DNA of 64,000 bases from Segatella buccae ATCC 33574 (GTDB lineage: Bacteria; Bacteroidota; Bacteroidia; Bacteroidales; Bacteroidaceae). The stretch is taken from positions 802,731 through 866,730 of the forward strand of contig NZ_GL586311.1 of NCBI RefSeq assembly GCF_000184945.1. The letters are read 5' to 3'. Shown here piece after piece: positions 1 to 64,000 of this stretch. A program made the translations under genes and the position numbers. The notes below the pieces were generated by a model, which saw only the letters and a list, made by a program, of their open reading frames with translations, searched no databases and had not been told where the DNA came from. How positions within the stretch are numbered: position 1 is the first letter of the stretch; every line of letters starts with the position of its first letter.

Positions 1-32
1 GGCTTTACCTTCCTGCGAACAAGTGGAATGGA

Positions 33-59
33 AAAGCCCCCTTTAGGGGGTTGGGGGTC
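33..59 (+). repeat. Short GC-rich repeat, AAAGCCCCCTTTAGGGGGTTGGGG type
   Basis: A small C-rich/G-rich palindromic motif near the left edge of the window. The same motif, with small changes, occurs at about 2533-2553, 20857-20882 and 44684-44710, and in inverted orientation at about 2050-2085. Three of these copies sit inside or directly beside the larger promoter-hairpin element described at 1968, 20615 and 44462. Confidence 0.6.
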
Positions 60-117
60 TTTTTGGGGATCTTTTGGGGGCCTTTTTTGGCCTTTTCCAT
101 TTTCATCATTTTTGGGT

Positions 118-149
118 ATTGTCGGCCATGCCGATTATCCTTATCTTTG
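118..149 (+). promoter_or_regulatory. Bacteroidota-type promoter of the methyltransferase gene
   Basis: ATTG at 118-121 and TATCTTTG at 142-149 are separated by 20 bp, close to the TTTG / TAnnTTTG consensus used by the primary sigma factor of Bacteroidota. The predicted start lies near 155, which gives a leader of about 65 nt before the methyltransferase ATG at 221. The -7 box overlaps the left arm of a perfect palindrome. Confidence 0.6.
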
Positions 150-184
150 CATCATCGGCAGCACTTGATTTGCCGATGATGCAA
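147..184 (+). promoter_or_regulatory. 14-bp perfect inverted repeat over the transcription start
   Basis: TTGCATCATCGGCA (147-160) and its exact complement (171-184) flank a 10-nt loop. The left arm begins inside the -7 box, so the structure is either an operator for a dimeric regulator or a hairpin at the 5' end of the mRNA. There is no T run after it, so it is not a simple terminator. Function is inferred from position only. Confidence 0.6.
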
Positions 185-220
185 CTCGTTTATATACCTT
201 ATTGACAAGAATAACCGATC

Positions 221-1039
221 ATGGAAAAGAAATATCAACTGACAGACATCGTGCAGGAAACACTGCTCATCCCACTCTACATGAGGGCTATGGAGAGCCG
301 CAGGACGAAAGACAACATCCTGAAAGACGACATGGCCGAAAGGCTGACGGAACAGATAGACTATGACTACAACAAGCTCAACAAGGCCAAGATGAGCTAC
401 GTGGGCTGTGTGGTGAGGGGCCGGTATTATGACGATGCCACACGCCGCTTCATACTCACCCACCACGCCCCCGTGGTGGTGAATGTGGGCTGCGGACTCG
501 ACACGCGCCGACAGCGCATCAAAGAGAGCAGCAAGGCCACATTCTACGAGCTGGACTTACCGGAGGTGATGGAACTGCGCAGAAAACTCATCCCCGAGGA
601 AGACGGCGACCACTATCTCACGGCATCACTGCTTGACGATGACTGGATGGACGAACTGCGCTCGCGCCATCCGTCAAGCGACTTTCTCATCATCGCCGAA
701 GGGGTGATGATGTATTTCTACGAACAGCAGGTGAAGGAGTTTGTCACGCGCATAGCCTCGCGTTTCGGTGGTGGTGAACTCTACCTTGATGTGTGCGGGC
801 CCATGATGTCTAAACGAGGGGTGAAACCCGACTCGCTGAGAGACTCTCAAGTGGAGATACGATCGGGCTTCGAAGACGGCCATGTCTTCGAACAATGGGC
901 ACCCAACCTCCGGCTCATCGAACAGTGCAGCTACATGAGTTTCTTCCGCCGCCGTTGGGGACTGATGGGCTACACTGTAGGCCTGTTTCCTAAACTTTGT
1001 TTCCGATTTAGTTCGCTCCTGAAATTTGAAATTATCTGA
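221..1039 (+). CDS. Class I SAM-dependent methyltransferase, leucine carboxyl methyltransferase-like family
   Basis: A 272-residue cytoplasmic protein. A glycine-rich SAM-binding motif, VVVNVGCGLDTR, lies at about residues 85-96. An acidic ELDLPE segment (near 110) fits the residue that binds the SAM ribose, and an AEGVMMYF strand lies near 160. These three features in this spacing are typical of the Ppm1/LCMT family, whose bacterial members are often annotated as O-methyltransferases of polyketide-like or unknown substrates. The substrate cannot be told from sequence. It is a single-gene unit with its own promoter and a palindrome over the start site; the next gene is on the other strand. 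Confidence 0.85.
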   Translation: MEKKYQLTDIVQETLLIPLYMRAMESRRTKDNILKDDMAERLTEQIDYDYNKLNKAKMSYVGCVVRGRYYDDATRRFILTHHAPVVVNVGCGLDTRRQRIKESSKATFYELDLPEVMELRRKLIPEEDGDHYLTASLLDDDWMDELRSRHPSSDFLIIAEGVMMYFYEQQVKEFVTRIASRFGGGELYLDVCGPMMSKRGVKPDSLRDSQVEIRSGFEDGHVFEQWAPNLRLIEQCSYMSFFRRRWGLMGYTVGLFPKLCFRFSSLLKFEII

Positions 1040-1098
1040 TTTCTCCTCCAGCCGGAGTCCTTTACCCCTTTACTTTTTTTATCTTTTTACCTCTTAAT

Positions 1099-1132
1099 GG
1101 CGTGCGGGCAGGCATCAAGCGCTGCCCCTACA
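1099..1132 (+). repeat. 34-bp GC-rich dispersed repeat, copy 1
   Basis: GGCGTGCGGGCAGGCAT followed by CAAGCGCTGCCCCTACA. The same sequence, with few changes, is found at 2383-2418 (same strand) and 46615-46650 (opposite strand). All three are intergenic, downstream of or between genes. The ends (GTAGGGGC and GGGC) are partly complementary, so a weak stem can form. No coding or terminator role is evident. Confidence 0.65.
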
Positions 1133-1191
1133 CGCAGGCGAAGTCTTTCACCTTTTGATTCCTTGAATCCTTGAATCTCTGAATTTTAATA

Positions 1192-1731
1192 TTAGTCCCT
1201 CCACGGCCGGTGGTGATGATGGTGGCCTGGGCGGTCGAAACCGGGACGATCAAAGTCCGGTCGACGACCGAAACCCGGTCGGCGATCGCGGCAATCGGGA
1301 CCGTAAGGACGGGGTGAAGGACCGTAACGGCGGGGAGGTGGAGGACACGGGACGACATAGCGGGGCGCGTGCCGACGCGGATAGCGCATATAGATGTTGT
1401 GCACGAAGGCACCGTTGCGCCACGAAAGCGGGCGGTAGAAGTAGTCGGCCCCCACATAGAGATTCCACTGACGGCCGTTGAAAAAGGCCCTGAACGCCGA
1501 GTTGCGGGCACGCCAAGACGAGGAGTAGAGGTCGTCGTAGTCGTCTACGCTCAACAAATAGTCAAGATTGATGCGATACATGCGGTCGTACTCGCGGGAA
1601 GTAAGCCCCAGTTCGTAGGCCATCTTGTCGGTCAGGTAGCGTGCTTCCGCCATCGCCTCTTCGTAACTCATGGCCCATGCCGAGGCAGAGACCGTCAGGG
1701 CTAAAGCCATCATTATCATCAAACGTTTCAT
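1192..1731 (-). CDS. Secreted protein of unknown function with Pro/Arg/His-rich tail
   Basis: A 179-residue protein starting with a typical signal peptide (MKRLMIMMALALTVSASAWA, cleavage expected near residue 20). Residues 21-115 form an acidic and tyrosine-rich domain with the look of a small periplasmic fold. The last 60 residues are a low-complexity tail rich in Pro, Arg, Asp and Gly that ends in five consecutive His residues before PWRD. The His run could bind metal ions, but this is inference. No family is recognised. The gene stands alone on the minus strand; downstream (toward 1100) lie short reiterated TTGAATCC words and one copy of a dispersed repeat. Confidence 0.75.
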   Translation of the reverse strand: MKRLMIMMALALTVSASAWAMSYEEAMAEARYLTDKMAYELGLTSREYDRMYRINLDYLLSVDDYDDLYSSSWRARNSAFRAFFNGRQWNLYVGADYFYRPLSWRNGAFVHNIYMRYPRRHAPRYVVPCPPPPRRYGPSPRPYGPDCRDRRPGFGRRPDFDRPGFDRPGHHHHHRPWRD

Positions 1732-1967
1732 AATCGTAAGGTTTTAGGTGTTAAACATTGTCCGTTGCATAAACTCTCTATGGTCAAGCAAGTTCTTGAC
1801 TCTGCCGCAAAGTTAGACCAAAGGGGCTGACAAAGAAAGATGTTTCGCCTAAAAAGGCATAGGGAAATGCCTTTCGTTGTGGGGGAAATCCCCCTCCGGG
1901 CACTTCTCTTTAGCAACACAGACAATGCTCGTGGAATGCTCTTGATGTCAGAAGTTTTCGCAACGCA

Positions 1968-2322
1968 TTTGCATTCGGGCAAATCATGTAGTATCTTTGC
2001 ATTAGCAAGGGAAGCACGCAAGTGTTTCCCTTTTTTAAGTTCTAAACTCCCTAAAAGCCCCCCACCCCCCTGAAAGGGGCTTTCCATCCCTGCGATGGGG
2101 GTGTCGTTCGGCCCAAATGGCTTTGTAAAAGGGCCTCTTTGAGGTTGTCATCCGGGCCAAACGAGACTCCAAGTGTGGCCCTTTTGGATGGTCGCTTGGG
2201 CCGACTGAGAAAATTGGTGGGGCGGATCTGGGCGATGAGATGAATATTTTTAGAAAGCCAAAAGATAGGAGTGCTTTTGGCTGTAAGGCTTTTTCGAAAG
2301 ATTTAATAGTTCGTGCTATATA
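1968..2322 (+). repeat. Promoter-hairpin element, copy A (about 355 bp)
   Basis: First of four copies of one element. In order: TTTG (1968-1971), 20-bp spacer, TATCTTTG (1992-1999); a hairpin GGGAAGCAC / GTGTTTCCC with loop GCAA (2009-2030) followed by T6 (2031-2036); a C-rich stretch; a large imperfect stem-loop with arms starting TCGGCCCAA at 2108 and ending TTGGGCCGA at 2204; then a tail ending in TTTAATAGTTCGTG. The predicted transcript start is only about 5 nt before the hairpin, so the product would be about 30 nt. The copy lies in the 807-bp gene-free stretch 1732-2538, antisense to both neighbouring genes. The rest of that stretch holds only the GC-rich repeat at 2383. Confidence 0.85.
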
Positions 2323-2382
2323 CCCGGCATGGCCCCAAGGAGACTCCAAACTTAGGGGGCTTAGGCCATGTCCTACTTGTAG

Positions 2383-2418
2383 GGGCGTGCGGGCAGGCAT
2401 AAAGCGCCGCCTCTACTT
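2383..2418 (+). repeat. 34-bp GC-rich dispersed repeat, copy 2
   Basis: GGGCGTGCGGGCAGGCAT followed by AAAGCGCCGCCTCTACTTG, closely matching the copies at 1099-1132 and 46615-46650. It lies 60 bp beyond the end of promoter-hairpin element A and about 120 bp from the 3' end of the GT90 gene. Confidence 0.65.
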
Positions 2419-2538
2419 GCAGGACAAGGTTGTCATTCACACCTACCATCCATTATCTTCCGCTTGTTTCGCCTCCCCCAAAAAATCTCCTAAAGGGAGC
2501 TTAACTTCCTACGAACAGGTGGATGGCAAAGCCCCCCT

Positions 2539-3552
2539 TCAGGGAGTGGGCTGTCTCTTATTGGTGAAATCAAAATACTTTTTCAGCACGAGCAAGGAGA
2601 TGAGACGCTCACGGCGGCTGTCGCGGAATTGGGCCACATAGTCGTGGGCATGACGGATGATGGCTTCCGCCTCGTCGGGATGGGCGATGTAGTAGCGGAT
2701 GCGCTCTTCAAGGTCGGAGAAGTCGGGTTTGATTTCGATGTAATGGTAGTCAGGTTTGAGTCGGCCCTCCATGAACCACGTTTCACAGGTGGGTCTCGGC
2801 ATCACCGCCACCGAGTTTGACGACATCACCCACTTGAGGTTGCTGGCCACGTCGTTGCCCTCAAGTGCCATGATAAACTTATAGTCGAGATGCTCGCCGA
2901 TGGTCATTTTCTCCGTCCTCCACTCGGGATACTGGCGGTCTATCACCCCCACATCACACATCGGATGGCCAAAATAGCGCGTCACGAAGTTGTAGCGGTT
3001 TTGCTTGAGGTCGGTGCCGCCGTCCTGCCCTATCAGTCCGCGGAAGATAACTTTGTCTTTTTTCGCGGCAAAAGGCTTGAGGTCGTTGACAAAGAGGAAG
3101 TGGCGCACACGGTCGAGCTTCATCAACACCGAGTTGGCATTGTCGCTCGTGAGCGGCCTACTCTTGGTGATGCTCGGCAAGGCGGGCACATGCACAATGT
3201 CGCCCGGCAGGAGCAGCCAGCGCAGCGAGGGATCGAAAGCCTTGGCATAGCGGTAGGAGTCAAGGTAATACACCTTCTGCCCCGTGACTTTCTGGTCGCT
3301 CAGCGCCACCGACTCGGCGGCAAACCGGTCGCTGTCGAAGGGCACGCCGGGAGCAAGCCGGCAATAATAGGAGGCCCGCTCCTCCATGTAGGCCTCGTCG
3401 GGATGGCCGGCGAGGACCCGAAGGTCGCGTCGAAGGAGAGCCCGCAAAACAAAACGGGGCGTGAAGATGGCGGCATACGACCGGATGTAGTAGGCCAGTT
3501 TGGAGTTTTTGCCGCTATGGAGCGTGTAATATATTTTACGTGGACAGTGCAT
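2539..3552 (-). CDS. Glycosyltransferase family 90 (CAP10/LpsA-like)
   Basis: A 337-residue protein from the ATG at 3552; a GTG at 3606 in the same frame would add 18 residues and leave only 14 bp after the upstream gene, so the start is uncertain. The C-terminal half carries the marks of the GT90/CAP10 family: a YKFIMALEGND segment, then SNLKWVMSSNSVAVMP and a WFMEGRLKPDYHYI segment. Bacterial members attach sugars to lipopolysaccharide or other surface glycans in the cytoplasm. The gene directly follows a GT4 gene on the same strand, so the two probably act in one glycan assembly. The acceptor and donor cannot be inferred. Confidence 0.88.
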   Translation of the reverse strand: MHCPRKIYYTLHSGKNSKLAYYIRSYAAIFTPRFVLRALLRRDLRVLAGHPDEAYMEERASYYCRLAPGVPFDSDRFAAESVALSDQKVTGQKVYYLDSYRYAKAFDPSLRWLLLPGDIVHVPALPSITKSRPLTSDNANSVLMKLDRVRHFLFVNDLKPFAAKKDKVIFRGLIGQDGGTDLKQNRYNFVTRYFGHPMCDVGVIDRQYPEWRTEKMTIGEHLDYKFIMALEGNDVASNLKWVMSSNSVAVMPRPTCETWFMEGRLKPDYHYIEIKPDFSDLEERIRYYIAHPDEAEAIIRHAHDYVAQFRDSRRERLISLLVLKKYFDFTNKRQPTP

Positions 3553-3620
3553 GACAGGAATTGCAGAAAAGGTATGAAAAAAGGCGGTAATGCAGCCCTT
3601 GGGCACACTACCACCGATGG

Positions 3621-4808
3621 TCAGGCCATCACCCGCTTATAGAAGTCGAGATATTGGCGACATATAATTTTGGGCGAGAATCGCGCCGTGGCATCGCTGC
3701 GGATGGCTGCAGGGTCGTAGCGCGTCGCCATCGCCCTGCGCAGTCCGTCTTCCAAAGCCTCGGAGGTGAAGTCGGAACATCTGATGCCGTTGGCGGGCGT
3801 GATGAGTTCCTCCGTCCCGCTGCAAGGAAAGGCCACCACAGGCAGTCCGCAAGCCATAGCCTCGATGGGTGCCTGGGCAAAGTTCTCCTTCGCGCTCGGC
3901 AAACAAAAGTAGTCGGCAGCAGACAGTCTCCACGACAGTTCCTCAGGCCCCGAGGCCGGTCCGGTCTCCACAACGTTGTCCCAGTGCCGCCGAGGCCGGC
4001 TTCGATTGTTGCCTATGGCCAGCACGCGACAGTCGGGAGAGATGCGCCGGAGCGTCTGCGAGAGCACCTCAAGCCCCTTGCGTGGTTCGTTGATGTTGCA
4101 GGCACAGAGAGCAAAGACCGGAGTCTCGGGAGCCAAGCCCAGCCGGCGGCGGGCCTCACTACGGTCGTGGGGCTCGTAGAAGCGGGTGTCCACGGAGTTG
4201 TGGATGATGGTTGTAGGCCGGTCGGCCACCATCTCGTGATGGCCGTAAAGGTCGTAGGCCATACGGGAGAGAAACACGACACCCAGCCGTTTCACCTTGT
4301 GCAGGCTGTCATATTTCATGCGGTAGTATTTCTTTTCCAACGGGTTGTCGGCCAAGAGCTGCTGCTCGATGTTGGCTATGCCATAGAGCGCATTTTCATC
4401 GTGCAGGGTGAAGACAATGGGCTTGTCCTTGAAAGCCTCGAAAAACGTGGGATAGTCGAGATAGCCTCCCACCCAATGGATGTGTAGCAAGTCGGCCTCG
4501 CGCAGCAGACGCTCGTAGCTGAGGTCAATAGACGACACGGGCAGCGTGTACACCGCATGGTACTGGGCACCCAACCGGCGGCAGGTGTTCACGTCGTCTT
4601 TCAGCCTCAACAGCTTCTTCGTCTTCCGCAACACACTGTGGTAGAAATAACGCTTCTTGCCGCACTGGTGTATGAAGTCGTCGTGGTGGCGCTTGTTGAG
4701 CACCACCATCTGGCTGTCGATCCCCATCTCGCGCTGCGCCTTGCAGATGCGGTAAGCGCAGAGTCCGGCCCCGTTGAAGTCGGCCATGCTGATATGTACT
4801 ATCTTCAT
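3621..4808 (-). CDS. Glycosyltransferase family 4
   Basis: A 395-residue GT-B fold enzyme. The N-terminal domain starts MKIVHISMADFNGAGLCAY, where the Gly-rich loop after the first strand is usual for GT4. The C-terminal nucleotide-sugar domain contains PSAKENFAQAPIEAMACG followed by LPVVAFPCSGTEELI, matching the E-x7-E motif of the family (Glu at each end of the ENFAQAPIE segment). It is the first gene of a two-gene unit with the GT90 gene, which begins 14-68 bp downstream depending on its start. Role: most likely transfer of a sugar to a cell-surface polysaccharide or lipid-linked glycan. Confidence 0.92.
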   Translation of the reverse strand: MKIVHISMADFNGAGLCAYRICKAQREMGIDSQMVVLNKRHHDDFIHQCGKKRYFYHSVLRKTKKLLRLKDDVNTCRRLGAQYHAVYTLPVSSIDLSYERLLREADLLHIHWVGGYLDYPTFFEAFKDKPIVFTLHDENALYGIANIEQQLLADNPLEKKYYRMKYDSLHKVKRLGVVFLSRMAYDLYGHHEMVADRPTTIIHNSVDTRFYEPHDRSEARRRLGLAPETPVFALCACNINEPRKGLEVLSQTLRRISPDCRVLAIGNNRSRPRRHWDNVVETGPASGPEELSWRLSAADYFCLPSAKENFAQAPIEAMACGLPVVAFPCSGTEELITPANGIRCSDFTSEALEDGLRRAMATRYDPAAIRSDATARFSPKIICRQYLDFYKRVMA

Positions 4809-5026
4809 TAAGCTTGTCGAGTGATTACTTGAAGTGTTGTAATGAATAAAAGCAGTCTACAAAAATAGGGAAAAGAAGTCATATATGCAATTATTAGCCA
4901 CTGTTTTTCGCTTTTGGCAGAGCCACCGTCCCCTTTTCCGCCGGCTCCGGAAGCGTTGGGGCATGTCCGTGGCGCAACGCACCGGCCACCATCGAAACAG
5001 CATCGTGGCAGGGCTACACCCATGGT

Positions 5027-6319
5027 CTACGGCCGGTAGCCGTCGAGCTTGGCCAGATAGTAACGGCGGAAATCGCTCCAGCGATAGTAGGGCGCAAGGT
5101 CGGAGGGCAGCGGCAGGCGCACCTCATTCTCGTTGAGCAACACCTTCACGAGAACGTCTCCGGGCTTCTTGTTGTTGCGGTAGAACACCAGTTGCAGGTT
5201 GGCCGCCATCGGGAAGATGCGGTAGTTCACCCATCCGTGCTCCTCCAGCCTGTCAATGTCGGCTATCTGCTCACCGTAGCCATTGATGTTGAGCAGACAG
5301 GTGAGCGGCAGCACCATCGTCTCGTGGCCGAATCGGAGGGTGGCTCCGGGATGGCGCAGACGCAGGCAGGAGTCGGCCTCGTGGATGATGTTGCGCAGCA
5401 GGTTGCGCTGCGAAAAAGGCTGTATGCCGCCATTGAGGGCCGTGTTGCCGTAATGCAGGTACCACCAGATGTTGTTTTGCTGCCAGCCGGTGTAGAGTTC
5501 GTCGTCGGTGAAGATGTCGTAGAGGGTTATCTTGTGGCGCAGTTCGGAGTCTTGCAGGATGCCTGCCAGACGGAAAAGGCGGAACACGAAATCGCTTTCT
5601 GTCATCATCTTGCTATCGGCCACAAACGACCTTTGGATGAAAAGCGTCTTCATCAGGTGGTCAAAGTTCACGTGCTCTTTCGTCCACTTGTCGTAGGCAG
5701 CCTTCACGGCCGGCGTCTCTTTGTGGTGGCTGAGCGCCGTGTCGGTCTGGTTCATGTAGTACATATCATGCTCGGACGCGTCGTGGGTGATGCGCAGGCG
5801 CGGATTGAGCCGCACCAACTCTTGCAGGGCATTCTCCATGGAGAGGATGCAGCGGATGACGACGGTCGACTTCGCGTCGACGCCCACCGTATCGGCAAAC
5901 ACTTGCGGGAAGCGTTCATACATTCTGCGGGCTATCTCCCGATGCTGTCGGGCCCCCAGCGGAGTGAGTTCGCCCCAACGGTCTTTCGACTCTTCATACA
6001 TCATGCGTATGCGGCGCAGCACATCGCGGCCCATGGCGGTGAGCACACCGGTGCTGTCGGCATGTTCAAGTAGGCGGATGGGACGCAGATACTCGCTGCC
6101 GCGAATGAGGTAGCGGGAGCCGTGGCGGCCGTAGTGGCTCAGATAGAATGGTTCATAGCCCGACGGAGCGGGGGTCAGCCGCTGCTGCACGGGGCCGGGA
6201 TAGGCCACATGATTGCTGGCGGAGAGACAATGGTTGCGGCGGATTTCCTCACGCGCACTTTGGGCGCAGACGGCCAAGGACAGACCAAAGGCAACGAGAA
6301 ACAAACTGATTTTCTTCAT
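5027..6319 (-). CDS. Secreted histidine-type phosphatase (acid phosphatase / inositol polyphosphate phosphatase-like)
   Basis: A 430-residue protein with a signal peptide (MKKISLFLVAFGLSLAVCAQ). The branch-2 histidine phosphatase motif appears as YLSHYGRHGSRYL, with the catalytic His at residue 66 flanked by Arg65 and Arg69. The second motif, which supplies the proton donor, appears as GHETMVLPL near residue 330 with His-Glu. These enzymes hydrolyse phosphomonoesters through a phosphohistidine; relatives in gut Bacteroidota include inositol hexakisphosphate phosphatases, but the substrate here is not proven. Expected in the periplasm or on the outer surface. It is divergent from the gene at 6538. 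Confidence 0.88.
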   Translation of the reverse strand: MKKISLFLVAFGLSLAVCAQSAREEIRRNHCLSASNHVAYPGPVQQRLTPAPSGYEPFYLSHYGRHGSRYLIRGSEYLRPIRLLEHADSTGVLTAMGRDVLRRIRMMYEESKDRWGELTPLGARQHREIARRMYERFPQVFADTVGVDAKSTVVIRCILSMENALQELVRLNPRLRITHDASEHDMYYMNQTDTALSHHKETPAVKAAYDKWTKEHVNFDHLMKTLFIQRSFVADSKMMTESDFVFRLFRLAGILQDSELRHKITLYDIFTDDELYTGWQQNNIWWYLHYGNTALNGGIQPFSQRNLLRNIIHEADSCLRLRHPGATLRFGHETMVLPLTCLLNINGYGEQIADIDRLEEHGWVNYRIFPMAANLQLVFYRNNKKPGDVLVKVLLNENEVRLPLPSDLAPYYRWSDFRRYYLAKLDGYRP

Positions 6320-6412
6320 ACATATTAAACTTTACCATGTTAATAGATTCTGCCGCCCTTCACCGGAAAAGCGAAAGGGTGCATAAATAAAACAAATAAT
6401 CGGGCATTTTAT

Positions 6413-6509
6413 TTTGTATTACGCACGAAAAGCACTATTTTTGCAGAAAATAGGCTGCACTCGGCAATCTGAAAGCAAGCTCTCATTGCTCTCGCTGGCA
6501 CTATTTTTG
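6413..6509 (+). promoter_or_regulatory. Two tandem promoters upstream of the 6538 gene and rpoN
   Basis: P1: TTTG at 6413-6416, 19-bp spacer, TATTTTTG at 6436-6443. P2: a second TATTTTTG at 6502-6509, preceded by the same CAC triplet as P1 but without a clear -33 box. P1 matches the Bacteroidota consensus well. P2 would start transcription about 20 nt before the ATG at 6538, P1 about 85 nt before it. Confidence 0.6.
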
Positions 6510-6537
6510 CACATATTAAAGCTAAACCGAAGCATTT

Positions 6538-7182
6538 ATGGCTAAACATCCTCTGTGGTCGGACGAGTATTGGCTGTTGCTCATGCAGCTCTATCTCAAG
6601 AAGCCTGTGGGCGTGAAACCGCTCTACTCGCGCGGCATCGTGGACTTGAGCCTCGACCTGCATATCCCGCCCGAATTTCTCCACGCGCAGATGTTCAAGC
6701 TCCGGATGATCACCCCACGCATCGGGCGGCTTTGGGAGAAATATGGCAAAAGCCCGAAAAAGCTGGCACGCGGAGTGGAATTGCTCAGGCGCATGAAGGG
6801 ATATGGCAATGCCGATGCTTTCTATCAAGGGGTGGAGATGAACGAATCGTTTGAAAAAGACTGGAAGCCCATCGCTCCCGGTGCGGAGCTCACACCGGTG
6901 AAGCTCATCCTCATTCTCGACCTCTACTTCCAACTCACTCCCATCACAATGGTGCCCGAAACACCGGAAGTGAACGATCTGGCAAAGCTCATCAAGGTGA
7001 GTCCGAAACTCATTGCCGAGGTGATGGAGGTGTACCAATTCTGCGACCCCTACCTCAACCGTGCCGACTTCCTGCTCAGTCCGCTGCTCGTGCCGTGTCA
7101 GGAGGTGTGGAACCGCTTCGGCAACGACAACCCCGAAAAGCTTTACCAACTTGCTTCGCAACTGAAAGAATACTGGAAATAA
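6538..7182 (+). CDS. Conserved protein of unknown function encoded upstream of rpoN
   Basis: A 214-residue soluble protein with no signal peptide, no membrane segment and no recognised domain. It is rich in leucine, proline and lysine and predicted mostly helical, with a WSDEYWLLLMQLY start and many amphipathic helices. I do not recognise a family with a known role. It begins behind two tandem promoters and ends 63 bp before rpoN, so it is probably cotranscribed with it. A role linked to sigma-54 is possible only by neighbourhood. Confidence 0.8.
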   Translation: MAKHPLWSDEYWLLLMQLYLKKPVGVKPLYSRGIVDLSLDLHIPPEFLHAQMFKLRMITPRIGRLWEKYGKSPKKLARGVELLRRMKGYGNADAFYQGVEMNESFEKDWKPIAPGAELTPVKLILILDLYFQLTPITMVPETPEVNDLAKLIKVSPKLIAEVMEVYQFCDPYLNRADFLLSPLLVPCQEVWNRFGNDNPEKLYQLASQLKEYWK

Positions 7183-7245
7183 ATCAAGCATACCGGCACC
7201 GACCGGCAACACATCACTCGCAAACGGGCGTAAACACTCATTCAC

Positions 7246-8757
7246 ATGGCTCAGAAATTAGTTCAAACACAGGTTCAGAAACAACAACTCTTACAACGGC
7301 TCTCGGCCCAACAGATGCTGCAAGTGAAGTTGTTGGAAATGCCCCTGACCGAACTTGAACAGAACATCAATGCCGAACTCGACGACAATCCGGCACTGGA
7401 GAGTGCGTCGGCCGATGATGCGTTGGACCTTGAGGGAGCTGATGGTGGCGACACGACCGGCGACAGCAGCGAACAGGAAGACGGGGAGACATCGGAGTAT
7501 GAACGTGAGGAGCGCGAAGACGCACTCGATGCCGCATTCGACAACATAGGTCGGGACGACGAAATGCCCGAGGTGGGCGGCAACCGCAACTACCAGAATG
7601 CCGACTACGAGGAGACCGTCTACGGTGACACCACCTCTTTCTATGACACGCTGAAAGAGCAGATGGACATGCAGCACCTCACCGAGAAGCAACACGACAT
7701 GATGGAATACATCATCGGGTCGCTCGATGACGATGGACTGTTGCGCAAAGACCTCGACAGCATCAGCGACGAACTGGCCGTCTATCACAACATCGATGCC
7801 AGTGCGGACGAATTGGAAGAGGTGCTCCACCGCCTGCAGGAATTCGACCCCGCCGGTGTGGGAGCCCGCAACTTGCAGGAGTGTCTGTTGCTACAAATAG
7901 CCCGCAGGCCCGACGACAAGCTCCGCAGGGCCATGGAGGAGGTCATCACCAACTATTTTGACGCTTTCACCAAGAAACATTGGGACAAGATACAGGCCGG
8001 GCTGCAACTCTCAGACACACAGACGGAGACGCTGCAAAACGAATTGCGGCGACTCAACCCGAAACCCGGTGCCTCGCTCGGAGAGACCATAGGACGCAAC
8101 TTGCAACAAATCACGCCCGACTTCATCGTAGACACTAACGAAGACGGTTCCGTCTCGTTCAGCCTGAACCGTGGCAATATGCCCGAACTGCACGTTTCAC
8201 CCTCGTTCACCGAAATGCTCGAAAACTACAAGAACGACAAGCATCCGGCCGGCCGGCAGACCAAAGAGGCTCTCGTCTACGCCCGCGAGAAGGTGGAAAA
8301 GGCACAGAGCTACATCGAGGCCATACGGCAACGCCGGCTGACGCTCTATGCCACGATGAAGGCTATCATCGAAATACAACACAAGTTTTTTGCCGACGGC
8401 GACGAGGCCGACCTCAAACCGATGATCCTCAAAGACGTGGCCGACCGCACGGGACTTGACATCTCAACCATTTCGCGCGTGAGCAACGTGAAATATGCAC
8501 AGACCAAGTGGGGCACATACCCTCTGCGATTCTTCTTCAGCGATGGCTACACCACCGAAGACGGCGAAGAAATGTCTACCCGGAAAATCAAACTGGCCCT
8601 AAAAGACCTCATCGGCAAGGAGAACAAGAAGAAGCCCATGAGCGACGACACGCTGGCCGAGGAGATGAAAAAACTGGGCTACCCCATCGCCCGACGCACC
8701 GTTGCCAAGTATCGCGAGCAGCAGGGCATTCCGGTGGCGCGGCTGCGAAAAGAGTAG
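7246..8757 (+). CDS. rpoN: RNA polymerase sigma-54 factor
   Basis: 503 residues. Region I (about 1-50) is rich in Gln and Leu (KLVQTQVQKQQLLQRLSAQQ) and is the part that contacts activator ATPases. Residues 50-135 form the acidic linker (region II). The core-binding domain follows, and the C-terminus carries the RpoN box ARRTVAKYRE at about residues 482-491, which reads the -24 promoter element. It directs core polymerase to -24/-12 promoters and needs an enhancer-binding protein; none is encoded in this window. The start is supported by good agreement of region I with other RpoN proteins. Confidence 0.97.
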   Translation: MAQKLVQTQVQKQQLLQRLSAQQMLQVKLLEMPLTELEQNINAELDDNPALESASADDALDLEGADGGDTTGDSSEQEDGETSEYEREEREDALDAAFDNIGRDDEMPEVGGNRNYQNADYEETVYGDTTSFYDTLKEQMDMQHLTEKQHDMMEYIIGSLDDDGLLRKDLDSISDELAVYHNIDASADELEEVLHRLQEFDPAGVGARNLQECLLLQIARRPDDKLRRAMEEVITNYFDAFTKKHWDKIQAGLQLSDTQTETLQNELRRLNPKPGASLGETIGRNLQQITPDFIVDTNEDGSVSFSLNRGNMPELHVSPSFTEMLENYKNDKHPAGRQTKEALVYAREKVEKAQSYIEAIRQRRLTLYATMKAIIEIQHKFFADGDEADLKPMILKDVADRTGLDISTISRVSNVKYAQTKWGTYPLRFFFSDGYTTEDGEEMSTRKIKLALKDLIGKENKKKPMSDDTLAEEMKKLGYPIARRTVAKYREQQGIPVARLRKE

Positions 8758-8794
8758 AAACGAAGAATACAACAGGACAGGCAATGATAAAACA

Positions 8795-9421
8795 ATGAAA
8801 GAAAAAAACATCATCTTGGCCGCACGGGTGCTGAGCGTCCTCTTCACACCGTTCTATCTGCCGATAGTGGGGCTCATCGTGCTTTTCATTTTTAGCTACA
8901 TGCGGGTGCTGCCCATGCAATTCAAACTGCTCGTGTTGGGCATGGTGTATCTCTTCACGGTGCTTCTGCCTTCCTTCCTCATCCATCTCTACCGCCGCTA
9001 TCAGGGCTGGACACCCATGGAACTGGGACACAAGGAGCGTCGCATGATACCCTATATCATCTCCATCGTGTGCTATTTCACGTGCTTCTACATCATGGAT
9101 GCACGCAACATCCCACGCTTTATCAGCATCATTCTCGTGGCTGCGCTCGTCATACAGATGATGTGCGCACTCATCAACGTGTGGTGGAAAATCTCCACCC
9201 ACAGTGCTGCCATCGGTGGCGTGGCCGGAGCACTGCTGGCCTTTGCCCGCATATTCACTTTCAACCCCATCTGGTGGCTCTGTCTGGTGCTCATCGTAAG
9301 TGGTATGGTGGGCACCAGCCGCATGATATTGCGCCAGCATTCGCTTGCCCAAGTGGTCACGGGATTTCTGTTGGGGAGCGTGGTGGCCTATCTCATCGTA
9401 CTGCATCCGGCCATCGCATAG
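8795..9421 (+). CDS. PAP2-family membrane phosphatase
   Basis: 208 residues from the ATG at 8795, which lies 37 bp after rpoN; an earlier in-frame start would overlap rpoN and is not needed. Five or six hydrophobic segments span the sequence. The PAP2 signature is incomplete but clear in its last two parts: STHSA near residue 135 and SRMILRQHSLAQVVTG near residue 174, supplying the two catalytic His residues and the Arg. The first motif (K-x6-RP) is not obvious. Relatives dephosphorylate lipid phosphates such as undecaprenyl pyrophosphate or phosphatidic acid in the inner membrane. Likely cotranscribed with rpoN and purE. Confidence 0.78.
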   Translation: MKEKNIILAARVLSVLFTPFYLPIVGLIVLFIFSYMRVLPMQFKLLVLGMVYLFTVLLPSFLIHLYRRYQGWTPMELGHKERRMIPYIISIVCYFTCFYIMDARNIPRFISIILVAALVIQMMCALINVWWKISTHSAAIGGVAGALLAFARIFTFNPIWWLCLVLIVSGMVGTSRMILRQHSLAQVVTGFLLGSVVAYLIVLHPAIA

Positions 9422-9472
9422 TGTGAGGGAGAAAGCCCCGACAGCCAAGAGCAATTTCAAAATACATTTTAT

Positions 9473-9982
9473 ATGAAACCATTAGTAAGTATTATCATGG
9501 GCTCGACAAGCGACTTGCCCATCATGGAAAAAGCCTGCAAGTGGCTCGACGACAATGAGATTCCCTTTGAGGTGAATGCACTCTCAGCCCACCGCACACC
9601 CGATGCCGTGGAAACTTTTGCCAAAGGGGCCAAGGCTCGTGGAGTCAAGGTCATCATAGCCGGAGCCGGCATGGCCGCCGCCCTACCAGGAGTGATTGCT
9701 GCCTCTACCCCACTGCCAGTCATCGGAGTGCCCATCAAGGGTATGTTGGACGGTCTTGATGCCATGCTCTCCATCATTCAGATGCCGCCGGGAATACCCG
9801 TTGCCACGGTGGGGGTGAACGGAGCACAGAATGCTGCCATCCTCGCAGCGGAGATGATGGCCCTTGGCGACGAAGAGATTGCACGCAAGGTGGATGCTTG
9901 GAAAGCCGGTCTCGGTGCCAAAATAGAAAAAGCCAATCGGGAACTTTCCGAAATCAAAGACTATAAGTTCAAGGTGGACTGA
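9473..9982 (+). CDS. purE: N5-carboxyaminoimidazole ribonucleotide mutase
   Basis: 169 residues, the usual size of class I PurE. The N-terminus PLVSIIMGSTSDLPIM holds the phosphate-binding SxSD loop, followed by SAHRTPD with the catalytic His, and AGAGMAAALPGV and PVIGVPI in the core. The enzyme moves the carboxyl group of N5-CAIR to C4 in purine synthesis. Its partner purK is not in the window. It lies 51 bp after the PAP2 gene and 46 bp before ispG on the same strand. Confidence 0.97.
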   Translation: MKPLVSIIMGSTSDLPIMEKACKWLDDNEIPFEVNALSAHRTPDAVETFAKGAKARGVKVIIAGAGMAAALPGVIAASTPLPVIGVPIKGMLDGLDAMLSIIQMPPGIPVATVGVNGAQNAAILAAEMMALGDEEIARKVDAWKAGLGAKIEKANRELSEIKDYKFKVD

Positions 9983-10028
9983 CCCACAGTCCACACGCCC
10001 GACATCCCTCTAAACTATATATCATCAC

Positions 10029-11915
10029 ATGATAGACCTATTTAATTATCAAAGACGCAAATCTACAGAGATCCATATTGGGGCCATTGACATGGGGGGA
10101 GAAAACCCTATACGCATCCAGTCGATGACCACGACCGACACCAACGACACCGAGGCCTGCGTGGAACAGGCCGAACGCATCATCAAGGCCGGCGGAGAAC
10201 TGGTACGGTTGACGACACAAGGCACTAAGGAAGCCGAGAATCTGAAAAACATCAACGCCTCGCTGCGTGCCAAAGGCTATCTCACTCCCCTCGTGGCCGA
10301 TGTGCATTTCAATCCCAAGGTAGCCGATGTGGCGGCACGCTATGCCGAGAAAGTGCGCGTGAATCCGGGCAACTATGTAGACCCGGCGCGCAAATTCATC
10401 AAACTGGAATACACCGACGAGGAGTATGCCCTGGAATTGCAGAAGATAGAAGACCGCTTCGTGCCTTTCCTCAACATCTGTAAGGAAAACCATACGGCCA
10501 TCCGCATAGGCGTGAACCACGGCTCGCTCTCCGACCGGATACGCAACCGCTACGGTGACACGCCGGAAGGAATCGTGGAGAGTTGCATGGAGTTTTTGCG
10601 CATCTGCAAGCAACAGGACTTCAAGGATGTGGTGATTTCCATCAAGTCTTCCAACACGGTGGTGATGGTGCGTTCGGTGCGTCTGCTCGTCGACACAATG
10701 GAGAAAGAAGACATGCACTACCCTCTCCACCTCGGAGTGACCGAAGCCGGCGAGGGCGAGGACGGCCGCATCAAGAGTGCTGTGGGCATCGGGGCGCTGT
10801 TGGCCGACGGCATCGGAGACACCATTCGAGTGAGTCTCAGTGAAGAACCGGAAGCGGAGGTACCCGTGGCCCGGCATCTTGTAGACTACATCGGCCGCAA
10901 AGCCGGCCAGACGATGATTCCCGGAGAAGCTGCGCCCTACTTCGACTGGCTGCATCCGGTGCGTCGCAAGACTCATGCTGTGGATATCATTGGGGGCGAA
11001 CAGGTGCCGGTGGTCATTGCCTCACGGTCTGCCGACAAGGAACAGAAGTGTGCCGTTGTGGTGAGCAATGCGGACACAAGGCCGGATTACCTCTACACCG
11101 GACAGGCGTTGCCGCAAGAGTTGCAAAAACAGCAGAAATATATCATAGATTTTGATGCCTACGCTCATCTCGCTTCTGAAGGGAATATCGAGAATTTAAA
11201 AGGTCGTGTATTCCCCATTTTCCCTTACAACGCCACACCGTTCATCTCACAGGTGCAGGCCGATGCCAAATTTCTCGTACTCCCGTTCGGTGCGCCGAGT
11301 GAGGAATACATAGCCTGCCTGAAAGCCCATCCCGAAGTGGTGGTGGTCTGCATGAGCAACCATCAAAACCGACTGGGAGAACAACGGGCACTGGTACATG
11401 AACTGTCGGTTAACGGGCTGACCAATCCTGTCGTCTTCTGCCAGATGTACCGCCATTCCGAGAAGGAAAAAAGTGATTTCCAACTCGAAGCGGCAGCCGA
11501 CATGGGCGCACTGATGATTGATGGACTCACCGATGGAATATGGCTCATGAACGATGGTGACATCCCTGCGGAGACGGTCGACGAGACAGCTTTCGGCATT
11601 CTTCAGGCAGCCCGTCTGCGCACCTCGAAGACCGAATATATCTCTTGCCCGGGCTGTGGACGCACTCTTTACGATCTTCGGGAAACCATTGCCAAAATAC
11701 GGGAGGCCACCAAAGGCATGAAAGGTCTCAAAATAGGCATCATGGGATGTATCGTGAACGGGCCCGGAGAGATGGCCGATGCCGACTATGGCTATGTGGG
11801 GGCGGGTCCCAATCGTGTGAGCCTCTATCGCAAGCAAGTGTGCATAGAGCGCAACATCCCACAGGAAGTGGCCGTAGAACATTTGCTTGCTCTCATCAAA
11901 AACGACCGAAAATAG
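10029..11915 (+). CDS. ispG: 4-hydroxy-3-methylbut-2-enyl diphosphate synthase, long form with insertion domain
   Basis: 628 residues, compared with about 370 for the enterobacterial enzyme. The TIM-barrel domain (about 1-290) starts with RRKSTEIHIGAIDMGGENPI. A middle domain of roughly 240 residues follows, as known from plant, chlamydial and Bacteroidota IspG. The C-terminal iron-sulfur domain holds CPGCGR (Cys near 540 and 543) and IMGCIVNGPGE (Cys near 575), the three ligands of the [4Fe-4S] cluster. It performs the reductive step of the MEP isoprenoid pathway in the cytoplasm. It follows purE closely and precedes an aldo/keto reductase by 9 bp. Confidence 0.97.
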   Translation: MIDLFNYQRRKSTEIHIGAIDMGGENPIRIQSMTTTDTNDTEACVEQAERIIKAGGELVRLTTQGTKEAENLKNINASLRAKGYLTPLVADVHFNPKVADVAARYAEKVRVNPGNYVDPARKFIKLEYTDEEYALELQKIEDRFVPFLNICKENHTAIRIGVNHGSLSDRIRNRYGDTPEGIVESCMEFLRICKQQDFKDVVISIKSSNTVVMVRSVRLLVDTMEKEDMHYPLHLGVTEAGEGEDGRIKSAVGIGALLADGIGDTIRVSLSEEPEAEVPVARHLVDYIGRKAGQTMIPGEAAPYFDWLHPVRRKTHAVDIIGGEQVPVVIASRSADKEQKCAVVVSNADTRPDYLYTGQALPQELQKQQKYIIDFDAYAHLASEGNIENLKGRVFPIFPYNATPFISQVQADAKFLVLPFGAPSEEYIACLKAHPEVVVVCMSNHQNRLGEQRALVHELSVNGLTNPVVFCQMYRHSEKEKSDFQLEAAADMGALMIDGLTDGIWLMNDGDIPAETVDETAFGILQAARLRTSKTEYISCPGCGRTLYDLRETIAKIREATKGMKGLKIGIMGCIVNGPGEMADADYGYVGAGPNRVSLYRKQVCIERNIPQEVAVEHLLALIKNDRK

Positions 11916-11924
11916 AATAAGCTA

Positions 11925-12893
11925 ATGGATATTAAAGGTATTTACACACCCTCGCCGGAACGTTACGACGACTCGGAAACGTTGTACCGCCGTTGCGGAC
12001 ACTCGGGAGTGATGCTTCCAAAGGTCTCTCTCGGTTTCTGGCACAACTTCGGAGCTGTGGACTCCTACGAGCGCAGCCGGGCCATCACCCACTATGCCTT
12101 CGACCACGGCATCACCCATTTCGACCTTGCCAACAACTACGGCCCACCTTACGGGACGGCCGAAGAGACGATGGGCCGACTGATGGACGATGATTTACGG
12201 CCCTATCGTGACGAACTTTTCATCTCATCGAAAGCCGGCTATGACATGTGGCCGGGCCCTTACGGCAACTGGGGAAGCCGTAAGTACCTCATGGCCAGCA
12301 TCGACCAGAGTCTACGACGTATGCGGTTAGATTATGTGGATCTCTTCTACAGCCACCGCTACGACCCCAACACGCCACTCGAAGAGACACTTCAGGCTCT
12401 CGTAGACATCGTTCGACAAGGCAAGGCACTCTACATCGGCATCTCCCGTTGGCCTCTTGAGGCCCTCACCGTTGCCGAACAGTATCTTCGGGAGCATGAC
12501 ACGCCACTGCTCATCTACCAAGACAAGCTCAACCTCATCAACCGTCAACCGCTGGAAGAAGGTCGGCTGCAATTCTGCCACGACCACGGCATCGGCTTCA
12601 TCAGTTTCTCACCACTGGCTCAAGGACTGCTCACCGACCGCTATCTCAACGGTGTGCCCGACGACAGCCGCATGGCTAAAGGCCGATTTCTCAAACGTGA
12701 AACCCTTACTCCCGAACTGACGGCCCATCTTCAGGAACTGAACGCACAGGCCCATGAACGCAACGAAACGCTTGCAGAAATGGCTTTGGCATGGATTCTG
12801 CATCAGCAGGGTGTCACTTCCGTGCTTGTCGGTGCAAGCAGTGTGGCGCAATTAGAACAAAACATGAAGTGCGTGCATGCCCAACCGTTCTAA
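11925..12893 (+). CDS. Aldo/keto reductase, YghZ-like (L-glyceraldehyde 3-phosphate reductase type)
   Basis: 322 residues with the full catalytic tetrad in order: Asp in HFDLANNYG, Tyr in the same segment, Lys in ISSKAGYDMWPGPYG and His in DLFYSHRYDPNTPLEE. The SKAGYDMWPGPYGNWGSRKYL segment is the mark of the YghZ/AKR14 group, which reduces L-glyceraldehyde 3-phosphate and methylglyoxal with NADPH. The NADPH-binding C-terminal segment is present (SVLVGASSVAQLEQN). It ends an operon-like run from 6538 and is followed by a strong terminator. Confidence 0.9.
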   Translation: MDIKGIYTPSPERYDDSETLYRRCGHSGVMLPKVSLGFWHNFGAVDSYERSRAITHYAFDHGITHFDLANNYGPPYGTAEETMGRLMDDDLRPYRDELFISSKAGYDMWPGPYGNWGSRKYLMASIDQSLRRMRLDYVDLFYSHRYDPNTPLEETLQALVDIVRQGKALYIGISRWPLEALTVAEQYLREHDTPLLIYQDKLNLINRQPLEEGRLQFCHDHGIGFISFSPLAQGLLTDRYLNGVPDDSRMAKGRFLKRETLTPELTAHLQELNAQAHERNETLAEMALAWILHQQGVTSVLVGASSVAQLEQNMKCVHAQPF

Positions 12894-12926
12894 GTGTATG
12901 GCATCACGCAACAAGACACATACCTC

Positions 12927-12965
12927 AAAGGTTCTCCCATAAAACATCGGGAGAACCTTTTTTGT
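12927..12965 (+). terminator. Intrinsic terminator after the aldo/keto reductase gene
   Basis: A perfect 12-bp stem, AAAGGTTCTCCC (12927-12938) with GGGAGAACCTTT (12949-12960), a 10-nt loop and a run of T residues. It ends the rpoN-purE-ispG transcription unit. Confidence 0.93.
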
Positions 12966-13295
12966 TTTTGGAAATGCAGCTATGGAATCATGTAATGGAG
13001 CTACACAAATAGAATATTTCACTCTCCAAAGGCCGGTATTTCAAAAAGAAGTCGTACCTTTGCACCCGAAGAAATCAACATGCGGGAAGCATCTTCTTAC
13101 GAATCATGCTTTTTCTGTTTTCATCTTAGCCGTCCGAATGTCGCAAGTTGACCGCACGCCCGTGTTCCTTTCTCTCCCACCCCACACAAGTAGGATAACA
13201 TTCCGTGCAGGCTTTCAGGGTCTTTCTTCTCCCACGGCATATCCCTTTCTTTAACAACAACATGCTGCCATGAGCGGCAGCCAAATATCAAACAA
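12966..13295 (+). promoter_or_regulatory. Promoter and long leader of the DEAD-box helicase gene
   Basis: TACCTTTG at 13055-13062 is a good -7 box; no clear -33 box is seen. The predicted leader is about 230 nt before the ATG at 13296. It contains a weak stem (AAGCAT near 13087, ATGCTT near 13106) followed by TTTTCTGTTTTC. Long leaders are common for cold-inducible RNA helicase genes in other bacteria, so post-transcriptional control is plausible but unproven. The stretch between the terminator and this promoter holds nothing else that I recognise. Confidence 0.45.
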
Positions 13296-14423
13296 ATGAC
13301 ATTCAACGAATTAAATATCTCCAAGCCCATACTGAAGGCGCTTGAACTCAAAGAGTATGAAACCCCTACCCCCATTCAGCAAAAAGCCATCCCTATAGGC
13401 CTTGAAGGCAGAGACCTGCTGGGTATCGCCCAGACGGGTACGGGAAAAACGGCTGCCTTTGCCATTCCCATCATCCAGCAACTTGCTAAAAGCGCAGACG
13501 ACAACCGCCGGCGGGACATCAAGGCCCTCATCCTCACGCCCACACGCGAATTGGCCATACAGATAGAGGAATGCTTTAAAGATTATTCAAAGTTCACCCG
13601 GCTGCGTTGCTGCGTCATCTTCGGAGGCGTAAGCCAGAACGGACAGGTGAAGGAACTGGAACGGGGGGTGGACATCCTCATCGCCACTCCGGGCCGACTG
13701 CTCGACCTCATCTCGCAACACATCATCACGCTGGAACACATCCGCCACTTTGTACTTGACGAGGCCGACCGTATGCTCGACATGGGATTCATCCACGACA
13801 TCAAGAAACTCATCCCCCTGCTGCCCAAACGCCGGCAGACGCTGCTCTTCTCGGCCACCATGCCCGAGACCATAGCCAAACTCTCCAAGTCGCTGCTCTA
13901 CAAGCCTGCGAGGGTAGAGGTGGCTCCTGTGTCATCGGTGGTGGACACCATCGAACAACGGCTCTACTTCGTGGAGAAACCGCAGAAGACAGATCTTCTC
14001 GTCAGTGTGCTCAAAAACGACGGCAACCGTTCGGCACTCGTGTTTTCACGTACCAAGCATGGGGCCGACCGCATAGCCCGCAAGCTCAAGGCCCGCCACA
14101 TCGAGTGTGAAGCCATCCATGGCAACAAGTCGCAGAATGCCCGCCAACGGGCTCTCACCAACTTCAAGTCGGGGAAGACGCGCGTCATCGTAGCCACCGA
14201 CATCGCAGCCCGTGGCATCGACATTGCCAACCTGCAAATGGTAATCAACTACGACTTGCCTGATGTGGCCGAGACCTATGTCCACCGCATTGGCCGCACA
14301 GGTCGGGCCGGCAACAGCGGTGTGGCACTGACTTTCTGCACGCAGGAGGAGCGGCCCATGGTCAGAGATATCCAGAAACTCACGGGCAAGAAACTCCCCA
14401 TTGCCCAGTCGCCACTCAAATAA
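13296..14423 (+). CDS. DEAD-box ATP-dependent RNA helicase, RhlE-like, short C-terminus
   Basis: 375 residues. All helicase motifs are visible in order: Q motif (PTPIQQKAIP), motif I AQTGTGKT (about 45-52), PTRELA, GG, TPGR, DEAD (near 151), SAT, then ALVFSRTKHGAD, ATDIAARGID and HRIGRTGRAG. It unwinds short RNA duplexes in ribosome assembly or mRNA turnover. RhlE-type helicases usually have a basic C-terminal tail; here the protein stops about 35 residues after the last motif, so it is nearly a bare helicase core. Which helicase of the family it is (rhlE, deaD, csdA) cannot be fixed from sequence. Confidence 0.95.
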   Translation: MTFNELNISKPILKALELKEYETPTPIQQKAIPIGLEGRDLLGIAQTGTGKTAAFAIPIIQQLAKSADDNRRRDIKALILTPTRELAIQIEECFKDYSKFTRLRCCVIFGGVSQNGQVKELERGVDILIATPGRLLDLISQHIITLEHIRHFVLDEADRMLDMGFIHDIKKLIPLLPKRRQTLLFSATMPETIAKLSKSLLYKPARVEVAPVSSVVDTIEQRLYFVEKPQKTDLLVSVLKNDGNRSALVFSRTKHGADRIARKLKARHIECEAIHGNKSQNARQRALTNFKSGKTRVIVATDIAARGIDIANLQMVINYDLPDVAETYVHRIGRTGRAGNSGVALTFCTQEERPMVRDIQKLTGKKLPIAQSPLK

Positions 14424-14453
14424 CAAAAATACAGAAAATAGTTTTTGCATATC

Positions 14454-14538
14454 TTCCCGTCATGCCGTCATACTTACGTCTAACTAAAAGATTATCAATA
14501 AATTAGAGCTGACAGCAAGTATGACGGCATGACGGGAA
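14454..14538. repeat. 22-bp perfect inverted repeat with GTCATGC word, copy 1
   Basis: TTCCCGTCATGCCGTCATACTT (14454-14475; 22 bp) and its exact complement (14517-14538) enclose a 41-nt AT-rich loop. The word CGTCAT occurs twice in each arm. A related 23-bp inverted repeat lies at 36199-36283. It falls between the convergent helicase gene and the minus-strand lipoprotein gene, so it may act as a bidirectional terminator, although there is no long T run. Confidence 0.85.
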
Positions 14539-14577
14539 AGTGCTGTTATCAAGATTTCTCCCTAAGCTTCATCACTA

Positions 14578-15180
14578 TCATATTGTAACTATAACAGCTC
14601 CATAAAGCCCATAATTCCTTTTATCGCTTATAACATCATCTATCGGCACTTCTTTACCGTCAACCTCACACCGATAGGTTCTATATTGTCCACGACCATA
14701 GATATGTATATAGAATTTTATCGTATGATTCTCATCGTTTTCAAAAAGTTTATCACTATTGAATGTCAATAGATAGGCTTCATTGCGAATATCATTCTTA
14801 TCCCAAATCGACCTATCAAAAAACTGGAGTTCAAGCATTGTTCCCATTTTTCCATAATCCACATTTGGTAAATCAGAACTATTCATGGAACTCTTTGTTT
14901 TTATCCAATCTACTATTCCCAACTCCACCGGCTTACGACCGGAATTCATTCTTTCGATGCTTAAATGCAAATCTTTCACGGTGTCCGCTTTCAGTCTTGC
15001 TATATCATCATTGCCCAATACATTCGCCGAATCGGCAAGATTTCTCCCATCGGCGTTTTGAAATCTGACAAATAAATGAAAATCGGAAATTCCAAAAGGC
15101 CCTTCGGATTCTGTACAAGATATAAACGTCATTATTACGACAGATACCAATATAGGTAGCGTCTTGAAAAAGTTTCTCAT
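14578..15180 (-). CDS. Small lipoprotein of unknown function, partner gene of the C10 protease
   Basis: 200 residues beginning with a lipoprotein signal (VSVVIMTFISC; lipid-modified Cys near residue 22). The mature part is rich in Asp, Asn and Lys and predicted beta-rich, ending in a hydrophobic YGAVIVTI. No known family is recognised. It starts 5 bp after the stop of the C10 protease gene, so the two are translated from one message. In Bacteroides, C10 protease genes are often next to genes for small inhibitors; this product could be such a partner, but it lacks recognisable Spi similarity and is longer. Clearly AT-rich compared with the flanks. Confidence 0.72.
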   Translation of the reverse strand: MRNFFKTLPILVSVVIMTFISCTESEGPFGISDFHLFVRFQNADGRNLADSANVLGNDDIARLKADTVKDLHLSIERMNSGRKPVELGIVDWIKTKSSMNSSDLPNVDYGKMGTMLELQFFDRSIWDKNDIRNEAYLLTFNSDKLFENDENHTIKFYIHIYGRGQYRTYRCEVDGKEVPIDDVISDKRNYGLYGAVIVTI

Positions 15181-15185
15181 ATCAC

Positions 15186-16430
15186 TTACTTTATAAATGT
15201 TGCCGTCTTTAATTTATACCTAAAATTACTACTTCTTGTAGAGACAATGCCATCATCATACGCAGGATTTTCTTCTGCATTCAAAGCTGTACTTAGAAAA
15301 TAGCCATTATGTAGTCCATTCCAGCCCCAATTACAATGTATATATTTGGTCTCTTTGCGATTTTTAATTTGATCGATATATCCATCAACAACCCAAGCAT
15401 GCCCATCGACATATTTCCTAAAGACTAACCCAACATGATAATAACGCCCATTACCTCGCATAATAACAATTCTATTTCCTTTCTTCAAATCATTTATTAC
15501 AGCATTGACATCATATTCATCAAGGCTGGAAACATTAAATCCATAACCTCTCATTATTTTTAAGGCATCTTCTGTATTTGCCGATGTTCCTCCTGCTTTA
15601 TATTTAGCTCCAAATGCACCTCCCCAAAATCTCATGAGTTTTGCTATATGATCTTCCAATTCATTAGTAATTAATTCTCCATTATTCTTACTACATTCAT
15701 TATTTATTCTTAGCCAATCCAATATAGTAGCACCTGCCTCTCCATCAATATTATATTGAATGGTATTCGGTGTCTGTAAGTAAGAGCATATCTGGCTTAT
15801 TGCCGTAATCACACACCCTGTATAAGGACCGGGGCAATATTTATTGTACGGGGCTCCTTGCCCCCACTTAGTAGCAAGCAATGGTGCCATCATTTCAAAT
15901 TTATCATCAGGATAATCTCCACCACCGCTTGGCATATCGGGTTCTTCAAGTACATAATAAGATAATCCACTCTCTCTACAACTCGCTTTTTGTTCTATCA
16001 GCCCACTCATAAATGCTTCAAATCCCGCATTAGTAATAGTATCATTATCATAAGAATAATTCCCTTCCTCAACCAATGCGAATATAGGTACTTCCCGATC
16101 ATCTGAAGAGGCTATTGCAAAGCCTTTATTGTCTTTAAAATTGATGATGTAAAACAAAGAATCAAGATTTACAGGAATACCCGATCGAGTTCCATTAGGA
16201 ATTGAGACTACTTCTACCGTCCCAATATTTACACCCCAAAAAGACGAAGCACGAGTGTCCTGATTTAATTTAGACACAAAATCCATCACATTCTTCTTAG
16301 CTTCTTCTACAGTAATTTTGTGACTGGTAGTAAGTAAATTACTTTGTTTGACACTCACTTGCTCATCTTGGCTACATGACATTAAGCTTAATGTAGTCAA
16401 CAGCATAAATAATGCTTTTCTTAAAAACAC
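15186..16430 (-). CDS. C10-family cysteine protease (streptopain-like), lipoprotein
   Basis: 414 residues from a GTG at 16430; the GTG is preferred because the basic residues of the signal (FLRKALFMLL) lie before the first ATG. Lipobox LSLMSC gives a lipidated Cys near residue 19. Residues about 40-140 look like the Spi-type propeptide that keeps the enzyme inactive. The catalytic Cys lies in GPYTGCVITAISQI and the His in DGHAWVVDGYI, with an Asn/Trp segment HCNWGWNG after it. Members degrade host or dietary proteins at the cell surface. AT-rich, with codon use unlike the neighbours, suggesting recent transfer together with the small lipoprotein gene. Confidence 0.9.
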   Translation of the reverse strand: MFLRKALFMLLTTLSLMSCSQDEQVSVKQSNLLTTSHKITVEEAKKNVMDFVSKLNQDTRASSFWGVNIGTVEVVSIPNGTRSGIPVNLDSLFYIINFKDNKGFAIASSDDREVPIFALVEEGNYSYDNDTITNAGFEAFMSGLIEQKASCRESGLSYYVLEEPDMPSGGGDYPDDKFEMMAPLLATKWGQGAPYNKYCPGPYTGCVITAISQICSYLQTPNTIQYNIDGEAGATILDWLRINNECSKNNGELITNELEDHIAKLMRFWGGAFGAKYKAGGTSANTEDALKIMRGYGFNVSSLDEYDVNAVINDLKKGNRIVIMRGNGRYYHVGLVFRKYVDGHAWVVDGYIDQIKNRKETKYIHCNWGWNGLHNGYFLSTALNAEENPAYDDGIVSTRSSNFRYKLKTATFIK

Positions 16431-16648
16431 TTCATAATAAATTATAGATTTTTCTATTAAACATTGTGCAAATATATAAAATATCTTTGGCGTTTAATAA
16501 CATTATCATTATTTTTTATTAAAAATACAAGGAAAATATCATCCGAACATGATATTGGAAAGACTAGAGGATTCATTGACAGAAACTGTATGCCTGCCTT
16601 CGACCTTGTGCGAAGTGCGTGCACCATCCGCGCATAGGCTTCACACAG

Positions 16649-16700
16649 AAAGTGCCGCAACTCTGAACGCATTGTGCAGAGCTGCGGCACTTTTCTTTGA
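16649..16700. terminator. Strong hairpin between the PL1 gene and the C10 protease gene
   Basis: AAAGTGCCGCA and the downstream TGCGGCACTTT, extended by ACTCTG/CAGAG, form a stem of about 16 bp with an 11-nt loop. On the minus strand it ends the pectate lyase transcript before the protease gene; on the plus strand it is followed by TTTTCTTT. The rest of the 389-bp gap (16431-16819) is AT-rich and holds repeated AAACTTAG / AACTTAG words near 16707-16790 but no gene I can support. Confidence 0.8.
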
Positions 16701-16819
16701 AGGCTAAACTTAGCTTGAATAAAAGCTGAACTTAGCCTGCATGATGGCTAAGCATAATTTATAGGAGAGCCAAACTTAATCTATATAAGAACTAAAACTC
16801 CCTTCACATCACAACCGGT

Positions 16820-19168
16820 TTACTCGCCGGTATAGCTGTCTATGAGTGTCTCCAATGCGGGGATGGGAGCATCATTGGTATCTTCCACAGCGTTGTCGAA
16901 CTTAAACTGCAGCGAACCGTGGTTGAGACGACCTGCACCATAGTAGCCCGTCACCCGCGAGGGCACGGCTGCTGTGGCATCGAGAGTGTAGGAATACATC
17001 AGTGAGGGGTTGGTGTCGAAATTGTTATAGGTGTTGCCACCGTTGAGAGACACAACGGAAGAGGGTACTTGCTCGTCACGCGAAGCAGCCTGATAGAAGT
17101 CGAAACTCTTGTTGTCGGCCGCGTAGGTGATGGGGGAGTAGTTGCTCCCGGAACCTTTCTCGGCGAAGATGCTGCCGTATTCCTTCACCATGCCGCCCGA
17201 CTCACCGGAGAAAGTGCCGGAGCCTTTGGCATCGGTGCCTTGCAGGGAAATCAAGATGGGGTCTTTGGTGGCGCGGAAGTAGTTGTTCTCGGAGAACACG
17301 CTGGAGCCCGTGGTGGCCCCGATACCGTATTTGGCGCAGCCATCGTAGAAGTTGTTCCACAGATGCACACTCATTGTGCGGACGCGGGCGTGGCGCGAAT
17401 CGCTATGGTCAAACCAGTTGTGATGATAGGTGATGTAGTTGGGCCCGGACTCACTCTTCATGCCACACATGCTCGACTTGCCCGTGTCCCAGAAGTGGCA
17501 GTGGTCTATGGTGACGAATTTAGAATTTGATTTAACATCAATGGCACCGTCGCCCTTGGCATGGTCGCCGCCGCCGGCCTTGCCGTAGAACACGTCGATG
17601 TGGTGAATCCAAATATTGGAGTTGTCAGTATCAAGCGATATTCCGTCGTCCATGGCACGCATGATGCCCAGATTGCGGAACTCAACGCTCTTAGAATTTC
17701 TCACCAAGAAGCCAAAACCGTGGATGGTGGCATCCTCACCGATGCCTTCGATGGTGATATTCAGTTCACTGTCGGCCCTCTTTCCTTTGATTTGGATGCC
17801 TTCGACACTGCTTCCGAAAGCATCGGTCTGCCCGTTTTTCACCAGTCCCAACACTCTCACAGCCAGCGGCGTGGTGACATTTCCCTTCTGATAGGCGTTC
17901 AAGATGGCCTGAAGACCGGTGAATGTGCCGCTGCTCAGCCGGGCACTGACGGTCTTAGCATTGTCCTTGTTCACGTAGATGACCACCGCTCCTGACTTCA
18001 ATGTGCCATCATTGTTATAGGCCCCCACGCCCGAGAAACCCTTGTGGGCAAAGCCCTCACGGTTATAGTTCTTCACTTGGAGGCCCGTCACTTCGCCCGA
18101 AAGTCTCTCAACGCCATCTTTCACAGCCACCACTTTCAGCGCGTAGGTGCCTGCTTTGAGTCCCGGGATGTCGACTCTCAGATAGCCGGTATAGGCCCGC
18201 ACCAACTCGGCATCGACCCGGGTGTAACCGGCATACTGCCCTCCCTTCACATAGACATGATAGGTTTGTGCTCCGTCTACGGGCTTCCACTTGGCATAGG
18301 CAGTCTCCAGCCAACCTTTCGACTCGGTGATGGTCACGCCATTGTCCGTGATTTCGCCGTTCTCTCCCTGTTCGGCAGCCTTGGAAAAGGCAATACCGGC
18401 AGCCAGACGGGTGTACACATCGCTGAAAGACAGGCCGTTGACGGCAACCGTCTCTTTGGCATCGTCGATGGAGATGTCGCTCAATTCGTCGGTATTATAG
18501 TATTTCGTTTCGCCATTGGTAGTAGTGACCATGGCTTGATTACGAGTTGTAGAAAAGCCCACAGAGTGGTCGGAGCTGAGTGTTCCACCGGCTCCACCGG
18601 TACCACCTCCGCCCGACAAGTCGGTCACTTTGAGCGAATAGACATTGATTCCGCCGTCGGCCGTGGTGAATGTCACGCTGCCATCGGTTGCCACCGTGCC
18701 CGTACCGGTCTGTCGGTTGGTGCCATTGGCCTTGGCGAAACCCTTGGTATCGGTGAGATTGGACAGGGCCAGCGTGCGGGCATCTTTCTTGCTCGACGAT
18801 GCAAAGACGATGGTCACCTGCTGTCCGGCCTTGAGTCCGGGGACGGTCAGCACGATATTTGTCCCGTTAAACTGCAATTCCTTACCCGTATCTATCCTTA
18901 TCTTGTCGGCGGCACCGGCCGTAAAATGCAGTCCCTGCGTCATGCCGAGCACCTGCTTGTTGGCCATAAGCTCGCCATCGGTGATGGCTTGGTTATAGGA
19001 ATAGCGTTTCTTGCTGCTGTCATATTTCCAATTCTGCGCATCGGCTTTCAGACAGGCTTCGTCTGTAGCCGGCAGAGAAGTGAAGTTCCACGACTGTGCA
19101 TGAATGCCCACACTTGTCCATGAGAGGAGCAGGGAGAGTAAAACGCTCTTGTGTAAATATCTTTTCAT
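16820..19168 (-). CDS. Secreted pectate lyase, polysaccharide lyase family 1
   Basis: 782 residues with a signal peptide (cleavage expected after GIHA near residue 25). Residues 25-190 form a beta-rich module, ending in a Gly-rich linker (SGGGGTGGAGG). A fibronectin-like module follows (about 260-370). The catalytic right-handed beta-helix covers about 375-720, with WIHHIDVFYGKAGGG, GDGAIDVKSNSKFVTIDHC and YITYHHNWFDHSDSRHARVR, which match the calcium-binding Asp residues and the HHN/SRH-R catalytic motif of PL1. It cleaves polygalacturonate by beta-elimination outside the cell. It follows a small secreted protein gene by 19 bp. No type IX sorting domain is seen at its C-terminus. Confidence 0.93.
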   Translation of the reverse strand: MKRYLHKSVLLSLLLSWTSVGIHAQSWNFTSLPATDEACLKADAQNWKYDSSKKRYSYNQAITDGELMANKQVLGMTQGLHFTAGAADKIRIDTGKELQFNGTNIVLTVPGLKAGQQVTIVFASSSKKDARTLALSNLTDTKGFAKANGTNRQTGTGTVATDGSVTFTTADGGINVYSLKVTDLSGGGGTGGAGGTLSSDHSVGFSTTRNQAMVTTTNGETKYYNTDELSDISIDDAKETVAVNGLSFSDVYTRLAAGIAFSKAAEQGENGEITDNGVTITESKGWLETAYAKWKPVDGAQTYHVYVKGGQYAGYTRVDAELVRAYTGYLRVDIPGLKAGTYALKVVAVKDGVERLSGEVTGLQVKNYNREGFAHKGFSGVGAYNNDGTLKSGAVVIYVNKDNAKTVSARLSSGTFTGLQAILNAYQKGNVTTPLAVRVLGLVKNGQTDAFGSSVEGIQIKGKRADSELNITIEGIGEDATIHGFGFLVRNSKSVEFRNLGIMRAMDDGISLDTDNSNIWIHHIDVFYGKAGGGDHAKGDGAIDVKSNSKFVTIDHCHFWDTGKSSMCGMKSESGPNYITYHHNWFDHSDSRHARVRTMSVHLWNNFYDGCAKYGIGATTGSSVFSENNYFRATKDPILISLQGTDAKGSGTFSGESGGMVKEYGSIFAEKGSGSNYSPITYAADNKSFDFYQAASRDEQVPSSVVSLNGGNTYNNFDTNPSLMYSYTLDATAAVPSRVTGYYGAGRLNHGSLQFKFDNAVEDTNDAPIPALETLIDSYTGE

Positions 19169-19187
19169 TTGTCTTTGTTGAATTAGT

Positions 19188-19556
19188 TTATTTCACGACC
19201 ACCTTCCTGCCGTTCACAATGTAGATGCCTTTTGGCAAACCGCTGAGCGATGCGCCCACATACTGCCCGTTGAGGTTGTACACCCGGGAGACCATCGGTC
19301 TTGCCTCGGCAGTCGTAGACCGGCTGATGCCGGTGGTCTGCGAATAAGTGAAAGAAAGGCGCAGCAGCCCCATGTCCTCGGTCTGCTCGCTACCGTCAGC
19401 GTAGGCCAGCGTCGCATTTCCGCCCGAAAACGTGATTTTCTTCACGCTCTTTTCCACTGCCAATCCGTTGACAGTGACTGTCTGCTTGCCCTCTGCCCAC
19501 ACACCGAGACAACATGCAGACATGGTGACTGCAAGCATTAAACGAAGTTGTTTCAT
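19188..19556 (-). CDS. Small secreted protein ending in a type IX-like C-terminal domain
   Basis: 122 residues with a signal peptide (MKQLRLMLAVTMSACCLGVWA). The remainder holds a short beta-rich part and ends in VYNLNGQYVG then LPKGIYIVNGRKVVVK, the typical ending of C-terminal sorting modules in Prevotella and Porphyromonas secreted proteins. It is unusual for such a module to stand nearly alone. It is the first gene of a two-gene unit with the pectate lyase, 19 bp apart. It may be a small sorting or adhesion module; no enzymatic function can be suggested. Confidence 0.8.
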   Translation of the reverse strand: MKQLRLMLAVTMSACCLGVWAEGKQTVTVNGLAVEKSVKKITFSGGNATLAYADGSEQTEDMGLLRLSFTYSQTTGISRSTTAEARPMVSRVYNLNGQYVGASLSGLPKGIYIVNGRKVVVK

Positions 19557-19672
19557 TCAAATTAGGTTTTAATAGTTAGGATAATCTTCTTATACCGGAC
19601 AAAAATACAAGGAAATGTCCAATCTCCTCTATCCGCAGCCTTGCAAATCAAACGTAAACGTTTACAGAAGTG

Positions 19673-20533
19673 TCATCTCGACACAAAGGAATGATGGGAC
19701 AGCGTGGCGGCAATACGCTTGTTACCATCGCTGAAGCTATGGTTTTTGGTGACGAGATAGAGTAGCATGGCGGCCTTTTCTTCCACGCTCGGATATAGAT
19801 CTGCACCGCCAAATGTCTGATAGATCTGTCCGATGGAGCTTTTGAACGAATCGTCTTTTTCGTTGCCAAAAAGCACGGAACCGCCAAACTTCTCACGCAG
19901 CATGTCTATCTCGTGCATCGCATTCTCGTAGGTGGCATGGAAAGTCTCTTCCGTGGTGGTCTTGGCTATGCCCAACCGCTGATAGTCGTAATCGTCAAGC
20001 ACATCGAGGGCATAGGTATAGTCCACCACCACATCAAAGAGTGCACTGCCCTCATCCGTAGGCGGAACAGCCTGCTGCCGGATGGTTCTGCCCACCACTT
20101 GCACCAACTGGCGAAGCTCCGCAATCTGCTGTTTACGAATTCGCTCATTCACCGCATATCCCTTGACGAGATATTGCTTGAGAATGGTATTCGCCCATTG
20201 GCGGAAACGCACACCCCTCACAGAATTGACACGATAACCAACAGAGATAATCATATCAAGATTATAATAAGGAATCGTTCGTATTACCTTTCTATTGCCT
20301 TCCGAACGAACCTGTGCATTTTTTGCACAAGTTGCCTTTTCCTCCAATTCTCCTATCTTGTAAATGTTCCGAATATGGCGCACAATTACAGTTCTGTCCG
20401 TTTGAAACAGTTCAGACATTTGCGCCTGCGTAAGCCACACGGTTTCCCCTTCCAACTTGACATCAAGCTGTGTCTTTCCATCTTCACTCTGATAAATAAT
20501 GATTTTGTCGTTTAGGTTTATCATCTCGTTCAT
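19673..20533 (-). pseudogene. RhuM-family protein with Fic/Doc-like domain, truncated at the 3' end
   Basis: 286 residues from the ATG at 20533 (MNEMINLNDKI). Longer open sequence upstream is part of a repeat element, not the gene. The N-terminal part (about 15-110) contains WLTQAQMSELFQTDRTVIVRHI, the DNA-binding-like start of RhuM virulence-associated proteins. The C-terminal part reaches the Fic/Doc catalytic core NHSFSDGNKRIAA and then stops after about ten unrelated residues, where related proteins continue for roughly 60 residues. The other frames do not restore the missing part. Full-length relatives are linked to mobile islands and toxin-like AMP/phosphate transfer. Probably a decaying remnant. 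Confidence 0.75.
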
Positions 20534-20557
20534 ACACTCTAACATTGATTGAAAAAG

Positions 20558-20566
20558 GCAAAGATA
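20558..20566 (-). promoter_or_regulatory. -7 box upstream of the RhuM gene
   Basis: On the minus strand TATCTTTGC lies 24 bp before the ATG at 20533. No good -33 box is seen. It supports the chosen start, because longer forms of the reading frame would begin upstream of transcription. Confidence 0.5.
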
Positions 20567-20614
20567 CAAAAAATAACTGAAACCGGTAATAATCCTATCT
20601 TTAAAACTGAAATG

Positions 20615-20972
20615 GGAGCATATATCACGAACTATTAAACTTTTAGAAAAAGGCTGACATGCAAATTTCTCTCGCCCATTTCCCAATCCGATTCCATCCG
20701 CTTTATTCGACCCGGCCGACCCATCAATTTTCCCACTAAGCCCAAACGACATTGCAAAACGGCCACACCCAGAAGCTCACTCGGGCCGAACGAGAATGCA
20801 AAAGAGGCCGTTTCACAATGCTGTTTGGGCTGAATTGCAACCCAAAGCAGGGTTGAAAAGCCCCCTTTAGGGAGTTGGGGGTCTGTAGGTTGAATGGAAA
20901 CTAAAAAAAGGGAAACGCCAACGCGCTTCCCTTGCCAATGCAAAGATAATGAAAAACAAGCCCGAATGCAAA
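20615..20972 (-). repeat. Promoter-hairpin element, copy C (about 358 bp)
   Basis: Same plan as copies A, B and D, read on the minus strand. TTTG (20972-20969), 20-bp spacer, TATCTTTG (20948-20941); hairpin GGGAAGCGC / GCGTTTCCC with loop GTTG (20931-20910), then seven T (20909-20903); a C-rich motif CCCCCAACTCCC; the large stem-loop between 20830 and 20740 with outer arms GCCCAAAC / GTTTGGGC; and the tail ending TTTAATAGTTCGTG near 20628. It occupies most of the gap 20534-21111 between the RhuM gene and the second pectate lyase gene and is the only copy that points into a gene on the same strand. Confidence 0.85.
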
Positions 20973-21111
20973 TCGGCGAAGAAAAAACCGGACAGAACTA
21001 CGAGTGTCAAGAAAATGGCAGAGACGGCAGACAAGACACGCCATGCAGACTCCGGAGGAGAGTTCCAAACGCGCTATCCCGTCGGTTTTCTATCCATGCC
21101 TATCCCGAAGG

Positions 21112-23631
21112 CTATCGGACCGTTTCAGCAACATGCAGATTGAAACTGCGCGTGAACGAAACGCCGTCTTGCGTGGCTGTCACCTCAAGGGTTGAAAGGC
21201 CCGATGCGCGTGGCGTGAAGGTGAGCAAACTCCCTTTGATGGTGACATCAACGCCGGCAGAAGGGGTCACGGCAAACCGTCCATTTGGGAAACCGGCGAA
21301 GTAAGTGGCCAAAGCTATCTGTTGCTTCTCGCCCACGTGGAGACCGATGAAGTGGGGGAGAGCCATCCAGTTGAGATAGTCCTCAAGATCGGTGTAGCTG
21401 TTGCCGTCGCTGTCGGCATTGTTGTTGGGTGTGGAAGCATCCCATCCCCGGGCCCGTTCAAACCAGTCGGGAATGCCGTCACCGTCGGTATCCCAACTCG
21501 TGGGACGGACAGCCGGCGCAATGTCCAGTCCGTCGAAGCCCTCGCACCCCTTGTCGGTCTCCGAATCGATGAGCCCGTCGGCCACGCCGTCGAAGCTGCC
21601 TGTGGTGGAGGCCGTGCCCAAGAGTGTTTCGCGTATCATCCGACGGTCGTGATTGTCAAGGCCCTGTGCATTGCATCCCACATCGGAGAGCACGCTGCGA
21701 TAGGCCGTTTCGGCCGTCTCCACCCGGGCCAGCGAAGGGAAGAAAGGCTTTCGGCGGAACACCTCCCACGAGAGTTTCTGTCCATGGGAGAGCGTGTACC
21801 GATAGGTCTCACCCTCCCGGTCGCGGGTGAGCGAACCGTCGCGGTTTTCACGAAGATTGCCCGCAACGAAGTAAGACTGCGTGCCCGAACCCGTGCCTTC
21901 GAGCTGAGCCACAAGCAGGAAAGGCTGCGTGGTGGCCGGCCCCATCTTATAGTAGTTGGCCACAAACTGACCCTCGTGAGTGCCGCCGTCACAGGCCCGG
22001 TGACCCCAGTTGTAGACCACATTATTGAACATGTCGTGATGGCCGTCGTAGGCCCCGCTCCCATCGAGTCCGCCACTCATGCTCCAGTTGCGTCCCTCGT
22101 TGTGGGCGAGCAGGTTGTGATGGAACGAACTGCCCTGCGCACCACCCTCGCCACCGCCGATAGTGGCCGAATAGCCATGCTTCATGCCCTTGCCGTAGTT
22201 GGGATGGCCGGCCACATTGAGTGTCTCGGAAATGAGTGTGCGCTGCAAGGTGATGTGGCGGGCATTGCGTGAACTGAACGCCTCGTCGATGGTCCAGCTG
22301 ATAGAGCAGTGGTCCATGATACTATGGTCATTGCCGGCCATACCCATGCCGTCGAGTCCGTCGCGGTCGTGCAGGGCCTCATGACCCAAACGGAGGCGCA
22401 GGAAGCGCGTGATGCCGTCGCCGGCCATGCCGAAGGGGTGGGAGCGGAGCATGATGCCGAGTCCGGGGGTCGTTTGTCCGGCAATGGTGACGAAGCGGTC
22501 GGAACAGGTGAGCCGGCTCTTGAGGGCAATCACGCCGCCTACGTCGAAGACGATGGTGCGCGGGCCGTGGAGCCGGGAGATGCCATAACGGAAAGTGCCG
22601 GGGACAGGATTGATGGGGTCGTCATCAAGCGAAGTGACATGATACACCATGCCACCTCGCCCGCCAATGGCATAACGGCCATAGCCTTCGGCCCCGGGGA
22701 AGGCATCACGACGGGGACGGAAACTCCAAACTTTGCCTTTGTAGGTCACGCCGTCGATGACTTCATCCACGCGCCAATAATATGTTTTCAACGGAGAAAG
22801 CCCCCTACGGGTGAAAGAGGCGGTACGGAGCAGTTCACCACCGGTGCCGTCGGCCACCGTCAGGGAGTCGGTTCCGAAGTGGCAGATGTGGGCTGAGGCA
22901 CTCTTGGCAGCCTGCCAACGGAAGGTGATGCCACTGTCGGCAGCGGCGTGGAAGTCGCCATCGGTAGGGTAGGGGTCGTGGGCCAATCGGTCGGCGGCGG
23001 TCACGTCAAACTCCAGTGAGTTGATATAGAAACCGGTATTGGTGTAACTCTCCCCCCGCCCGGGGATGGTTGCAAACTCGATGACAACGGGACGGTCGGC
23101 CCGCTTCACGCTGAACTCCACATAGCTGCGCCCTGCCGCCGAGGCTTTCTCGGCCCGCTGCGACTGGGAGATGCCACGAAGCAGCCACCGACCATCCACT
23201 TTCACCGCAAGAAGAGGGAGCCGGGCGGAAGGTTCTCCGTCCACATAGTTGTGGTAGGCTTGCAGACTGTGCCTGCCGGGCGACAATCCGCTGACGGTGA
23301 GCCTGATGGTCTTTCCGCCGGACGAGGGCTTTCGCTGCCCGCTGTCGTCCACTGCCTGCACCGTCACACCGTCGTTGATGCAGCAGTTGTACTTGTTCAC
23401 ACCGTCTTTCCACCAGTTACTTTTCAATCGGCAATCGGCAGAGGTGGAGAGTGTCAGTTGTAAATTGCCGAAACGGGCCGAGGCCTCCCGGCCTTCTTTC
23501 ACCACCCACGAAGAAAAGCCATCAGCCGTCTTCCGGCTGCCGTTGTCCAAATCTATGCGTTGGGCGTATGCTGTGCCCATCCCTGTCAACAATAGCAGGG
23601 AAGCGGAAAATAATGTCTTGAAATCTATCAT
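21112..23631 (-). CDS. Large secreted pectate lyase-like protein (PL1 family) with calcium-binding C-terminal repeats
   Basis: 839 residues with a signal peptide (cleavage expected near residue 23). Residues 25-215 are a beta-sandwich, possibly carbohydrate-binding; 215-305 is a fibronectin-like module (TYYWRVDEVIDGVTYKGKVW). The lyase domain starts at about 309 with AFPGAEGYGRYAIGGRGG, then GTFRYGISRLHGPRTIVFD and MDHCSISWTIDEAFSSR, typical of the PL1 group of gut Bacteroidota. DTDGDGIPDWFE and NNNADSDGNSYTDLEDYL near residues 715-755 are calcium-binding repeats. Probable role: extracellular cleavage of pectin. It is one of two PL1 genes within 7 kb. Confidence 0.92.
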   Translation of the reverse strand: MIDFKTLFSASLLLLTGMGTAYAQRIDLDNGSRKTADGFSSWVVKEGREASARFGNLQLTLSTSADCRLKSNWWKDGVNKYNCCINDGVTVQAVDDSGQRKPSSGGKTIRLTVSGLSPGRHSLQAYHNYVDGEPSARLPLLAVKVDGRWLLRGISQSQRAEKASAAGRSYVEFSVKRADRPVVIEFATIPGRGESYTNTGFYINSLEFDVTAADRLAHDPYPTDGDFHAAADSGITFRWQAAKSASAHICHFGTDSLTVADGTGGELLRTASFTRRGLSPLKTYYWRVDEVIDGVTYKGKVWSFRPRRDAFPGAEGYGRYAIGGRGGMVYHVTSLDDDPINPVPGTFRYGISRLHGPRTIVFDVGGVIALKSRLTCSDRFVTIAGQTTPGLGIMLRSHPFGMAGDGITRFLRLRLGHEALHDRDGLDGMGMAGNDHSIMDHCSISWTIDEAFSSRNARHITLQRTLISETLNVAGHPNYGKGMKHGYSATIGGGEGGAQGSSFHHNLLAHNEGRNWSMSGGLDGSGAYDGHHDMFNNVVYNWGHRACDGGTHEGQFVANYYKMGPATTQPFLLVAQLEGTGSGTQSYFVAGNLRENRDGSLTRDREGETYRYTLSHGQKLSWEVFRRKPFFPSLARVETAETAYRSVLSDVGCNAQGLDNHDRRMIRETLLGTASTTGSFDGVADGLIDSETDKGCEGFDGLDIAPAVRPTSWDTDGDGIPDWFERARGWDASTPNNNADSDGNSYTDLEDYLNWMALPHFIGLHVGEKQQIALATYFAGFPNGRFAVTPSAGVDVTIKGSLLTFTPRASGLSTLEVTATQDGVSFTRSFNLHVAETVR

Positions 23632-23662
23632 CAGTGTATGTTTGGTTTATGAAGGTTAAGAC

Positions 23663-23695
23663 GAAAAACCGCCGGCTGGGTCGTCAGCCGGCGGT
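23663..23695 (-). terminator. Intrinsic terminator of the mgtC-like gene
   Basis: A 12-bp GC stem, ACCGCCGGCTG with its complement, encloses a short loop, and on the minus strand it is followed by TTTTTCG. It lies between the 3' end of the MgtC-like gene (23718) and the start of the pectate lyase gene (23631). Confidence 0.85.
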
Positions 23696-23717
23696 GAAGT
23701 TAACCTAACTTTAACGT

Positions 23718-24374
23718 TTATTCGATGCTTCCTATCGTCACATCGTCAAACTCGTTCATGTAGTCCATCAACACGGCATTGTGGTCATCGCGCTTCATCT
23801 TGATTTCCATGTTCACCTCAAAGATTTCCCCCTTTGATGTCCGGCGGTCTTTCATCTCGTAGGAATAGATCTTCAGGCTGTGCCCTTTGATCTGGTCTAC
23901 CACCCGCTTGGCACTCTCCTTGGAAGGCGAAGTGAACGAAATGCGCAAATGAGTGGTTCCGATATGGGGGATAAAGGCGTTGAGCATCTCCAGTCCTACG
24001 AGTATCAAGGCCGTGACGAAGAAGGCTACGGCATAAAGTCCCACACCGCAGGCCATGCCGATGGCTGCCGTCACCCACAGGCCGGCAGCGGTGGTGAGCC
24101 CGCGCACCATGTTCTTCTGAAAGATGATCATGCCGGCACCGAGAAAACCAATGCCCGAGACCACTTGGGCGGCCACGCGCGAGGTGTCTTTCACCCCGTC
24201 GGCAAAACCATATTGGGAGATGATGGTAAACAATGCACTGCCGAGGGCTACCAGAAAGTGGGTGCGGAAACCAGCATCCTTAGACCTGTATTCACGCTCC
24301 AGTCCTACAATGCCGCCCAAAACGAAGGCGACGATCAGCCGGAGACACAATTCGAAGACAATATCCATAAACAA
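23718..24374 (-). CDS. MgtC/SapB-family membrane protein
   Basis: 218 residues. Four hydrophobic segments fill residues 1-140, with the family motif GGIVGLEREYRSKDAGFRTH near residue 20 and GIGFLGAGMI near 75. The C-terminal soluble part (about 145-218) has the ACT-like pattern found in many MgtC proteins. In pathogens MgtC modulates the F-ATPase and growth in low magnesium; for commensal Bacteroidota the role is not established. Single gene with its own terminator, divergent from leuS. Confidence 0.92.
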   Translation of the reverse strand: MFMDIVFELCLRLIVAFVLGGIVGLEREYRSKDAGFRTHFLVALGSALFTIISQYGFADGVKDTSRVAAQVVSGIGFLGAGMIIFQKNMVRGLTTAAGLWVTAAIGMACGVGLYAVAFFVTALILVGLEMLNAFIPHIGTTHLRISFTSPSKESAKRVVDQIKGHSLKIYSYEMKDRRTSKGEIFEVNMEIKMKRDDHNAVLMDYMNEFDDVTIGSIE

Positions 24375-24511
24375 GAAAAATTAAATATACAAAAACTATG
24401 GTCTACAAAAATAAACATAATAAACGAAACGGCCAAAGAATGGTTTTAACTTTTGCGCCGTGTCCGTCCACCCCGTCAAACTTACAGAAATTCAGAAAAT
24501 TAACTTTTATT

Positions 24512-24542
24512 TTTGCGGTATCATGCGTTTTATGTACCTTTG
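24512..24542 (+). promoter_or_regulatory. leuS promoter
   Basis: TTTG (24512-24515), an exact 19-bp spacer, TACCTTTG (24535-24542). The predicted start is near 24548, giving a leader of about 60 nt. This rules out the longer open frame that begins at 24513, because it starts inside the promoter. Confidence 0.85.
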
Positions 24543-24608
24543 CACATTATCAATGGGCGCACACGCGTGGCCCTCGACTTATCCGAAAAGAAAATCAATC
24601 AGACTAAA

Positions 24609-27512
24609 ATGGAATACAACTTCAGAGAAATCGAGAAGAAATGGCAACAGAAGTGGGTGGAGAACAAGACCTACAGAGTCGTTGAAGACGAATCACGAAA
24701 AAAGTTCTATGTGCTCAACATGTTTCCCTACCCGTCGGGAGCAGGACTGCACGTGGGCCATCCGCTGGGCTACATTGCCAGCGACATATTCGCCCGTTTC
24801 AAACGGTTGCAAAGCCTTAACGTGCTCAACCCCATGGGCTACGATGCCTACGGACTGCCCGCTGAGCAGTATGCCATACAGACGGGGCAGCATCCCGAGA
24901 AGACGACAACGGAAAATATCAACCGCTATCGGGAGCAGCTGGACAAAATCGGTTTCTCTTTCGACTGGGACAGAGAGGTGCGCACCTGCGACCCTGCATA
25001 CTACAAGTGGACTCAGTGGGCTTTCCGGAAGATGTTTGGTTCCTACTATTCCAATGACACGAAGCAGGCCAGGCCCATCGAAGAACTCATCTCCCACTTC
25101 GAACAACAGGGCAGCAAAGGACTGAACGCAGCCCAAAGCGAAGAGCTGGACTTCACCGCCGACAAGTGGAAAGCCATGAGCGAGAAAGAGCAACAGCAAA
25201 CGCTGATGAACTACCGTATAGCCTACATGGGCGAAACGATGGTGAACTGGTGTCCGGGACTGGGCACGGTGCTGGCCAACGACGAGGTGGTGGACGGCGT
25301 GAGCGAGCGCGGAGGCTATCCTGTGGTGCAGAAGAAGATGAGACAGTGGTGCCTGCGCGTGAGTGCATACGCACAGCGGCTGCTTGACGGACTGGACACC
25401 GTGGACTGGACCGACTCCATCAAAGAGACCCAGCGCAACTGGATAGGTCGATCGGAAGGTACGGAGATGCAATTCAAGGTGGCCAATCAGGATTTCGACT
25501 TCACCATCTTCACCACCCGGGCCGACACCATCTTCGGCGTCACCTTCATGGTGCTGGCTCCCGAGAGTGAACTCGTGGAAAGGCTCACCACCGAAAGCCA
25601 AAAGAAGGAAGTGGAGGAGTATCTGGCCTACGTGAAGAAACGCACTGAACTGGATCGCATGAGCGACCGCAAAGTGACGGGTGTCTTCTCGGGCAGCTAT
25701 GCCGTCAACCCGTTCACGGGCGACAAGATTCCCGTTTGGATTTCCGAATATGTGCTGGCCGGCTACGGCACGGGAGCCATCATGGCCGTGCCTGCCCATG
25801 ACAGCCGCGACTATGCCTTTGCCAAGCATTTCGGTCTGCCCATCGTCCCACTCATCGAAGGGGCCGACGTGAGCGAGGAGAGTTTCGATGCCAAAGAGGG
25901 CATTGTGACCAATTCGCCGGCCGATGGCAAGACGGCACTCGACGGATTCAGCTTGAACGGAATGACCGTAAAAGAGGCCATCGAGGCCACCAAGACTTTC
26001 GTGACAGGGCACGGGCTCGGCCGAGTGAAAGTGAACTATCGTCTGCGCGATGCCATTTTCTCCCGCCAACGCTACTGGGGAGAACCGTTCCCGGTGTATT
26101 ACAAGGACGAAATGCCCTACATGATACCCGAAGACAAACTGCCTTTGGAGTTGCCGGAGATTGACGAATACAAGCCCACAGAGACGGGTGAACCGCCATT
26201 GGGACGCGCCAAGAAATGGGCGTGGGACACGGTGAAGAACGAGGTGACGGACAAGAGCCGCATAGACAACCACACGGTGTTCCCACTCGAACTGTTCACC
26301 ATGCCGGGATTTGCAGGCAGTTCGGCTTACTACCTGCGCTACATGGATCCGAAAAATGGCAAAGCACTCGTCAGCAAGAAAGCAGATGAATATTGGCAGA
26401 ATGTGGACTTGTATGTCGGAGGCACGGAACATGCCACGGGGCATCTCATATATTCGCGCTTTTGGAACAAGTTCCTGCACGACTTAGGGGTCAGCTGCAA
26501 GGAGGAACCGTTCCAAAAACTGGTGAACCAAGGAATGATACAAGGCCGCTCCAACTTTGTCTACCGTGTGAACAGTGACGACCACGACAAGGCTCCGGTG
26601 TTCGTAAGCCTTGGCCGGAAAGACCAATACGATGTCACACCTATCCATGTTGATGTGAATATCGTGGACAACGACATTCTCGACATAGAGGCTTTCAAGG
26701 CTTGGCGACCGGAATATGCCAATGCCGAATTTATCTTTGAAGACGGCTCCGACTCCCAAAACGCCTCCCATACAAGCGATTCAACAGGCAGAATCTATAA
26801 ATGCGGCTGGGCCGTGGAGAAGATGTCGAAGAGTATGTTCAATGTCGTTAACCCCGATATGATTGTCGAAAAGTACGGTGCCGACACCCTGCGGCTGTAT
26901 GAAATGTTCCTCGGGCCCGTGGAACAGAGCAAACCTTGGGACACCAACGGCATCGACGGGTGTCACCGTTTCCTCAAGAAATTTTGGAATCTGTTCTATG
27001 ACAACCGCACGGGAGAGTCGCTCATAACGCTGGACGCACCTACAGCGGATCAGTTGAAGTCGCTCCACAAACTCATCAAGAAAGTCACGCAGGATATCGA
27101 GAACTTCTCTTACAACACGGCCATTTCGGCTTTCATGATTTGCGTCAACGAACTGGGACAGAGCAAGTGCCACAGCAGGGAAGTGTTGAGAGAACTCATC
27201 ATTCTGCTGGCTCCGTTTGCTCCGCACATCGCCGAAGAACTTTGGGAAGCACTCGGCAACGAAGGAAGCGTGTGCGATGCACAGTGGCCGGCATGGGAAG
27301 AACGCTACCTTGTTGAGAGCGAGATGCAACTCACCGTGTCGTTTAACGGAAAGGCGCGTTATCAAAAGACTTTCCCAATGGATGCACAGAATGCCGACAT
27401 CGAGAAAGCCGTGCTCGAAGACGAGAGGAGCGGAAAGTATCTTGAAGGCTTACAGATGCTGAAAGTGATCATCGTTCCGAAGAAGATAGTCAACGTTGTA
27501 TTGAAAAAATAA
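24609..27512 (+). CDS. leuS: Leucyl-tRNA synthetase
   Basis: 967 residues from the ATG at 24609 ([16 protein letters not shown]), the start expected from homologues and from the promoter position. The HIGH motif appears as HVGHPLGY near residue 47, the class I KMSKS motif as KMSKSMFN near 738. The CP1 editing domain (about 240-450) includes [15 protein letters not shown] with the threonine-rich editing site, and the C-terminal anticodon and tRNA-binding parts are complete. The length is somewhat above the E. coli enzyme (860), owing to inserts. It charges tRNA-Leu in the cytoplasm. Followed by yitT-like and rdgB genes in the same direction. Confidence 0.98.
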
Positions 27513-27533
27513 ACTAACATAACCTTGTAGCTT

Positions 27534-28505
27534 ATGCAGTGGAGCATCGGTCAGAACTTCAAAAACGAGTTCAAAGATTATTTCTACATCACGCTCGGAC
27601 TCCTCCTGTACACTTTCGGGTGGACTGTATTCCTGCTTCCTTATGAGATAGTGACGGGAGGCGTGACGGGTATTGCCGCTATCATCTTCTATGGTACCGG
27701 CATCCCCATCTTTATATCCTATTTCATCATCAACTTCCTGTTGTTACTCGTGGCGTTGAAGATACTGGGATTGAAGTTCATGGTCAAGACTATCTATGCC
27801 ATTCTGATGCTCTCTGTACTGTTGGCTTTCGCCCAAGACTTCATGACCGACTCCACCGGCAAACTCATTCAGGTGCTGGGGCCGGGACAGGACTTCATGT
27901 CGCTGGTCATCGGGTGTGTGTTCACAGGCTCCTCACTTGCCGTGGTGTTCCTGCACAACGGCTCCACCGGAGGCACGGATATCATTGCCGCCATCGTCAA
28001 CAAATATCACAATATTTCGTTGGGGCGTGTGCTCATATTCGTCGATCTGCTCATCATCGGCAGTTCGTTTCCCGTGTTTTTGGCTAAGCCCGAGTTCGGA
28101 ATCATCGATGTGTGGCGCAAAATCGTGTTCGGTTTGTGCACGATGGTCATCGAGAATTTCGTCCTCGACTATGTGATGAACGCCCGGCGGGAGAGTGTAC
28201 AGTTTATGATTTTCTCCCAAAAATACCAAGAGATAGCCAATGCCATCGGCACAGAGATGGGACATGGCGTGACCATTCTCGACGGTCATGGGTGGTACAC
28301 GGGGCAAGAGGTAAAGGTGCTTTGCATATTGGCCAAAAAATATGAGAGCACCAACATCTTCCGACTCATCAAAGTGATAGACCCCAACGCTTTCGTGAGC
28401 CAATCGAGTGTCATCGGCGTTTACGGTGAAGGGTTTGACGAAATGAAAGTGAAACTGCCGAAAGAGAAACAGAAGAACAGCGCAAACGACACTGCACAAC
28501 AGTAA
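27534..28505 (+). CDS. YitT-family membrane protein
   Basis: 323 residues. Five or six membrane segments lie within residues 15-215 (for example [25 protein letters not shown] with the conserved TGG-TG), followed by a cytoplasmic domain of the DUF2179 type at about 235-300 ([18 protein letters not shown]). The transport or sensing function of this family is not established. It lies 21 bp after leuS and 16 bp before rdgB, in an operon-like run. Confidence 0.9.
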
Positions 28506-28521
28506 TAAACAAGACAAGAGA

Positions 28522-29142
28522 ATGAAAATTGTATTTGCAACCAACAACGCCCATAAGCTGAAAGAGATACGAGAGATACTCGGCAACGGTTTTGAGGTGG
28601 TGTCACTGGCTGAAATAGGCTGCCACGAAGACATTCCAGAGACGGGCGAAACGCTCGAAGAGAATGCCTTGCAGAAAGCGCAATACGTGTATGACCACTA
28701 CCATATCAGTTGCTTTGCCGACGACACGGGACTGGAAGTGGAGGCCTTAGACGGTGCGCCGGGTGTCCACAGTGCCCGTTATGCCGAAGGCACCGACCAC
28801 AATTCGGAGGCCAATATGGCCAAACTCCTGCGACAACTCGACGGCAAAGACAATCGTAAGGCACGCTTCCGCACGGTCATCGCCCTGATAGAAAAGAAGG
28901 ATGTGTGTCCCTGTGGCTGCACGAGCATTCCCCAAATCCATCGTTTTGAGGGCATTGTAGAGGGTCGTATTGCCACCGAGAAGCATGGCAGCGAGGGGTT
29001 CGGCTACGATCCGTTGTTTGTCCCCGAAGGCTATGACAAGAGCTTTGCCGAACTTGGGGAGCATGTCAAAAACACGATAAGCCACCGGGCAAGGGCTGTG
29101 GCTAAGTTGGCCGAATATCTCACCGGAGACAAAACAAAGTAA
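28522..29142 (+). CDS. rdgB: Non-canonical purine NTP pyrophosphatase
   Basis: 206 residues, the normal length. [20 protein letters not shown] forms the phosphate-binding start; [23 protein letters not shown] contains the metal-binding acidic residues; [21 protein letters not shown] and SHRARA complete the ITPase/HAM1 signature. It hydrolyses dITP, XTP and similar to the monophosphate and keeps them out of DNA. An insertion with CPCGCTS (near residue 132) is typical of Bacteroidota versions. Confidence 0.96.
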
Positions 29143-29210
29143 TAGATGGTGGTCACGCCATTCTAATAAGGTGGTTTTGAGTACAGGAAAGAGAAAGATA
29201 AGGAGGAAAA

Positions 29211-30113
29211 TTGGAGAAAGGTATATCCATACTGTTGCCCACTCACAACTGCCGTTGCACACAACTCGTAGCCGAACTGCAACGACAGTGTCTTTTGACA
29301 CACGTACCTTTCGAGATTATCGTGGCCGATGATGGCTCTACAGACAAGCAATGTATTGAAGAAAACAAAGCCATAGAGACACTTCCGGGGGTACGATACA
29401 TCGTGAGGGAGCGTAATGTAGGTCGTGCCGCCATCCGCAATTTTCTGGCCTCACAAGCCCGCTACGACAGGTTGCTTTTCATCGATGGCGACCTCAAGCT
29501 CGATCATTCTTCTTTCATTGACAACTACCTCCGAACTCCGGGCGATGTGGTGGTTGGCGGTATCCGTATAGGAGGAGATCCCGTAAAGTGGAAAAACAAC
29601 CTCAGATACCGCTATGAGAAAGCTTGCGAGAAGGCACATTGTGCCCACAACCGACAGAAGAACGCAAGCCGGGCATTCAGAACAACCAACTTCCTAATCC
29701 GGAAACAAGTCTTCACCGACTGCCCTTTCGATGAAAAATTCACCCGCTACGGCTACGAAGATGTACTCTTGGGAAAAGACTTACAACTAAAGAATATATC
29801 CATCGTCCACATCGACAACCCCATTACACTCGACGACTTTGAGCCCAACGATATTTTTCTAAACAAGACAGAAGAGTCGCTGTGTACTCTTCTGCACTTT
29901 AAAGACCGACTCAAAGGTTATTCTTCCTTACTCGATTTCAATGAAAAATTGAAACGGCTTCACCTCATTCCATTCATCGGCTTTCTCCATTCCATATTCC
30001 ATAACAAACTGAAACAACAGCTTTTGGGCAATAATCCAAGCGTTATGGGGTTTAATATCTATAAACTGATGTATTTCATACATCTCGAAATCCGACAATA
30101 CCGACATGATTAG
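29211..30113 (+). CDS. Glycosyltransferase family 2 (TTG start)
   Basis: 300 residues starting at a TTG (29211) preceded by AGGAGG at 29201-29206, a strong ribosome-binding site with 4-nt spacing. The fold starts ISILLPTHNCRCTQLV, then IIVADDGSTDKQCIEE (nucleotide-sugar site) and DRLLFIDGDLKL, with Asp-x-Asp. The region after residue 160 (RAFRTTNFLIRKQVF and YGYEDVLLGKDL) carries the acceptor-site Glu-Asp. It probably acts in cell-surface glycan synthesis. The last 8 nt overlap the start of the following porZ-like gene, so the two are translationally linked. Confidence 0.9.
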   Translation: MEKGISILLPTHNCRCTQLVAELQRQCLLTHVPFEIIVADDGSTDKQCIEENKAIETLPGVRYIVRERNVGRAAIRNFLASQARYDRLLFIDGDLKLDHSSFIDNYLRTPGDVVVGGIRIGGDPVKWKNNLRYRYEKACEKAHCAHNRQKNASRAFRTTNFLIRKQVFTDCPFDEKFTRYGYEDVLLGKDLQLKNISIVHIDNPITLDDFEPNDIFLNKTEESLCTLLHFKDRLKGYSSLLDFNEKLKRLHLIPFIGFLHSIFHNKLKQQLLGNNPSVMGFNIYKLMYFIHLEIRQYRHD

Positions 30114-32133
30114 AAAACTGATAGCATCGATGGCCATTGCGCTGCTGAGTGCCTTCCATACCTTCTCCGCAACCGCCGCCGGCATAGGAACATGGAAGGC
30201 CTACCTCTCTTACAGTCAAGTGCAGGATGTGGAAGAGGCCGGCAGACAGCTTTATGTACTGGCCTCCGGAAGTTTGTATGCCTACAACACCGGTGACAAA
30301 AGCATCACCACATTCAGCAAAATAAATGGCTTGAACGATTGCAATATCTCGAAAATCAGCTATAACAAGACGGTCAGAAAACTCATCATCGTGTATGAGA
30401 ATTTCAATATCGACCTCATGGATGATAAAGGACGAGTGACCAACGTAAGCGATTATCGCAATGCCAACCTCATGGCTGACAAAAACATTAACGACATCTC
30501 TCAAGCCGGCAGTCTCGCTTACCTCTCCACAGGATTCGGCATTGTGAAAATGAATATGGACAATGCCGAAATCAGCGACACCTACAACCTCGGTTTCAAA
30601 GTAGACTACACTTACATTGACGGCAACGCTATCCATGCCATGAGTGCTGCACGTGGACATTATTCTGCTCCATTGACAGCCAATCTCCTTGACAAATCCA
30701 ACTGGACTCGGAAAGGGGAATACACAGCCAAGACTGTTGAAGACAAGAAAGCATTAAAGGAAATAGCCTCTACTCTTGCTCCGGGAGGCCCGAAATACAA
30801 CTATTTCGGTTTCATGAAATATCATCAGGGACGACTTTACACCTGTGGAGGGGGATGGGGTATGGACGAACTGAACCGCCCGGGAACCATCCAAGTGCTC
30901 AAAGACGGTGAGTGGCAGATCTATGAAGACGACATAGCAACAAAAACGGGCTATAGATACGTGGACACTTCCTGCCTTGACATCGACCCTAAAAATCCCG
31001 ATCATGTGTTTGCAGGGGGCCGCACCGGCGTATATGAATTCAACAACGGACGATTCATGAAAGCCTACTCCAACGACAACACCAACGGATGTCTCCATAC
31101 GGCCTCCACTGTGGGAAACAACAATAAAGATTATGTGATTGTCAACTCGCTGACTTTTGACAAGACAGGAAAACTTTGGATGTTCAACAGCATCAGCCCT
31201 TCCACCTCATTGGTGGAATATACCGACGGGAAATGGACGAATCTGCATCACTCCGAATTGATGTATGACGACACCCGATCGCTCGAAAACATCGTGGGCA
31301 TGATGTTCGACAGCCGAGGTCTGCTATGGTTCTGCAACGACCACTACCGCACTCCCTCGCTCTTTGCCTACCAAACTTCAACGGGTGGCCTCAATCCCTA
31401 CAAGTCGCTCGTCAATCAAGACGGCAACATGATCGTGGCCAATGGCGGTGTAAACTGTGTGGTGGAAGACCTGAAAGGCAACATCTGGATAGGCACAAGC
31501 GACGGCCCACTGATGCTCACCGCACAAAGTATAGCCGGCAACGGCACTACTTTTGAACAAGTGAAAGTGCCCCGCAACGACGGCACCAACCTTGCCGACT
31601 ATCTGCTTTCGGGTTCCGACATCACCTGTATGGCCATTGACGGGGCGGGAAGAAAATGGTTTGGCACTTCCGCAGACGGAGTTTATCTCATCAGCGAAGA
31701 CAACTTGGTCCAACTGCAACACTTCACGGCTGAAAACAGTAAATTGCTTTCCAACTCCGTCGAGTCAATAGCCATCAACCAACAAACGGGCGAAGTGTTC
31801 TTCGGCACAGGCATGGGTCTCTGCTCCTACATGAGCGATGCTACCGCCACCAACGAGACCATGACCAAAGACAACGTGTGGGCCTATCCAAATCCCGTGC
31901 GACCTGACTTCACGGGACTTATCACCGTGACGGGACTCAGCTACAATGCAGATGTCAAAATCACTACTTCCAACGGCGTGCTCGTGGCCAATGGCCGCAG
32001 CAACGGCGGCATCTTCACTTGGGACGGATGCGACCTGAAAGGCCGCAAGGTGGCCTCGGGCGTGTATATGGTGCAAACGGCCACAGCCTCGGGCGACAAG
32101 GGAGTGGTGTGTAAAATAGCCATTGTAAGATAG
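30106..32133 (+). CDS. PorZ-like type IX secretion surface protein (double beta-propeller with C-terminal sorting domain)
   Basis: 675 residues with a signal peptide (about 1-25). The sequence is built of repeated beta-blades (for example ISKISYNKTVRKLIIVYEN, LAYLSTGFGIVKMNM, LEDLKGNIWIGTSDG-like repeats) resembling two-component regulator propellers, as in PorZ. The C-terminus (about 590-675) is an Ig-like type IX domain: VWAYPNPVRPDFTGLI, then FTWDGCDLKGRKVASGVYMVQ. PorZ binds A-LPS and takes part in attaching type IX cargo in Porphyromonas. The identification rests on domain order and the GTWKAYLSYS start; no other type IX gene is in the window. Confidence 0.78.
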   Translation: MIRKLIASMAIALLSAFHTFSATAAGIGTWKAYLSYSQVQDVEEAGRQLYVLASGSLYAYNTGDKSITTFSKINGLNDCNISKISYNKTVRKLIIVYENFNIDLMDDKGRVTNVSDYRNANLMADKNINDISQAGSLAYLSTGFGIVKMNMDNAEISDTYNLGFKVDYTYIDGNAIHAMSAARGHYSAPLTANLLDKSNWTRKGEYTAKTVEDKKALKEIASTLAPGGPKYNYFGFMKYHQGRLYTCGGGWGMDELNRPGTIQVLKDGEWQIYEDDIATKTGYRYVDTSCLDIDPKNPDHVFAGGRTGVYEFNNGRFMKAYSNDNTNGCLHTASTVGNNNKDYVIVNSLTFDKTGKLWMFNSISPSTSLVEYTDGKWTNLHHSELMYDDTRSLENIVGMMFDSRGLLWFCNDHYRTPSLFAYQTSTGGLNPYKSLVNQDGNMIVANGGVNCVVEDLKGNIWIGTSDGPLMLTAQSIAGNGTTFEQVKVPRNDGTNLADYLLSGSDITCMAIDGAGRKWFGTSADGVYLISEDNLVQLQHFTAENSKLLSNSVESIAINQQTGEVFFGTGMGLCSYMSDATATNETMTKDNVWAYPNPVRPDFTGLITVTGLSYNADVKITTSNGVLVANGRSNGGIFTWDGCDLKGRKVASGVYMVQTATASGDKGVVCKIAIVR

Positions 32134-32142
32134 ACTGATGAA

Positions 32143-32187
32143 AAGAATGTTTTTCTGATACCTTTATAGAATCAGAAAAACATTCTT
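32143..32187. terminator. 17-bp perfect inverted repeat after the porZ-like gene
   Basis: AAGAATGTTTTTCTGAT (32143-32159) and its exact complement (32171-32187) with an 11-nt loop, ten bases after the porZ stop codon. There is no T run after the stem, so termination would rely on the stem or it may stabilise the 3' end. The acyltransferase gene starts 20 nt after it. Confidence 0.7.
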
Positions 32188-32206
32188 CAGAAGAACTCAA
32201 GAGACC

Positions 32207-33229
32207 ATGAACAAACCAAGCGTCGATTGCTCATCGGACACCGGACACAAGCCTCGCCAACTGTGGATAGACATGCTGCGCGGCGGCTGTATGCTGGCTA
32301 TCCTTCTCGACCACACCGAAATCTACTACACCGGAACCAACATCATTCCCTACACACTCTATGTGCCCAATGCCCTGTGCGTGTTTTTCTTCCTTTCCGG
32401 CTATCTTTTCTTCAAACCGCAAGGCTTTTCCCTGTGTGCCAAATTGGTTTCGATAACTCGCGGCATCATTCTTCCCTACTTCATCTTCACTTCGCTCATA
32501 GCCGTGCCAAAAGCCTTGGTTCACGACCATTTCACCTCACTCGCTTCACTCGCCTATGACATTGTGAGTGGCCAAGCCTCTTGGTTTGTGGCTGCACTGG
32601 CCGTAGCCGAAGTGCTTTTTGCCGGATTTTTACACATCACCCGTGGAAAACTCTTCCCGCTCTTCCTACTCTCTTTCGGAGCATTCGGTTTGTCCACATG
32701 TTTTCCCACTACTTCTCAACCTTATTTCTGGCAAGCCGACAATGCCCTGCAGGCCCTTGCTTTCCTCTATGCAGGCTATCTGTATCATGCGAAAGAAATG
32801 CTTTTCAACCGTTTCAACACCCCATCATACTCCTCATTATTCTTTCTATTACTATTATTTATAAAGGTATATGAAACCTACATGGGTATCAGCTTCATGC
32901 TCTGGCCGCTGCACATCGGCAACTATCCCGTGTTTTTCATCGACATTCTGCTTACCTTCCTCCTCGTCACCAGTCTGTTCAAGCAGCTTCCTGCCTGCCG
33001 TCCGATAGCTTGGACGGGAGCCCATTCGCTGGTCTACTACTTCTTCTGCGGTGGTGTGCCCCTCGTGCTTTCGACCGTCATCAGCCGCTTTCTACCCTTT
33101 ACAGGCCCGACCGATTATCCCACAGTTCTCCTCGTCTTCCTGCTGGTTTATCTGTTCACCTCCGCCATCGCTTGGATAGTCTACCGCTTTTTTCCCATCA
33201 CTGTGGGCCAAATGAAGAAAAAAGGCTGA
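32207..33229 (+). CDS. Acyltransferase 3-family membrane protein
   Basis: 340 residues with about ten hydrophobic segments. The start RQLWIDMLRGGCMLAILLDHTE matches the conserved R-x10-H pattern of the acyltransferase 3 family (PF01757): Arg near residue 25 and His near 41 act in acyl transfer. Relatives (OafA, NodX, exopolysaccharide acetylases) add acetyl groups to surface sugars in the inner membrane. The neighbouring glycosyltransferases support a role in surface glycan decoration. Confidence 0.87.
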   Translation: MNKPSVDCSSDTGHKPRQLWIDMLRGGCMLAILLDHTEIYYTGTNIIPYTLYVPNALCVFFFLSGYLFFKPQGFSLCAKLVSITRGIILPYFIFTSLIAVPKALVHDHFTSLASLAYDIVSGQASWFVAALAVAEVLFAGFLHITRGKLFPLFLLSFGAFGLSTCFPTTSQPYFWQADNALQALAFLYAGYLYHAKEMLFNRFNTPSYSSLFFLLLLFIKVYETYMGISFMLWPLHIGNYPVFFIDILLTFLLVTSLFKQLPACRPIAWTGAHSLVYYFFCGGVPLVLSTVISRFLPFTGPTDYPTVLLVFLLVYLFTSAIAWIVYRFFPITVGQMKKKG

Positions 33230-33401
33230 TAATTTGCCACTTATCATTTCTGAAAAAAATAATCTTAGAACAATGAATAAGCGATCATAACATGGGAAAC
33301 ATCTGGAAAAAACATCGTCGGAAGGCAGCTGTAAAGCACTTATACATCAATTATAGCAGGAAAAATAAAGTATTAAATCTGTCAACAACTTTCACTACCA
33401 A

Positions 33402-33713
33402 TTTGCATTCGGACAAATAATGTAGTATCTTTGCAATAGCAAGGGAAGCACGTGCGTGCTTCCCTTTTTTAGTTTCCTAAATCAACAACACCCCCCCAGC
33501 CCACTTAAAGGGAAATTTTCGGCCCAAATGGCTTTGCAAAAGGGCCCGAATGGGCTTTCAAGTGTGGCTCTTTTGAAATGTCGGTTGGGCCGAGTGAGAT
33601 TTTTGATGGAGCAGATGGAGATAATAAGTTGGAAAGAATTGAGAAGAGAAATAGGCATGGAAAAATTCCGTGTAAGGCTTTTTCGAAATATTTAATAGTT
33701 AAGACTATAGGAT
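33402..33713 (+). repeat. Promoter-hairpin element, copy B (about 312 bp)
   Basis: TTTG (33402-33405), 20-bp spacer, TATCTTTG (33426-33433); hairpin GGGAAGCAC / GTGCTTCCC with loop GTGC (33443-33464), all Watson-Crick pairs; T6 (33465-33470). The large stem-loop runs from 33519 (TCGGCCCAA) to 33593 (TTGGGCCGA). The tail GTAAGGCTTTTTCGAAA then TTTAATAGTT ends near 33713. It lies in the 570-bp gap 33230-33799 between the convergent acyltransferase and GT2 genes. The gap outside the element is AT-rich and shows no supportable gene. Confidence 0.85.
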
Positions 33714-33799
33714 AGTCAAAACCATAAAAAGCCATTAAATATCAAAATATACATTTATCCGGTCACATCTTTGGGAAGAAAAATAAGACGATGGAATTT

Positions 33800-34696
33800 T
33801 CAGGAGAGTAAAGAACAGAGTTTACGGATGCGACGACTCGGACAATGGAGAAACAGCCGCTGCTTGAGGGTGAGGGAATAGTGGCAAGCACGGATGTCGG
33901 CCATGAGCGATTGATAGAAAGCACTGCCTGCCCAATGGCTGCGCGATTGGCAAACGGCAACAGAGAAAAGATTTACCAAGCGGTCGGCTATCATGTCATG
34001 CATATATTCTCCGTGACTGTCGACCGGAATGGCCGACAGTCGCAAGCCGTGCAAACGGGCGCAATAGTCGGCTGTCCATTGAAATACATTGCTCGTATGT
34101 TCGGGGCCCTTATCATACACCCGGGCTTGCACTACGGCTACGGGGAGAGCGGTGGCAAACACCATGCGAAGCCAATAGATGTAATCTTCTCCCATATAGA
34201 TGTCGCGAGGCAAGTCAAACACATAGTCAGAAAGCAACGTGCGTCGGTAGAGACTGCCCCACGGCACACCGATGGTGCCCTCACCACGCACGGCACGATG
34301 GCGAAATTCGGCCATGGGAATGAAATCTCTTGCCATACAAGGTAGTGTGTAACCATTGCCGAAAACAATGTCTACATCGGTCGTAGCACGCCCGGAAAGC
34401 AGCCGGAGGGCATCTGTGGCCAAAGCATCGTCTGAATCGACAAAAGTCACCCACTCGCCCCGGGAGAGTTTTACACCCTCATGCCGGGCCCGGGTGCGCC
34501 CTCCATTCGTCTGATGCTTCACCCGTACACGGGCATCAAACGCGGCACACTCATCACATATCCTACCGCTAAGGTCGGTGCTCCCGTCATTCACAAGTAT
34601 CAGTTCGAAATCGGTAAACGACTGCGACAAGATGCTCTCCACACAAGGGCGGAGAGTGTCTTCGGAATTGTAGACAGGTACAATGACCGAGATCAT
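33800..34696 (-). CDS. Glycosyltransferase family 2
   Basis: 298 residues from the ATG at 34696 (MISVIVPVYNSEDTL); a longer open frame would overlap nadA. Typical GT2 motifs: LILVNDGSTD near residue 34, GEWVTFVDSDDA (Asp-x-Asp for metal and nucleotide-sugar), and a catalytic GEDYIYWLRM near residue 165. The start lies 8 bp after the nadA stop, so it is probably cotranscribed with nadA although functionally unrelated. The C-terminal Arg/Cys-rich tail could associate with the membrane. Substrate unknown. Confidence 0.92.
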   Translation of the reverse strand: MISVIVPVYNSEDTLRPCVESILSQSFTDFELILVNDGSTDLSGRICDECAAFDARVRVKHQTNGGRTRARHEGVKLSRGEWVTFVDSDDALATDALRLLSGRATTDVDIVFGNGYTLPCMARDFIPMAEFRHRAVRGEGTIGVPWGSLYRRTLLSDYVFDLPRDIYMGEDYIYWLRMVFATALPVAVVQARVYDKGPEHTSNVFQWTADYCARLHGLRLSAIPVDSHGEYMHDMIADRLVNLFSVAVCQSRSHWAGSAFYQSLMADIRACHYSLTLKQRLFLHCPSRRIRKLCSLLS

Positions 34697-34704
34697 AGCT
34701 TCGC

Positions 34705-35694
34705 TCAACTCAAACTCAACATCCGCTCGATGGGCTTCACGGCCTCTGCCGCTATTGCCGGATCGATTTCTACCGTAGGCCAATCATATTTCAGAGAGTT
34801 GTATATCTTCTCAAGAGAATTTTTCTTCATGTATTCGCACTCGTTGCAACTGCAACCAAGTCCTCCTTCGCTCACTTCGGGCGGCACGGGATAGAAAGTC
34901 TTTTCAGGGCAGGTACGCTCCATTTCGTGCAAGATGCCGGCCTCCGTGGCCACGATATATTCCTTACAATCGTGCTCCTGCGCATATTTGAGCATGGTGG
35001 CCGTACTGCCTTTTACGTCGGCAATGGCCAGAATAGAGGCCTTACACTCCAAATGGGCCATCACCACAGCCTCGGGATGAAGCTGCTTCAGTTTTACAAT
35101 TTCTGCCACAGAAAACTTCTCATGCACATGGCAGCCTCCGTTCCAGAGCAGCATTTTGCGCCCCGTCACGGAGTTGATGTAGTTGCCAAGATTATAGTCG
35201 GGCCCGAAGATGATTTTCGCATCCTCGGGGAAAGAATCGATTACTTGCTTGGCATTGCCCGAAGTGACCACACAATCGGTGAGTGCCTTCACGGCAGCTG
35301 TGGTATTGACATAACTCACCACCTGATAGCCGGGATGTTCGTCCTTGAATCTTTTCAAGTCTTCAGCCCTACAACTGTCGGCCAACGAACAGCCTGCCGT
35401 GAGGTCGGGACACAGCACCACCTTGTCGGGAGAGAGCAGTTTGCAGGTTTCGGCCATGAAATGCACACCGCACATCACCATCATCCGTGCGTCGGTCTCA
35501 GCCGCCTTACGGGCCAACGCCAACGAGTCGCCCACGAAGTCGGCTATCTCTTGGATGTCACCCACAGTGTAGTAGTGGGCCAGGATAATCGCATCTTTCT
35601 CCCTACACAGCTTTCTGATCTCGGTCTTCAAATCCAAAGTCTTGTCAACGGGTTCGTCGACAAATCCCTTTTCCATCCATTCTGTTTTCACCAT
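34705..35694 (-). CDS. nadA: Quinolinate synthase
   Basis: 329 residues. The three domains and the three [4Fe-4S] cysteines of NadA are present: MVMCGVHFMAETCK, LLWNGGCHVHEKF and GLGCSCNECEYM. AHYYTVGDIQEIADFVGDS near residue 40 is the substrate-binding signature. It condenses iminoaspartate with dihydroxyacetone phosphate in NAD synthesis. Its partners nadB and nadC are not in the window. The start is the first Met of MVKTEWMEKG; a second Met at residue 7 is possible. The upstream 600-bp gap contains a cluster of DnaA boxes. Confidence 0.97.
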   Translation of the reverse strand: MVKTEWMEKGFVDEPVDKTLDLKTEIRKLCREKDAIILAHYYTVGDIQEIADFVGDSLALARKAAETDARMMVMCGVHFMAETCKLLSPDKVVLCPDLTAGCSLADSCRAEDLKRFKDEHPGYQVVSYVNTTAAVKALTDCVVTSGNAKQVIDSFPEDAKIIFGPDYNLGNYINSVTGRKMLLWNGGCHVHEKFSVAEIVKLKQLHPEAVVMAHLECKASILAIADVKGSTATMLKYAQEHDCKEYIVATEAGILHEMERTCPEKTFYPVPPEVSEGGLGCSCNECEYMKKNSLEKIYNSLKYDWPTVEIDPAIAAEAVKPIERMLSLS

Positions 35695-35731
35695 CTTTTT
35701 ATTATTATCTTTTCTTTCACTTTAATTTTTA

Positions 35732-35739
35732 AAAAGATA
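35732..35739 (-). promoter_or_regulatory. Possible -7 box of nadA
   Basis: On the minus strand TATCTTTT lies about 38 bp before the nadA ATG. It matches six or seven of the eight consensus bases; no clear -33 box is seen. Confidence 0.35.
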
Positions 35740-35869
35740 TGGGAAGTATGATATGCCGTTGATAGGTTGATAACTTTCAAGTCTTTTTCTTGCTTATTCA
35801 GTAATCAACGTGTGGTGCTTTCTTATGAACATGCCTGTATCATATCTTTCGGTTGATTCATAATGTTTT

Positions 35870-36090
35870 AGCAGGTTTATCCACAATATCCCCATTCGGT
35901 GCAAAGTTAATAAGTTTATATCTTTTTATGAGGGAATTTCGTGGAAAAGTTTATCAAAATGGTTTCACAACCGTGTGGATATCCACAGTTTTCATGCTTT
36001 GTCCTTTCGAGTGTGGATATCCACAGAGTTATTGGTCGGGTTATGAGTAGGGTTTTCCCGACAGTTATCCACAAATCGGTGAATAACTTG
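35870..36090. other. Cluster of DnaA boxes, candidate replication origin region
   Basis: Within about 210 bp: perfect TTATCCACA at 35877-35885 and 36065-36073, and two identical 14-bp palindromes TGTGGATATCCACA at 35974-35987 and 36012-36025, each made of two overlapping boxes that differ from the consensus at one base. Weaker boxes occur at 35886-35894 (ATATCCCCA) and 36078-36086 (complement of TTATTCACC). AT-rich stretches lie on both sides (35690-35735 and 36095-36170). The pattern is what is expected of a bacterial oriC; no dnaA, dnaN or gidA gene is nearby, so the assignment rests on the boxes alone. It fills most of the gene-free stretch 35695-36296. Confidence 0.6.
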
Positions 36091-36198
36091 ATGGGTTGTT
36101 CTTTATTTTTATACTATTGTTTGTCATCGAAAAGTATATGAACCAAACATAAATATCTTGGCCCCCAAAAAGTGATAGTGTGTCTGTTGTGAAAGAAG

Positions 36199-36283
36199 TT
36201 TGCTGTCATGCTGTCATTTTTTAATGGATGGTAAATAGCTAATGGATAAGCTTTTAGAAGAAAAATGACAGCATGACAGCAAA
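36199..36283. repeat. 23-bp perfect inverted repeat with GTCATGC word, copy 2
   Basis: Left arm 36199-36221 begins TTTGCTGTCATGCTGTCAT; the exact complement lies at 36261-36283, with a 39-nt loop. The arm contains CTGTCAT twice and resembles the arm at 14454-14475. It sits just after the 3' end of the GT9 gene (36297); on the minus strand the right part ends in a short T run, so it can serve as its terminator. Confidence 0.85.
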
Positions 36284-36296
36284 TCGAATGAAAATT

Positions 36297-37355
36297 TTAT
36301 TTCTTGTTTTGTAGTACCATTTCCACCTTTTCCACAATCTGTTCGGGAAGTATGTTGTTCATGCAGGCGAAGTCGCCGCGCATGCAGGGCTTGTTGCCAT
36401 AGATGCTGCACGGGCGGCAGTCAAGGTCGGTCTGCACGGCATGTTGCGGATTTTGCCCCCAGCCCATGAAACCGGCGTAGGGGTGGGTGGCCCCCCAGAC
36501 ACTCACCACGGGGGTGGCGGTGAGCGAAGCCAAGTGCATGTTGGCACTGTCCATGCTGACCATCACATTGAGATGGCTCATCAGGATGAGTTCTTCTTCC
36601 AGTCCGTGAAGGGCAGCGGAAGCATTGATACAGTTGAGATAGTGGGCAGCCCATTCGTCGAGTACTTTCTTTTCCTTTTCACCGCCCCCGAAAAGGAAGA
36701 TGCGACAGGAGGGATGGCGACGGATAAGCAGGCCGATGACAGCCGACATGAGCTGTGGAGGATAGATTTTACCTTCGTGGGCCGCAAAAGGGGCAATGCC
36801 TATCCATTGTTGAAACTTTTTCTTTTCACCTATTATGTGAGTGGGAAGCAACCGGATGTTGCCGCCTCCATCTGGAAATATAGACTTGAAATTCAGCTTT
36901 ACCGGGTAGCCCAAACGGGCCAGTACGTCGGCATAATTTTGAAATGAAGTGGGCTGCTGTACGAGCCGTTTGCCATGGATAGCGGTGAGCCGACACTTTC
37001 CTGCGCGGTGCTTGTTGATGTGTGCCACCTTGTATTGTCCCAAATTGAATCTCATGCGCAGGTATTTGGAGCGCAACACATCGTGGAAATCGGCCACAGC
37101 AGTAAAGTTTTTGGCCATGAGCCGCCGGTAGAGGGCATTGAGTCCTTTTACCCCTTTGTATTCTTTCTTGATGTCAGCCTCCATGAACCCCACGTTGGGT
37201 GCCAGATGTTCGAAGAACGGGCGGGCAAAGGAACGGCTCAAGACAGTGACCCGAACATGCGGATACTGCTGCGCCAAGGAGTAAACCACGGGCACAGTCA
37301 TGGCCACATCGCCCATGGCCGAAAAGCGGATAATGAGGATATGTTCTGTTTTCAT
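36297..37355 (-). CDS. Glycosyltransferase family 9 (heptosyltransferase-like)
   Basis: 352 residues. The start HILIIRFSAMGDVAMTVPVV is the GT9 signature, and the C-terminal half has MVSMDSANMHLASLTATPVVSVWGATHP, the nucleotide-sugar-binding region of heptosyltransferases, followed by CRPCSIYGNKPCMRGDFACMNNI with clustered Cys residues typical of the family's tail. It most likely adds a sugar to the lipopolysaccharide core on the cytoplasmic side of the inner membrane. It is followed on the minus strand by the GTCATGC inverted repeat, and preceded 45 bp upstream by the DUF4254 gene. Confidence 0.93.
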   Translation of the reverse strand: MKTEHILIIRFSAMGDVAMTVPVVYSLAQQYPHVRVTVLSRSFARPFFEHLAPNVGFMEADIKKEYKGVKGLNALYRRLMAKNFTAVADFHDVLRSKYLRMRFNLGQYKVAHINKHRAGKCRLTAIHGKRLVQQPTSFQNYADVLARLGYPVKLNFKSIFPDGGGNIRLLPTHIIGEKKKFQQWIGIAPFAAHEGKIYPPQLMSAVIGLLIRRHPSCRIFLFGGGEKEKKVLDEWAAHYLNCINASAALHGLEEELILMSHLNVMVSMDSANMHLASLTATPVVSVWGATHPYAGFMGWGQNPQHAVQTDLDCRPCSIYGNKPCMRGDFACMNNILPEQIVEKVEMVLQNKK

Positions 37356-37400
37356 AGTTCTATAGATTCCTCCCCCGATGTGGACGAGGAGTGTTTAAAA

Positions 37401-38006
37401 CTATTTTTTCCGGTATAACACGGGATTGGTAGAAGGATCATTGTACATTTTCATCTGCCGGTACACTTTCATGTATTTGCGTCCGGCTTCGATGTCTTCG
37501 AGCAGTTGGTCAATAGCTGTAGAGAGATCTACCTGTTGTTCGAGCAGCACAGCGAGCTTGGCCCGGCACTTTTCGGTGTGTTCGGGGGCAGCATCTTTCC
37601 GTTCGGCTTGTTCTTTCATGTGGTAGATTTTTAGTGCGAGGATGCTGAGGCGGTCTACAGCCCATGCCGGACTCTCGGTGTTGATACGTGCATCGGGCAG
37701 TATTTCCACCTTATTATATAGTTCGCGGAAGTAGGTGTCTATCTGTTCCACAAGGTCTGTGCGGTCTTGGTTGGACTTGTCGATGCGCCGTTTGAGCACC
37801 AGTGCCTCTTTGGGATCGATATTCGGGTCACGGATGATATCCTCGAAATGCCACTGCACGGTGTCGATCCAGCATTTCAGATACAGGCGGTTTTCAATGG
37901 TGCCATCATCAAAAGGATTTTCAATAGGCGTTTCTATGTCGTCTTTGACATGATAATCTGTAATGGCCCGATTGAAAATTTTATTGGCTTGTTGTGTAAA
38001 AGACAT
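37401..38006 (-). CDS. DUF4254 protein
   Basis: 201 residues, soluble, helical and rich in charged residues, without signal peptide. The segment IENRLYLKCWIDTVQWHFEDIIRDP and RIDKSNQDRTDLVEQID fit the DUF4254 family, known mainly from Bacteroidota and often encoded next to GT9 genes. Its role is not established; the repeated neighbourhood suggests a helper in lipopolysaccharide core assembly. It is first in a two-gene unit with the GT9 gene. Confidence 0.85.
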   Translation of the reverse strand: MSFTQQANKIFNRAITDYHVKDDIETPIENPFDDGTIENRLYLKCWIDTVQWHFEDIIRDPNIDPKEALVLKRRIDKSNQDRTDLVEQIDTYFRELYNKVEILPDARINTESPAWAVDRLSILALKIYHMKEQAERKDAAPEHTEKCRAKLAVLLEQQVDLSTAIDQLLEDIEAGRKYMKVYRQMKMYNDPSTNPVLYRKK

Positions 38007-38145
38007 ATTGTTCTTCCGTTAATTGATTTAATGCACAAATGTAGCTAAATTCTTTTAAATGAGCAACTAATTGCTTGAAAAAGCATATTTTTATGCACAC
38101 GTTGGGGGTGTTTGTGCAAGCATGAGTGCTTTTTTCTTTAAAATA

Positions 38146-38177
38146 TTTGCTGATGTGAATAAAATTGTGTTTCTTTG
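38146..38177 (+). promoter_or_regulatory. acpP promoter
   Basis: TTTG (38146-38149), 20-bp spacer, TTTCTTTG (38170-38177), one base off the -7 consensus. The leader to the ATG at 38230 is about 48 nt. Confidence 0.65.
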
Positions 38178-38229
38178 CACCCGATTTTAATTAGGAAAAT
38201 AATTCTTTAACATTCTAAAAATTACAATT

Positions 38230-38466
38230 ATGTCAGAAATTGAAAGCAAAGTAAAGGCTATTATCGTGGACAAACTTGGTGTTGACGAGGCAGAAGTAAA
38301 GCCCGAAGCAAGTTTCACCAACGATCTCGGTGCTGATTCTTTGGACACAGTAGAGCTGATTATGGAATTTGAGAAGGAGTTCTCCATCTCCATTCCTGAC
38401 GATAAGGCTGAGAAGATTGCTACTGTTGGCGACGCTATCGCTTATATTGAGGAGAACGCCAAATAA
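38230..38466 (+). CDS. acpP: Acyl carrier protein
   Basis: 78 residues, acidic and helical. The 4'-phosphopantetheine attachment site is [15 protein letters not shown] with Ser37. It carries growing acyl chains for fatty acid and lipid A synthesis. It precedes fabF (118 bp away) and rnc, the order usual in Bacteroidota. A hairpin with a T run separates it from fabF and could let acpP be made in excess. Confidence 0.98.
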
Positions 38467-38490
38467 TTGAGGCAAAGAAGATTTTTCGCG

Positions 38491-38573
38491 ATTAGGGATT
38501 AGTGATTATGGATTAGACGGACCTCGGGCGAGGTACCTGCTAATCACTAATCTCTAATTCCTAATTTTTTTTA
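38491..38573 (+). terminator. Hairpin and T run between acpP and fabF, built from GATTAG words
   Basis: ATTAGGGATTAGTGATTA (38491-38508) pairs with TAATCACTAATCTCTAAT (38541-38558), 17 of 18 bases, with a 32-nt loop that can itself fold (ACCTCGGGCGAGGT). TCCTAATTTTTTTT follows. The form is that of an intrinsic terminator that can be read through into fabF. The stem consists of reiterated GATTAG/GATTA words. Confidence 0.7.
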
Positions 38574-38584
38574 TCAGATTTACG

Positions 38585-39847
38585 ATGGAATTAAAAAGAG
38601 TAGTTGTAACAGGTCTTGGTGCTGTTACACCGGTGGGCAATACCCCTGAAGAAACATGGGAAAGCCTCGTGACCGGCAAGAGCGGCGCTGCACCTATTAC
38701 GGAATTTGACAGTTCTTTGTTCAAGACACATTTCGCCTGCGAGGTGAAAGGCCTGAACATCAATGATTATCTCGACCGTAAAGAGGCTCGCAAGATGGAT
38801 CGCTACACCCAGTTGGCCATGATTACGGCCATGCAGGCTGTGAAAGACAGCGGCATGGATCTGGAGAAAGAAGACAAAAACCGCATAGGTGTGATCTTCG
38901 GTGTCGGTATTGGCGGTATCAAGACCTTTGAAGACGAGGTGACCTATTATGGCCAGCACAAGGAAGACGGCCCTAAGTTCAACCCGTTCTTCATCCCCAA
39001 GATGATTGCCGACATCGCTTCCGGACAGATTTCCATTCAGTTCGGCTTCCACGGACCCAACTATACTACCACTTCCGCTTGTGCCTCTTCGAGCAACGCA
39101 CTGGCCGATGCTTTCAATCAGATTCGTTTGGGCAAGGCCAATGCCATTGTTGCCGGCGGTGCCGAGGCTGCCATCTGCGCCTGCGGTGTGGGTGGATTCA
39201 ATGCCATGCATGCTCTGTCTACACGCAATGATGATCCCGAGCACGCTTCTCGTCCCTTCAGTGCCAGTCGCGACGGCTTCGTGATGGGCGAAGGTGCAGG
39301 CTGCCTGATTCTCGAAGAACTTGAGCACGCCAAGGCCCGTGGTGCAAAGATCTATGCAGAAATGGTAGGTGAGGGTGCCAGTGCCGATGCCTACCACATC
39401 ACAGCTTCCCATCCTGAGGGATTGGGTGCCAGACTCGTGATGGAGAATGCACTGAGCGATGCCGGTTTGAAGCCTGAAGACATCGATTATATCAATGTCC
39501 ACGGTACATCGACTCCTGTCGGCGACATCTCTGAAGCCAAGGCCATCAAGGATGTTTTCGGTGACGCTGCCTACAAACTCAACATCAGCTCAACGAAGTC
39601 CATGACGGGCCACTTGCTCGGTGCAGCCGGTGCGGTAGAGGCTATGGTTTGTGTGCTGGCTGTGAAGAATGACATCATTCCTCCCACCATCAACCACGAA
39701 GAGGGAGACGAAGACCCCGAAATCGACTACAACCTCAACTTCACTTTCAACAAGGCGCAGAAGCGCGAGGTGCGTGCTGCCCTCAGCAACACGTTCGGCT
39801 TCGGTGGCCACAACGCATGTGTAGTATTCAAGAAGTATGTTGGATAA
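38585..39847 (+). CDS. fabF: 3-oxoacyl-ACP synthase II
   Basis: 420 residues. The condensing-enzyme triad is present: Cys in TTSACASSSNAL (about 166), His in NVHGTSTPVGD (about 305) and His in STKSMTGHLLGAAGA (about 342) with the conserved Lys before it. It elongates acyl-ACP with malonyl-ACP. The last 11 nt overlap the start of rnc. Confidence 0.97.
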   Translation: MELKRVVVTGLGAVTPVGNTPEETWESLVTGKSGAAPITEFDSSLFKTHFACEVKGLNINDYLDRKEARKMDRYTQLAMITAMQAVKDSGMDLEKEDKNRIGVIFGVGIGGIKTFEDEVTYYGQHKEDGPKFNPFFIPKMIADIASGQISIQFGFHGPNYTTTSACASSSNALADAFNQIRLGKANAIVAGGAEAAICACGVGGFNAMHALSTRNDDPEHASRPFSASRDGFVMGEGAGCLILEELEHAKARGAKIYAEMVGEGASADAYHITASHPEGLGARLVMENALSDAGLKPEDIDYINVHGTSTPVGDISEAKAIKDVFGDAAYKLNISSTKSMTGHLLGAAGAVEAMVCVLAVKNDIIPPTINHEEGDEDPEIDYNLNFTFNKAQKREVRAALSNTFGFGGHNACVVFKKYVG

Positions 39848-40952
39848 CTTTTTAGACCGTATAAAGCTCTTTTTTCGCAAGGATAAAGAGCTTTATACGT
39901 CTTTATACGACATCATCGGCTTTTATCCCCGCGACATCCGGCTCTATGAGCAGGCTCTCATGCACAAGAGCGTGATGCGTCGCAACGCCAAGGGGCGACC
40001 CGTCAACAACGAGCGGTTGGAGTTTCTGGGCGATGCCATTCTCGATGCCATCGTGGGCGATATTGTCTTCAAGCATTTTCCGGGCAAGCGCGAAGGGTTC
40101 CTGACCAACACCCGCAGCAAGCTCGTGCAGCGTGACACACTCAACAAGCTGGCTCAGGAGATGGGCATTTCGCAGCTCATCCTTTCCAACGGACACAATT
40201 CCTCTCACAACAGCTATTTGGGAGGAAATGCGTTTGAAGCCCTCGTAGGCGCACTCTATCTCGACCGGGGATATGATGCTTGCATGAAATTCATGCAGAA
40301 GCGCATCCTCTCGCAGATGATCAACATCGACAAGGTGGCCTACAAGGAAGTGAATTTCAAGAGCAAGCTCATTGAGTGGGGACAGAAAAATCGCGTCAAA
40401 CTGGATTTCAAGCTGCTTTCGCAAGGGAAAGACAAGGACGGAAATCCCATGTTTGCCTATCAAGCCGTGATAGAAGGTTGTGAAGGTGGTACGGGCAAGG
40501 GCTATTCCAAGAAAGAGAGTCAGCAGACAGCTTCGAAACTCACACTGGAGAAGTTGAAGCGTGAACCGCAATACATCGATGCCGTGTTTGCTGCCAAGGC
40601 CGACCGCACGAAGATGGAGGAAGAACCCGTCGAGAATGTTCCGGACACGGAGGAAAAGAACGATTTTATCATTTCCCAGTCTGAAGAACCGCGTCAGGAA
40701 GAGAAACACGAGAATGTGTTTCGTGAGGAAGTGTTTGAAGATCGTCCCCGCCAGCAGCGCCGTTCGCCCATGTATGCCAACAAGGCAGAAGAAGACGAGG
40801 AAGAATCAGACGAAAAATGGAAGAAAACCCCGACGGCTGATGGAAGCGGAGAAGAAGAGTTTGACTTGAGCGACATTTCGGCTAATCCTGCTGATAAATC
40901 ACGAGAGGAGATCATTGCAGCCGCCGAGGCAGCCGCTTTTGGGGAAGAATAG
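39837..40952 (+). CDS. rnc: Ribonuclease III with long acidic C-terminal tail
   Basis: 371 residues. The RNase III signature ERLEFLGDA lies at 59-67, the second acidic site in GGNAFEALVGALYLDRGY near 130, and the double-stranded RNA-binding domain at about 178-245. E. coli RNase III has 226 residues; here about 120 extra residues follow (Glu-rich with KMEEEPVENVP, TEEKNDF, EEDEEESDEKW, GEEEFDLSD). Bacteroidota enzymes often have such tails, but this one is long and very acidic. It cleaves double-stranded RNA in rRNA maturation and mRNA control. Its start overlaps fabF by 11 nt. Confidence 0.96.
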   Translation: MLDNFLDRIKLFFRKDKELYTSLYDIIGFYPRDIRLYEQALMHKSVMRRNAKGRPVNNERLEFLGDAILDAIVGDIVFKHFPGKREGFLTNTRSKLVQRDTLNKLAQEMGISQLILSNGHNSSHNSYLGGNAFEALVGALYLDRGYDACMKFMQKRILSQMINIDKVAYKEVNFKSKLIEWGQKNRVKLDFKLLSQGKDKDGNPMFAYQAVIEGCEGGTGKGYSKKESQQTASKLTLEKLKREPQYIDAVFAAKADRTKMEEEPVENVPDTEEKNDFIISQSEEPRQEEKHENVFREEVFEDRPRQQRRSPMYANKAEEDEEESDEKWKKTPTADGSGEEEFDLSDISANPADKSREEIIAAAEAAAFGEE

Positions 40953-41030
40953 CTCCCTGTTCAAGCTCTCCCAAAACATACTGAAAGCCATTTCCCGTCT
41001 TTGCATATAGCGGGAGAGAAGACAATAAAT

Positions 41031-41070
41031 ATCAACAGCCGGTGTTCCACAAGGAGCACCGGCTGTTGAT
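41031..41070. terminator. Bidirectional terminator between rnc and gpmA
   Basis: An 18-bp stem, ATCAACAGCCGGTG extended by a near-matched TTCC/GGAG, with an ACAA loop. It lies between the convergent rnc and gpmA genes and can end both transcripts; GTTTATAT follows on the plus strand. Confidence 0.85.
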
Positions 41071-41154
41071 GTTTATATAAGAGTCCGACCACACTCGCCG
41101 GCCGACACTTTTGATATGGATATTTCCGGTCGGCAAGCGATTGGCCGGCGCGTG

Positions 41155-41901
41155 CTATTTTGCCACGCCTTGATTGGCCACGGCAGCCATTAACTTCTTG
41201 ATTTTCTCCGGGTCGCCGAGGAAGTAGTCTTTCGTCAGGCGCAGTTCGTCATCAAACTCAAACACATAAGGCACAGCCGTTGGCAGATTGAGTTCGGAAA
41301 TAGCTTCATCGGAAATGTTCTTCAAGTGTTTCACGATTCCCCGCAGACTGTTTCCGTGAGCCACCACCAGCAGACTGTCTTCCTGTTTCAGTTTCGGGAA
41401 TATCTCACATTCCCAGTAGGGCATTACCCGTTTGATGGCATCCTTGAGCGACTCCGTGCGTGGCAGTTCAGCGTCAGGTACACAAGCATAGCGCGGATCC
41501 CGTTTGGCACTCCGCTCGTCAGTGTCCTTTAAAGGCTCCGGTGCCACATCGTAGCTGCGCCGCCAGATGTGTATCTGCTCGTTGCCATACTTCTCGGCTG
41601 TCTCGCTTTTGTTGAGTCCCTGCAGCTGTCCGTAGTGTTTCTCGTTCAGCCGCCACGTCTTTTCTACGGGAATCCAGTCGAGGTCCATGCTGTCGAGCAC
41701 GCAGTTGAGTGTCTTCACGGCCCGTTTGAGATAGGAAGTATAGGCATGTGTGAATGTGATACCGGCCTTCTTCAAGTCCTCTCCGGCCTGCAGTGCCTCT
41801 GCCATTCCCTGTTCGCTAAGGTCTACATCGGTCCATCCCGTAAACTTGTTTTCAAGATTCCACCGGCTCTGACCGTGGCGCAATAATACGATTCTTTTCA
41901 T
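41155..41901 (-). CDS. gpmA: 2,3-bisphosphoglycerate-dependent phosphoglycerate mutase
   Basis: 248 residues, normal size. [21 protein letters not shown] gives the phosphohistidine (His9) and the substrate loop; Glu near residue 88 in [15 protein letters not shown] and the second His in [12 protein letters not shown] complete the site. It interconverts 3- and 2-phosphoglycerate. It lies 67 bp after the class I aldolase gene on the same strand, so two glycolytic enzymes are encoded together. Confidence 0.97.
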
Positions 41902-41968
41902 AAAAAATTCTTTTTGTTGTCCGTTTAACTATTCAAGTTGAAGTTTTTAGTCTATCGTTTTTACCAGT

Positions 41969-43024
41969 TTATGCTATCGTGATGTCCTTGTCAAGATACA
42001 CATCCTGAATGGTGTTGAGCAGTTCCACACCCTCGTTCATGGGCTTTTGGAAAGCCTTTCGACCGCTGATGAGACCCATTCCGCCGGCTCGTTTGTTGAC
42101 CACAGCCGTGATGACGGCATCCTTCAGGTCGGAAGCCCCGTGTGACTCTCCGCCTGAGTTGATGAGTCCCACGCGCCCCATGTAGCCATTGGCCACCTGA
42201 TAGCGACAGAGATCTATGGGATGATCGGTGGTGAGTTCGGTATATACACGGTCGCTGGTGCGCCCGAAGCCGATGGCCTTGAATCCGCCGTTGTTCGACG
42301 GCAGTTTCTGTTTCACGATGTCGGCCTTGATGGTAGCGCCGATGTGGTTGGCCTGTCCGGTGAGGTCGGCAGCTGCATGATAGTCGGTGCCGTCTTTCTT
42401 GAAGCCGTTGTTGCGCAAGTAGCACCATAGGATGGTGGCCATTCCCAGTTCATGGGCATATTCGAATGCCTGCGCCACTTCCACAATCTGTCTGCGGCTC
42501 TCCTCCGAACCGAAATAGATGGTGGCTCCCACGGCTACGGCTCCCATGTTCCAAGCCTCCTTTACGGTGCCGAACATCACTTGGTCGTAGCTGTTGGGAT
42601 AGGTGAGCAGTTCGTTATGGTTCAGTTTCACGATGAACGGAATCTTGTGGGCATAGCGACGAGCCACCGCCCCCAACACGCCAAAGGTGGAGGCCACGGC
42701 ATTGCACCCGCCCTCAATGGCCAGTTTGACGATGTTCTCGGGGTCGAAATACATGGGATTGGGGGCAAACGATGCACCGGCCGAGTGCTCTATGCCTTGG
42801 TCTACGGGGAGAATGGACATATAGCCGGTGTTGGCCAGCCGACCGTGCCCGAACAGGTTTTGCAGACTGTCGAGCGTGCGTACGTTCCGGTCGCTGTTCA
42901 TCCACACGCGGTCGATGATGTCTGCTCCCGGCTCATAGACCATGCTCTTGTCTATCGTCTTACACTCGTGCGACAAATAGTATTCCGCTTTGTCGCCTAA
43001 CAAATTAGCAATCTTTTTGTTCAT
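41969..43024 (-). CDS. fbaB: Class I fructose-bisphosphate aldolase, DhnA/FbaB type
   Basis: 351 residues from the ATG at 43024 ([27 protein letters not shown]); an ATG four codons earlier is also open. The sequence follows the archaeal-type class I (DhnA) aldolases: [27 protein letters not shown] and [14 protein letters not shown]. These form a Schiff base with a lysine and need no metal. It lies upstream of gpmA, with which it is probably cotranscribed. Confidence 0.95.
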
Positions 43025-43272
43025 AATTCCAATCATTTTAAGTTCTACGATACGTGTAATTGCAATTATATCACAAAACTACACCAAATTTCTTGATAAA
43101 GCAATACCTAAAAGAAAGTATTTTTCGGTATTTAAGACAAAGTAACAGAGTGAACAAAAAATATTCCGTTGCTCTGTCTTTAATTCTCGGACAAAGTAGC
43201 ATAGCAGACAAAAGTTCTTCTGTTACTCTGCCTTCCTTCCCGGGGCGAGAAGGCTGATTTATGGCCGTTTTC
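43025..43272. other. Intergenic stretch between fbaB and fabI
   Basis: The 303-bp divergent gap contains repeated words: GACAAAGTA at 43136-43144 and again at 43190-43198, and AGTAACAGA (43141-43149) with its exact complement at 43219-43227. It is a weak, degenerate example of the word-reiterated inverted repeats found elsewhere in the window. No gene is visible. Confidence 0.4.
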
Positions 43273-43303
43273 TTGGTTATTAGGCATAAAATCAGTATTT
43301 TTG
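43273..43303 (+). promoter_or_regulatory. fabI promoter
   Basis: TTGG (43273-43276), exactly 19 bp, TATTTTTG (43296-43303). The ATG at 43328 lies about 20 nt after the predicted start of transcription. Confidence 0.75.
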
Positions 43304-43327
43304 TGCCGAATTTTTAAAGGATACAAT

Positions 43328-44185
43328 ATGGCATACAATTTATTGAAAGGCAAGCGTGGTATCATTTTCGGAGCGTTGAACAACATGTCCATTGCTTGGA
43401 AAGTGGCCGAACGCTGTGCCGAGGAAGGTGCTAAAATCGTGTTGAGCAACACGGAAATGGCCCTGCGTATGGGTGAACTCGACGAACTCTCGAAGAAAAT
43501 CGATGCCCCCATCATCGCTGCCGATGCGACAAACTACGACGATCTGGAGAATGTTTTTGTGAAGGCACAGGAACTCCTTGGCGGTAAGGTGGACTTCGTG
43601 CTCCACTCCATCGGCATGAGCCCCAACGTGCGCAAGCACCGCACTTACGACGACCTCGACTATAACTGGCTCAACAAGACGCTGGACATCTCTGCCATCT
43701 CTTTCCACAAGATGTTGCAGGCAGCCAAGAAGGTGGATGCCATTGCCGACTACGGTTCGGTGCTGGCCCTGACCTACGTGGCTTCCCACCGCACATTCTT
43801 CGGCTACAACGACATGGCCGATGCCAAGAGTCTGCTCGAAAGCATCGCCCGTAGCTTCGGATACATCTATGGCCGCGAGAAGAACGTGCGCATCAACACC
43901 ATCTCGCAGTCGCCCACGGCCACCACGGCAGGCAAAGGCATCAAGGACATTGACAACATGATGGACTTCGCCGACAAGATGTCGCCTCTGGGCAACGCCT
44001 CGGCCGACGAGTGTGCCGACTATTGCGTGGTGATGTTCAGCGACCTCACGCGCAAGGTGACCATGCAGACACTCTTCCACGACGGCGGGTTCTCCAACAT
44101 GGGCATGAGCTTGCGGGCGATGAACCAGTACAGCAAGGACCTTGCTCCCTACGAGGATGAGAACGGAAAGGTGATCTACGGATAA
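43328..44185 (+). CDS. fabI: Enoyl-ACP reductase (NADH)
   Basis: 285 residues from the ATG at 43328; an earlier in-frame start lies inside the promoter. The short-chain dehydrogenase fold shows GIIFGALNNMSIAWKVAERC as the FabI-type NAD-binding start, LHSIGMSP in the middle, and the catalytic Tyr-x6-Lys as GYNDMADAK. NTISQSPTATTAGKGI follows in the substrate-binding loop. It performs the last reduction in each fatty acid elongation cycle and is the target of triclosan-like inhibitors in other species. Own promoter and downstream hairpins. Confidence 0.95.
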   Translation: MAYNLLKGKRGIIFGALNNMSIAWKVAERCAEEGAKIVLSNTEMALRMGELDELSKKIDAPIIAADATNYDDLENVFVKAQELLGGKVDFVLHSIGMSPNVRKHRTYDDLDYNWLNKTLDISAISFHKMLQAAKKVDAIADYGSVLALTYVASHRTFFGYNDMADAKSLLESIARSFGYIYGREKNVRINTISQSPTATTAGKGIKDIDNMMDFADKMSPLGNASADECADYCVVMFSDLTRKVTMQTLFHDGGFSNMGMSLRAMNQYSKDLAPYEDENGKVIYG

Positions 44186-44195
44186 CCGCCCTCGT

Positions 44196-44276
44196 GCATA
44201 TTCCCGGACAGGAATATGCGTGCATCATCCGATGACAACAAACTATCCGGCTGCCGATGTACTCTACATCGGCAGC
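44196..44276 (+). terminator. Two hairpins after fabI
   Basis: First stem: GCATATTCC / GGAATATGC (44196-44219) with a 6-nt loop, 11 bases after the stop codon. Second stem: GCTGCCGATGT / ACATCGGCAGC (44250-44276) with a 5-nt loop. Both are perfect; neither has a strong T run. Beyond them, up to 44460, the gap holds repeated GCGAAT/ATTCGC words and no gene. Confidence 0.65.
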
Positions 44277-44461
44277 TGTCGTTTCTATTGATTTACGGCG
44301 AATCGTATGGGTCAAACGGCGAAAATACATTCTCTTCATTCGACCCATTGGCCAAAACTTTTTCTTTGCCGACGAATGAAGCTGGTGAAGCGAATGTAGG
44401 TTGCGGGAATAGATTCGCATAATCCGCACTATTCGCCGACAGAAAGCATATAGCACAAAAC

Positions 44462-44800
44462 TTACTCAGATTGAAAAAAAGCCTTACACGCCTTTTTGTT
44501 GTATTCCCTCGTTTGTCTATTTCCATCCGCCTTATCAGCCCGATTATCCCCATTAGTTTTCTCACTAAGCCCAAACGACATTGCAAAACGGCCACAGTCG
44601 GAAGCTCGTTCGGCCCATCTGAGAATGCAAAAGAGGCCGTTTCACAATGCTGTTTGGGCTACAATTCCGCCCAAACAGCATTGAAAAGCCCCCTTTAGGG
44701 GGTTGGGGGTCTGTAGGTTGAATGGAAACTAAAAAAAGGGGAACGCCATTGCGCTCCCCTTGCTTATGCAAAGATAGTCATATTTTCGCCCAAATGCAAA
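44462..44800 (-). repeat. Promoter-hairpin element, copy D (about 339 bp)
   Basis: Read on the minus strand: TTTG (44800-44797), 20-bp spacer, TATCTTTG (44776-44769); hairpin GGGGAGCGC / GCGTTCCCC with loop AATG (44759-44738), then seven T (44737-44731); CCCCCAACCCCC motif; large stem-loop between 44659 and 44579 with outer arms GCCCAAAC / GTTTGGGC; tail with GTAAGGCTTTTTTT near 44480. It is closest to copy C. It lies in the 840-bp gap 44186-45025 between fabI and the GH3-family gene, antisense to both. Confidence 0.85.
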
Positions 44801-44992
44801 TGTGATGCGAAATATATTGACATTGAATGGAATTGTTTTTAAAGTTGTTATTGCCGCCTATACCATTTCGGGGATAAAATATTCAAATGATTTCATTCTT
44901 ATACCCGGACAGTGGTTATTTCCCGATCTACTCCTCTTCCCGCCACGATTATTAAATTTTGAAAATTGTGCCATTATCTCAAAAGATTAGAT

Positions 44993-45000
44993 TACTTTTG
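44993..45000 (+). promoter_or_regulatory. -7 box of the GH3-family gene
   Basis: TACTTTTG at 44993-45000, about 25 bp before the ATG at 45026. TTGTG at 44966-44970 may serve as -33 at a spacing slightly longer than usual. It excludes the start at 44966 that an unbroken reading frame would allow. Confidence 0.55.
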
Positions 45001-45025
45001 CAATTTAAACGATACATTGACAGCA

Positions 45026-46561
45026 ATGAGTTTAACAAGCATAGTAGGCAATGTCTTCAAGCCCCGCCAGAAAGAGTTGGAGAAGCATTACACGGCCGCT
45101 GCCGAGTTGCAGCATCGCGTGCTTCAGCATCTTTTGGAGAAGGGGAGCGACACTGAATACGGCATCAAGCATTTGCTAAACAACACCCATAGCTACGAAG
45201 AATTTACCGCCAACGTGCCTGTAAACACCTACGAGGAACTGAAAGGAAGCATCGACCGTATGCGCCACGGGGAGGGCGATGTGCTCTGGCCGGGCACGGT
45301 GAAGTGGTATGCCAAGTCGTCGGGCACGACCAATGACAAGTCTAAATTCATCCCCGTCTCCCATGCCGGGCTGCAACGCATCCACTATCAGGGAGGAAAG
45401 GATGTGGTGGCGATCTATCTTCGCAACCACCCCGACAGCCGGCTTTTCGACGGGCGCAGTCTCATTCTCGGCGGGAGCCACTCGCTCAACTACAATCTGC
45501 CGGGGTCGCTTGTGGGCGATTTGAGTGCCATCCTGATAGAAAACATCAATCCGCTGGCCAATCTGGTGCGCGTGCCGAAGAAGCAGACGGCCCTGTTGAG
45601 CGACTTCGAAGTGAAGCGCGACCGCATAGCCCACGAGTGCCTGCACAAGAATGTGACCAACATCTCGGGTGTGCCGTCGTGGATGCTCAGTGTGTTGGTG
45701 CGCGTGATGGAACTCTCCGGCAAGCAGCATCTGGAGGAGGTGTGGCCCAATCTGGAAGTGTTCTTCCACGGCGGCATCTCCTTCACTCCCTATCGCAAGC
45801 AGTATGAGCAGCTCATCACTGCGCCCCGCATGAGCTACATGGAGACCTACAATGCCAGCGAGGGATTCTTCGGCATTCAGGACGACCCGGCCGACAAGTC
45901 GATGCTGCTCATGCTCGACTATGACGTGTTCTATGAGTTCATCCCCATGGACGAGTTTGGCAGCGACAATCCTACGGTGGTGCCGATAGAGGGCGTGGAG
46001 ACTGGCAGAAACTATGCCATGCTCATCACCACTTCCTGCGGACTTTGGCGCTATCTGATAGGCGACACGGTGGAGTTTACGAGCACCAATCCCTATAAGT
46101 TTGTCATCACCGGGCGCACCAAATATTTCATCAATGCTTTCGGCGAGGAGCTCATCATGGACAATGCCGAGAAGGGATTGGCCTACGCCTGCGAGCAGAC
46201 GGGGGCACAGGTGAACGAATACACAGCCGCACCGGTCTACATGGACCGCAACGCCAAGTGCCGCCACCAGTGGCTCATCGAGTTTTCCAAAGAGCCGGAA
46301 GACCTTCAGCAATTTGCCCGACTGCTCGATGGCAAGTTGCAGGAAATCAACAGCGACTATGAGGCCAAGCGTTTTCATGATGTCACATTGCAGCACTTGG
46401 AAATTGTAAAGGCCCGACCGGGACTTTTCAACGACTGGCTCAAAGCGAAAGGCAAGTTGGGAGGGCAGCATAAGGTGCCGCGCTTGAGCAACAGCCGGAA
46501 GAACATCGACGAACTGTTGGAGATGAATCAAGCTTTAAAAAGTAAGGAGGCAGAGGGATAA
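45026..46561 (+). CDS. GH3-family acyl-adenylating enzyme-like protein
   Basis: 511 residues from the ATG at 45026 (MSLTSIVGNVFKPRQKEL). The adenylate-forming signature appears as WYAKSSGTTNDKSKFIP near residue 95, with YMETYNASEGFFGIQD near 275 and LWRYLIGDTVEFTS near 345, and TGRTKYFINAFGEELI near 375. These are the ATP/AMP motifs of the GH3 family, known in plants for joining amino acids to jasmonate and auxin. Bacterial members are widespread in Bacteroidota; their substrate is not known. Own promoter; the following gene starts 168 bp downstream. Confidence 0.9.
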   Translation: MSLTSIVGNVFKPRQKELEKHYTAAAELQHRVLQHLLEKGSDTEYGIKHLLNNTHSYEEFTANVPVNTYEELKGSIDRMRHGEGDVLWPGTVKWYAKSSGTTNDKSKFIPVSHAGLQRIHYQGGKDVVAIYLRNHPDSRLFDGRSLILGGSHSLNYNLPGSLVGDLSAILIENINPLANLVRVPKKQTALLSDFEVKRDRIAHECLHKNVTNISGVPSWMLSVLVRVMELSGKQHLEEVWPNLEVFFHGGISFTPYRKQYEQLITAPRMSYMETYNASEGFFGIQDDPADKSMLLMLDYDVFYEFIPMDEFGSDNPTVVPIEGVETGRNYAMLITTSCGLWRYLIGDTVEFTSTNPYKFVITGRTKYFINAFGEELIMDNAEKGLAYACEQTGAQVNEYTAAPVYMDRNAKCRHQWLIEFSKEPEDLQQFARLLDGKLQEINSDYEAKRFHDVTLQHLEIVKARPGLFNDWLKAKGKLGGQHKVPRLSNSRKNIDELLEMNQALKSKEAEG

Positions 46562-46614
46562 AAGAAACTGCGGGATGCTGCCTCCCGGCAGTCGCGGCCT
46601 CTGCTTTCAGCAAC

Positions 46615-46650
46615 TGTAGGGGCAGTGCTTTATGCCTGCCCGAACGCCCG
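46615..46650 (-). repeat. 34-bp GC-rich dispersed repeat, copy 3
   Basis: TGTAGGGGCAGTGCTTTATG followed by CCTGCCCGAACGCCC, the inverted match of the copies at 1099-1132 and 2383-2418. It lies between the GH3-family gene and the following lipoprotein gene. Confidence 0.65.
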
Positions 46651-46728
46651 ACAGGGCGTATATAGATTTCAGAAGACAAAAGGTAAAATATAAAATAAAA
46701 GTCGGCAGGCGAAATAGAAGGAAAAAGG

Positions 46729-48726
46729 ATGGAAAAAGGAGCATACAATCATCAATACAGGAAAGTAGGAGGATGGCTTTTCCCCTTCTGCCTCTCCGTT
46801 GTTTTACTTTTCTCTTCCTGCGCCCGCATGGGCCAGCCCGACGGCGGATGGTATGACGAGACACCGCCGAGGGTGGTAGGGGCCAGTCCGGCAGACGGGG
46901 GAGTGAATGTGAAATCGAAGAAGATAAGCATCTACTTCAACGAGTTTATCAAGCTCGACAACCCCACGGAGAAGGTCGTCGTTTCGCCCCCGCAACTCGA
47001 AGTGCCCGAAATCAAGGCCGGCGGAAAGCACATACAGGTGGAGTTGCTTGATTCGTTGAAACCGAACACCACCTACACCATCGATTTCTCCGATGCCATC
47101 AGCGACAACAACGAGAACAACCCGATGGGCAACTACACCTACAGCTTCTCCACGGGGGAGGCCATTGACACGATGGAAGTGTCGGGCTATGTGCTCGAAG
47201 CCCAAAATCTGGAGCCCATCAAGGGTATTCTCGTGGGGCTCTATCCTGCCATTCCGGAGAGTGAGATAGGCACTAAGAGCGACACGCTCTTCACCACAAA
47301 ACCCATGATTCGCGTTTCGCGCACCGACAGCCGGGGCCGCTTCGTCATCAAGGGCATTGCCGCAGGCTCCTATCGGGTGTTTGCCTTGCAAGATGCTGAC
47401 GGCAACTACTTCTTCAATCAGAAAAGCGAGAAGATAGCGTTCAACCACGACATCATCACGCCTTCGTCCTATCCCGACACCCGGCAGGACACCCTTTGGA
47501 CCGATTCGCTCCACATCAAGACCATCACGCCCACGGCCTACACTCACTTCGTGCCCGACAACATCGTGCTCACGGCCTTCACTCAGACGAATACCGACCG
47601 GGTGTATATCAAGAACGAGCGCAAGGAGCCCGACCACTTCACGCTTTTCTTCAGCTATGGCAGCGACTCGCTGCCCGTGGTCAGGGGGCTTAATTTCGAC
47701 GACCGCAACGCCTTTGTTGTGGAGGCCGGCGAAAAGCGTGACACGGTGACCTATTGGCTGCGCGACACGGCACTTGTCAATCAAGACACGCTCAACGTGG
47801 CCATGAGCTATCTCATGACCGACAGCCTCGGAAAACTCGTCACCCACACCGACACACTTGAGATATTGTCGAAGCAACCCTATGCCAAACGGCTCAAGCA
47901 GCGGGAGAAAGAGTATGAAAAGTGGGAGAAGCAGCAGGAGAAGCGGCGCAAGCGCGGGGAACCGTTCGACTCCGTTATGCCCGTCAGGCCACTGGAAGTG
48001 GACATCAAGTTGCAGTCGGAGCTCGATCCCGACAAGAACATCCGTTTCTCGTTCCCCACGCCACTGGCCCGAATAGACACCTCGGCCATTCACCTTTATG
48101 CCAAGCACGACACGCTCTGGTACCGCGCTCCGATGGAGTTTGACAGACTGCAGAGCCGCGAATATGAACTGAAGGGCGAGTGGCGGCCCAATATCGAATA
48201 CAGTCTGGAGATAGACAGTGCTGCCTTCCAAGACATTTACGGCAAGGCGTCGGTAGCGGTGAAGAAAGGATTTAAGGTGAGGTCGCTCGATGCCTACAGT
48301 TCGTTGCTCGTCACATTGCAGGGCTTGAACGGTGAACAGGCTGTGGTGCAGTTGCTCGACAACTCCGAGAAAGTGGTCAAGGAAGTGACTACCGGCAACG
48401 GCGTGGCCGAATTTTTCTATGTCGCTCCGGGCGGTTACTACATGCGTATGTATGTAGATCTCAACCGCAACGGCCGTTGGGACACAGGCTCGTATGCCGA
48501 CGACAGGCAGCCCGAGCCGGTGTATTATTATCCTGAAAAGATAGAATGCCGCGCCAAATGGGATGTCACCGAGTCGTGGAATCCCACGGCCCGGACGCTC
48601 AACTTGCAAAAACCGGGTGCCATCACCAAGCAGAAGCCCGACAAAGAGAAGAAAATCAAAAGCCAGAATGCCAAGCGGGCCAAGGAACTTGGCATCAAAT
48701 ATCTGCCCGATGAACTCAAGTTATGA
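46729..48726 (+). CDS. Large outer-surface lipoprotein with N-terminal Ig-like domain
   Basis: 665 residues with a lipoprotein signal ending VVLLFSSC (Cys near residue 31). Residues about 43-142 match the SbsA/Big_5 Ig-like domain found at the N-terminus of many Bacteroidota lipoproteins (ETPPRVVGASPADGGVNV). A carboxypeptidase-regulatory-like fold follows (about 150-250), then beta-rich repeats with a highly charged helix KRLKQREKEYEKWEKQQE near 385-405, perhaps a coiled coil. The C-terminus is Lys-rich. No enzyme motif is visible. It is followed 16 bp later by a DUF3108 gene; the pair is common in Bacteroidota. Confidence 0.85.
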   Translation: MEKGAYNHQYRKVGGWLFPFCLSVVLLFSSCARMGQPDGGWYDETPPRVVGASPADGGVNVKSKKISIYFNEFIKLDNPTEKVVVSPPQLEVPEIKAGGKHIQVELLDSLKPNTTYTIDFSDAISDNNENNPMGNYTYSFSTGEAIDTMEVSGYVLEAQNLEPIKGILVGLYPAIPESEIGTKSDTLFTTKPMIRVSRTDSRGRFVIKGIAAGSYRVFALQDADGNYFFNQKSEKIAFNHDIITPSSYPDTRQDTLWTDSLHIKTITPTAYTHFVPDNIVLTAFTQTNTDRVYIKNERKEPDHFTLFFSYGSDSLPVVRGLNFDDRNAFVVEAGEKRDTVTYWLRDTALVNQDTLNVAMSYLMTDSLGKLVTHTDTLEILSKQPYAKRLKQREKEYEKWEKQQEKRRKRGEPFDSVMPVRPLEVDIKLQSELDPDKNIRFSFPTPLARIDTSAIHLYAKHDTLWYRAPMEFDRLQSREYELKGEWRPNIEYSLEIDSAAFQDIYGKASVAVKKGFKVRSLDAYSSLLVTLQGLNGEQAVVQLLDNSEKVVKEVTTGNGVAEFFYVAPGGYYMRMYVDLNRNGRWDTGSYADDRQPEPVYYYPEKIECRAKWDVTESWNPTARTLNLQKPGAITKQKPDKEKKIKSQNAKRAKELGIKYLPDELKL

Positions 48727-48742
48727 CACTAAAACTATACAG

Positions 48743-49558
48743 ATGATGAAACGACTCCGATTTTCCCTGTTGCTATGCGTGCTTTTGGCGTTTTCGCCAA
48801 GGGCCGGTGCACAGTGTACATTCCGCAACACAGCCTTCACGAGTGGGGAATACCTGACTTATAACCTTTATTATAATTGGAAGTTTGTATGGCTGAAAGC
48901 CGGCACGGCCAGCATGTCTATCGTCAACACCACCTATAAAGGAAACAAGGCCTATCGGGCCAGTCTCACCACGCGTGGCAACAGTAGGGCCGACAAGATC
49001 TTTATCATGCGCGACACGTTGCTTTGTTATGTCTCTCAGGAAATGGCCCCTTTGTATTTCCGGAAGGGTGCCCTTGAAGGCAACCGCTACCGGGTGGACG
49101 AGGTGTTCTATTCCTATCCCGGCACCGGAGCATACGTGAAGCAGCACCGGATGGATGCCGACGGCGAGCACCACTGGCAGCAACACAACTACCAAGACTG
49201 TGTCTACGACATGTTGAGCATCTTCTTGCGGGCCCGGTCATTCAATCCAGCCAACTGGAAGGCAGGCTACGTGGTCAACTTCCCCATGGTCGACGGCAAC
49301 AACCGGGAGAATGCGCAGTTGCGTTTTCATGGCCGGTCGAAGGTGAAGGCCGACAACGGGCACACCTATCACTGTCTGGAGCTGTCGTATATGGAGTTTG
49401 CCAAAGACCGGTGGAAGGAAATCGTGCGATTTTATGTCACCGATGATACCAATCACATCCCCGTGCGTCTCGACATGTTTCTGCGCTTTGGGTCGGCCAA
49501 GGCCTTCCTTGTGAGCATGAAAGGAAATAACAGTAAAGTCACTTCGTTGGTAAGATAA
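48743..49558 (+). CDS. DUF3108 secreted protein
   Basis: 271 residues from the ATG at 48743 (MMKRLRFSLLLCVLLAFSPRAGA signal peptide). TFRNTAFTSGEYLTYNLYYNWKFVWLKAGTASMSI is the DUF3108 start, with the conserved GEYL-Y-W-F/W-KAG pattern. The mature protein is beta-rich and periplasmic or surface-exposed. Function is not established; it probably works with the lipoprotein encoded directly upstream. It ends just before a strong terminator. Confidence 0.87.
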   Translation: MMKRLRFSLLLCVLLAFSPRAGAQCTFRNTAFTSGEYLTYNLYYNWKFVWLKAGTASMSIVNTTYKGNKAYRASLTTRGNSRADKIFIMRDTLLCYVSQEMAPLYFRKGALEGNRYRVDEVFYSYPGTGAYVKQHRMDADGEHHWQQHNYQDCVYDMLSIFLRARSFNPANWKAGYVVNFPMVDGNNRENAQLRFHGRSKVKADNGHTYHCLELSYMEFAKDRWKEIVRFYVTDDTNHIPVRLDMFLRFGSAKAFLVSMKGNNSKVTSLVR

Positions 49559-49565
49559 GAATTCC

Positions 49566-49602
49566 GGATGACAGCCGTGTGCTGTCATCCTTTTATTTTT
49601 TT
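49566..49602 (+). terminator. Terminator directly before the GH28 gene
   Basis: GGATGACAGC / GCTGTCATCC, a perfect 10-bp stem with a 5-nt loop, followed by TTTTATTTTTTT. It ends only 12 bp before the GH28 ATG at 49615, and no promoter is seen between them, so GH28 expression must depend on read-through or on a promoter hidden upstream. Confidence 0.85.
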
Positions 49603-49614
49603 AATACAGAACAA

Positions 49615-50994
49615 ATGAAAATCACCAGACTTTTGCCGGCATTGCTGTTGCTGGTGGCAACCAAAGCGTGGGCCCTTGACTATCCTGCGGCCACGCGTGA
49701 TTCCATTCTCCGTCACATCACCGGAGCCTCTATGCCCACCCGCGTCATCGACCTTGCACGTCTCGGAGCCAAGACCGACGGAAAGACCGATGCCCGTCCG
49801 GCCATGATAAAAGCCCTCCGGCAGGCTCGCAAGTGGGGTAGGGCTAGGATAGTACTTTCCGGTGGCGTGTTTCTGATGTGCGGTCCCATCCATCTGGTCG
49901 ACGGTGTGTGCCTCGACATCCGCGAGGGGGCCACGTTGCGTTTCTCCCCTGAGCCCCGCTTCTATCTGCCTACAGTGGCAACCAGTTGGGAGGGAACGTT
50001 CCTCAACAACTACAGTCCGATGATCTATGGTCGCAACCTGCACGATGTATCTATCGTGGGCAAGGGACTGATCGACGGCAACTGTGCTGCCACTTTCGCC
50101 ACTTGGCGTGCCCGGCAGAAAGAGGGGCAGACCCTTTCGCGCCGCATGAACCACGAGGAGAGGCCGTTGGCAGAGCGCAACTTCGGCGAGGGGCATTGGC
50201 TGCGCCCCCAACTCATACAACTCTTCGGATGCCGGAACGTGACCATTGAGGGTGTGAAAATCATCAACAGTCCCTTTTGGTGCATCCATCTGCTGCAAAG
50301 CGAGAATGTCATTTGCCGAGGATTGCGTTACGATGCCAAGCTCGTGAACAACGACGGCATCGATCCCGAGTCTTCGCGTAACGTTCTCATCGAAGATGTC
50401 AGTTTCGACAATGGCGACGACAACGTAGCCATCAAGAGCGGGCGCGACAACGACGGTTGGACCCATGCGCACCCGTCGGAGAACATCATCATCCGTCGCT
50501 GCCGTTTCAAGGGGCTCCACGCCGTGGTCATCGGCAGCGAGATGAGCGGCGGAGTGAGGAATGTGTTTGTGGAGGATTGCGACTTTGCGGGCTATTGCAA
50601 GCGCGGTCTTTACATCAAGACCAATCCAGACCGGGGCGGATACGTGAAAAACATCTACATGAAAGATTGTCGTTTCGATGAGGTGGAAGATCTTATATAC
50701 GTCACGAGCATGTATGCCGGCGAAGGACTTGGCAGCCGTCATTTCTCAGAAGTGGAACATCTGCTCGTCGACGGGGTGAGTTGCAGAAGGGCCCGGGCAG
50801 CCGGCATTGTGCTGCAAGGCACCAAAGCCAAGCCCATTCGGGATGTCACGATTCGCCGTGTGGAGATAGGAGAGGTGAAAAATGCCGTGAGCATCGACGA
50901 TGCCGTGCAGGTGACACTTGAAGATTGTCACTTGGGAGGCCGGGCCGGAGTGCCTACACAGGTGACCGATGGCGACCGGCTGTTTGAGAGATAG
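49615..50994 (+). CDS. Secreted glycoside hydrolase family 28 (polygalacturonase-like)
   Basis: 459 residues from the ATG at 49615 with a signal peptide (MKITRLLPALLLLVATKAWA). The right-handed beta-helix holds the GH28 motifs in order: NNDGIDPES (catalytic Asp), GDDNVAIKSG (paired Asp), HAVVIGSEMSGGVRN in place of G-H-G, and KRGLYIKTNP in place of R-x-K. Family members cleave polygalacturonan or rhamnogalacturonan by hydrolysis in the periplasm or outside. Together with two PL1 lyases and GH51 it points to pectin use. Confidence 0.93.
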   Translation: MKITRLLPALLLLVATKAWALDYPAATRDSILRHITGASMPTRVIDLARLGAKTDGKTDARPAMIKALRQARKWGRARIVLSGGVFLMCGPIHLVDGVCLDIREGATLRFSPEPRFYLPTVATSWEGTFLNNYSPMIYGRNLHDVSIVGKGLIDGNCAATFATWRARQKEGQTLSRRMNHEERPLAERNFGEGHWLRPQLIQLFGCRNVTIEGVKIINSPFWCIHLLQSENVICRGLRYDAKLVNNDGIDPESSRNVLIEDVSFDNGDDNVAIKSGRDNDGWTHAHPSENIIIRRCRFKGLHAVVIGSEMSGGVRNVFVEDCDFAGYCKRGLYIKTNPDRGGYVKNIYMKDCRFDEVEDLIYVTSMYAGEGLGSRHFSEVEHLLVDGVSCRRARAAGIVLQGTKAKPIRDVTIRRVEIGEVKNAVSIDDAVQVTLEDCHLGGRAGVPTQVTDGDRLFER

Positions 50995-51097
50995 GGCGGT
51001 GTGGTGCTCGGTCAAGAGTGTTGGAAAGAGTCGAGTTTTGTGTTTATTTAACTACCCGAAGTAACATTTGTGACTGACAGTCAACGGATTTAGTGCG

Positions 51098-51105
51098 TAT
51101 ATTTG
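51098..51105 (+). promoter_or_regulatory. -7 box of the DUF438 gene
   Basis: TATATTTG at 51098-51105, 33 bp before the ATG at 51138. TTTG occurs at 51067-51070, a spacing longer than consensus. It rules out a start at 51093. Confidence 0.5.
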
Positions 51106-51137
51106 CATTCGGAAAGGAATCAAACAATAAAAGTCGT

Positions 51138-52727
51138 ATGGAAAATAAAATGCAACACTATCTCCCCGAGATAGAACAGGAGAAGATGAAAAGGCTTCAC
51201 GACATCGAAGACCGGTATCACGCAGGAGACCTCACGCTCGAAGAGGCCCGTCGGGAACTGGCCGAAAAGGTGGGAAAGGTGAACCCCTACCACATTGCCT
51301 ATGTCGAGCAGACCATGACCGAGGAAAGTGACGACGAGTGTATCAGGGAAGACATCCACCAGACGCTCCATCTGCTCGACGGACTGATGGACACTTCGCT
51401 GCCCAACCTGCCGGAGACTCACCCCATCATGCACTATCTGCGGGAGAATGAGGAGATGCGCCGGCTGCTCTTGGCCGTGGAAGACCTGATGCAGTATCCC
51501 ATGATCAAGAATCAGTGGCTGGAGCTCTACGACCGTATCAAACTTTACCCCATACACTACAAGCGCAAGCAAAACCAGCTCTATCCTGTGCTCGAGAAGA
51601 AGGGGTTTACACGGCCTACGACCACTATGTGGACTTTCGACGACCTCGTGCGCGACATCATCAGAGACTCCGAGCGCCTGCTCGGAGAGATGCGCGAGGA
51701 AGAGTTCATCGCCAAGCAGCAAGAACTGCTCGACTACTGCCGCGACCTCATGCACAAGGAGGAGGCCATTCTCTATCCCACTTCGATGGCCATGATCAGC
51801 CCTAAGGAGTTTGAGGAGATGAAGGAGGGCGACCGGGAGATAGGTTTCGCTTTCTTCGATGTGGCTCCTGAGGAGACTGCCCACACTGCCGAAAAGGCCC
51901 CGGAAGCGGTTCCCGCAGGCTTTGCGGCCGATTTGCAGGCCTTGTTGGGCAAATACGGCTACACTTCCGGAGGCAGCGACAAGCTCGATGTGACCACCGG
52001 CCGGCTCACCCTCGAACAGATCAACCTCATCTACAAGCATCTGCCCATCGATATCTCGTTTGTCGACGAAAACGAACTCGTGTGCTTCTATTCCGATACT
52101 GACCACCGCATCTTTCCGCGCAGCAAAAACGTGATAGGCCGCGAGGTGATGAACTGCCACCCCAAGAAGAGTGCCCACGTGGTGCGTGAAGTGATTGACA
52201 AGCTGCGCAGCGGCGAGCAAGACAGGGCAGAGTTTTGGATCAACAAGCCCGGCCTGTTCATCTACATTGTCTATGTGGCCGTGCGCGACAAAGACGGCAA
52301 GTTCCGCGGTGTGCTTGAGATGATGCAAGACTGCACACATATCCGCGCCCTCGAAGGTTCACAGACGCTGCTCACGTGGGCTGGCGAAAATGTCTCCGAC
52401 AAGGCTTCCGCCGCCCCCGAAGCAAAGGGAAGCGGGCCCGGCAGCTCTACTCCTACCGCTCCCGAAGCCGAAGCGGAGAGTCCGTCCGACTCCTCTCCCG
52501 CGCCATCCGTCACCGCCATCACGCCCGAAACGCGCCTGAAAGACCTCCTGAAGCAATATCCCGACCTCAAAAAGCGGCTTCCGGAGATAGCCCCGGAGTT
52601 TAAGATGCTCAGTTCACCGCTCGGGAAAATCATCGCTGCCAAGGCCGATGTGCGGATGATGAGCGAGCGCTCGGGCGTGGAACTCAACTCCCTCATCGGG
52701 CAGCTCAAGCGGCTCATCGGGGGGTAA
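51138..52727 (+). CDS. DUF438, hemerythrin, PAS and DUF1858 multidomain protein
   Basis: 529 residues from the ATG at 51138. Domains in order: DUF438 (about 20-85, LEEARRELAEKVGKVNPYHI), hemerythrin-like HHE domain (about 90-225, His in THPIMHYLREN, LYPIHYKRKQNQLYP and LMHKEEAILYP that can bind a di-iron site), PAS-like domain (about 270-405, VDENELVCFYSDTDHRIFPRS), a Ser/Pro/Ala-rich linker (about 415-465) and a C-terminal DUF1858 (about 470-529, TRLKDLLKQYPDLKKRLPEI). Proteins with this set are thought to sense or handle oxygen or nitric oxide in anaerobes; the DUF1858 end is shared with iron-sulfur repair proteins. No output domain is seen. Confidence 0.9.
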   Translation: MENKMQHYLPEIEQEKMKRLHDIEDRYHAGDLTLEEARRELAEKVGKVNPYHIAYVEQTMTEESDDECIREDIHQTLHLLDGLMDTSLPNLPETHPIMHYLRENEEMRRLLLAVEDLMQYPMIKNQWLELYDRIKLYPIHYKRKQNQLYPVLEKKGFTRPTTTMWTFDDLVRDIIRDSERLLGEMREEEFIAKQQELLDYCRDLMHKEEAILYPTSMAMISPKEFEEMKEGDREIGFAFFDVAPEETAHTAEKAPEAVPAGFAADLQALLGKYGYTSGGSDKLDVTTGRLTLEQINLIYKHLPIDISFVDENELVCFYSDTDHRIFPRSKNVIGREVMNCHPKKSAHVVREVIDKLRSGEQDRAEFWINKPGLFIYIVYVAVRDKDGKFRGVLEMMQDCTHIRALEGSQTLLTWAGENVSDKASAAPEAKGSGPGSSTPTAPEAEAESPSDSSPAPSVTAITPETRLKDLLKQYPDLKKRLPEIAPEFKMLSSPLGKIIAAKADVRMMSERSGVELNSLIGQLKRLIGG

Positions 52728-52756
52728 ACAAGTATATTTATTCTGCATTATAACCG

Positions 52757-52797
52757 GAATGGCCGACCTCATTTGGGGCCGGCTATTTTTGTTTTTT
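52757..52797 (+). terminator. Intrinsic terminator after the DUF438 gene
   Basis: TGGCCGACCTC and GGGGCCGGCTA form an 11-bp stem with one mismatch and an ATTT loop, followed by TTTTTGTTTTTT. Confidence 0.8.
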
Positions 52798-52938
52798 CCC
52801 AACGGCCCATGCCGTTTTTTCTTCCGGCTTACCTTCGTATGTTTTCAGTCATGCACGGTTATGATGGGTGTTTTTACTGATAAACGATGGAATATTATTG
52901 GAAAATTTCGTAATTTTGTCATCAAACAACGAATTTGA

Positions 52939-53775
52939 ATGCCACCCATGCTCCAAATACTCCAACGAAAATATCCATTTAAGCCGGGCAATTGGAAAGA
53001 TAGTCTGCTGCTTTCAGCCATCGTCTTCCTGATTCTTTATTTCCTTGTTCCCTTTGGCCTCAATATCTATGAGCAGAATGGAGGAAATCTGTTGGGAGTT
53101 GTTCTTGGATATAGTCTTATCACCTATATCAGTCAGGCTGCCTATCAGAAATGTGTCAGCCGCTTGGCTGCCAGAAAAAGCATCTGGACAATAGCCGACG
53201 CAGGCCTTTCCTGCATCCTGTTTTGGCTTTTTCTGGGCCTGTGCAATGCCATCTATTCCATCGTCGTCTTTCATATCGGGGCCCAGTATTTTGCCAAAGT
53301 GATTCTCGTTTTCCTTTATTGGACATTCATTATCGGCATCATTTTGGGCATCGTGACCTTTCTCGTCAATTACAATCGTTATCTGAAGACGGAGCTGGCA
53401 GGGATGCTACAGAAAAACACGGAGGAGCAGGAAGACATCATTGTGACGATACACGACACGGCAGCGAGAGGCTCCGACCTCCGGATAGGGCTCAATGAAT
53501 TTCTCTATGCCGAGTCGCAGAAAAATGATGTGACCATTTACTATAAGCAAGGCAGAGAATTGCTTCATAGGACGATGAGACTGACGATGGCAGCCCTATT
53601 GTCAGATTTGGACTATCACAACATCTTCCAATGCCACCGCTCGTTTGTCGTTAACATCAATAACATTTCCGATGCCAAGGGTAATTCGAATGGTTATCAA
53701 CTGAAATTGTCCGACTGTCCGGCGGCAGTTCCAGTCTCCCGTACTTATGTCCCTAAGTTGAAATCGTATTTATAG
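52939..53775 (+). CDS. Membrane-anchored LytTR-family transcription regulator
   Basis: 278 residues. Four hydrophobic segments lie within residues 22-155 (for example SAIVFLILYFLVPFGLNIY and VILVFLYWTFIIGIILGIVTF). A short linker leads to a LytTR DNA-binding domain at about 180-278, with EFLYAESQKNDVTIYY, MAALLSDLDYHNIFQCHRSFVVNINNISD and PVSRTYVPKL, the family signature. The protein would bind DNA while fixed in the membrane, with no separate response-regulator receiver. It lies 138 bp before an EreA/ChaN-like gene whose promoter is preceded by two long direct repeats, the likely binding sites. Confidence 0.92.
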   Translation: MPPMLQILQRKYPFKPGNWKDSLLLSAIVFLILYFLVPFGLNIYEQNGGNLLGVVLGYSLITYISQAAYQKCVSRLAARKSIWTIADAGLSCILFWLFLGLCNAIYSIVVFHIGAQYFAKVILVFLYWTFIIGIILGIVTFLVNYNRYLKTELAGMLQKNTEEQEDIIVTIHDTAARGSDLRIGLNEFLYAESQKNDVTIYYKQGRELLHRTMRLTMAALLSDLDYHNIFQCHRSFVVNINNISDAKGNSNGYQLKLSDCPAAVPVSRTYVPKLKSYL

Positions 53776-53780
53776 GCATA

Positions 53781-53849
53781 GTCATCCGTCACAAAACTTA
53801 GTCAAATGGCCATTGCGATAGCCGTCTGTCACTTTTCTTAGTTGTATGG
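53781..53849 (+). promoter_or_regulatory. Two 40-bp-offset direct repeats, likely LytTR operator
   Basis: Unit 1 (53781-53809) and unit 2 (53821-53849) share GTCAC, four variable bases, CTTAGT and a terminal ATGG. They lie 9 bp upstream of the -33 box at 53859. Offset is exactly 40 bp, close to four helical turns, so two regulator dimers would bind one face of the DNA. LytTR regulators are known to bind paired direct repeats upstream of promoters. Confidence 0.7.
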
Positions 53850-53858
53850 ATTGAGTAT

Positions 53859-53889
53859 TTGGGTGGTTTGAATTTCCTTTTTATTTTTG
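53859..53889 (+). promoter_or_regulatory. Promoter of the EreA/ChaN-like gene
   Basis: TTGG (53859-53862), exactly 19 bp, TATTTTTG (53882-53889). The predicted start is near 53895, so the ATG at 53914 is the proper start; an open frame beginning at 53887 starts inside the -7 box. Confidence 0.75.
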
Positions 53890-53913
53890 CATCAGAAATC
53901 AAAACATCTGAAT

Positions 53914-54993
53914 ATGGTAAAAATTATAAGAATCGCAGTTATCGTATTTATTATTCTGGCTATGCTCCCACTGCTTTACATCTGGGGTGTCTGGCTCTAC
54001 TATTCGGGCAGTAAGTCGACTGAAAAAATCGAATATCTACGGAGAAACAGCACTGCCCTTAATGGCAGACTGGAGATTCCGCAGAATTTTATCGAGGCTC
54101 CCGATACATCGAAAACAACAATCTATATGTTTGGAGAGATTCACGGATATGCCAAGACCGAAGATTTTGCCATATCCATGTTGGAGTATCTGAATCGCAA
54201 CTATGGCGTGAGAGACTATTTCACCGAGATATATACAGAAGAAGCCGAACTGCTTAATCGCTTCCTCGACGCTCCCAGTCAGAATAGGGGCTTGTTGGGG
54301 AAACTTTTGCAATATGAAAAAGAAAATATTCCGCAGCACCATACCGAAGATTTCATCCGTAAGTGGGAACGGCTGTATAACTTCAATAGCAGTCTCGATT
54401 CAGCCCACCGAATTATCGTACATTCCCTCCTTGGCAGACAGAAAGACTATAAAGGAATGCGCGACTCTGCAATGTTGGCCAACTTCATGGCTTGTATGAA
54501 AGGCATAAAAGGTAGGGTGGTTTACTGTTCCACAGGGGTGGGGCATATCTACCGTTCCCCTTATGTGGTCAAGGGGCATCATGTTGCGTCTTTGGGCACT
54601 TGTCTGGAGCGGAAGCCCTCCAACAAGGTGGTCAGCATAGCCCACATCACGCTCGACAGCGAGTGTTATCTCCCGAAAGAGTCTCCCTTTCCTACTCCGA
54701 GAGACGAAAAAACAAAACTGGCCAATGCCGACGGGCCATTGTTATATTTCACGAATGTGGAAAACTTGAGAGAGGCATCGCCCGAGAGGGGCGTCTGCTT
54801 ATACCGGCTGAACGTAAAAGGCTCTCCCTACAAAGATGGCGATGATTTTGTGGGATATAAGTCACCTGTAGCATTTATGGTGGGAGAGATGACTGCGGAA
54901 AAGGGAAAGTCGACTATCGATTATTTTCAGTATTTGTTGCTGACCAGAGGCTATGACGCGCCCACGATACTGAAGTGGGAACCATGTTTTTGA
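53914..54993 (+). CDS. Membrane-anchored EreA/ChaN/TIKI-superfamily-like protein
   Basis: 359 residues from the ATG at 53914. One N-terminal membrane anchor (about 5-30) precedes a domain with three features of the erythromycin esterase/ChaN/TraB-TIKI superfamily: TIYMFGEIHG near residue 72 (Glu-x-His), acidic residues in YFTEIYTEEAELLN near 107, RDSAMLANFMACMK near 190, and GVGHIYRSPY near 212 (second His). These residues form the active site in enzymes of the superfamily. Whether it is a hydrolase, a haem protein or a sensor cannot be said. The LytTR regulator directly upstream and the operator-like repeats indicate that its expression is controlled by that regulator. Confidence 0.65.
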   Translation: MVKIIRIAVIVFIILAMLPLLYIWGVWLYYSGSKSTEKIEYLRRNSTALNGRLEIPQNFIEAPDTSKTTIYMFGEIHGYAKTEDFAISMLEYLNRNYGVRDYFTEIYTEEAELLNRFLDAPSQNRGLLGKLLQYEKENIPQHHTEDFIRKWERLYNFNSSLDSAHRIIVHSLLGRQKDYKGMRDSAMLANFMACMKGIKGRVVYCSTGVGHIYRSPYVVKGHHVASLGTCLERKPSNKVVSIAHITLDSECYLPKESPFPTPRDEKTKLANADGPLLYFTNVENLREASPERGVCLYRLNVKGSPYKDGDDFVGYKSPVAFMVGEMTAEKGKSTIDYFQYLLLTRGYDAPTILKWEPCF

Positions 54994-55485
54994 CACATAG
55001 AATTCGAGTGGCGAATAGATGTGGGCGCAGTTGCTTCTTTCTTTGTATGCGTTTTTTCCTTACTTTATTGAACGCTCTTTTTGATTTTTCGATTGTTAAA
55101 AAATACTGCATGTTTTAGGCCTCCATTTTGGCGATATTTCCGGTCGGAAGCTCTCTCGGCTTGAAATACGGAAAAAATGAGGGACTTGTAATGCGTTGAC
55201 AGTTAAATACTTCTGATTTATTGACAAGCTAAAAGGGGCAAAAAGGGCTCTGAAAGAGGCCGGATGAGGGCGTAGGAGAGGCTCTTTTGGACGCTCGCGG
55301 AGGCCGAATGGCTCGCTCACTGTGGCCCTTTCGCATGGTCAAAGGGGCGTGGTGGGCGGATAAGAAGGATTTCGGAGTGTGCGGGAGGGGCTTTTCCGTG
55401 CTGGTTGGCGTGTTTTGAAGATAGTGATTTTGTAAAGGTTTTATGGGGCTTATGGCTGGGGTGCATCAGCTTTTTAGGGGATAGT
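54994..55485. other. Gene-free stretch before mutS
   Basis: A 550-bp gap between two + strand genes. It contains blocks rich in GGCC and AAGGGGC (for example around 55215-55350) that weakly resemble the promoter-hairpin element (CGGAAGCTC and GAGGCTCTTTTGGA), but the promoter, hairpin and arm structure cannot be recovered. No open frame looks like a gene. The mutS promoter lies at its right end. Confidence 0.5.
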
Positions 55486-55517
55486 TTTGCCCGTCTCGGC
55501 TAAAAACGTTATCTTTG
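55486..55517 (+). promoter_or_regulatory. mutS promoter
   Basis: TTTG (55486-55489), 20-bp spacer, TATCTTTG (55510-55517). The ATG at 55544 lies about 20 nt downstream of the predicted start. Confidence 0.8.
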
Positions 55518-55543
55518 CATGCTAAACTAAATTTAAAAAACAG

Positions 55544-58213
55544 ATGGCTGTAAACGAAAAAGGACTTACTCCGATGATGCGCCAGTTTTTCGACATGAAG
55601 TCGAAGCACCCCGAGGCGCTGTTGCTGTTTCGCTGTGGCGACTTCTACGAGACCTACTGCGAGGATGCCGTGGAGGCGGCACGCGTGCTGGGCATCACAC
55701 TCACGCGCCGCAACAACGGAGGGTCTACAGCCGTGACCGAGATGGCGGGATTTCCCCATCATGCCCTCGACACCTACCTGCCCAAGCTCATCAGAGCGGG
55801 GAAGCGTGTGGCCATCTGCGACCAGCTTGAAGACCCGAAGAAGAAGCGGGAGCAAATCAAGGGCAAGAAGGGCCTTTCGGAGATGGACAAGATGGTGAAG
55901 CGGGGCATCACCGAACTGGTGACGCCGGGCGTGGCCATGGGCGACAATGTGCTCAACTACAAGGAGAACAACTTCTTGGCGGCTGTACATTTCGGCAAGG
56001 GGGCCTGCGGCGTGAGCTTTCTGGACATCTCCACGGGCGAGTTTCTCACCGGGGAGGGCACCTACGACTATGTGGAGAAACTGCTGGGCAACTTCCAACC
56101 CAAGGAGGTGCTCTACGACCGGGCCCGCAAGCAGGACTTCGAGCGTTATTTCGGTACGCGTTTCTGCACCTTTGAGCTCGACGACTGGGTGTTCACTGAC
56201 CAGAGTGCGCGGCAGAAACTCTTGAAGCATTTCGGCACGAAGTCGCTCAAGGGATTCGGTGTAGACCACCTGAAAAACGGCGTCATAGCCTCGGGAGCCA
56301 TCATGCAGTATCTGGAACTCACCCAGCACACGCACATCGGCCATATCACGGCCCTTGCCCGCATAGAGGAAGACAAGTTTGTGAGGCTCGACAAGTTCAC
56401 CGCCCGGTCGCTCGAACTCCTCCAACCCATGCAGGAAGACGGCCTGTCGCTGCTCGATGTCATCGACCGCACGGTCACGCCGATGGGCAGCCGGCTGCTG
56501 CGCCGCTGGATGGTGTTTCCGCTGAAAGACGTGCGCCCCATCAACGAGCGGCTCGACATTGTGGACTATTTCTTCAAGAAGCCCGACTTCCGTGCGTGTG
56601 TGGACGAGGAGTTCCACCGCATGGGTGACCTCGAGCGCATCATCTCCAAGGTGGCCGTGGGCAGGGTGAGTCCGCGCGAGGTGGTGCAGCTGAAGAACGC
56701 CCTCACAGCCATACGCCCCGTGAAGATGGCCTGTCTCTCGGCCGGCAACGAGGCCTTGAAGCGGGTGGGGGAGCAGCTGAGCCTCTGCGAGTCGTTGCGC
56801 GACCGCATTGACAAGGAGATACAGCCCGATCCGCCGCAGTTGCTGAACAAGGGAGATGTCATTGCCGACAACTACAGCCCCGAACTCGACGAGCTGCGCT
56901 CCATCAGCCGCCACGGAAAGGACTATCTGCTTGAGATACAGCAGCGCGAAATCGAGAAGACGGGCATCACGAGCTTGAAGGTGGGGTTCAACAACGTGTT
57001 CGGCTATTATCTTGAAGTGCGCAACACGTTCAAGGACAAAGTGCCCGAGGAGTGGGTGCGCAAGCAGACGCTGGCGCAGGCTGAGCGTTACATCACACAG
57101 GAACTGAAAGAATATGAGGAGAAGATACTCGGGGCCGACGAGAAAATCATCATGCTCGAGACCAAGCTTTTCAACGAACTCATACTGGCCATGCAGGAAT
57201 TCATTCCGCAAATACAGATCGACGCCAACCTCGTGGCCCATCTCGACTGCCTGCTGTCGTTTGCCAAGACTTCGGAGGAGCACCGCTACGTGCGGCCCAC
57301 GATTGACGAGAGCGAGGTGCTCGACATCAAGCAGGGGAGGCATGCCGTGATCGAGACGCAGTTGCCGATAGGCGAGCAATACGTGCCCAACGACGTGTAT
57401 CTCGACACGGTGAAGCAGCAGGTGATGATGATCACGGGCCCCAACATGGCCGGTAAGTCGGCCCTGCTGCGGCAGACGGCCTTGATCGTGCTGCTCGCTC
57501 AAGTGGGCTGTTTCGTGCCGGCGGAGAGCGCCCGGATAGGTCTGGTGGACAAGATCTTCACCCGCGTGGGCGCATCGGACAACATCTCGCTCGGCGAGTC
57601 CACGTTCATGGTGGAGATGACGGAGGCTTCCAACATCCTCAACAACGTGTCGGGGCGGTCGTTGGTGCTCTTCGACGAACTGGGCCGGGGCACAAGCACC
57701 TACGACGGCATATCCATTGCGTGGGCCATTGTGGAGTATCTGCATGAGCATCCGAAGGCACGGGCACGCACGCTTTTCGCCACCCACTATCACGAGCTCA
57801 ACGAGATGGAGAAGAACTTTCCGCGCATCAAGAACTACAACGTGAGTGTGAAAGAGCTCAACGGCAAGGTCATCTTCCTGCGCAAACTCGAACGGGGCGG
57901 TTCCGAACACTCGTTCGGTATCCACGTGGCCGAGATTGCGGGCATGCCCCGCAGCATTGTCAAGCGGGCCAATGTCATCCTGAAACAGCTCGAAGCCGAC
58001 AACTCGGGCGTGGGAGCGGCCGGAAAGGCGCGCGTGAAGCATCTCGACGAGAGTCGTGAGGGAATGCAGCTATCGTTCTTCCAGCTCGATGACCCGGTGC
58101 TCGAACAGATTCGTGACGAGATACTGGGGCTCGACATCAACAACCTCACACCTATGGAGGCACTGAACAAGCTGAATGATATCAAGAAGATTGTAGGAGG
58201 AGGAAAGGAGTAA
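55544..58213 (+). CDS. mutS: DNA mismatch repair protein MutS
   Basis: 889 residues, complete MutS1. The mismatch-reading motif is RCGDFYETY near residue 30 (Phe-x-Glu). The clamp and connector domains are present, and the ATPase end carries Walker [14 protein letters not shown] near 632, the Walker B/D-loop [16 protein letters not shown] near 707 and HYHELNEME near 748. It binds base mismatches and recruits MutL. Own promoter, no neighbours in the same unit; a perfect 63-bp inverted repeat follows 11 bp after the stop. Confidence 0.98.
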
Positions 58214-58224
58214 GGAAGTAATTT

Positions 58225-58395
58225 AGGAGTTAAGGGAGATAGGGAGAGGAGTTAAGGGAGTTAAGGAGTGAAAGGGAGTTAAGACAACGGCTTTACATCT
58301 TGATATTGTCGATGGATCAAGCAACAAAGCTATTGTCTTAACTCCCTTTCACTCCTTAACTCCCTTAACTCCTCTCCCTATCTCCCTTAACTCCT
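58225..58395. repeat. Giant inverted repeat, two perfect 63-bp arms built from AGTTAAGGG words
   Basis: Left arm 58225-58287 starts AGGAGTTAAGGGAGATAGGG; the right arm 58333-58395 is its exact complement; the loop is 45 nt. Words such as GGAGTTAAGG and GGGAGTTAAG recur within each arm. It lies exactly between the convergent mutS (ends 58213) and GH51 (ends 58403) genes. A related but decayed copy lies at 61982-62126, with a similar loop start (AAGACAAC then GCTTTAC). Confidence 0.95.
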
Positions 58396-58402
58396 TAAAA
58401 AA

Positions 58403-60946
58403 TCATATCTCAATGTTCCTTACGGAATACGGAGGCAGTGAAATATGGTTGTCTTTGGTGACGGAAGAAGTGACGGTTTCCGTCTTTTTATCAGCCGGTA
58501 GGCCGCTGAAACCGGTTATCCGTGAGCCTGTGGGGATGGAGAGTCCGCCTACCTCGAAGTCCACTTCCACAGGTAAGGCGTTGACGAGACGCAGGTAGGT
58601 CTTGCCCGTCTTGCTGTCGGAGACCACGCTCGAGGCCAGTCTGTTGGCCGGAACATCGGGTGCTGTGATCGTGGATGCCGTGTAGTGGTCGCCGCTGTAG
58701 GCCGAGAAAAGGCGTTGCGTCTCATAACTCGGCGTGGTGGTGACGGCAGTGTTGTCGAAATAGATCAGGTCGGGATTCCAGTTGTGGTGACCGTCTTTAG
58801 CCAAAAGCGGCGCATAGCTTGTCATGCTCACCACATCGGCGTTGCGCTCCACGTGGCAGAGAAAGAGTGCTTCGGCCAACGCCGACTCCAACGTACGTGT
58901 TCTCGAAGCGTATTCTCCGACATACACTTTCGGACCCTTGCGGTCGTAATGGTCGTAATAGTCCAAGTGGTTCATAAACCATCCTGTGCTCTCGTAGTAG
59001 TGTTCGTCCACCATGTCGATGATGTTGTGGTGCTCTTTGGCAAACTTCCAACCCTCTATGTAGTCGGCCGACGGATAGTGGAAAGGCCCTGCCGTGCCGC
59101 ACACGATGATGTCGGGATACTTCTCCTTGATGGCCTTGCATATCATGAGACAACGCTCCTCAAAGGGCGTGGAGATGATGTCTTCGTTGCCCACACCGAT
59201 GTATTTGAGGTGGAACGGAGCCGGATGCCCTGCGTCGGCCCTCATCTTCGCCCACTTGGAGGTTGCCGGATCTCCGTTGGCCCACTCTATCAGATTGAGA
59301 AACTCCTGACAATAGGCCGGCATGTCGGCCATGGGGATGCCCCCTTGCTGTCCGCCGTAGCCACAGGCGTTGTTGGAAGAGTTCTGGCAGGGAACGCCAG
59401 CGGCAAGCACCGGCAGGGGCTCTGCGCCGATGTCTTCGCAGAATTGGAAATACTCGTAGAAGCCCAGTCCGCGTGTTTGGTGATAGTTCCAGATGTTTCT
59501 GTCCGGCACGCGGTCTTCCGGTCGGCCTATGGTGTGGTGCCAATGGTAGATGTTGTCGAGTCCGTCTCCGTGGCTCATGCAGCCGCCCGGAAACCGCACA
59601 AACTTAGGTTTCAGGGCGGCAATCGTCTCGGCGAGGTCTTTGCGGAGCCCGTGGCCCTTGTAGGTGTCCTGCGGAAAGAGCGACACCATGTCTATCGCCG
59701 CTTCGCCTTCCCCTTTGGGAACGATCACAAGCCGGGCGTTGTGCAGGCTCTCTGTCGGAGCGTTCTTGTCCGCTTTCACGCTGAGCAAGGCTCTGTATTG
59801 TGTCCATCCTTCGCCTTGCAGCTTGAATTTTGCCTTGGCCAGTTCGCGCCCGTCGTCGCCCACCAGTGCCACCTGCAACTGCTTCTTGTCTGTTCCCAAG
59901 TTGCGTGCATAGAAAGAGAAGGCATACTGTTGGCTGCTCTTCACGGCTATGCCGTCCCAACCTTCGTTCTGCAAGGTGTCGGTCGCCAGCACTGCATAGT
60001 GGGGATTGTTCTTGCTCAGGGGATTGTCCGTGGCAATTTTGATGGGCTTCGGCGAATGCCAGGCAGTGGAGGGCGACCATCCTTTATGGTCGCGCTCATT
60101 GTATTCGAAGTCGCGGTTTTGGATGAGTTCGGCATACAGACCTCCGTCGGCGGCATAGCTTATATCCTCGAAGAACACCCCGACGAGCTTGTCACTGATG
60201 GCTTTCGTCTGTGCTTTGTCCACCGTCACCCGCGCCTTGAGGCCCGTAAGCGTCTTGAAACGCTCACTGTCTTGCGCCATACTCTCGCTGCTCATGATGC
60301 CGTCGGCACCCAGAGCGCGGAAATAGTCGTTTATATAAGAAAGGTGTAGTTTGGGAATGTCGAAGAGATTGCCCTCATAGTGCTTTCCGCCTACGGTGGC
60401 CGTGTCGCGCGTCCACACCACGTCTTCTATGGTGCTGGGTTCCTCATCCTCCTTGAAAGTGCGGAAGTCGTTGGATGCATGGACATAGCGGTTGCCCTTG
60501 TCGGAGTGGAAATAGATGTCGAAAGTCCCGTCTTCCATCTGAAACATGATGGGTTTCCGGCATCCCTGCACCGACATTTGCGGGTAGTCCTGGGGCCTCC
60601 AAGTAATCAGATCCTCGCTGTAGGCTGCGGCGATGCAGGGCGCATAGTCATTCACCGACCACACGGCGCGCCACGTTCCGTCGGAGGCGTGGAGCACGAA
60701 CGGGTGGTACATCCTTTTCTCAGAGCCCCACCGGCCGTAGTCTGACGAGCACAGCTGGCCCACATCTTGCCACCGGTCGTTGTCGTCCAGATAGGCAAGA
60801 TGGAGTCCGGCCCTGTCTCCGGGCGAATAGATGAATACCTGGCAGATGGTGTCTTTTCCCAAAACGGAGTATGCCGGCTTCACACTTTGGGCATTGCCGA
60901 TGGCTGCCACGGCTGCGACAGCAAGGAAGGAAAGTAGTTTTTTCAT
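58403..60946 (-). CDS. Alpha-L-arabinofuranosidase, GH51, with N-terminal GH43-like propeller
   Basis: 847 residues from the ATG at 60946 (MKKLLSFLAVAAVAAIGNAQ signal). Residues 25-225 resemble a five-bladed GH43-type half (VFIYSPGDRAGLHLAYL and EDLITWRPQDYPQMSV). The GH51 part starts at about 255 (DKLVGVFFEDISYAADGGLYAEL), with the carbohydrate-binding insert, then FVRFPGGCMSHGD and YIGVGNEDI (acid/base Glu near 600) and VYVGEYASRT (nucleophile Glu near 680). It removes arabinose side chains from pectin and arabinoxylan. Single gene on the minus strand. Confidence 0.94.
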   Translation of the reverse strand: MKKLLSFLAVAAVAAIGNAQSVKPAYSVLGKDTICQVFIYSPGDRAGLHLAYLDDNDRWQDVGQLCSSDYGRWGSEKRMYHPFVLHASDGTWRAVWSVNDYAPCIAAAYSEDLITWRPQDYPQMSVQGCRKPIMFQMEDGTFDIYFHSDKGNRYVHASNDFRTFKEDEEPSTIEDVVWTRDTATVGGKHYEGNLFDIPKLHLSYINDYFRALGADGIMSSESMAQDSERFKTLTGLKARVTVDKAQTKAISDKLVGVFFEDISYAADGGLYAELIQNRDFEYNERDHKGWSPSTAWHSPKPIKIATDNPLSKNNPHYAVLATDTLQNEGWDGIAVKSSQQYAFSFYARNLGTDKKQLQVALVGDDGRELAKAKFKLQGEGWTQYRALLSVKADKNAPTESLHNARLVIVPKGEGEAAIDMVSLFPQDTYKGHGLRKDLAETIAALKPKFVRFPGGCMSHGDGLDNIYHWHHTIGRPEDRVPDRNIWNYHQTRGLGFYEYFQFCEDIGAEPLPVLAAGVPCQNSSNNACGYGGQQGGIPMADMPAYCQEFLNLIEWANGDPATSKWAKMRADAGHPAPFHLKYIGVGNEDIISTPFEERCLMICKAIKEKYPDIIVCGTAGPFHYPSADYIEGWKFAKEHHNIIDMVDEHYYESTGWFMNHLDYYDHYDRKGPKVYVGEYASRTRTLESALAEALFLCHVERNADVVSMTSYAPLLAKDGHHNWNPDLIYFDNTAVTTTPSYETQRLFSAYSGDHYTASTITAPDVPANRLASSVVSDSKTGKTYLRLVNALPVEVDFEVGGLSIPTGSRITGFSGLPADKKTETVTSSVTKDNHISLPPYSVRNIEI

Positions 60947-61013
60947 TTTTAGTTGATGAGTAAACAAGTAGATGAGTTGACGGGTTATGGATTATTAGGG
61001 GATTCGAGTAGAT

Positions 61014-61132
61014 AAGTGGACAAGTAAACGAGTGGACAAGTAAACGAGTTGTTTGCCAAACAACTTACAAGCTTCACCTGTTTGAGAAGACAAATAACTT
61101 GTCTACTTGTCCACTCGTTTACTTGTCTACTT
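61014..61132. repeat. 42-bp inverted repeat built from AAGTGGACAAGT words
   Basis: Left arm 61014-61055 and right arm 61091-61132 match in 38 of 42 bases, all four differences being transitions that still allow G-T pairing in RNA. The words AAGT-GACAAGT and AAACGAG are repeated two or three times per arm. The right arm runs into the lgt gene: the last three codons and the stop of lgt are part of it. Confidence 0.9.
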
Positions 61133-61964
61133 TATTCACTCGCCTGCTTCTCCTCATCGCCCAAAGGCCGATGGCGATGAATGGGATGCTCAATATCTGT
61201 CCCATGTCGATGGGCAGGCCGGCCTCGAAGGCCTCTTGTATTTCTTTGGTGTATTCTATCAAAAAGCGGAAAGTGAAGATGAGTGTGAGACAAAGACCGA
61301 AGTAGAGGCCGCTGCCCACGGTCTCGGGGCCTTTCTTCCGGTAGACCATATAGATGATGAGGAAGAAACAGGCGTAGGCGATGGCCTCATAGAGCTGTCC
61401 CGGATGGCGTGGATATTGGTCTACGCGCTCAAAGATGAAAGCCCATGGCACGTCGGTCACCTTGCCGATGATTTCACTGTTCATCAGGTTTCCAAGTCTG
61501 ATGAATGTAGCCGTGATGCCCGAACAGATGCCCATATTGTCGAGTACGACCCATCCGCCCACGCCTGTGTTGCGGCAATAGAGGTAGATGCCGATGAGCA
61601 TACCGATCACGCCGCCGTGGGAGGCGAGCCCCTGATAGCCCACAAACTTCCAACTGCCGTCGGCCAAATGGCGCATGGGCACTATCATTTCCACAAAATG
61701 CTCGAACGAACTGAGGAAATATTCCGGTTCGTAGAACAGACAATGGCCGAGTCTTCCACCCAGCAGTACACCCACAAAGATGTAGATGAACAGCGGTTCA
61801 AACTTGGCATCGGCTATTTTCTGCTCCTTGTAGAGCCGCTTCATGAGCAGATAGCCCAAGGCGAGACCGATGAGCCAGCAAAGCGAATACCAGCGGATGG
61901 CCAGCGGACCGAGGTGGAAAGCTGTTTCGCTCGGGCCCCAAACGATGTATAAGAGGTGGTTCAT
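61119..61964 (-). CDS. lgt: Prolipoprotein diacylglyceryl transferase
   Basis: 281 residues with seven membrane segments. LAIRWYSLCWLIGLALGY and GRLGHCLFYEPEYF are Lgt signatures; HGGVIGMLIGIYLY and IRLGNLMNSEIIGK (conserved Arg and Asn) complete the active site. It attaches diacylglycerol from phosphatidylglycerol to the lipobox Cys of prolipoproteins, including the lipoproteins encoded in this window. Its 3' end overlaps the arm of an inverted repeat. Confidence 0.96.
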   Translation of the reverse strand: MNHLLYIVWGPSETAFHLGPLAIRWYSLCWLIGLALGYLLMKRLYKEQKIADAKFEPLFIYIFVGVLLGGRLGHCLFYEPEYFLSSFEHFVEMIVPMRHLADGSWKFVGYQGLASHGGVIGMLIGIYLYCRNTGVGGWVVLDNMGICSGITATFIRLGNLMNSEIIGKVTDVPWAFIFERVDQYPRHPGQLYEAIAYACFFLIIYMVYRKKGPETVGSGLYFGLCLTLIFTFRFLIEYTKEIQEAFEAGLPIDMGQILSIPFIAIGLWAMRRSRRVNKVDK

Positions 61965-61981
61965 GTTAGTTTGATTTTGTA

Positions 61982-62126
61982 GGAGTTAAGGGAGTTAAGG
62001 GGTGAAAGGGGGTCAAGACAACAGCTTTACTTCTAACAGTTTCATAAACTCAGGCAATAAGACTATTCTTTTAACTCCTAACGAGCGAAGCGAGTGCTAA
62101 CTCCTTTTAACTCCTCTAACTCCTGA
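61982..62126. repeat. Decayed copy of the AGTTAAGGG inverted repeat
   Basis: AGGAGTTAAGGGAGTTAAGG at 61981-62000 faces AGTTAGAGGAGTTAAAAGGAG words on the other strand near 62095-62126. The region between begins AAGACAACAGCTTTAC, close to AAGACAACGGCTTTAC at 58281-58296. An inserted palindrome, ACGAGCGAAGCGAGT (62079-62093), lies in the right half. It lies between the ychF 3' end and lgt. Confidence 0.7.
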
Positions 62127-62133
62127 AAAAAGA

Positions 62134-63237
62134 TTATACATTAAATCTGAAGTGCATGATGTCGCCGTCCTGCACCACATATTCCTTGCCCTCGATGCCC
62201 AGTTTCCCGGCTTCTCGAACGGCACTTTCAGAGCCATAACGGATGTAGTCGTCATACTTGATGACCTCGGCACGGATGAATCCCTTTTCGAAGTCGGTGT
62301 GTATGACGCCCGCACACTGCGGTGCTTTCCATCCCTTGTGGTAAGTCCAGGCCTTCACTTCCATCTCTCCGGCCGTGATAAACGTTTCAAGATTGAGCAG
62401 CGCGTAGGCCTTTTTGATGAGTCGGTTCACGCCGCTCTCCGTCAGTCCGAGTTCTTCGAGAAACAGCTGCTTGTCCTCGTAGGTTTCAAGCGAAGCGATG
62501 TCCTCCTCCGTCTTGGCGGCGATAACCATTGCCTCGGCCCCTTCTCGGGCAGCAATTTCTTCTATCCGGCGCGAGTAGTCATTGCCTGTTTTGGCACTCG
62601 CTTCATCCACGTTGCACACATAGAGCACGGGCTTTGTAGTGAGCAGAAACAGGTCGTGGGCCGCCTGTTGTTCCTCCTTGCTGTCGAAACTCACCTCCCG
62701 GGCGTTGCGTCCCTGCTCCAACACCTCCTTGAAAGCCTCCAGCACTGTCACCATCACCTTGGCATCCTTGTTGCCCGCAGCCGCCGTCTTCTGCTGTTTG
62801 GCCAGCTGTGCGTCGATGGTTTCGAGATCTTTAAGCTGCAATTCGGTGTCGATGATTTCCTTGTCGGCAATGGGATCTACGGCCATGCCTCCCTCGCGTA
62901 CGATGTTGTCGTCGTCGAAACAGCGCACCACATGGATGATGGCGTCGCACTCGCGGATGTTGCCCAGGAACTTATTGCCCAGTCCCTCTCCTTTGGATGC
63001 GCCTTTCACGAGTCCGGCAATGTCGACTATCTCGCACGTGGCAGGCACGATGCGTCCCGGATGCACGAGCTCGGCCAACTTGTTGAGGCGCTCGTCGGGC
63101 ACGGTGATAACGCCCAGATTGGGTTCTATCGTACAGAAAGGAAAGTTTGCCGACTGCGCTTTGGCACTCGACAAGCAGTTGAAAAGTGTGGACTTGCCCA
63201 CGTTGGGGAGTCCCACGATGCCGCATTTTAAAGCCAT
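62134..63237 (-). CDS. ychF: Ribosome-binding ATPase YchF
   Basis: 367 residues from the ATG at 63237 (MALKCGIVGLPNVGKST), the start shared with other YchF proteins; a longer frame exists upstream but starts within or before the promoter. Walker A GLPNVGKS at 9-16; VDIAGLVKGASKGEGLGNKFL with the G3/switch region; the NVDE motif near 208 replaces NKxD, which gives ATP preference. The C-terminal TGS domain is present (about 280-364). It binds ribosomes and acts in stress responses. Confidence 0.97.
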   Translation of the reverse strand: MALKCGIVGLPNVGKSTLFNCLSSAKAQSANFPFCTIEPNLGVITVPDERLNKLAELVHPGRIVPATCEIVDIAGLVKGASKGEGLGNKFLGNIRECDAIIHVVRCFDDDNIVREGGMAVDPIADKEIIDTELQLKDLETIDAQLAKQQKTAAAGNKDAKVMVTVLEAFKEVLEQGRNAREVSFDSKEEQQAAHDLFLLTTKPVLYVCNVDEASAKTGNDYSRRIEEIAAREGAEAMVIAAKTEEDIASLETYEDKQLFLEELGLTESGVNRLIKKAYALLNLETFITAGEMEVKAWTYHKGWKAPQCAGVIHTDFEKGFIRAEVIKYDDYIRYGSESAVREAGKLGIEGKEYVVQDGDIMHFRFNV

Positions 63238-63300
63238 TTTATCTTCTAAACGTTTTATGATGAGCCGATTGGGGTTGTCGGCCGATAATTTGATTGATAG

Positions 63301-63310
63301 TGCAAAAATA
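63301..63310 (-). promoter_or_regulatory. -7 box of ychF
   Basis: On the minus strand TATTTTTGCA, giving a leader of about 55 nt before the ATG at 63237. No clear -33 box. Confidence 0.55.
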
Positions 63311-63433
63311 CACAAATAAAACGACATTATTCAATTTTAATCCTTATATTTGTGACATTAAATAGATATTTCGGGAATCGTCTTGACTCCCGGCAGATAA
63401 AAAGTAGAACTCGTTTTATAGTTAAAAGACAAA

Positions 63434-63694
63434 ATGACAAAAGAAAAATTCTTCGGTACCATGGGCTGGGTAGGCATGGCCACCTCAGTGTTGATGTATG
63501 TATTCTATTTCCCCCAGATACAAAACAATCTGGAGGGGCATAAGGGCACTTTCATTCAGCCTTTCATGGCCGGCATCAACTGCACGTTGTGGGTGGCCTA
63601 CGGACTTTTCAAGGAGAAGCGCGACCTGCCTTTGGCCATAGCCAATACGCCCGGTATCATCTTCGGCTTCGTGGCCGCTTTCACGGCGTTATAG
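63434..63694 (+). CDS. SemiSWEET-type sugar transporter
   Basis: 86 residues with three membrane segments, the size and layout of SemiSWEET half-transporters. The first segment ends in VFYFPQIQNNL (PQ motif); ANTPGIIFGFVAAF forms the third. Such proteins form homodimers that let sugars move down their gradient across the inner membrane. Substrate unknown. It has a likely -7 box TATATTTG near 63346. Confidence 0.88.
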   Translation: MTKEKFFGTMGWVGMATSVLMYVFYFPQIQNNLEGHKGTFIQPFMAGINCTLWVAYGLFKEKRDLPLAIANTPGIIFGFVAAFTAL

Positions 63695-63708
63695 AGCAAT
63701 CGGGGGGA

Positions 63709-63765
63709 ATGAGGAGTTAAGAGTGGGGTCTCCAACGCCTTTGGCTTCCGGTAACTCCTTATAAT
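63709..63765. repeat. Degenerate GGAGTTA inverted repeat
   Basis: GAGGAGTTA (63709-63717) and TAACTCCTTAT (about 63751-63761) flank 33 bases. It has the same word as the 58.2-kb and 62-kb repeats and is the shortest of the set. It lies between SemiSWEET and the nitroreductase gene. Confidence 0.5.
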
Positions 63766-63793
63766 TCCCAAACTTAAATAAACAGCAAGAGAT

Positions 63794-64000
63794 ATGAATT
63801 TACAAGAGATTCTGGAACATCGGCGGGCCGTAAGGCATTTCGACCCGGCCCGACTGATTGACGCGGAGCGGGTGAAGCAGTGTTTGGAAATGGCCACACT
63901 GGCTCCCACGAGTTCGAATATGCAGCTGTGGGAGTGCTATCATGTGACCGATGAGGCTGTGCTGAAGAAGTTGAGCCGGGCCTGCTTCAATCAGCTCACG
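63794..64000 (+). CDS. Nitroreductase-family protein, partial (cut by the window end)
   Basis: The first 69 codons from the ATG at 63794: MNLQEILEHRRAVRHFDP, then LEMATLAPTSSNMQLWECYHV. The RR-VR-FDP start and the APTSSNMQ loop are the FMN-binding start of the nitroreductase family. Enzymes of the family reduce nitro compounds, flavins or enones with NAD(P)H. The rest of the gene is outside the window. Confidence 0.85.
   Translation, partial: MNLQEILEHRRAVRHFDPARLIDAERVKQCLEMATLAPTSSNMQLWECYHVTDEAVLKKLSRACFNQLT

Follow-up and report, generated by a model that had tools for sequence, protein, structure and literature searches.

We have identified in Segatella buccae ATCC 33574 a repeated DNA element of 330–390 bases, which is non-coding, lies between genes and carries a predicted promoter with an immediate stop signal. 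Our preferred reading, to which we give a probability of about 0.4 on the strength of sequence comparisons, is that this interspersed non-coding sequence probably has a mobile origin and would work in the form of a phase-locked nucleoprotein loop. The observations that bear on it are the repeated anatomy of the element, the conservation of its boxes, promoter and terminator, the covariation in the terminator stem, a ladder of element lengths, the period of an internal array and the spacing between copies. Four copies, A to D, are located in the window, i.e. the whole 64,000-nt stretch of DNA that was analyzed (Table 1). An earlier note on this stretch described their promoters and hairpins. 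It passed over the matching boxes at the two ends, the array with its 22-bp period, the 11-bp steps in length and the distances that separate the copies, which look like the most informative parts and point to a structure at the level of DNA at least as much as at the level of RNA.

Anatomy of the element and its copies in the window

The borders, set from the end boxes and from the boundary alignment of 86 full copies, are sharp: the element begins with a TGTMA-N6-TTC box and ends with CTATA, and in between shows the layout of a leader, a short tandem array and a tail. The leader box stands 22 bp upstream of the -33 TTTG and is followed on its 3' side by TTTGCATT, a variable stretch of 16 bp, TATCTTTGCA, GCAA, an 11-bp stem with a loop of 4–5 nt, and a T-run. 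The motif TTTG-N20-TAnnTTTG within this segment agrees with the sigma-ABfr consensus (quoted in PMC7366714) and is the predicted promoter. Beyond the T-run there is a variable spacer, often with a small palindrome CCCCCAACCCCCTAAAGGGGGCTTT, then the array core with GGCC centres every 22 bp, a stretch with a 9-bp period, and the tail, in which TGTAAGGCTTTTTC, AGTT and the final CTATA follow one another. The tail contains the second TGTMA-N6-TTC box, so that the end boxes are direct repeats. Exact matches to the box are present in 42 of the 86 leaders and 71 of the 86 tails (about 0.02 expected in the tails), and none occurs in 20,879 nt of interior sequence.

The plan proposed in the earlier note, namely TTTG, exactly 20 bp, TATCTTTG, a hairpin and a T-run, could be read directly at the positions claimed in all four window copies, and the statement that terminal inverted repeats are lacking agrees with the direct orientation of the boxes. 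The borders had to be revised, as the 5' end had been placed 22 bp short of the TGTMA box, where the element truly begins. The hairpin described as 9 bp long is present, and its stem comprises 11 bp when the flanking A-U pairs are counted. The supposedly common tail TTTAATAGTT is found in three of the four window copies, while the fourth has TCTGAGTAAGTTTTG.

The spacer of copy A includes, at 2057–2086, a short dispersed REP-like palindrome (approximately CCCCCAACCCCCTAAAGGGGGCTTT), which occurs in the spacers of many copies and also alone in flanks. Another dispersed repeat, approximately GTAGGGGC-GCGC-TTTATGCCTGCCCGCACG, lies at 2376–2423; it is found in both orientations, and also beside the copies at 42 kb, 71 kb and 3084 kb of C1 (L111, L132 and L120, respectively). 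The window, which encodes leucyl-tRNA synthetase (24513–27512) and sigma-54 (7246–8757), is otherwise an ordinary chromosomal segment.

Table 1. Features of the four element copies, in window coordinates.
Feature	Position	Strand	Remarks
Copy A, whole element	1946..2320	+	375 bp; genome C1:804676-805050
Copy A, leader box TGTCAGAAGTTTTC (TGTMA-N6-TTC)	1946..1959	+	
Copy A, -33 element TTTG	1968..1971	+	sigma-ABfr consensus
Copy A, -7 element TATCTTTG	1992..1999	+	sigma-ABfr consensus
Copy A, terminator, stem AAGGGAAGCAC / GTGTTTCCCTT and T-run	2007..2036	+	covariation; fold z about -4.9
Copy A, predicted RNA start	~2003-2005	+	
Copy A, array core	2110..2202	+	GGCC centres at 2110, 2132, 2155, 2177, 2199; 22-23 bp apart
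Copy A, tail box TGTAAGGCTTTTTC	2282..2295	+	336 bp past the leader box
Copy A, 3' end CTATA	2316..2320	+	
Copy B, whole element	33380..33709	+	330 bp; boxes at 33380 and 33671, 291 bp apart
Copy B, promoter and hairpin	TTTG 33402, TATCTTTG 33426, hairpin 33441-33466	+	
Copy C, whole element	20621..20994	-	374 bp; boxes at 20994 and 20659, 335 bp apart; ends in GATATA
Copy C, promoter and hairpin	TTTG 20972, TATCTTTG 20948, hairpin 20933-20908	-	
Copy D, whole element	44449..44822	-	374 bp; boxes at 44822 and 44488, 334 bp apart
Copy D, promoter and hairpin	TTTG 44800, TATCTTTG 44776, hairpin 44762-44737	-	

Promoter, terminator and predicted RNA

In the terminator stem 98.4% of the alignment cells pair, and seven of the 11 pairs change on both sides. 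Covariation of this extent was reached in 0 of 500 shuffles and is lost when the partner is slid by 1–3 columns; G-U pairs are tolerated in the transcribed sense. A covariation scan returned as strong Watson-Crick pairs those of the terminator stem. The "large stem-loop" reported in the earlier note is better described as a degenerate 22-bp tandem array: its arms are unremarkable in the scan, unlike the terminator stem, and we rejected a large RNA stem-loop as unsupported by covariation among the best pairs. The fold of the interior is only modestly more stable than that of shuffled sequences (z about -2 on either strand). The exact promoter is kept in 83 of the 86 full copies, compared with 10 of 16 copies without a clear tail. 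Both promoter and terminator are under selection, so that the element would probably yield a short transcript of about 33 nt that ends at the terminator.

The loop and the bases that precede the stem vary among 64 copies, hence the predicted RNA would have no shared seed. This variability speaks against a large paralogous family of FopS-like sRNAs, in which more than 100 promoters would give rise to ~33-nt hairpin RNAs acting in trans. Such a family would agree with the retention of promoter and terminator in nearly all copies and with the covariation and tolerated G-U pairs on the transcribed strand, but it leaves the tail box, the array and the ladder unexplained, and we consider it quite unlikely. 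A promoter followed by a terminator is also the plan of an attenuator; however, the downstream gene faces the element only about half of the time and no downstream genes are common to the copies. A role as a cis-acting attenuator or promoter for the downstream gene is thus disfavoured and appears very improbable.

Length ladder, array and the proposed loop

Apart from S. buccae (G000, the genome of the window), the element was found in a second carrier species (G016) and in Segatella maculosa (G379). The distances between the two boxes form a ladder of 282, 292, 302, 313, 324, 335 and 347 bp, with a period of about 10.9 bp, and a single ladder of approximately 26–32 whole turns of 10.8 bp accommodates all three species. 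The length from TGT to CTATA clusters in the 86 full copies at 330, 352 and 374 bp (R 0.80 at 10.9 bp): most values fall within 329–335, 350–354 or 372–377 bp, a few at 321, 341–344, 362–365 or 386 bp, and none at 336–340, 355–361 or 366–371 bp. In G016 the distance to the tail motif takes the values 272, 284, 294/295, 304/305 and 316 bp (R 0.97). Because the copies share ancestry, P-values for these periodicities are only nominal. In 23 copies with at least two indels, phasing is poor for the single events (R 0.40), the sizes of which vary with the alignment, but good for their totals (R 0.84). A helical period of ~10.9 bp was also deduced for the repression loops of the lac repressor in vivo (PMC1831498).

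The interior of the element shows base identity far above that of shuffled sequences at lags of 22, 44 and 66 bp, with z-scores of 28, 31 and 21 in G000 and 35, 24 and 20 in G016, whereas the flanking DNA shows codon periodicity only. The array motif differs by species, being GGCC-centred in G000 and TGCGTCA-like in G016; in S. maculosa, inspection by eye suggests more than one motif between copies.

Comparison of nearest copies revealed differences at 5.7% of the box and promoter positions, as opposed to 50.6% of the neighbouring free leader positions. The boxes stay intact on long terminal branches, which argues against a dead insertion. One copy, L085 in G016 and L192 in S. maculosa, is flanked on either side by the same genes in the two species and forms the sole orthologous pair secure on both flanks. 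Its leader has kept 66 of 80 bases while the adjacent intergenic flank does not align, which, for a small number of sites, argues for constraint in place. A second pair (L095/L203) has only one side in common. In two further cases (L204 and L075; L101 and the copy at 847 kb of C1) one gene is preceded by an element in both of two species, the orientation of the element being opposite.

Two phased boxes, one of them two turns above the predicted promoter, with a two-turn array between them, would be explained most simply by a protein-bridged loop around a fire-and-stop promoter. One candidate protein would bind the TGTMA-N6-TTC box at each end of the element and, since an integral number of turns separates the boxes and places them on one face of the helix, bridge the ends into a loop, with the 22-bp array in between covered by protein in the same register. 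From the leader box, 22 bp (two turns) above the -33 box, the complex would sit against RNA polymerase, and the loop could set the frequency with which the sigma-ABfr-type promoter fires. Transcription would terminate at the hairpin, ~33 nt from its start, and the hairpin may also shield the array from transcription. In having the same site twice, in helical phase and at a promoter, the element resembles a DNA repression loop, in which a protein would bridge the sites. An array motif that differs between species and, by eye, between copies of S. maculosa is, however, odd for one sequence-specific protein, and counts against the loop protein. Box geometry of this kind would also suit a transposition synapse or the formation of a 350-bp circle, and the ladder could arise partly from gain or loss of 22-bp units, or from a constraint imposed by a transposition complex or minicircle.

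Distribution, mobility and comparison with known systems

G000 was surveyed by searches and by inspection of selected stretches. A BLASTN search with copy A revealed about 40 copies (66–79% identity), and a pattern of the promoter and hairpin start gave 47 exact matches in the genome against 0 for the reversed control, which puts the layout far outside the range of chance. A covariance model (R1) built from 64 leaders detected 104 leader-bearing copies at E < 1e-3, of which 103 scored 1.2e-5 or better, and a tail model (R3) added three sites with the leader wholly or partly inside an assembly gap. The four copies counted in the earlier note are therefore real members of a family with at least 104 in this genome, and the further copies anticipated there also exist in two other species; the approximate numbers in the three carriers are 104, 31 and 13. 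Among 398 genomes of the genus, true matches are confined to G000, G016 and G379. The model R2, built without G000 sequences, recovered from 399 genomes of the family the G000 copies and nothing else, with neither G016 nor G379 among the matches. In a search of a genome collection S. maculosa was the only true match, and the identity of its record with the G379 locus over 3 kb assigns G379 to this species; matches in Pedobacter (upstream of an ordinary gene) and in Chitinophagales lacked the hairpin and were rejected. The element is absent from the nearest sampled relatives of G000 according to leuS, and from the viral contigs searched with the pattern. Rfam gave no match in the window at the gathering score and only chance-level matches in eight loci, permissive search included, so the comparison proposed in the earlier note did not lead to a known Rfam family; nor did our literature search turn up an element of this kind in Prevotella or Segatella, consistent with that note's claim that no family with such a layout has been described.

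Several copies (L214, L215, L216, L145 and L033) are interrupted by runs of N that mark assembly gaps. The two with 264 N probably represent unresolved near-identical copies, and an insertion could be concealed in those with 1475 and 2360 N. A regional subfamily between 1.2 and 2.52 Mb of C1 in G000 (e.g. L119, L121, L133, L136 and L137) is distinguished by an additional CTATACTTTTG-like motif that precedes the final CTATA by exactly 59 bp.

Patchy presence combined with species-specific amplification is the behaviour of mobile DNA; insertion sites are mostly unlike between species, and the neighbouring genes are ordinary, 20 neighbours with unrelated Pfam domains revealing no common function. 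The copies also avoid one another: G000 has only three neighbouring gaps below 7 kb, against 22.6 +/- 3.7 expected from uniform placement, a null model that ignores gene layout. With intergenic slots approximately every 2 kb, the expected number of gaps below 5 kb would fall, by our estimate, from about 17 to 14; two were observed. No gap in G016 is shorter than 7.9 kb. Resemblance is somewhat greater between copies that lie near each other, and copies look mosaic by eye, which suggests local spread or gene conversion. It is possible, if doubtful, that the element is simply a non-autonomous mobile element of a new type, with boxes and array as sites for a recombinase or transposase supplied in trans. 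The ladder would then reflect a need for the ends to synapse or for a circle of ~350 bp to close, the spacing a kind of target immunity, and promoter and terminator would merely shield or prime the element. Against this stand the lack of terminal inverted repeats, the lack of a target duplication (no excess of matching 2–9 bp flanks was found at boundary offsets near the ends) and the lack of any extended copy whose ends enclose a gene, with the reservation that several copies are partly concealed by assembly gaps. All strong matches in a tail search for an autonomous partner were copies or copies cut by assembly gaps, and apparent orphan tails were rejected as long autonomous copies, being copies interrupted by runs of N.

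Dispersal over most of the G000 chromosome, with a mean gap of 31 kb and few gaps below 7 kb, would also suit an element that organizes the chromosome or its supercoiling, i.e. a dispersed wrapped complex which, lying beside a short transcription unit, would mark topological domains or relax them, in a role comparable to that of BIMEs, which bind gyrase. The two-turn array and the absence of a common neighbour function are in line with this role, as is the slight preference for convergent over divergent sites (34 v 18; flanking gene orientations are 34 +-, 31 ++, 18 -+ and 17 --). We nevertheless regard it as unlikely: nearly all relatives manage without the element, which is thus not essential, strand order along the chromosome is random, with no orientation bias, and a stretch of 320 kb (2.52–2.84 Mb of C1) has no copies.

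Conservation in place favours the protein-bridged loop, while patchiness and exclusion favour a transposition synapse or circle; both may be true, one after the other. The usual explanation for repeats dispersed through bacterial genomes is mobile DNA in decay. We can envisage, with considerable reserve, a self-spreading, locally maintained nucleoprotein module, with ~100 copies, phased boxes, a fast-evolving two-turn array, a fire-and-stop promoter and mutual exclusion over ~7 kb, whose effect would be exerted on DNA topology or chromosome domains, with no gene product as intermediary, and which would constitute a new category of element. About 100 diverged copies that keep the helix phase between their ends in three species would provide a sequence record of a looping or synapsis constraint in living cells, so that both the proposed bridging protein and the phase rule can be tested directly. 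Should the elements organize supercoiling or the nucleoid, they would give access to domain structure in Bacteroidota through a defined sequence, which is rare; should they be mobile, they represent a new type without inverted ends.

Several known systems share part of this design. REP units are palindromes of 20–40 bp and Correia elements have terminal inverted repeats and TA duplications (both in Proteobacteria); like the present element, BIME/REP and Correia-type repeats are dispersed, intergenic and non-coding, and some bind gyrase or IHF or carry promoters, but to our knowledge they show no length ladder. Iteron arrays of plasmid origins and parC centromeres consist of tandem sites at 11 or ~22 bp, often beside a promoter, and thus resemble our 22-bp array beside a predicted promoter; the element differs in being chromosomal, in having no Rep or Par gene beside the copies examined and in an array motif that is not common to the species. 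Tn7/Mu-type elements combine 22-bp sites, inverted TGT...ACA ends and immunity, whereas our element finishes with CTATA and has its tail box in direct orientation. The loops of LacI/AraC type likewise use the same site twice, in phase and near a promoter, with an in vivo period of ~10.9 bp (PMC1831498), but at single regulatory loci rather than in ~100 genomic copies with an array between the sites. The BrickBuilt MITE of Porphyromonas gingivalis (19 copies with IS5-like terminal inverted repeats and a tandem minisatellite; PMC4596501) is also from Bacteroidota, always intergenic, and has a leader and tail around a short tandem array (23 nt, compared with 22 here); its leader has promoter activity (PMC4596501), where ours carries a predicted promoter. 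In contrast to BrickBuilt, our element has no IS5-type inverted ends, a degenerate array, more than 100 copies, a terminator 3' of the promoter and a helical length ladder. The FopS sRNAs of Bacteroides thetaiotaomicron (14 members of 65–70 nt with a conserved 5' seed; PMC11697453) are likewise a multicopy non-coding family with canonical sigma-ABfr promoters and intrinsic terminators, whereas our predicted RNAs of ~33 nt lack a conserved seed and lie inside a 350-bp module. Since the element does not show the features tested for MITEs, Rfam families, FopS-type sRNAs or Tn7/Mu ends, we regard it as a new family of dispersed intergenic elements, with a fair chance that it constitutes a new category.

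Follow-up and report, generated by a model that had tools for sequence, protein, structure and literature searches.

A hairpin selected as RNA and predicted to terminate a promoter-terminator minigene at the head of a species-restricted intergenic repeat

The hairpin described here is probably the intrinsic terminator, as predicted from sequence, of a promoter-terminator minigene that heads a high-copy intergenic repeat, apparently restricted to a single species. The repeat family comprises approximately 97-101 copies in a 3.28-Mb genome (Prevotella sensu lato), and four of them lie in the window, a 64-kb stretch of this DNA (C1:802731-866730). Its proteins place the genome close to Segatella, Hallella and Prevotella, with NadA up to 86% identical to named records. 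Selection acts on the fold of the hairpin, not on its sequence, and the functional form is RNA, for which a built-in stop signal is the most likely role.

The size of the family depends on how copies are collected. A whole-genome search with a pattern set by the promoter and the 5' arm, which favours copies with a canonical 5' arm, yields 89 copies (reversed control, 0). A covariance model gives 113 matches (97 at E<=0.003), and a list merged by hand, degenerate copies included, holds 101 loci. The elements are intergenic and approximately 330-375 bp long. In the 89-copy profile the order of the parts is TGTMA-N3-TTTTC, ATTTGCATT, TATCTTTGCA, N2, A/G, GCAA, a 9-bp stem with a variable tetraloop, and T6, and the left box is repeated in the tail with equal internal spacing (Table 1). 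Past the hairpin and T6 the element continues for another 250-290 bp or so to the tail, TGTAAGGCTTTTTC...CTATA, where conservation drops to background.

Table 1. Parts of the first element copy, the other copies in the window, and one variant copy elsewhere in the genome (window positions unless a contig is given).
Feature	Position	Strand	Basis or remarks
Whole element copy 1, 375 bp, intergenic	1946..2320	+	Sharp left edge TGTC, right edge CTATA; background conservation outside
Left box TGTMA-N3-TTTTC	1946..1959	+	89-copy profile: G 99%, T 97%
Sigma-ABfr-type promoter, ATTTGCATT (-33) and TATCTTTGCA (-7)	1967..2001	+	Profile, promoter search, published consensus
Predicted transcription start	2004..2004	+	A/G only in 89/89 copies; distance to -7 box
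Hairpin GGGAAGCAC-GCAA-GTGTTTCCC, 9 bp	2009..2030	+	
T6 tract; with the hairpin, a predicted intrinsic terminator	2031..2036	+	
Interior: C-rich stretch, then array with GGCC every 22 bp	2037..2281	+	Autocorrelation, frame consensus
Tail: second box TGTAAGGCTTTTTC, CTATA end	2282..2320	+	
Whole element copy 2, 374 bp	20621..20994	-	Hairpin 20910-20931, loop GTTG
Whole element copy 3, 330 bp	33380..33709	+	Hairpin 33443-33464, loop GTGC
Whole element copy 4, 374 bp	44449..44822	-	Hairpin 44738-44759, loop AATG
Variant copy L146, entirely different 13-bp stem	G000:C1:1001429-1001484	-	

Several other features occur in the window, some of them in or beside elements. A RhuM-like protein with a Fic domain (19673-20752, minus strand) adjoins copy 2. 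The C-rich repeat CCCCCAACCCCCTAAAGGGGGCTTT (28-60) is found within many elements and also alone in intergenic DNA, and a similar motif, CCTCCCCCGACCCCTCCGAAGGAGGGG, often follows directly after the CTATA end. A separate dispersed intergenic repeat, GGCGTGCGGGCAGGCATMAAGCGCYGCCYCTAC, is present at 1099-1150 and 2384-2435, and also at locus L096. Positions 58225-58396 form a nearly perfect inverted repeat of approximately 62 bp, made of GGGAGTTAAGGGAG-like units around a centre of approximately 45 nt (-136 kcal/mol as RNA), which gives rise to spurious plant and animal microRNA matches in Rfam. The hairpins of the element themselves match no Rfam 15 family, even at E<=1.

The preliminary description of this DNA listed four hairpins with defined arms and the loops GCAA, GTGC, GTTG and AATG, in which stem pairs 4 and 8 differ on both arms and pair 6 is either G-C or G-T; the four window copies agree with it in every one of these details. 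Across the 64-kb window a degenerate hairpin pattern has eight strand-matches (both strands counted) against 0.58 expected, with at least eight in 0 of 100 shuffles, and the four hairpins have predicted RNA folding energies of -17 to -20 kcal/mol (z -4.5 to -5.9). The same description held that the structure, as RNA or as DNA cruciform, is under selection. Four copies are insufficient for that conclusion, but the approximately 97 copies of the whole genome establish it, and in the larger alignment every one of the nine pairs covaries, at a level that far exceeds the shuffles and also exceeds the slid controls.

This result was obtained with 76 distinct hairpins collected on the 5' arm only, compared with shuffles and with slid registers; since the 3' arm played no part in the collection, it provides an independent test of pairing. 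Two-sided changes occur at 9/9 stem pairs and total 92 cells, compared with 33 in shuffles. The paired fraction is 98.1% of cells, compared with 89.6% when shuffled and at most 68% in the slid controls. The covariation is measured among paralogues of one genome, no relative carrying the element. The variable positions of the promoter-hairpin module have no phylogenetic structure (mean pairwise identity 0.336, expected 0.343), so that shuffling provides a nearly fair null. The tetraloops are also biased relative to column-shuffled loops, with 24 GNRA loops against 16.2 expected (p=0.001) and three UNCG loops against 0.18, the latter in copies that may share ancestry. Copy L146 keeps the layout and place but has a wholly unrelated stem, ACGGGGAACGCAG...CTGCGTTCCCCGT, with TTTTC after it. 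This copy lies near the best tyrosine-recombinase match of the genome (1000514-1000975), probably an Xer-type gene, which may be a coincidence.

The choice between RNA and cruciform falls on the RNA side, because the stem tolerates G.U but not A.C. Every G.T mismatch on one strand of a cruciform corresponds to an A.C mismatch on the other, and equal tolerance of both is expected. Among 88 copies the one-sided changes amount to 90 G.U against 12 A.C, or 78 against 3 without the loop-closing pair. In the 5'-arm columns that are free for G or A, 22 of 218 G are in G.U, compared with 0 of 134 A in A.C (Fisher p=2e-5). The selected form is therefore the RNA of the promoter-sense strand, and a DNA cruciform in that role was rejected on this asymmetry.

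The sequence in front of the hairpin is a promoter motif. The consensus of sigma-ABfr promoters consists of TTTG near -33 and TAnnTTTG near -7 (PMC7366714), and both boxes are present in the element at these positions. Promoter, purine and T6 tract are near-invariant in the 89-copy profile. A promoter search gives 90 matches (control, 0), all 90 of which fall by their coordinates at element copies, and this search found no promoter module without a hairpin. Downstream, a stable GC-rich stem-loop directly precedes the T tract, as in intrinsic terminators. Such a hairpin follows none of the 846 TAnnTTTG sites in 860 kb of DNA from relatives, compared with 84 of 339 sites in loci of the own genome, which were chosen for carrying the element.

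From this layout, RNA polymerase with sigma-ABfr would start at the conserved purine, make RGCAA and the hairpin, and release at U6 an RNA of approximately 33 nt, presumably with some benefit to the host or to the element. Selection would then act on the fold of this short RNA, not on its sequence, and the same hairpin-T6 signal may also stop read-through from upstream genes on the same strand. The remainder of the element would act as DNA: GGCC recurs in it at 22-bp intervals, and its two boxes share one orientation and stay on the same helical face, where a protein probably bridges or coats them.

The interior supplies a built-in negative control for the covariation of the hairpin. Its inverted repeat (GGCCCAAA...TTGCAAAAGGGCC / GGCCCTTTTGCAA...TTTGGGCC) was considered as an RNA or single-stranded DNA structure and rejected, as 80.4% of its cells are paired, the same as in shuffles. 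It is explained by the recurrence of GGCC every 22 bp, that is, by DNA-level sites. The units of this array are degenerate, with autocorrelation peaks at lags of 22, 44 and 66 and a consensus in a 22-bp frame. The length of the element is locked to the DNA helix. The distance from left box to tail box is 291-294, 302-304, 311-314, 323-325, 333-337 or 347 bp, with one copy at 281; its best period is 10.9 bp (R=0.90), and 69 of 70 distances deviate from an 11-bp grid by no more than 2 bp. The 33 copies with unrelated interiors alone give R=0.86 (p=3e-11). Most length steps equal the array period of 22, but 7-8 copies are offset by 11, a single turn of the helix. The 22-bp array alone could account for much of this quantisation, only those 7-8 copies standing at the 11-bp half phase. 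The length lock suggests bridging or coating of the element by a protein.

The two parts of the element may differ in their history. Three pairs of copies (L016/L043, L012/L041 and L025/L027) have interiors that are 92-95% identical; at the variable promoter positions they resemble each other no more than random pairs do (permutation p=0.84), and their loops differ. This lack of a shared descent signal in the head is consistent with a two-module arrangement, somewhat short of an even chance, in which interior and tail (from T6 to CTATA) are a mobile or homogenised unit downstream of an older promoter-hairpin module. Such a unit, which is compatible with the minigene reading, might have spread by insertion after the terminator, by gene conversion or by RNA-mediated copying. 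However, the promoter search found no module lacking the hairpin, and no empty site is readable in relatives, the nearest of which are approximately 82-83% identical in nqrF and have intergenic DNA that does not align. The unlinked head could reflect either the exchange of interiors between old loci, the later addition of interior and tail, or a head that evolves faster under constraint. An inherited unit that starts exactly at the transcription start was also considered and is weakened by the position-resolved analysis, in which stem positions track the subfamily consensus and the hairpin loop and other neutral positions are not inherited.

It is unlikely that the hairpin is kept only as the terminator of the upstream host gene, beside a promoter-like sequence that is incidental. 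In line with this explanation, 60 of 84 scored copies have an upstream neighbour on their own strand, and its stop codon often precedes the element by 1-60 bp. However, pairing is unchanged where the upstream gene faces the opposite way (98.7% vs 98.2%), and the promoter boxes, their spacing and the purine are conserved as strongly as the stem. The orientation bias is mostly an avoidance of divergent promoter regions, the neighbours being tandem for 27 copies on the same strand and 16 on the opposite one, convergent for 23 and divergent for 7. There is an outside chance, of a similar order, that the approximately 100 elements are not transposon relics but long-standing stations on the chromosome, each maintained individually. 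At each of them, a promoter firing and aborting at once would stand beside a helically phased protein array with bridged end boxes, and each copy would provide initiation, not an RNA, for example for local supercoiling or nucleoid anchoring.

A role of the hairpin as DNA, either as a cruciform or as a single-stranded transposition hairpin like those of REP and IS200-IS605 elements, is very improbable. The high copy number, the lack of target duplications and terminal inverted repeats, and the one Y1-transposase gene of the genome would fit such a role. The strand-asymmetric wobble described above is not expected of a cruciform, the stem lies 62 bp inside the left end, behind the promoter, and no copy of the element occurs in the 3.2 kb examined around the Y1 gene, where the palindromes are different. 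This sole Y1 match (L133, G000:C1:540771-540923) is located among short palindromes with 3-nt loops (GGCCAAAACGCTGTTTTGGCC, GCTGCAACGCCGTTGCAGC), and its surroundings are a RAYT/REP-like arrangement unrelated to the element. Trans-acting regulation by base pairing is just as improbable for these tiny RNAs, which have a predicted promoter and terminator of their own and a conserved 5' RGCAA, but whose stems are free to change and whose unpaired parts, five conserved bases and a highly variable tetraloop, leave little for a seed.

The probable minigene and its repeat appear to be species-restricted within the material searched. A match with the hairpin is found in 0 of 397 other genomes of the genus, which contain only scattered matches with 1-2 mismatches and no hairpin sequence; exact scans of GTDB and IMG/VR contigs have no match, nor does blastn against plasmids or phages. 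A horizontal origin was sought in phages, plasmids, viral contigs and other genomes, with no match in any. Within the genome, a stretch of 319 kb (2.52-2.84 Mb; G000:C1:2517000-2836000) is free of copies, a gap with a chance of 0.003. As 12 of the 22 tyrosine-recombinase matches in the genome also fall there, the stretch probably represents acquired DNA (islands) that the element has not entered.

These copies form an unusually clean natural experiment, in which approximately 100 paralogues with saturated neutral sites in one genome make RNA-level selection readable against an internal negative control. Because the lengths follow the DNA helical repeat, looping or filament formation can be tested directly as a mechanism. 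A promoter running into its own terminator some 100 times in one species, and not seen in any of the 397 congeners examined, raises the question of what use initiation without elongation may have.

Among known systems, the element is best read, judging from its sequence, as a self-terminating promoter heading a MITE/BOX-like intergenic repeat. It is short, non-coding, high-copy and dispersed with unique flanks, as MITEs are. It is not counted as a MITE in the strict sense, since tests for inverted repeats and target duplications found neither: the element begins with TGTC... and finishes with ...CTATA, its two boxes are repeated in direct orientation, and flank matches show no convincing excess at any offset. 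Y1 and tyrosine-recombinase gene matches are present in the genome, and no autonomous partner was recognised. REP/RAYT elements are also high-copy intergenic hairpin repeats. However, their hairpins lie near a RAYT gene and are used as DNA, whereas here the hairpin is selected as RNA and the Y1 gene of the genome is surrounded by other palindromes. In layout, the element resembles the BOX elements of Streptococcus pneumoniae, which are likewise modular and intergenic, number approximately 100, and have stem-loops and a middle module that varies; BOX is not known to have a built-in promoter-terminator pair. Intrinsic (Rho-independent) terminators share the GC-rich stem, the T6 tract and the stable tetraloops, but here the predicted terminator stands approximately 5 nt past the predicted start, some 97 times, and within a repeat.

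The closest published analogue in kind is BrickBuilt of Porphyromonas gingivalis, with 19 copies, IS5-like terminal inverted repeats, some target duplications and a clean tandem array of 1-23 units (PMC4596501). Both are species-restricted and always intergenic repeats of Bacteroidales, arranged as a leader, an array of short units (23 nt in BrickBuilt) and a tail, with promoter activity, which is predicted here. By contrast, the present element has phased, degenerate 22-bp units in place of tandem 23-nt bricks and is without IS5-like terminal inverted repeats, and its promoter-hairpin-T6 head with covariation and its helical length lock are not described for BrickBuilt (PMC4596501). The nearest precedent known for the length lock, by analogy, may be the size distribution of Paramecium IESs, whose lengths track the DNA helical repeat with a period of approximately 10.2 bp, read as looping between the ends (PMC3464196). 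Those sequences are eukaryotic, transposon-derived and TA-bounded (PMC3464196), whereas here the element is bacterial and the period, approximately 10.9 bp, is that of the distance between two like-oriented boxes.

Follow-up and report, generated by a model that had tools for sequence, protein, structure and literature searches.

The gene-free region upstream of nadA

The window, the whole stretch of 64,000 nucleotides analysed here, spans positions 802,731-866,730 of contig C1, which accounts for 3,266,225 bp of the 3,284,105-bp assembly of the source genome. Within it, nadA and a glycosyltransferase family 9 (GT9) gene border a stretch that the original prediction, made from the sequence of the window, described as gene-free over about 600 bp and put forward as a candidate chromosomal replication origin. 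The distance between the two genes measures 602 bp. The stretch contains perfect, palindromic and weak DnaA boxes together with AT-rich DNA (Table 1).

Table 1 Features of the proposed origin region and its neighbours (window coordinates)
Feature	Coordinates	Strand	Basis and remarks
nadA, quinolinate synthase; neighbour, outside the origin	34705..35694	-	PF02445, E 3e-116
Gene-free region with the proposed origin	35695..36296	none	602 bp, 66% A+T; ORFs, Pfam, composition
DnaA box TTATCCACA	35877..35885	+	Exact sequence match; points toward the nearly invariant element
Nearly invariant AT-rich element AAAGATATAAACTTATTAACTTTGCA, proposed unwinding site (inferred)	35900..35925	-	Alignment of relatives
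Candidate promoter toward nadA: TAACTTTG, which fits the sigma-ABfr -7 consensus TAnnTTTG without mismatch	35902..35909	-	Sequence, alignment
Weak DnaA-like box TTTTCCACG	35940..35948	-	2 mismatches; points toward the element from the opposite side
Palindromic double DnaA box TGTGGATATCCACA, copy 1	35974..35987	none	Sequence
Palindromic double DnaA box TGTGGATATCCACA, copy 2	36012..36025	none	38 bp from copy 1
DnaA box TTATCCACA	36065..36073	+	Exact sequence match
AT-rich flank, alternative candidate unwinding site	36095..36134	none	75% A+T; composition
GT9, heptosyltransferase-like gene; neighbour	36297..37355	-	ORFs, Pfam

The predicted coordinates of the two perfect boxes, which correspond to C1 838,607-838,803, were borne out base for base. 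No further exact copy of TTATCCACA exists in the window, in agreement with the claim that its other intergenic DNA lacks the motif; both boxes are on the + strand. Each of the two identical palindromes yields two overlapping ATATCCACA boxes in opposite orientation, and their start-to-start distance is 38 bp, again as described. A search of the whole 3.28-Mb assembly returned two copies of TGTGGATATCCACA, both at this site. No similar DNA was found in plasmids, and no Rfam family matched the site.

At the edge of the region (positions 36199-36283) lies an inverted repeat, TTTGCTGTCATGCTGTCATTTTT, whose perfect 23-bp arms enclose a 39-bp loop. The genome has related arms at about ten further sites, some of them likewise as inverted pairs. 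The repeat resembles dispersed small palindromic repeats of the MITE or REP kind rather than a component of the origin.

Box density and strand composition

Six DnaA boxes with at most one mismatch fall within 200 bp at the site. The maximum in 20,000 Markov-simulated intergenes of equal composition was four, and six were never reached. Elsewhere in the 2.04 Mb of C1 that was sampled as stretches (62% of the contig, with 0.6-1.1 Mb complete), there were never more than three boxes per 300 bp. The site therefore holds an intergenic DnaA-box cluster beyond chance, as expected of an oriC. It should be noted that exact copies of TTATCCACA are not in excess genome-wide (36 versus 49 for a reversed-pattern control), which would fit a chance grouping of DnaA-box-like words. 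However, such an accident is barely conceivable given the simulated maximum of four against the six observed, the coincidence of the boxes with the skew switch described below, and the retention of their position and spacing across Prevotellaceae. A chance cluster was rejected since the conservation data contradict it.

The best two-breakpoint fit to the GC skew, based on 62% of C1, placed a change from negative to positive at 840 kb and a second breakpoint at 2.28 Mb. In the complete 0.6-1.1 Mb, the cumulative GC-skew minimum that the original prediction expected at the site was found at C1:838,450, 157 bp from the first box, with a changepoint at C1:839,001. The source genome thus shows the negative-to-positive sign change typical of an oriC. 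The minimum is a shallow basin with a block-bootstrap 95% interval of 790-889 kb. The minima of the T-A skew (861 kb) and of leading-strand 8-mers trained solely on distant DNA (855 kb) both lie within ~25 kb of the site. Between ~2.92 and 3.24 Mb, C1 carries a mostly positive GC-skew block within an otherwise negative arm, which may stem from a rearrangement, from integration of a replicon or from an assembly join.

Coding direction is unchanged across the site and dnaA is located ~805 kb away (C1:33,384-34,748), consistent with the earlier remarks that gene orientation does not clearly switch here and that dnaA is absent nearby. A dnaA-linked origin was rejected, since the site adjoins neither dnaA nor dnaN and lies so far from the former.

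In P. lacticifex, GC skew was weak over 40 sampled stretches, and its best breakpoints were 1.80 and 2.46 Mb versus 0.31 Mb for the nadA site. Of 17 matches to 16S rRNA in five genomes (the source genome, G227, G123, S. baroniae B14 and P. lacticifex), 16 were directed away from the candidate site. This test is weak, since 16-50% of positions per genome score as well, and the five genomes are related to one another. The sole exception was a short fragment in G123. By eye, the same direction was seen in G311, G187 and G314.

Conservation of the array and its relation to nadA

We compared 80 nadA loci, nearly all labelled Prevotellaceae. Within 700 bp upstream of nadA, boxes of the NTATCCACA form reached 38 times the density seen in the remainder of the loci, and all but four loci had at least one such box in this interval. 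An alignment of 20 of these upstream regions revealed a shared layout. In nadA orientation, it comprises, in order, boxes ~380 bp upstream, two copies of ATATCCACA with a spacing of 38 bp (at ~330 and ~290 bp), a weak TTTTCCAC, the nearly invariant AT-rich element and a box ~190 bp upstream. The box at 35877-35885, at about +38 from the element start, keeps its position in nearly all relatives compared, and TTTTCCAC, at the weak box at 35940-35948, is kept in most. Four loci (L263, L264, L265 and L267) carry several same-strand boxes ~12 bp apart, located ~103-160 bp before the element; this regular row is lacking in the window.

Among 30 nadA loci from across the order, exact boxes occurred in only a few and mostly as single copies, so the link to nadA is mainly a Prevotella trait. 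In two nadA loci from other families of the order (L185, 2676-2862; L207, 1203-1284), an exact DnaA box has close to it a block of the TGCAAAGTTAATAA type, in direct or reverse-complement form, a hint that a nadA-linked origin could be older than Prevotella.

The array adjoins nadA in most of the family, and a perfect TAnnTTTG -7 box faces the gene. Both observations would suit a nadA regulatory region, in which the element serves as promoter of nadA and the boxes place the gene under DnaA control. The element does lie next to nadA in G227, G311, G144, G123, G209, S. baroniae B14 and P. lacticifex. However, in five other relatives (G187, G314, G161, G243 and G317) the element and the only nadA match are on separate contigs, and the nadA loci are without the box array. 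In G317 and G243, the boxes hold their spacing around the element and the adjoining gene is DUF3108, while in G161 both palindromes are present, 38 bp apart and away from nadA, among the matches listed. The boxes thus stay with the element in three of the five separated relatives, namely those that were read or listed. We consider nadA regulation as the explanation of the array to have virtually no chance, and rejected it as the sole function because the array is absent where nadA lies elsewhere.

The nadA genes of these five relatives are 58-61% identical to that of the window, and the separation may represent replacement of nadA rather than movement. In either case, the comparison indicates that the array is not tied to nadA. 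Since the separated nadA loci lack the array and the boxes remain with the element, the array follows the origin and not nadA. The original prediction would have been contradicted by boxes kept at nadA in genomes with an origin elsewhere; the opposite was seen, as nadA on another contig carries neither boxes nor element. The site is therefore conserved in relatives independently of its neighbour gene, as an origin should be.

The AT-rich element and the proposed origin

The AAAGATATAAACTTATTAACTTTGCA element was missed in the first reading of the window and was added by the alignment of relatives. It is single-copy in the source genome, even when up to three mismatches are allowed. At two or fewer mismatches, it was present in 19 of 28 sampled genomes of the same genus versus 2 of 171 genomes of the family's other genera. 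The other same-genus genomes had weaker matches in some cases and none in others, so the element is common and not universal.

The -7 consensus of sigma-ABfr promoters is TAnnTTTG (PMC7366714). TAACTTTG within the element conforms to it, and its only variable positions across relatives are the two nn. No TTTG was evident by eye near -33 of this candidate promoter. Because the -7 box is perfect and species variation is confined to nn, the element is probably also a promoter, directed toward nadA in the window and, in G317 and G243, toward DUF3108. Part of its conservation may thus be conservation of the promoter. An origin role besides the promoter is suggested by the invariant AGATATAAACTTAT that precedes the -7 box and by the absence of the element elsewhere in the genome. 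A nearly invariant element with an embedded promoter -7 box is possibly new. More speculatively, and with considerable doubt, the element could be a Prevotella-specific origin-opening module, in which unwinding site and sigma-ABfr promoter are one sequence faced by DnaA boxes from both sides. If so, a single site would serve both for starting transcription and for opening the origin, and DnaA and RNA polymerase would be rivals or partners there.

The observed sites, which are unique in the source genome and conserved in spacing, together with the skew switch and the separation from nadA in relatives, lead us to conclude that the nadA-side array is very probably the oriC at which a Prevotella-type bacterium of the Bacteroidota begins to replicate its chromosome. 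The original proposal of an origin upstream of nadA is supported by the skew minimum, by the sole dense box cluster in the 2.04 Mb sampled and by an array conserved apart from nadA. Such an oriC is ordinary in kind, expected and not surprising.

An array of this type might instead be a DnaA-titration or regulatory site, comparable to E. coli datA/DARS or to promoters under DnaA control, with the real origin elsewhere in the same part of the chromosome. The skew confidence interval of ~100 kb, the promoter-like -7 box within the array and the P. lacticifex skew, which gives no confirmation, are compatible with this. However, the complete 0.6-1.1 Mb contains no rival box cluster, the skew minimum is adjacent to the boxes (157 bp), and the array occupies one place per genome while following no particular gene. 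We therefore regard a titration or regulatory site as very unlikely.

Taking the array as oriC, we propose the following from established knowledge of DnaA and oriC. DnaA would occupy both strong boxes as well as the pair of palindromic double boxes, forming an oligomer over ~200 bp. The oligomer would extend toward the adjacent AT-rich DNA and open it, most likely at the element at 35900-35925. Two helicases would then be loaded, and replication would proceed bidirectionally to a terminus near C1:2.28 Mb.

Like the classical origins of E. coli and B. subtilis, the site has clustered TTATCCACA-type boxes next to AT-rich DNA and coincides with a skew minimum. It differs from them in not adjoining dnaA, dnaN or mnmG, in having two palindromic double boxes, and in a nearly invariant element that ends in a Bacteroidota promoter -7 box. 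The oriC of P. intermedia OMA14 chromosome I was predicted by Ori-Finder at a GC-skew transition far from dnaA, and dnaA remote from the origin was said to be common in Bacteroidetes (PMC4755523). By its description, that origin is like the site in having multiple DnaA boxes in less than 500 bp, a skew transition and a remote dnaA.

The basal unwinding system (BUS) consists of a DnaA box, a spacer and DnaA-trios (PMC8287927). The site shares with it a conserved AT-rich element within ~15-20 bp of boxes facing it on both sides. However, a strict DnaA-trio architecture is not evident. In a scan of both strands, neither perfect box was followed within 16 bp by three or more consecutive DnaA-trios, and the scattered degenerate trio matches at weaker boxes are subject to an uncertain strand convention for trios.

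Bacteroidota origins lie away from dnaA and are thus easily missed. The open-access literature searched yielded a single predicted origin for Prevotella and none mapped by experiment. The signature described here, seen once in most sampled Prevotella genomes, could place origins in draft and metagenome-assembled genomes, which would be useful for growth-rate estimates from read depth. The element itself offers a short target for testing how Prevotella origins open.

In G295, a second copy of the element with two mismatches, TCATATAAACTTATTAACTTTGCA, was found on a different contig (C2:224659-224682). No box cluster surrounded it among the matches listed, and this copy is a candidate, or a decoy, for the origin of a second replicon.

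Follow-up and report, generated by a model that had tools for sequence, protein, structure and literature searches.

In the window (the whole 64,000-nucleotide stretch of DNA analysed here), the gene for a membrane LytTR regulator (positions 52939-53775) is followed by an array of four 20-bp units (53779-53857), which ends at the promoter of a second gene, the target (53914-54993). As judged from comparison of the sequences with those of related genomes, the regulator and its putative operator are a conserved cassette with interchangeable cargo, and the pairing of this regulator with this target is private to this genome. We consider it likely that the regulator is a membrane one-component activator of a probably periplasmic hydrolase, with the array bound by the LytTR domain, and that the hydrolase gene has replaced an ancestral cargo.

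Overall organization of the locus

The genome, of 3.28 Mb, belongs among Prevotella-like Bacteroidales, as judged from its relatives in named collections and from its TAnnTTTG promoters. The two genes, and the operator and promoter features described below for them, are located on the + strand. The genes lie between that of a PAS/hemerythrin/DUF1858 protein and mutS, and are separated from each other by a gap of 138 bp. The hemerythrin, PAS and DUF1858 protein directly upstream (51138-52727) is conserved in the genus. In none of 19 other genomes examined is the PAS/hemerythrin gene followed by mutS within 1.5 kb. The GC content of the regulator and target genes is 45.6-46.2%, compared to 51.8% for the window. 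The entire segment 52939-55543, which comprises the regulator, the target and the next intergenic stretch, has a GC content of 45-46% against the window mean of 51.8%, and this lower value is compatible with acquisition.

The regulator

The regulator contains 278 residues. Its C-terminal region (residues 183-278, 53485-53772) is a LytTR DNA-binding domain, based on a match to Pfam PF04397 (E value of 1.8e-16, 60.6 bits, cut-off 22.6) and on comparison with relatives. Hydropathy analysis places four transmembrane (TM) segments in the same chain, at residues of about 23-41, 51-69, 93-111 and 121-139. No receiver, kinase or other domain is found above the cut-off in Pfam or NCBIfam, and no kinase gene adjoins the regulator gene. 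An earlier note on this DNA had described a regulator in which a LytTR domain is joined to four membrane segments, with no histidine kinase or receiver present, and this description is borne out. The TM domain has no match in Pfam, and the MHYT domain (PF03707) is absent at E ≤ 1. Assignment of the regulator as a membrane one-component LytTR protein is supported by these predicted features.

With a cut-off of E ≤ 1e-30, a relative of the regulator is present in 77 of the 398 genomes of the genus, that of the window counted in. Nearly all of these relatives are full length, and most share 38-50% identity with the window's regulator. Further genera of the family also hold relatives, with identities down to 27-31%. 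The mean identity to the relatives is 54% for the LytTR half and 33% for the TM half. Nearly all of the positions that are conserved in 95% of the relatives are kept in the LytTR regulator of the window. In a tree of 76 same-genus regulators, this protein forms a long, poorly placed branch, and its specificity may therefore have drifted.

A four-unit array at the target promoter

The array begins 3 bp past the stop codon of the regulator, and its units start at 53779, 53799, 53819 and 53839. Unit 1 (53779-53798), TAGTCATCCGTC plus 8 bp, has the best unit-matrix score in the window, and unit 3 (53819-53838), TAGCCGTCTGTC plus 8 bp, has the third best. Unit 2 (53799-53818), TAGTCAAATGGC plus 8 bp, is degenerate. 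Unit 4 (53839-53857), TAGTTGTATGGA plus 7 bp, is also degenerate, and it abuts the -33 box. As units 2 and 4 are degenerate, affinity may be reduced. At a spacing of 20 bp, neighboring sites would be separated by two helical turns, and all four would face the same side of the DNA.

The last unit starts 19 bp 5' of the -33 box TTTG (53858-53861), giving a spacing of 20-20-20-19. The -7 box, TATTTTTG (53882-53889), is of the TAnnTTTG type and is located 24 bp 5' of the target ATG. The promoter with proper spacing that the earlier note had placed before the target is present in this arrangement, TTTG-N20-TATTTTTG, and its geometry is the same as in the relatives.

The earlier note had also described two 29-bp direct repeats, at 53781 and 53821. 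They are only 19/29 identical, and a repeat search of the window did not list them; what stands is that they correspond to alternate units of the 20-bp array. Matches with a 40-bp offset that are as good as this pair or better occur at 18 of 63,932 window positions, and a 20-bp periodicity equal to that of the array at 166 of 63,921. In the window alone, the array is unremarkable. It exceeds chance because a matrix made from the relatives only is able to find it.

In most relatives, four copies of the consensus unit, TAGTCATTCGTC, come directly after the regulator at exact 20-bp steps, and in most of them unit 1 begins with the regulator stop codon TAG. The last unit starts 19 bp 5' of TTTGG, with N20 and TAnnTTTG coming next. 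The array is located at the same position in about 60 same-genus relatives, 55 of which have the identical 20-20-20-19 spacing. After removal of near copies, 48 of these 55 exact-spacing relatives were used for the operator matrix, and the window was left out. In a scan of both strands of the 64-kb window, this matrix gives a score of +23.7 to the array at 53779. The next best score is -29.0, for an overlapping register, and the best elsewhere on either strand is -34.3. The genome-wide search was carried out with an exact two-unit pattern, which has only two matches in the 3.28-Mb genome, both inside the array. With four 20-bp direct repeats at the target promoter, and with the array kept in 55 relatives, the proposal of a putative operator behind the regulator, positioned to control the next gene, is supported.

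A candidate -7 box for the promoter of the regulator itself, TAATTTTG, is found at 52911-52918, with no convincing -33 box 5' of it and no operator units upstream. The operator matrix detects nothing upstream of the window regulator (score of -88) or of 80 relatives. Autoregulation was considered and rejected, as no array of the operator type is located upstream of these regulators and nothing here points to it.

There are variations in this region among the relatives. The ATG of the TonB-like gene that usually follows the array (see below) is located about 4 nt past the -7 box, TATCTTTGCAGCATG, in loci L024-L032 and others (for example L024:4857-4973). The mRNA may be leaderless in these cases; the corresponding distance for the window target is 24 bp. 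In locus L034, a small antitoxin-like HTH module is located between regulator and operator, with a gap of 847 bp, and in L127 a gene similar to this module comes after the regulator.

Comparison with known LytTR systems and a model for regulation

Membrane LytTR regulators such as CoxC are already known, and examples from Bacteroides, in which the repeats are paired and precede the operon of the regulator itself, have been described as LRS-like (PMC6193735). CoxC of Afipia carboxidovorans is an MHYT-LytTR membrane regulator, a repressor that is released by CO. Its operator, which overlaps the -35 box, has three direct repeats at intervals of 18-21 bp (PMC11347149). Both CoxC and RcoM bind three direct repeats two helical turns apart (PMC11347149). 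As in CoxC, the window regulator would combine an N-terminal TM sensor and a C-terminal LytTR domain in one protein, and the target promoter has direct repeats at intervals of two helical turns. There are clear differences, however. CoxC has a seven-helix MHYT domain and three repeats over the -35 box. In comparison, the window regulator has four helices and no PF03707 match, which places it outside the CoxC type, and its four repeats are upstream of the -33 box. CoxC represses, whereas the position of the window array suggests activation.

The LytTR regulatory systems (LRS), including the LRS-like operons of Bacteroides, resemble the window in having LytTR and membrane components, with direct repeats just upstream of a promoter, and the Bacteroides examples also have TM-LytTR regulators (PMC6193735). 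On the other hand, LRS have pairs of repeats in front of the operon of the regulator itself, for autoregulation, and a separate membrane protein (PMC6193735). The window has a four-unit array behind the regulator and before another gene. No partner gene for a membrane inhibitor is present, the neighbors being the PAS/hemerythrin protein, the target and mutS, and neither the window regulator nor the 80 relatives have the repeats upstream of their own promoters.

Most LytTR activators bind upstream of the -35 box (PMC11347149, PMC6193735), and those of LRS bind just upstream of it (PMC6193735). The array fits this activator position as well as the repeat spacing of CoxC and RcoM, and from this we infer an activator, bound to the membrane, which would assemble on the array once its four-helix domain is triggered. 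The four-helix inner-membrane domain would sense a signal in or across the membrane. Sensing would alter how the cytoplasmic LytTR domains, probably in a multimer, bind the four sites with their 20-bp spacing. As the array reaches up to the -33 box, the bound regulator would most likely activate transcription by contacting RNA polymerase. The core motifs of the array stop 7 bp upstream of this box.

The main rival to this model is repression, in which the unliganded regulator would shut the promoter through the array and be released by the signal, in the way that CO releases CoxC. CoxC is the nearest characterised membrane LytTR regulator, and it represses through three direct repeats (PMC11347149). 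However, the operator of CoxC overlaps the -35 box. The window array, in contrast, ends just before the -33 box, in the typical position for an activator (PMC6193735, PMC11347149). We therefore regard repression as unlikely.

The target protein has an Ere/TIKI-type fold

The target contains 359 residues. A basic start, MVKIIR, is followed by an N-terminal signal anchor (residues 4-22, 53923-53979), the single TM segment found by hydropathy. With this basic N-terminus and single TM segment, the catalytic domain is predicted to be periplasmic by the positive-inside rule. The membrane anchor and the Glu-x-His and Gly-x-x-His motifs that the earlier note had recognized are all present, the motifs as G74-E-I-H77 and G208-V-G-H211.

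No match to the target is found in Pfam or NCBIfam, and the erythromycin-esterase models are absent at E ≤ 1. The ChaN family (PF04187) does not match the target itself, and it gives only weak matches, short of the gathering score, to 7 of 29 homologs (best E value of 2.9e-4). A sequence search of solved structures gives a weak match to 2qgm (E value of 0.2), after which the fold was settled by structure comparison. The AlphaFold model, produced with 28 of 46 homologs, has a mean pLDDT of 90.9. Foldseek aligns it with 3b55 at an E value of 4e-10. The VIA-align Z scores are 22.6-24.2, over 270-291 residues, for Bcr135 (2qgm, 3b55 and 2rad) and EreC, with individual values of 24.2 for 2qgm and 23.1 for EreC (6xcs). 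The scores are 11.2 for ChaN (2g5g) and 9.1 for the RRSP domain. Based on this predicted model, the target shares the fold of the TIKI/ChaN/Ere superfamily, in agreement with the fold group proposed before.

Four residues of the target, Glu75 and His77 of the Glu-x-His motif (54136-54144), Glu105 (54226-54228) and His211 of the Gly-x-x-His motif (54544-54546), are invariant in 29 of 29 homologs. They were assigned as a 2His/2Glu set, with His211 as the second His, by motif and spacing rather than by residue-level superposition. The equivalent set of VvRRSP (Glu-3900-x-His-3902, Glu-3930 and His-4030) is needed according to mutagenesis, and the counterparts in Bcr135 include His-85 and Glu-113 (PMC6254334). 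Glu105 is located 28 residues past His77, the same spacing as between His-3902 and Glu-3930 of VvRRSP and between His-85 and Glu-113 of Bcr135.

The target is similar to Bcr135 (3B55, 2QGM) and EreC in the fold of the whole domain and in the Glu/His/Glu/His set. In contrast, it shares only 10-14% identity with them, and has an RRSP-type Glu-x-His motif, a signal anchor and no family match. The model suggests that the target is probably a membrane-anchored periplasmic hydrolase of the Ere/TIKI type, for which macrolides would be only one possible class of substrate. The 46 homologs in named genomes, with 28-41% identity, are mostly from Flavobacterium, Chryseobacterium, Empedobacter and Sphingobacterium, with a few from Prevotella and one from Capnocytophaga.

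The cargo of the regulator is exchanged

The usual neighbor of the regulator is a different one. A TonB-like/TPR operon adjoins 61 of the 76 same-genus regulators in the tree. Its first gene, which starts after a gap of 112 bp in most relatives, encodes a protein of about 684 residues, in which a CarboxypepD_reg-like domain and a weak match to the TonB plug are found. The second gene overlaps the first and encodes a protein of about 176 residues with weak TPR matches. This operon is absent from the genome of the window, where the best match to the 684-residue protein (E value of 1e-13) reflects generic similarity to TonB receptors.

The earlier note had taken regulator and target for a standing pair. 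This proposal fails the synteny check and was rejected: no LytTR open reading frame is located within the flanks examined, of up to 6 kb on either side, of any of the 46 target homologs in named genomes. Together with the 61 TonB-like/TPR partners, this indicates that it is the regulator with its operator that is conserved as a unit, and that the target is a replacement. The genes controlled ancestrally would be those of the TonB-receptor-like/TPR operon. In this genome, the single gene for the Ere/TIKI-type hydrolase would have replaced the operon, and would now be read from the same operator and promoter.

Other changes of cargo are observed. In L096 (G382:C147, 1463-2578), an intact four-unit array is followed by the gene of a TM-anchored hydrolase of the choloylglycine/C45 type (Pfam CBAH, E value of 6.7e-15). 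The same genome, G382, has a second regulator (C92) with no array. In one further genus (L205-L207 and L212), the next gene encodes an exported protein of 192 residues, after only two clear units, at a distance of about 21 bp, with a four-unit score that is not above shuffled controls. A distant membrane LytTR paralog with 24% identity (L054:4894-6343, genome G278) has its own four-unit 20-bp array, of the TTGCAGTTCATCC type, which precedes a DUF2141 gene. Regulators at 27-31% identity have TonB-like genes, in some cases together with a DUF2141-like gene, and visual inspection reveals ATTCGTCACA-like repeats; only some of these are above shuffled controls with the operator matrix.

The array of the window could also be a relic, left behind when the TonB/TPR operon was lost, and the hydrolase gene could have landed there by chance and be expressed independently of the regulator. 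No other genome was found to have the pair, two of the units are degenerate, both genes have a lower GC content than the window, and in several relatives no operon adjoins the regulator. However, the spacing from the array to the -33 box and on to the -7 box is exactly kept, and the LytTR domain retains nearly all of the family-invariant residues. Moreover, in genomes without the TonB-like/TPR operon, loss of the operon is mostly accompanied by loss or decay of the array, so retention of the array with a new gene suggests use. This second rival is given a low probability, and activation of the hydrolase gene through the array is the preferred reading.

Two-component counterparts

Genes for a His_kinase and a receiver-LytTR protein come after the TonB-like/TPR operon in other families of the order (L046-L049). 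These loci share the cargo and the LytTR output with the one-component systems, but have two proteins with phosphotransfer domains in place of one membrane LytTR protein. An array common to the TonB-like operons beside these pairs was considered and rejected, as no four-unit array of the operator type was found at L046-L049. A two-component pair stands beside the same operon where this lineage has a one-protein regulator, and it is possible that such a pair was replaced by a single membrane LytTR protein.

These pairs also lend some weight to a model in which the regulator is not the sensor and is driven by a separate kinase or membrane partner, as in LRS with a membrane inhibitor, but this is improbable as the regulator has no receiver domain to phosphorylate, no adjoining kinase gene and is itself embedded in the membrane. 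A remote link of its TM half to the TM halves of the L046-L049 kinases, such as would be expected if the regulator were a fusion of the kinase TM part with LytTR, is only hinted at (hhalign probability of 16%, P of 0.0016; 0.2% for Lgt, an unrelated control protein).

Implications

On balance, we lean towards a broader interpretation of the activator model, in which the regulator and array are a transplantable sensor-operator cassette. The fixed four-site array, carried between the stop codon and the next -7 box, would put whichever gene comes next under the control of the same membrane signal, and the cargo would have been exchanged several times within this family of Bacteroidales. The cargoes in this interpretation are the TonB-like/TPR operon, the Ere/TIKI hydrolase, the C45 hydrolase, the 192-residue exported protein and, with the paralogs, DUF2141. 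From their predicted features, the exchanged cargoes are all envelope or exported proteins. A four-site cassette behind its regulator, with exchanged cargo, was not found described in the openly available literature, and other papers could hold such a description.

The fold and the likely catalytic residues are now assigned for a membrane-anchored family of Bacteroidota that has no name in Pfam or NCBIfam. The cassette would represent a family-wide regulatory device with a precisely readable operator, in bacteria that are abundant in the gut and the rumen. The operator provides a handle on the regulon and on the membrane signal. The exchanged cargo amounts to a natural experiment, as the trait common to the outputs should tell what the sensor responds to.
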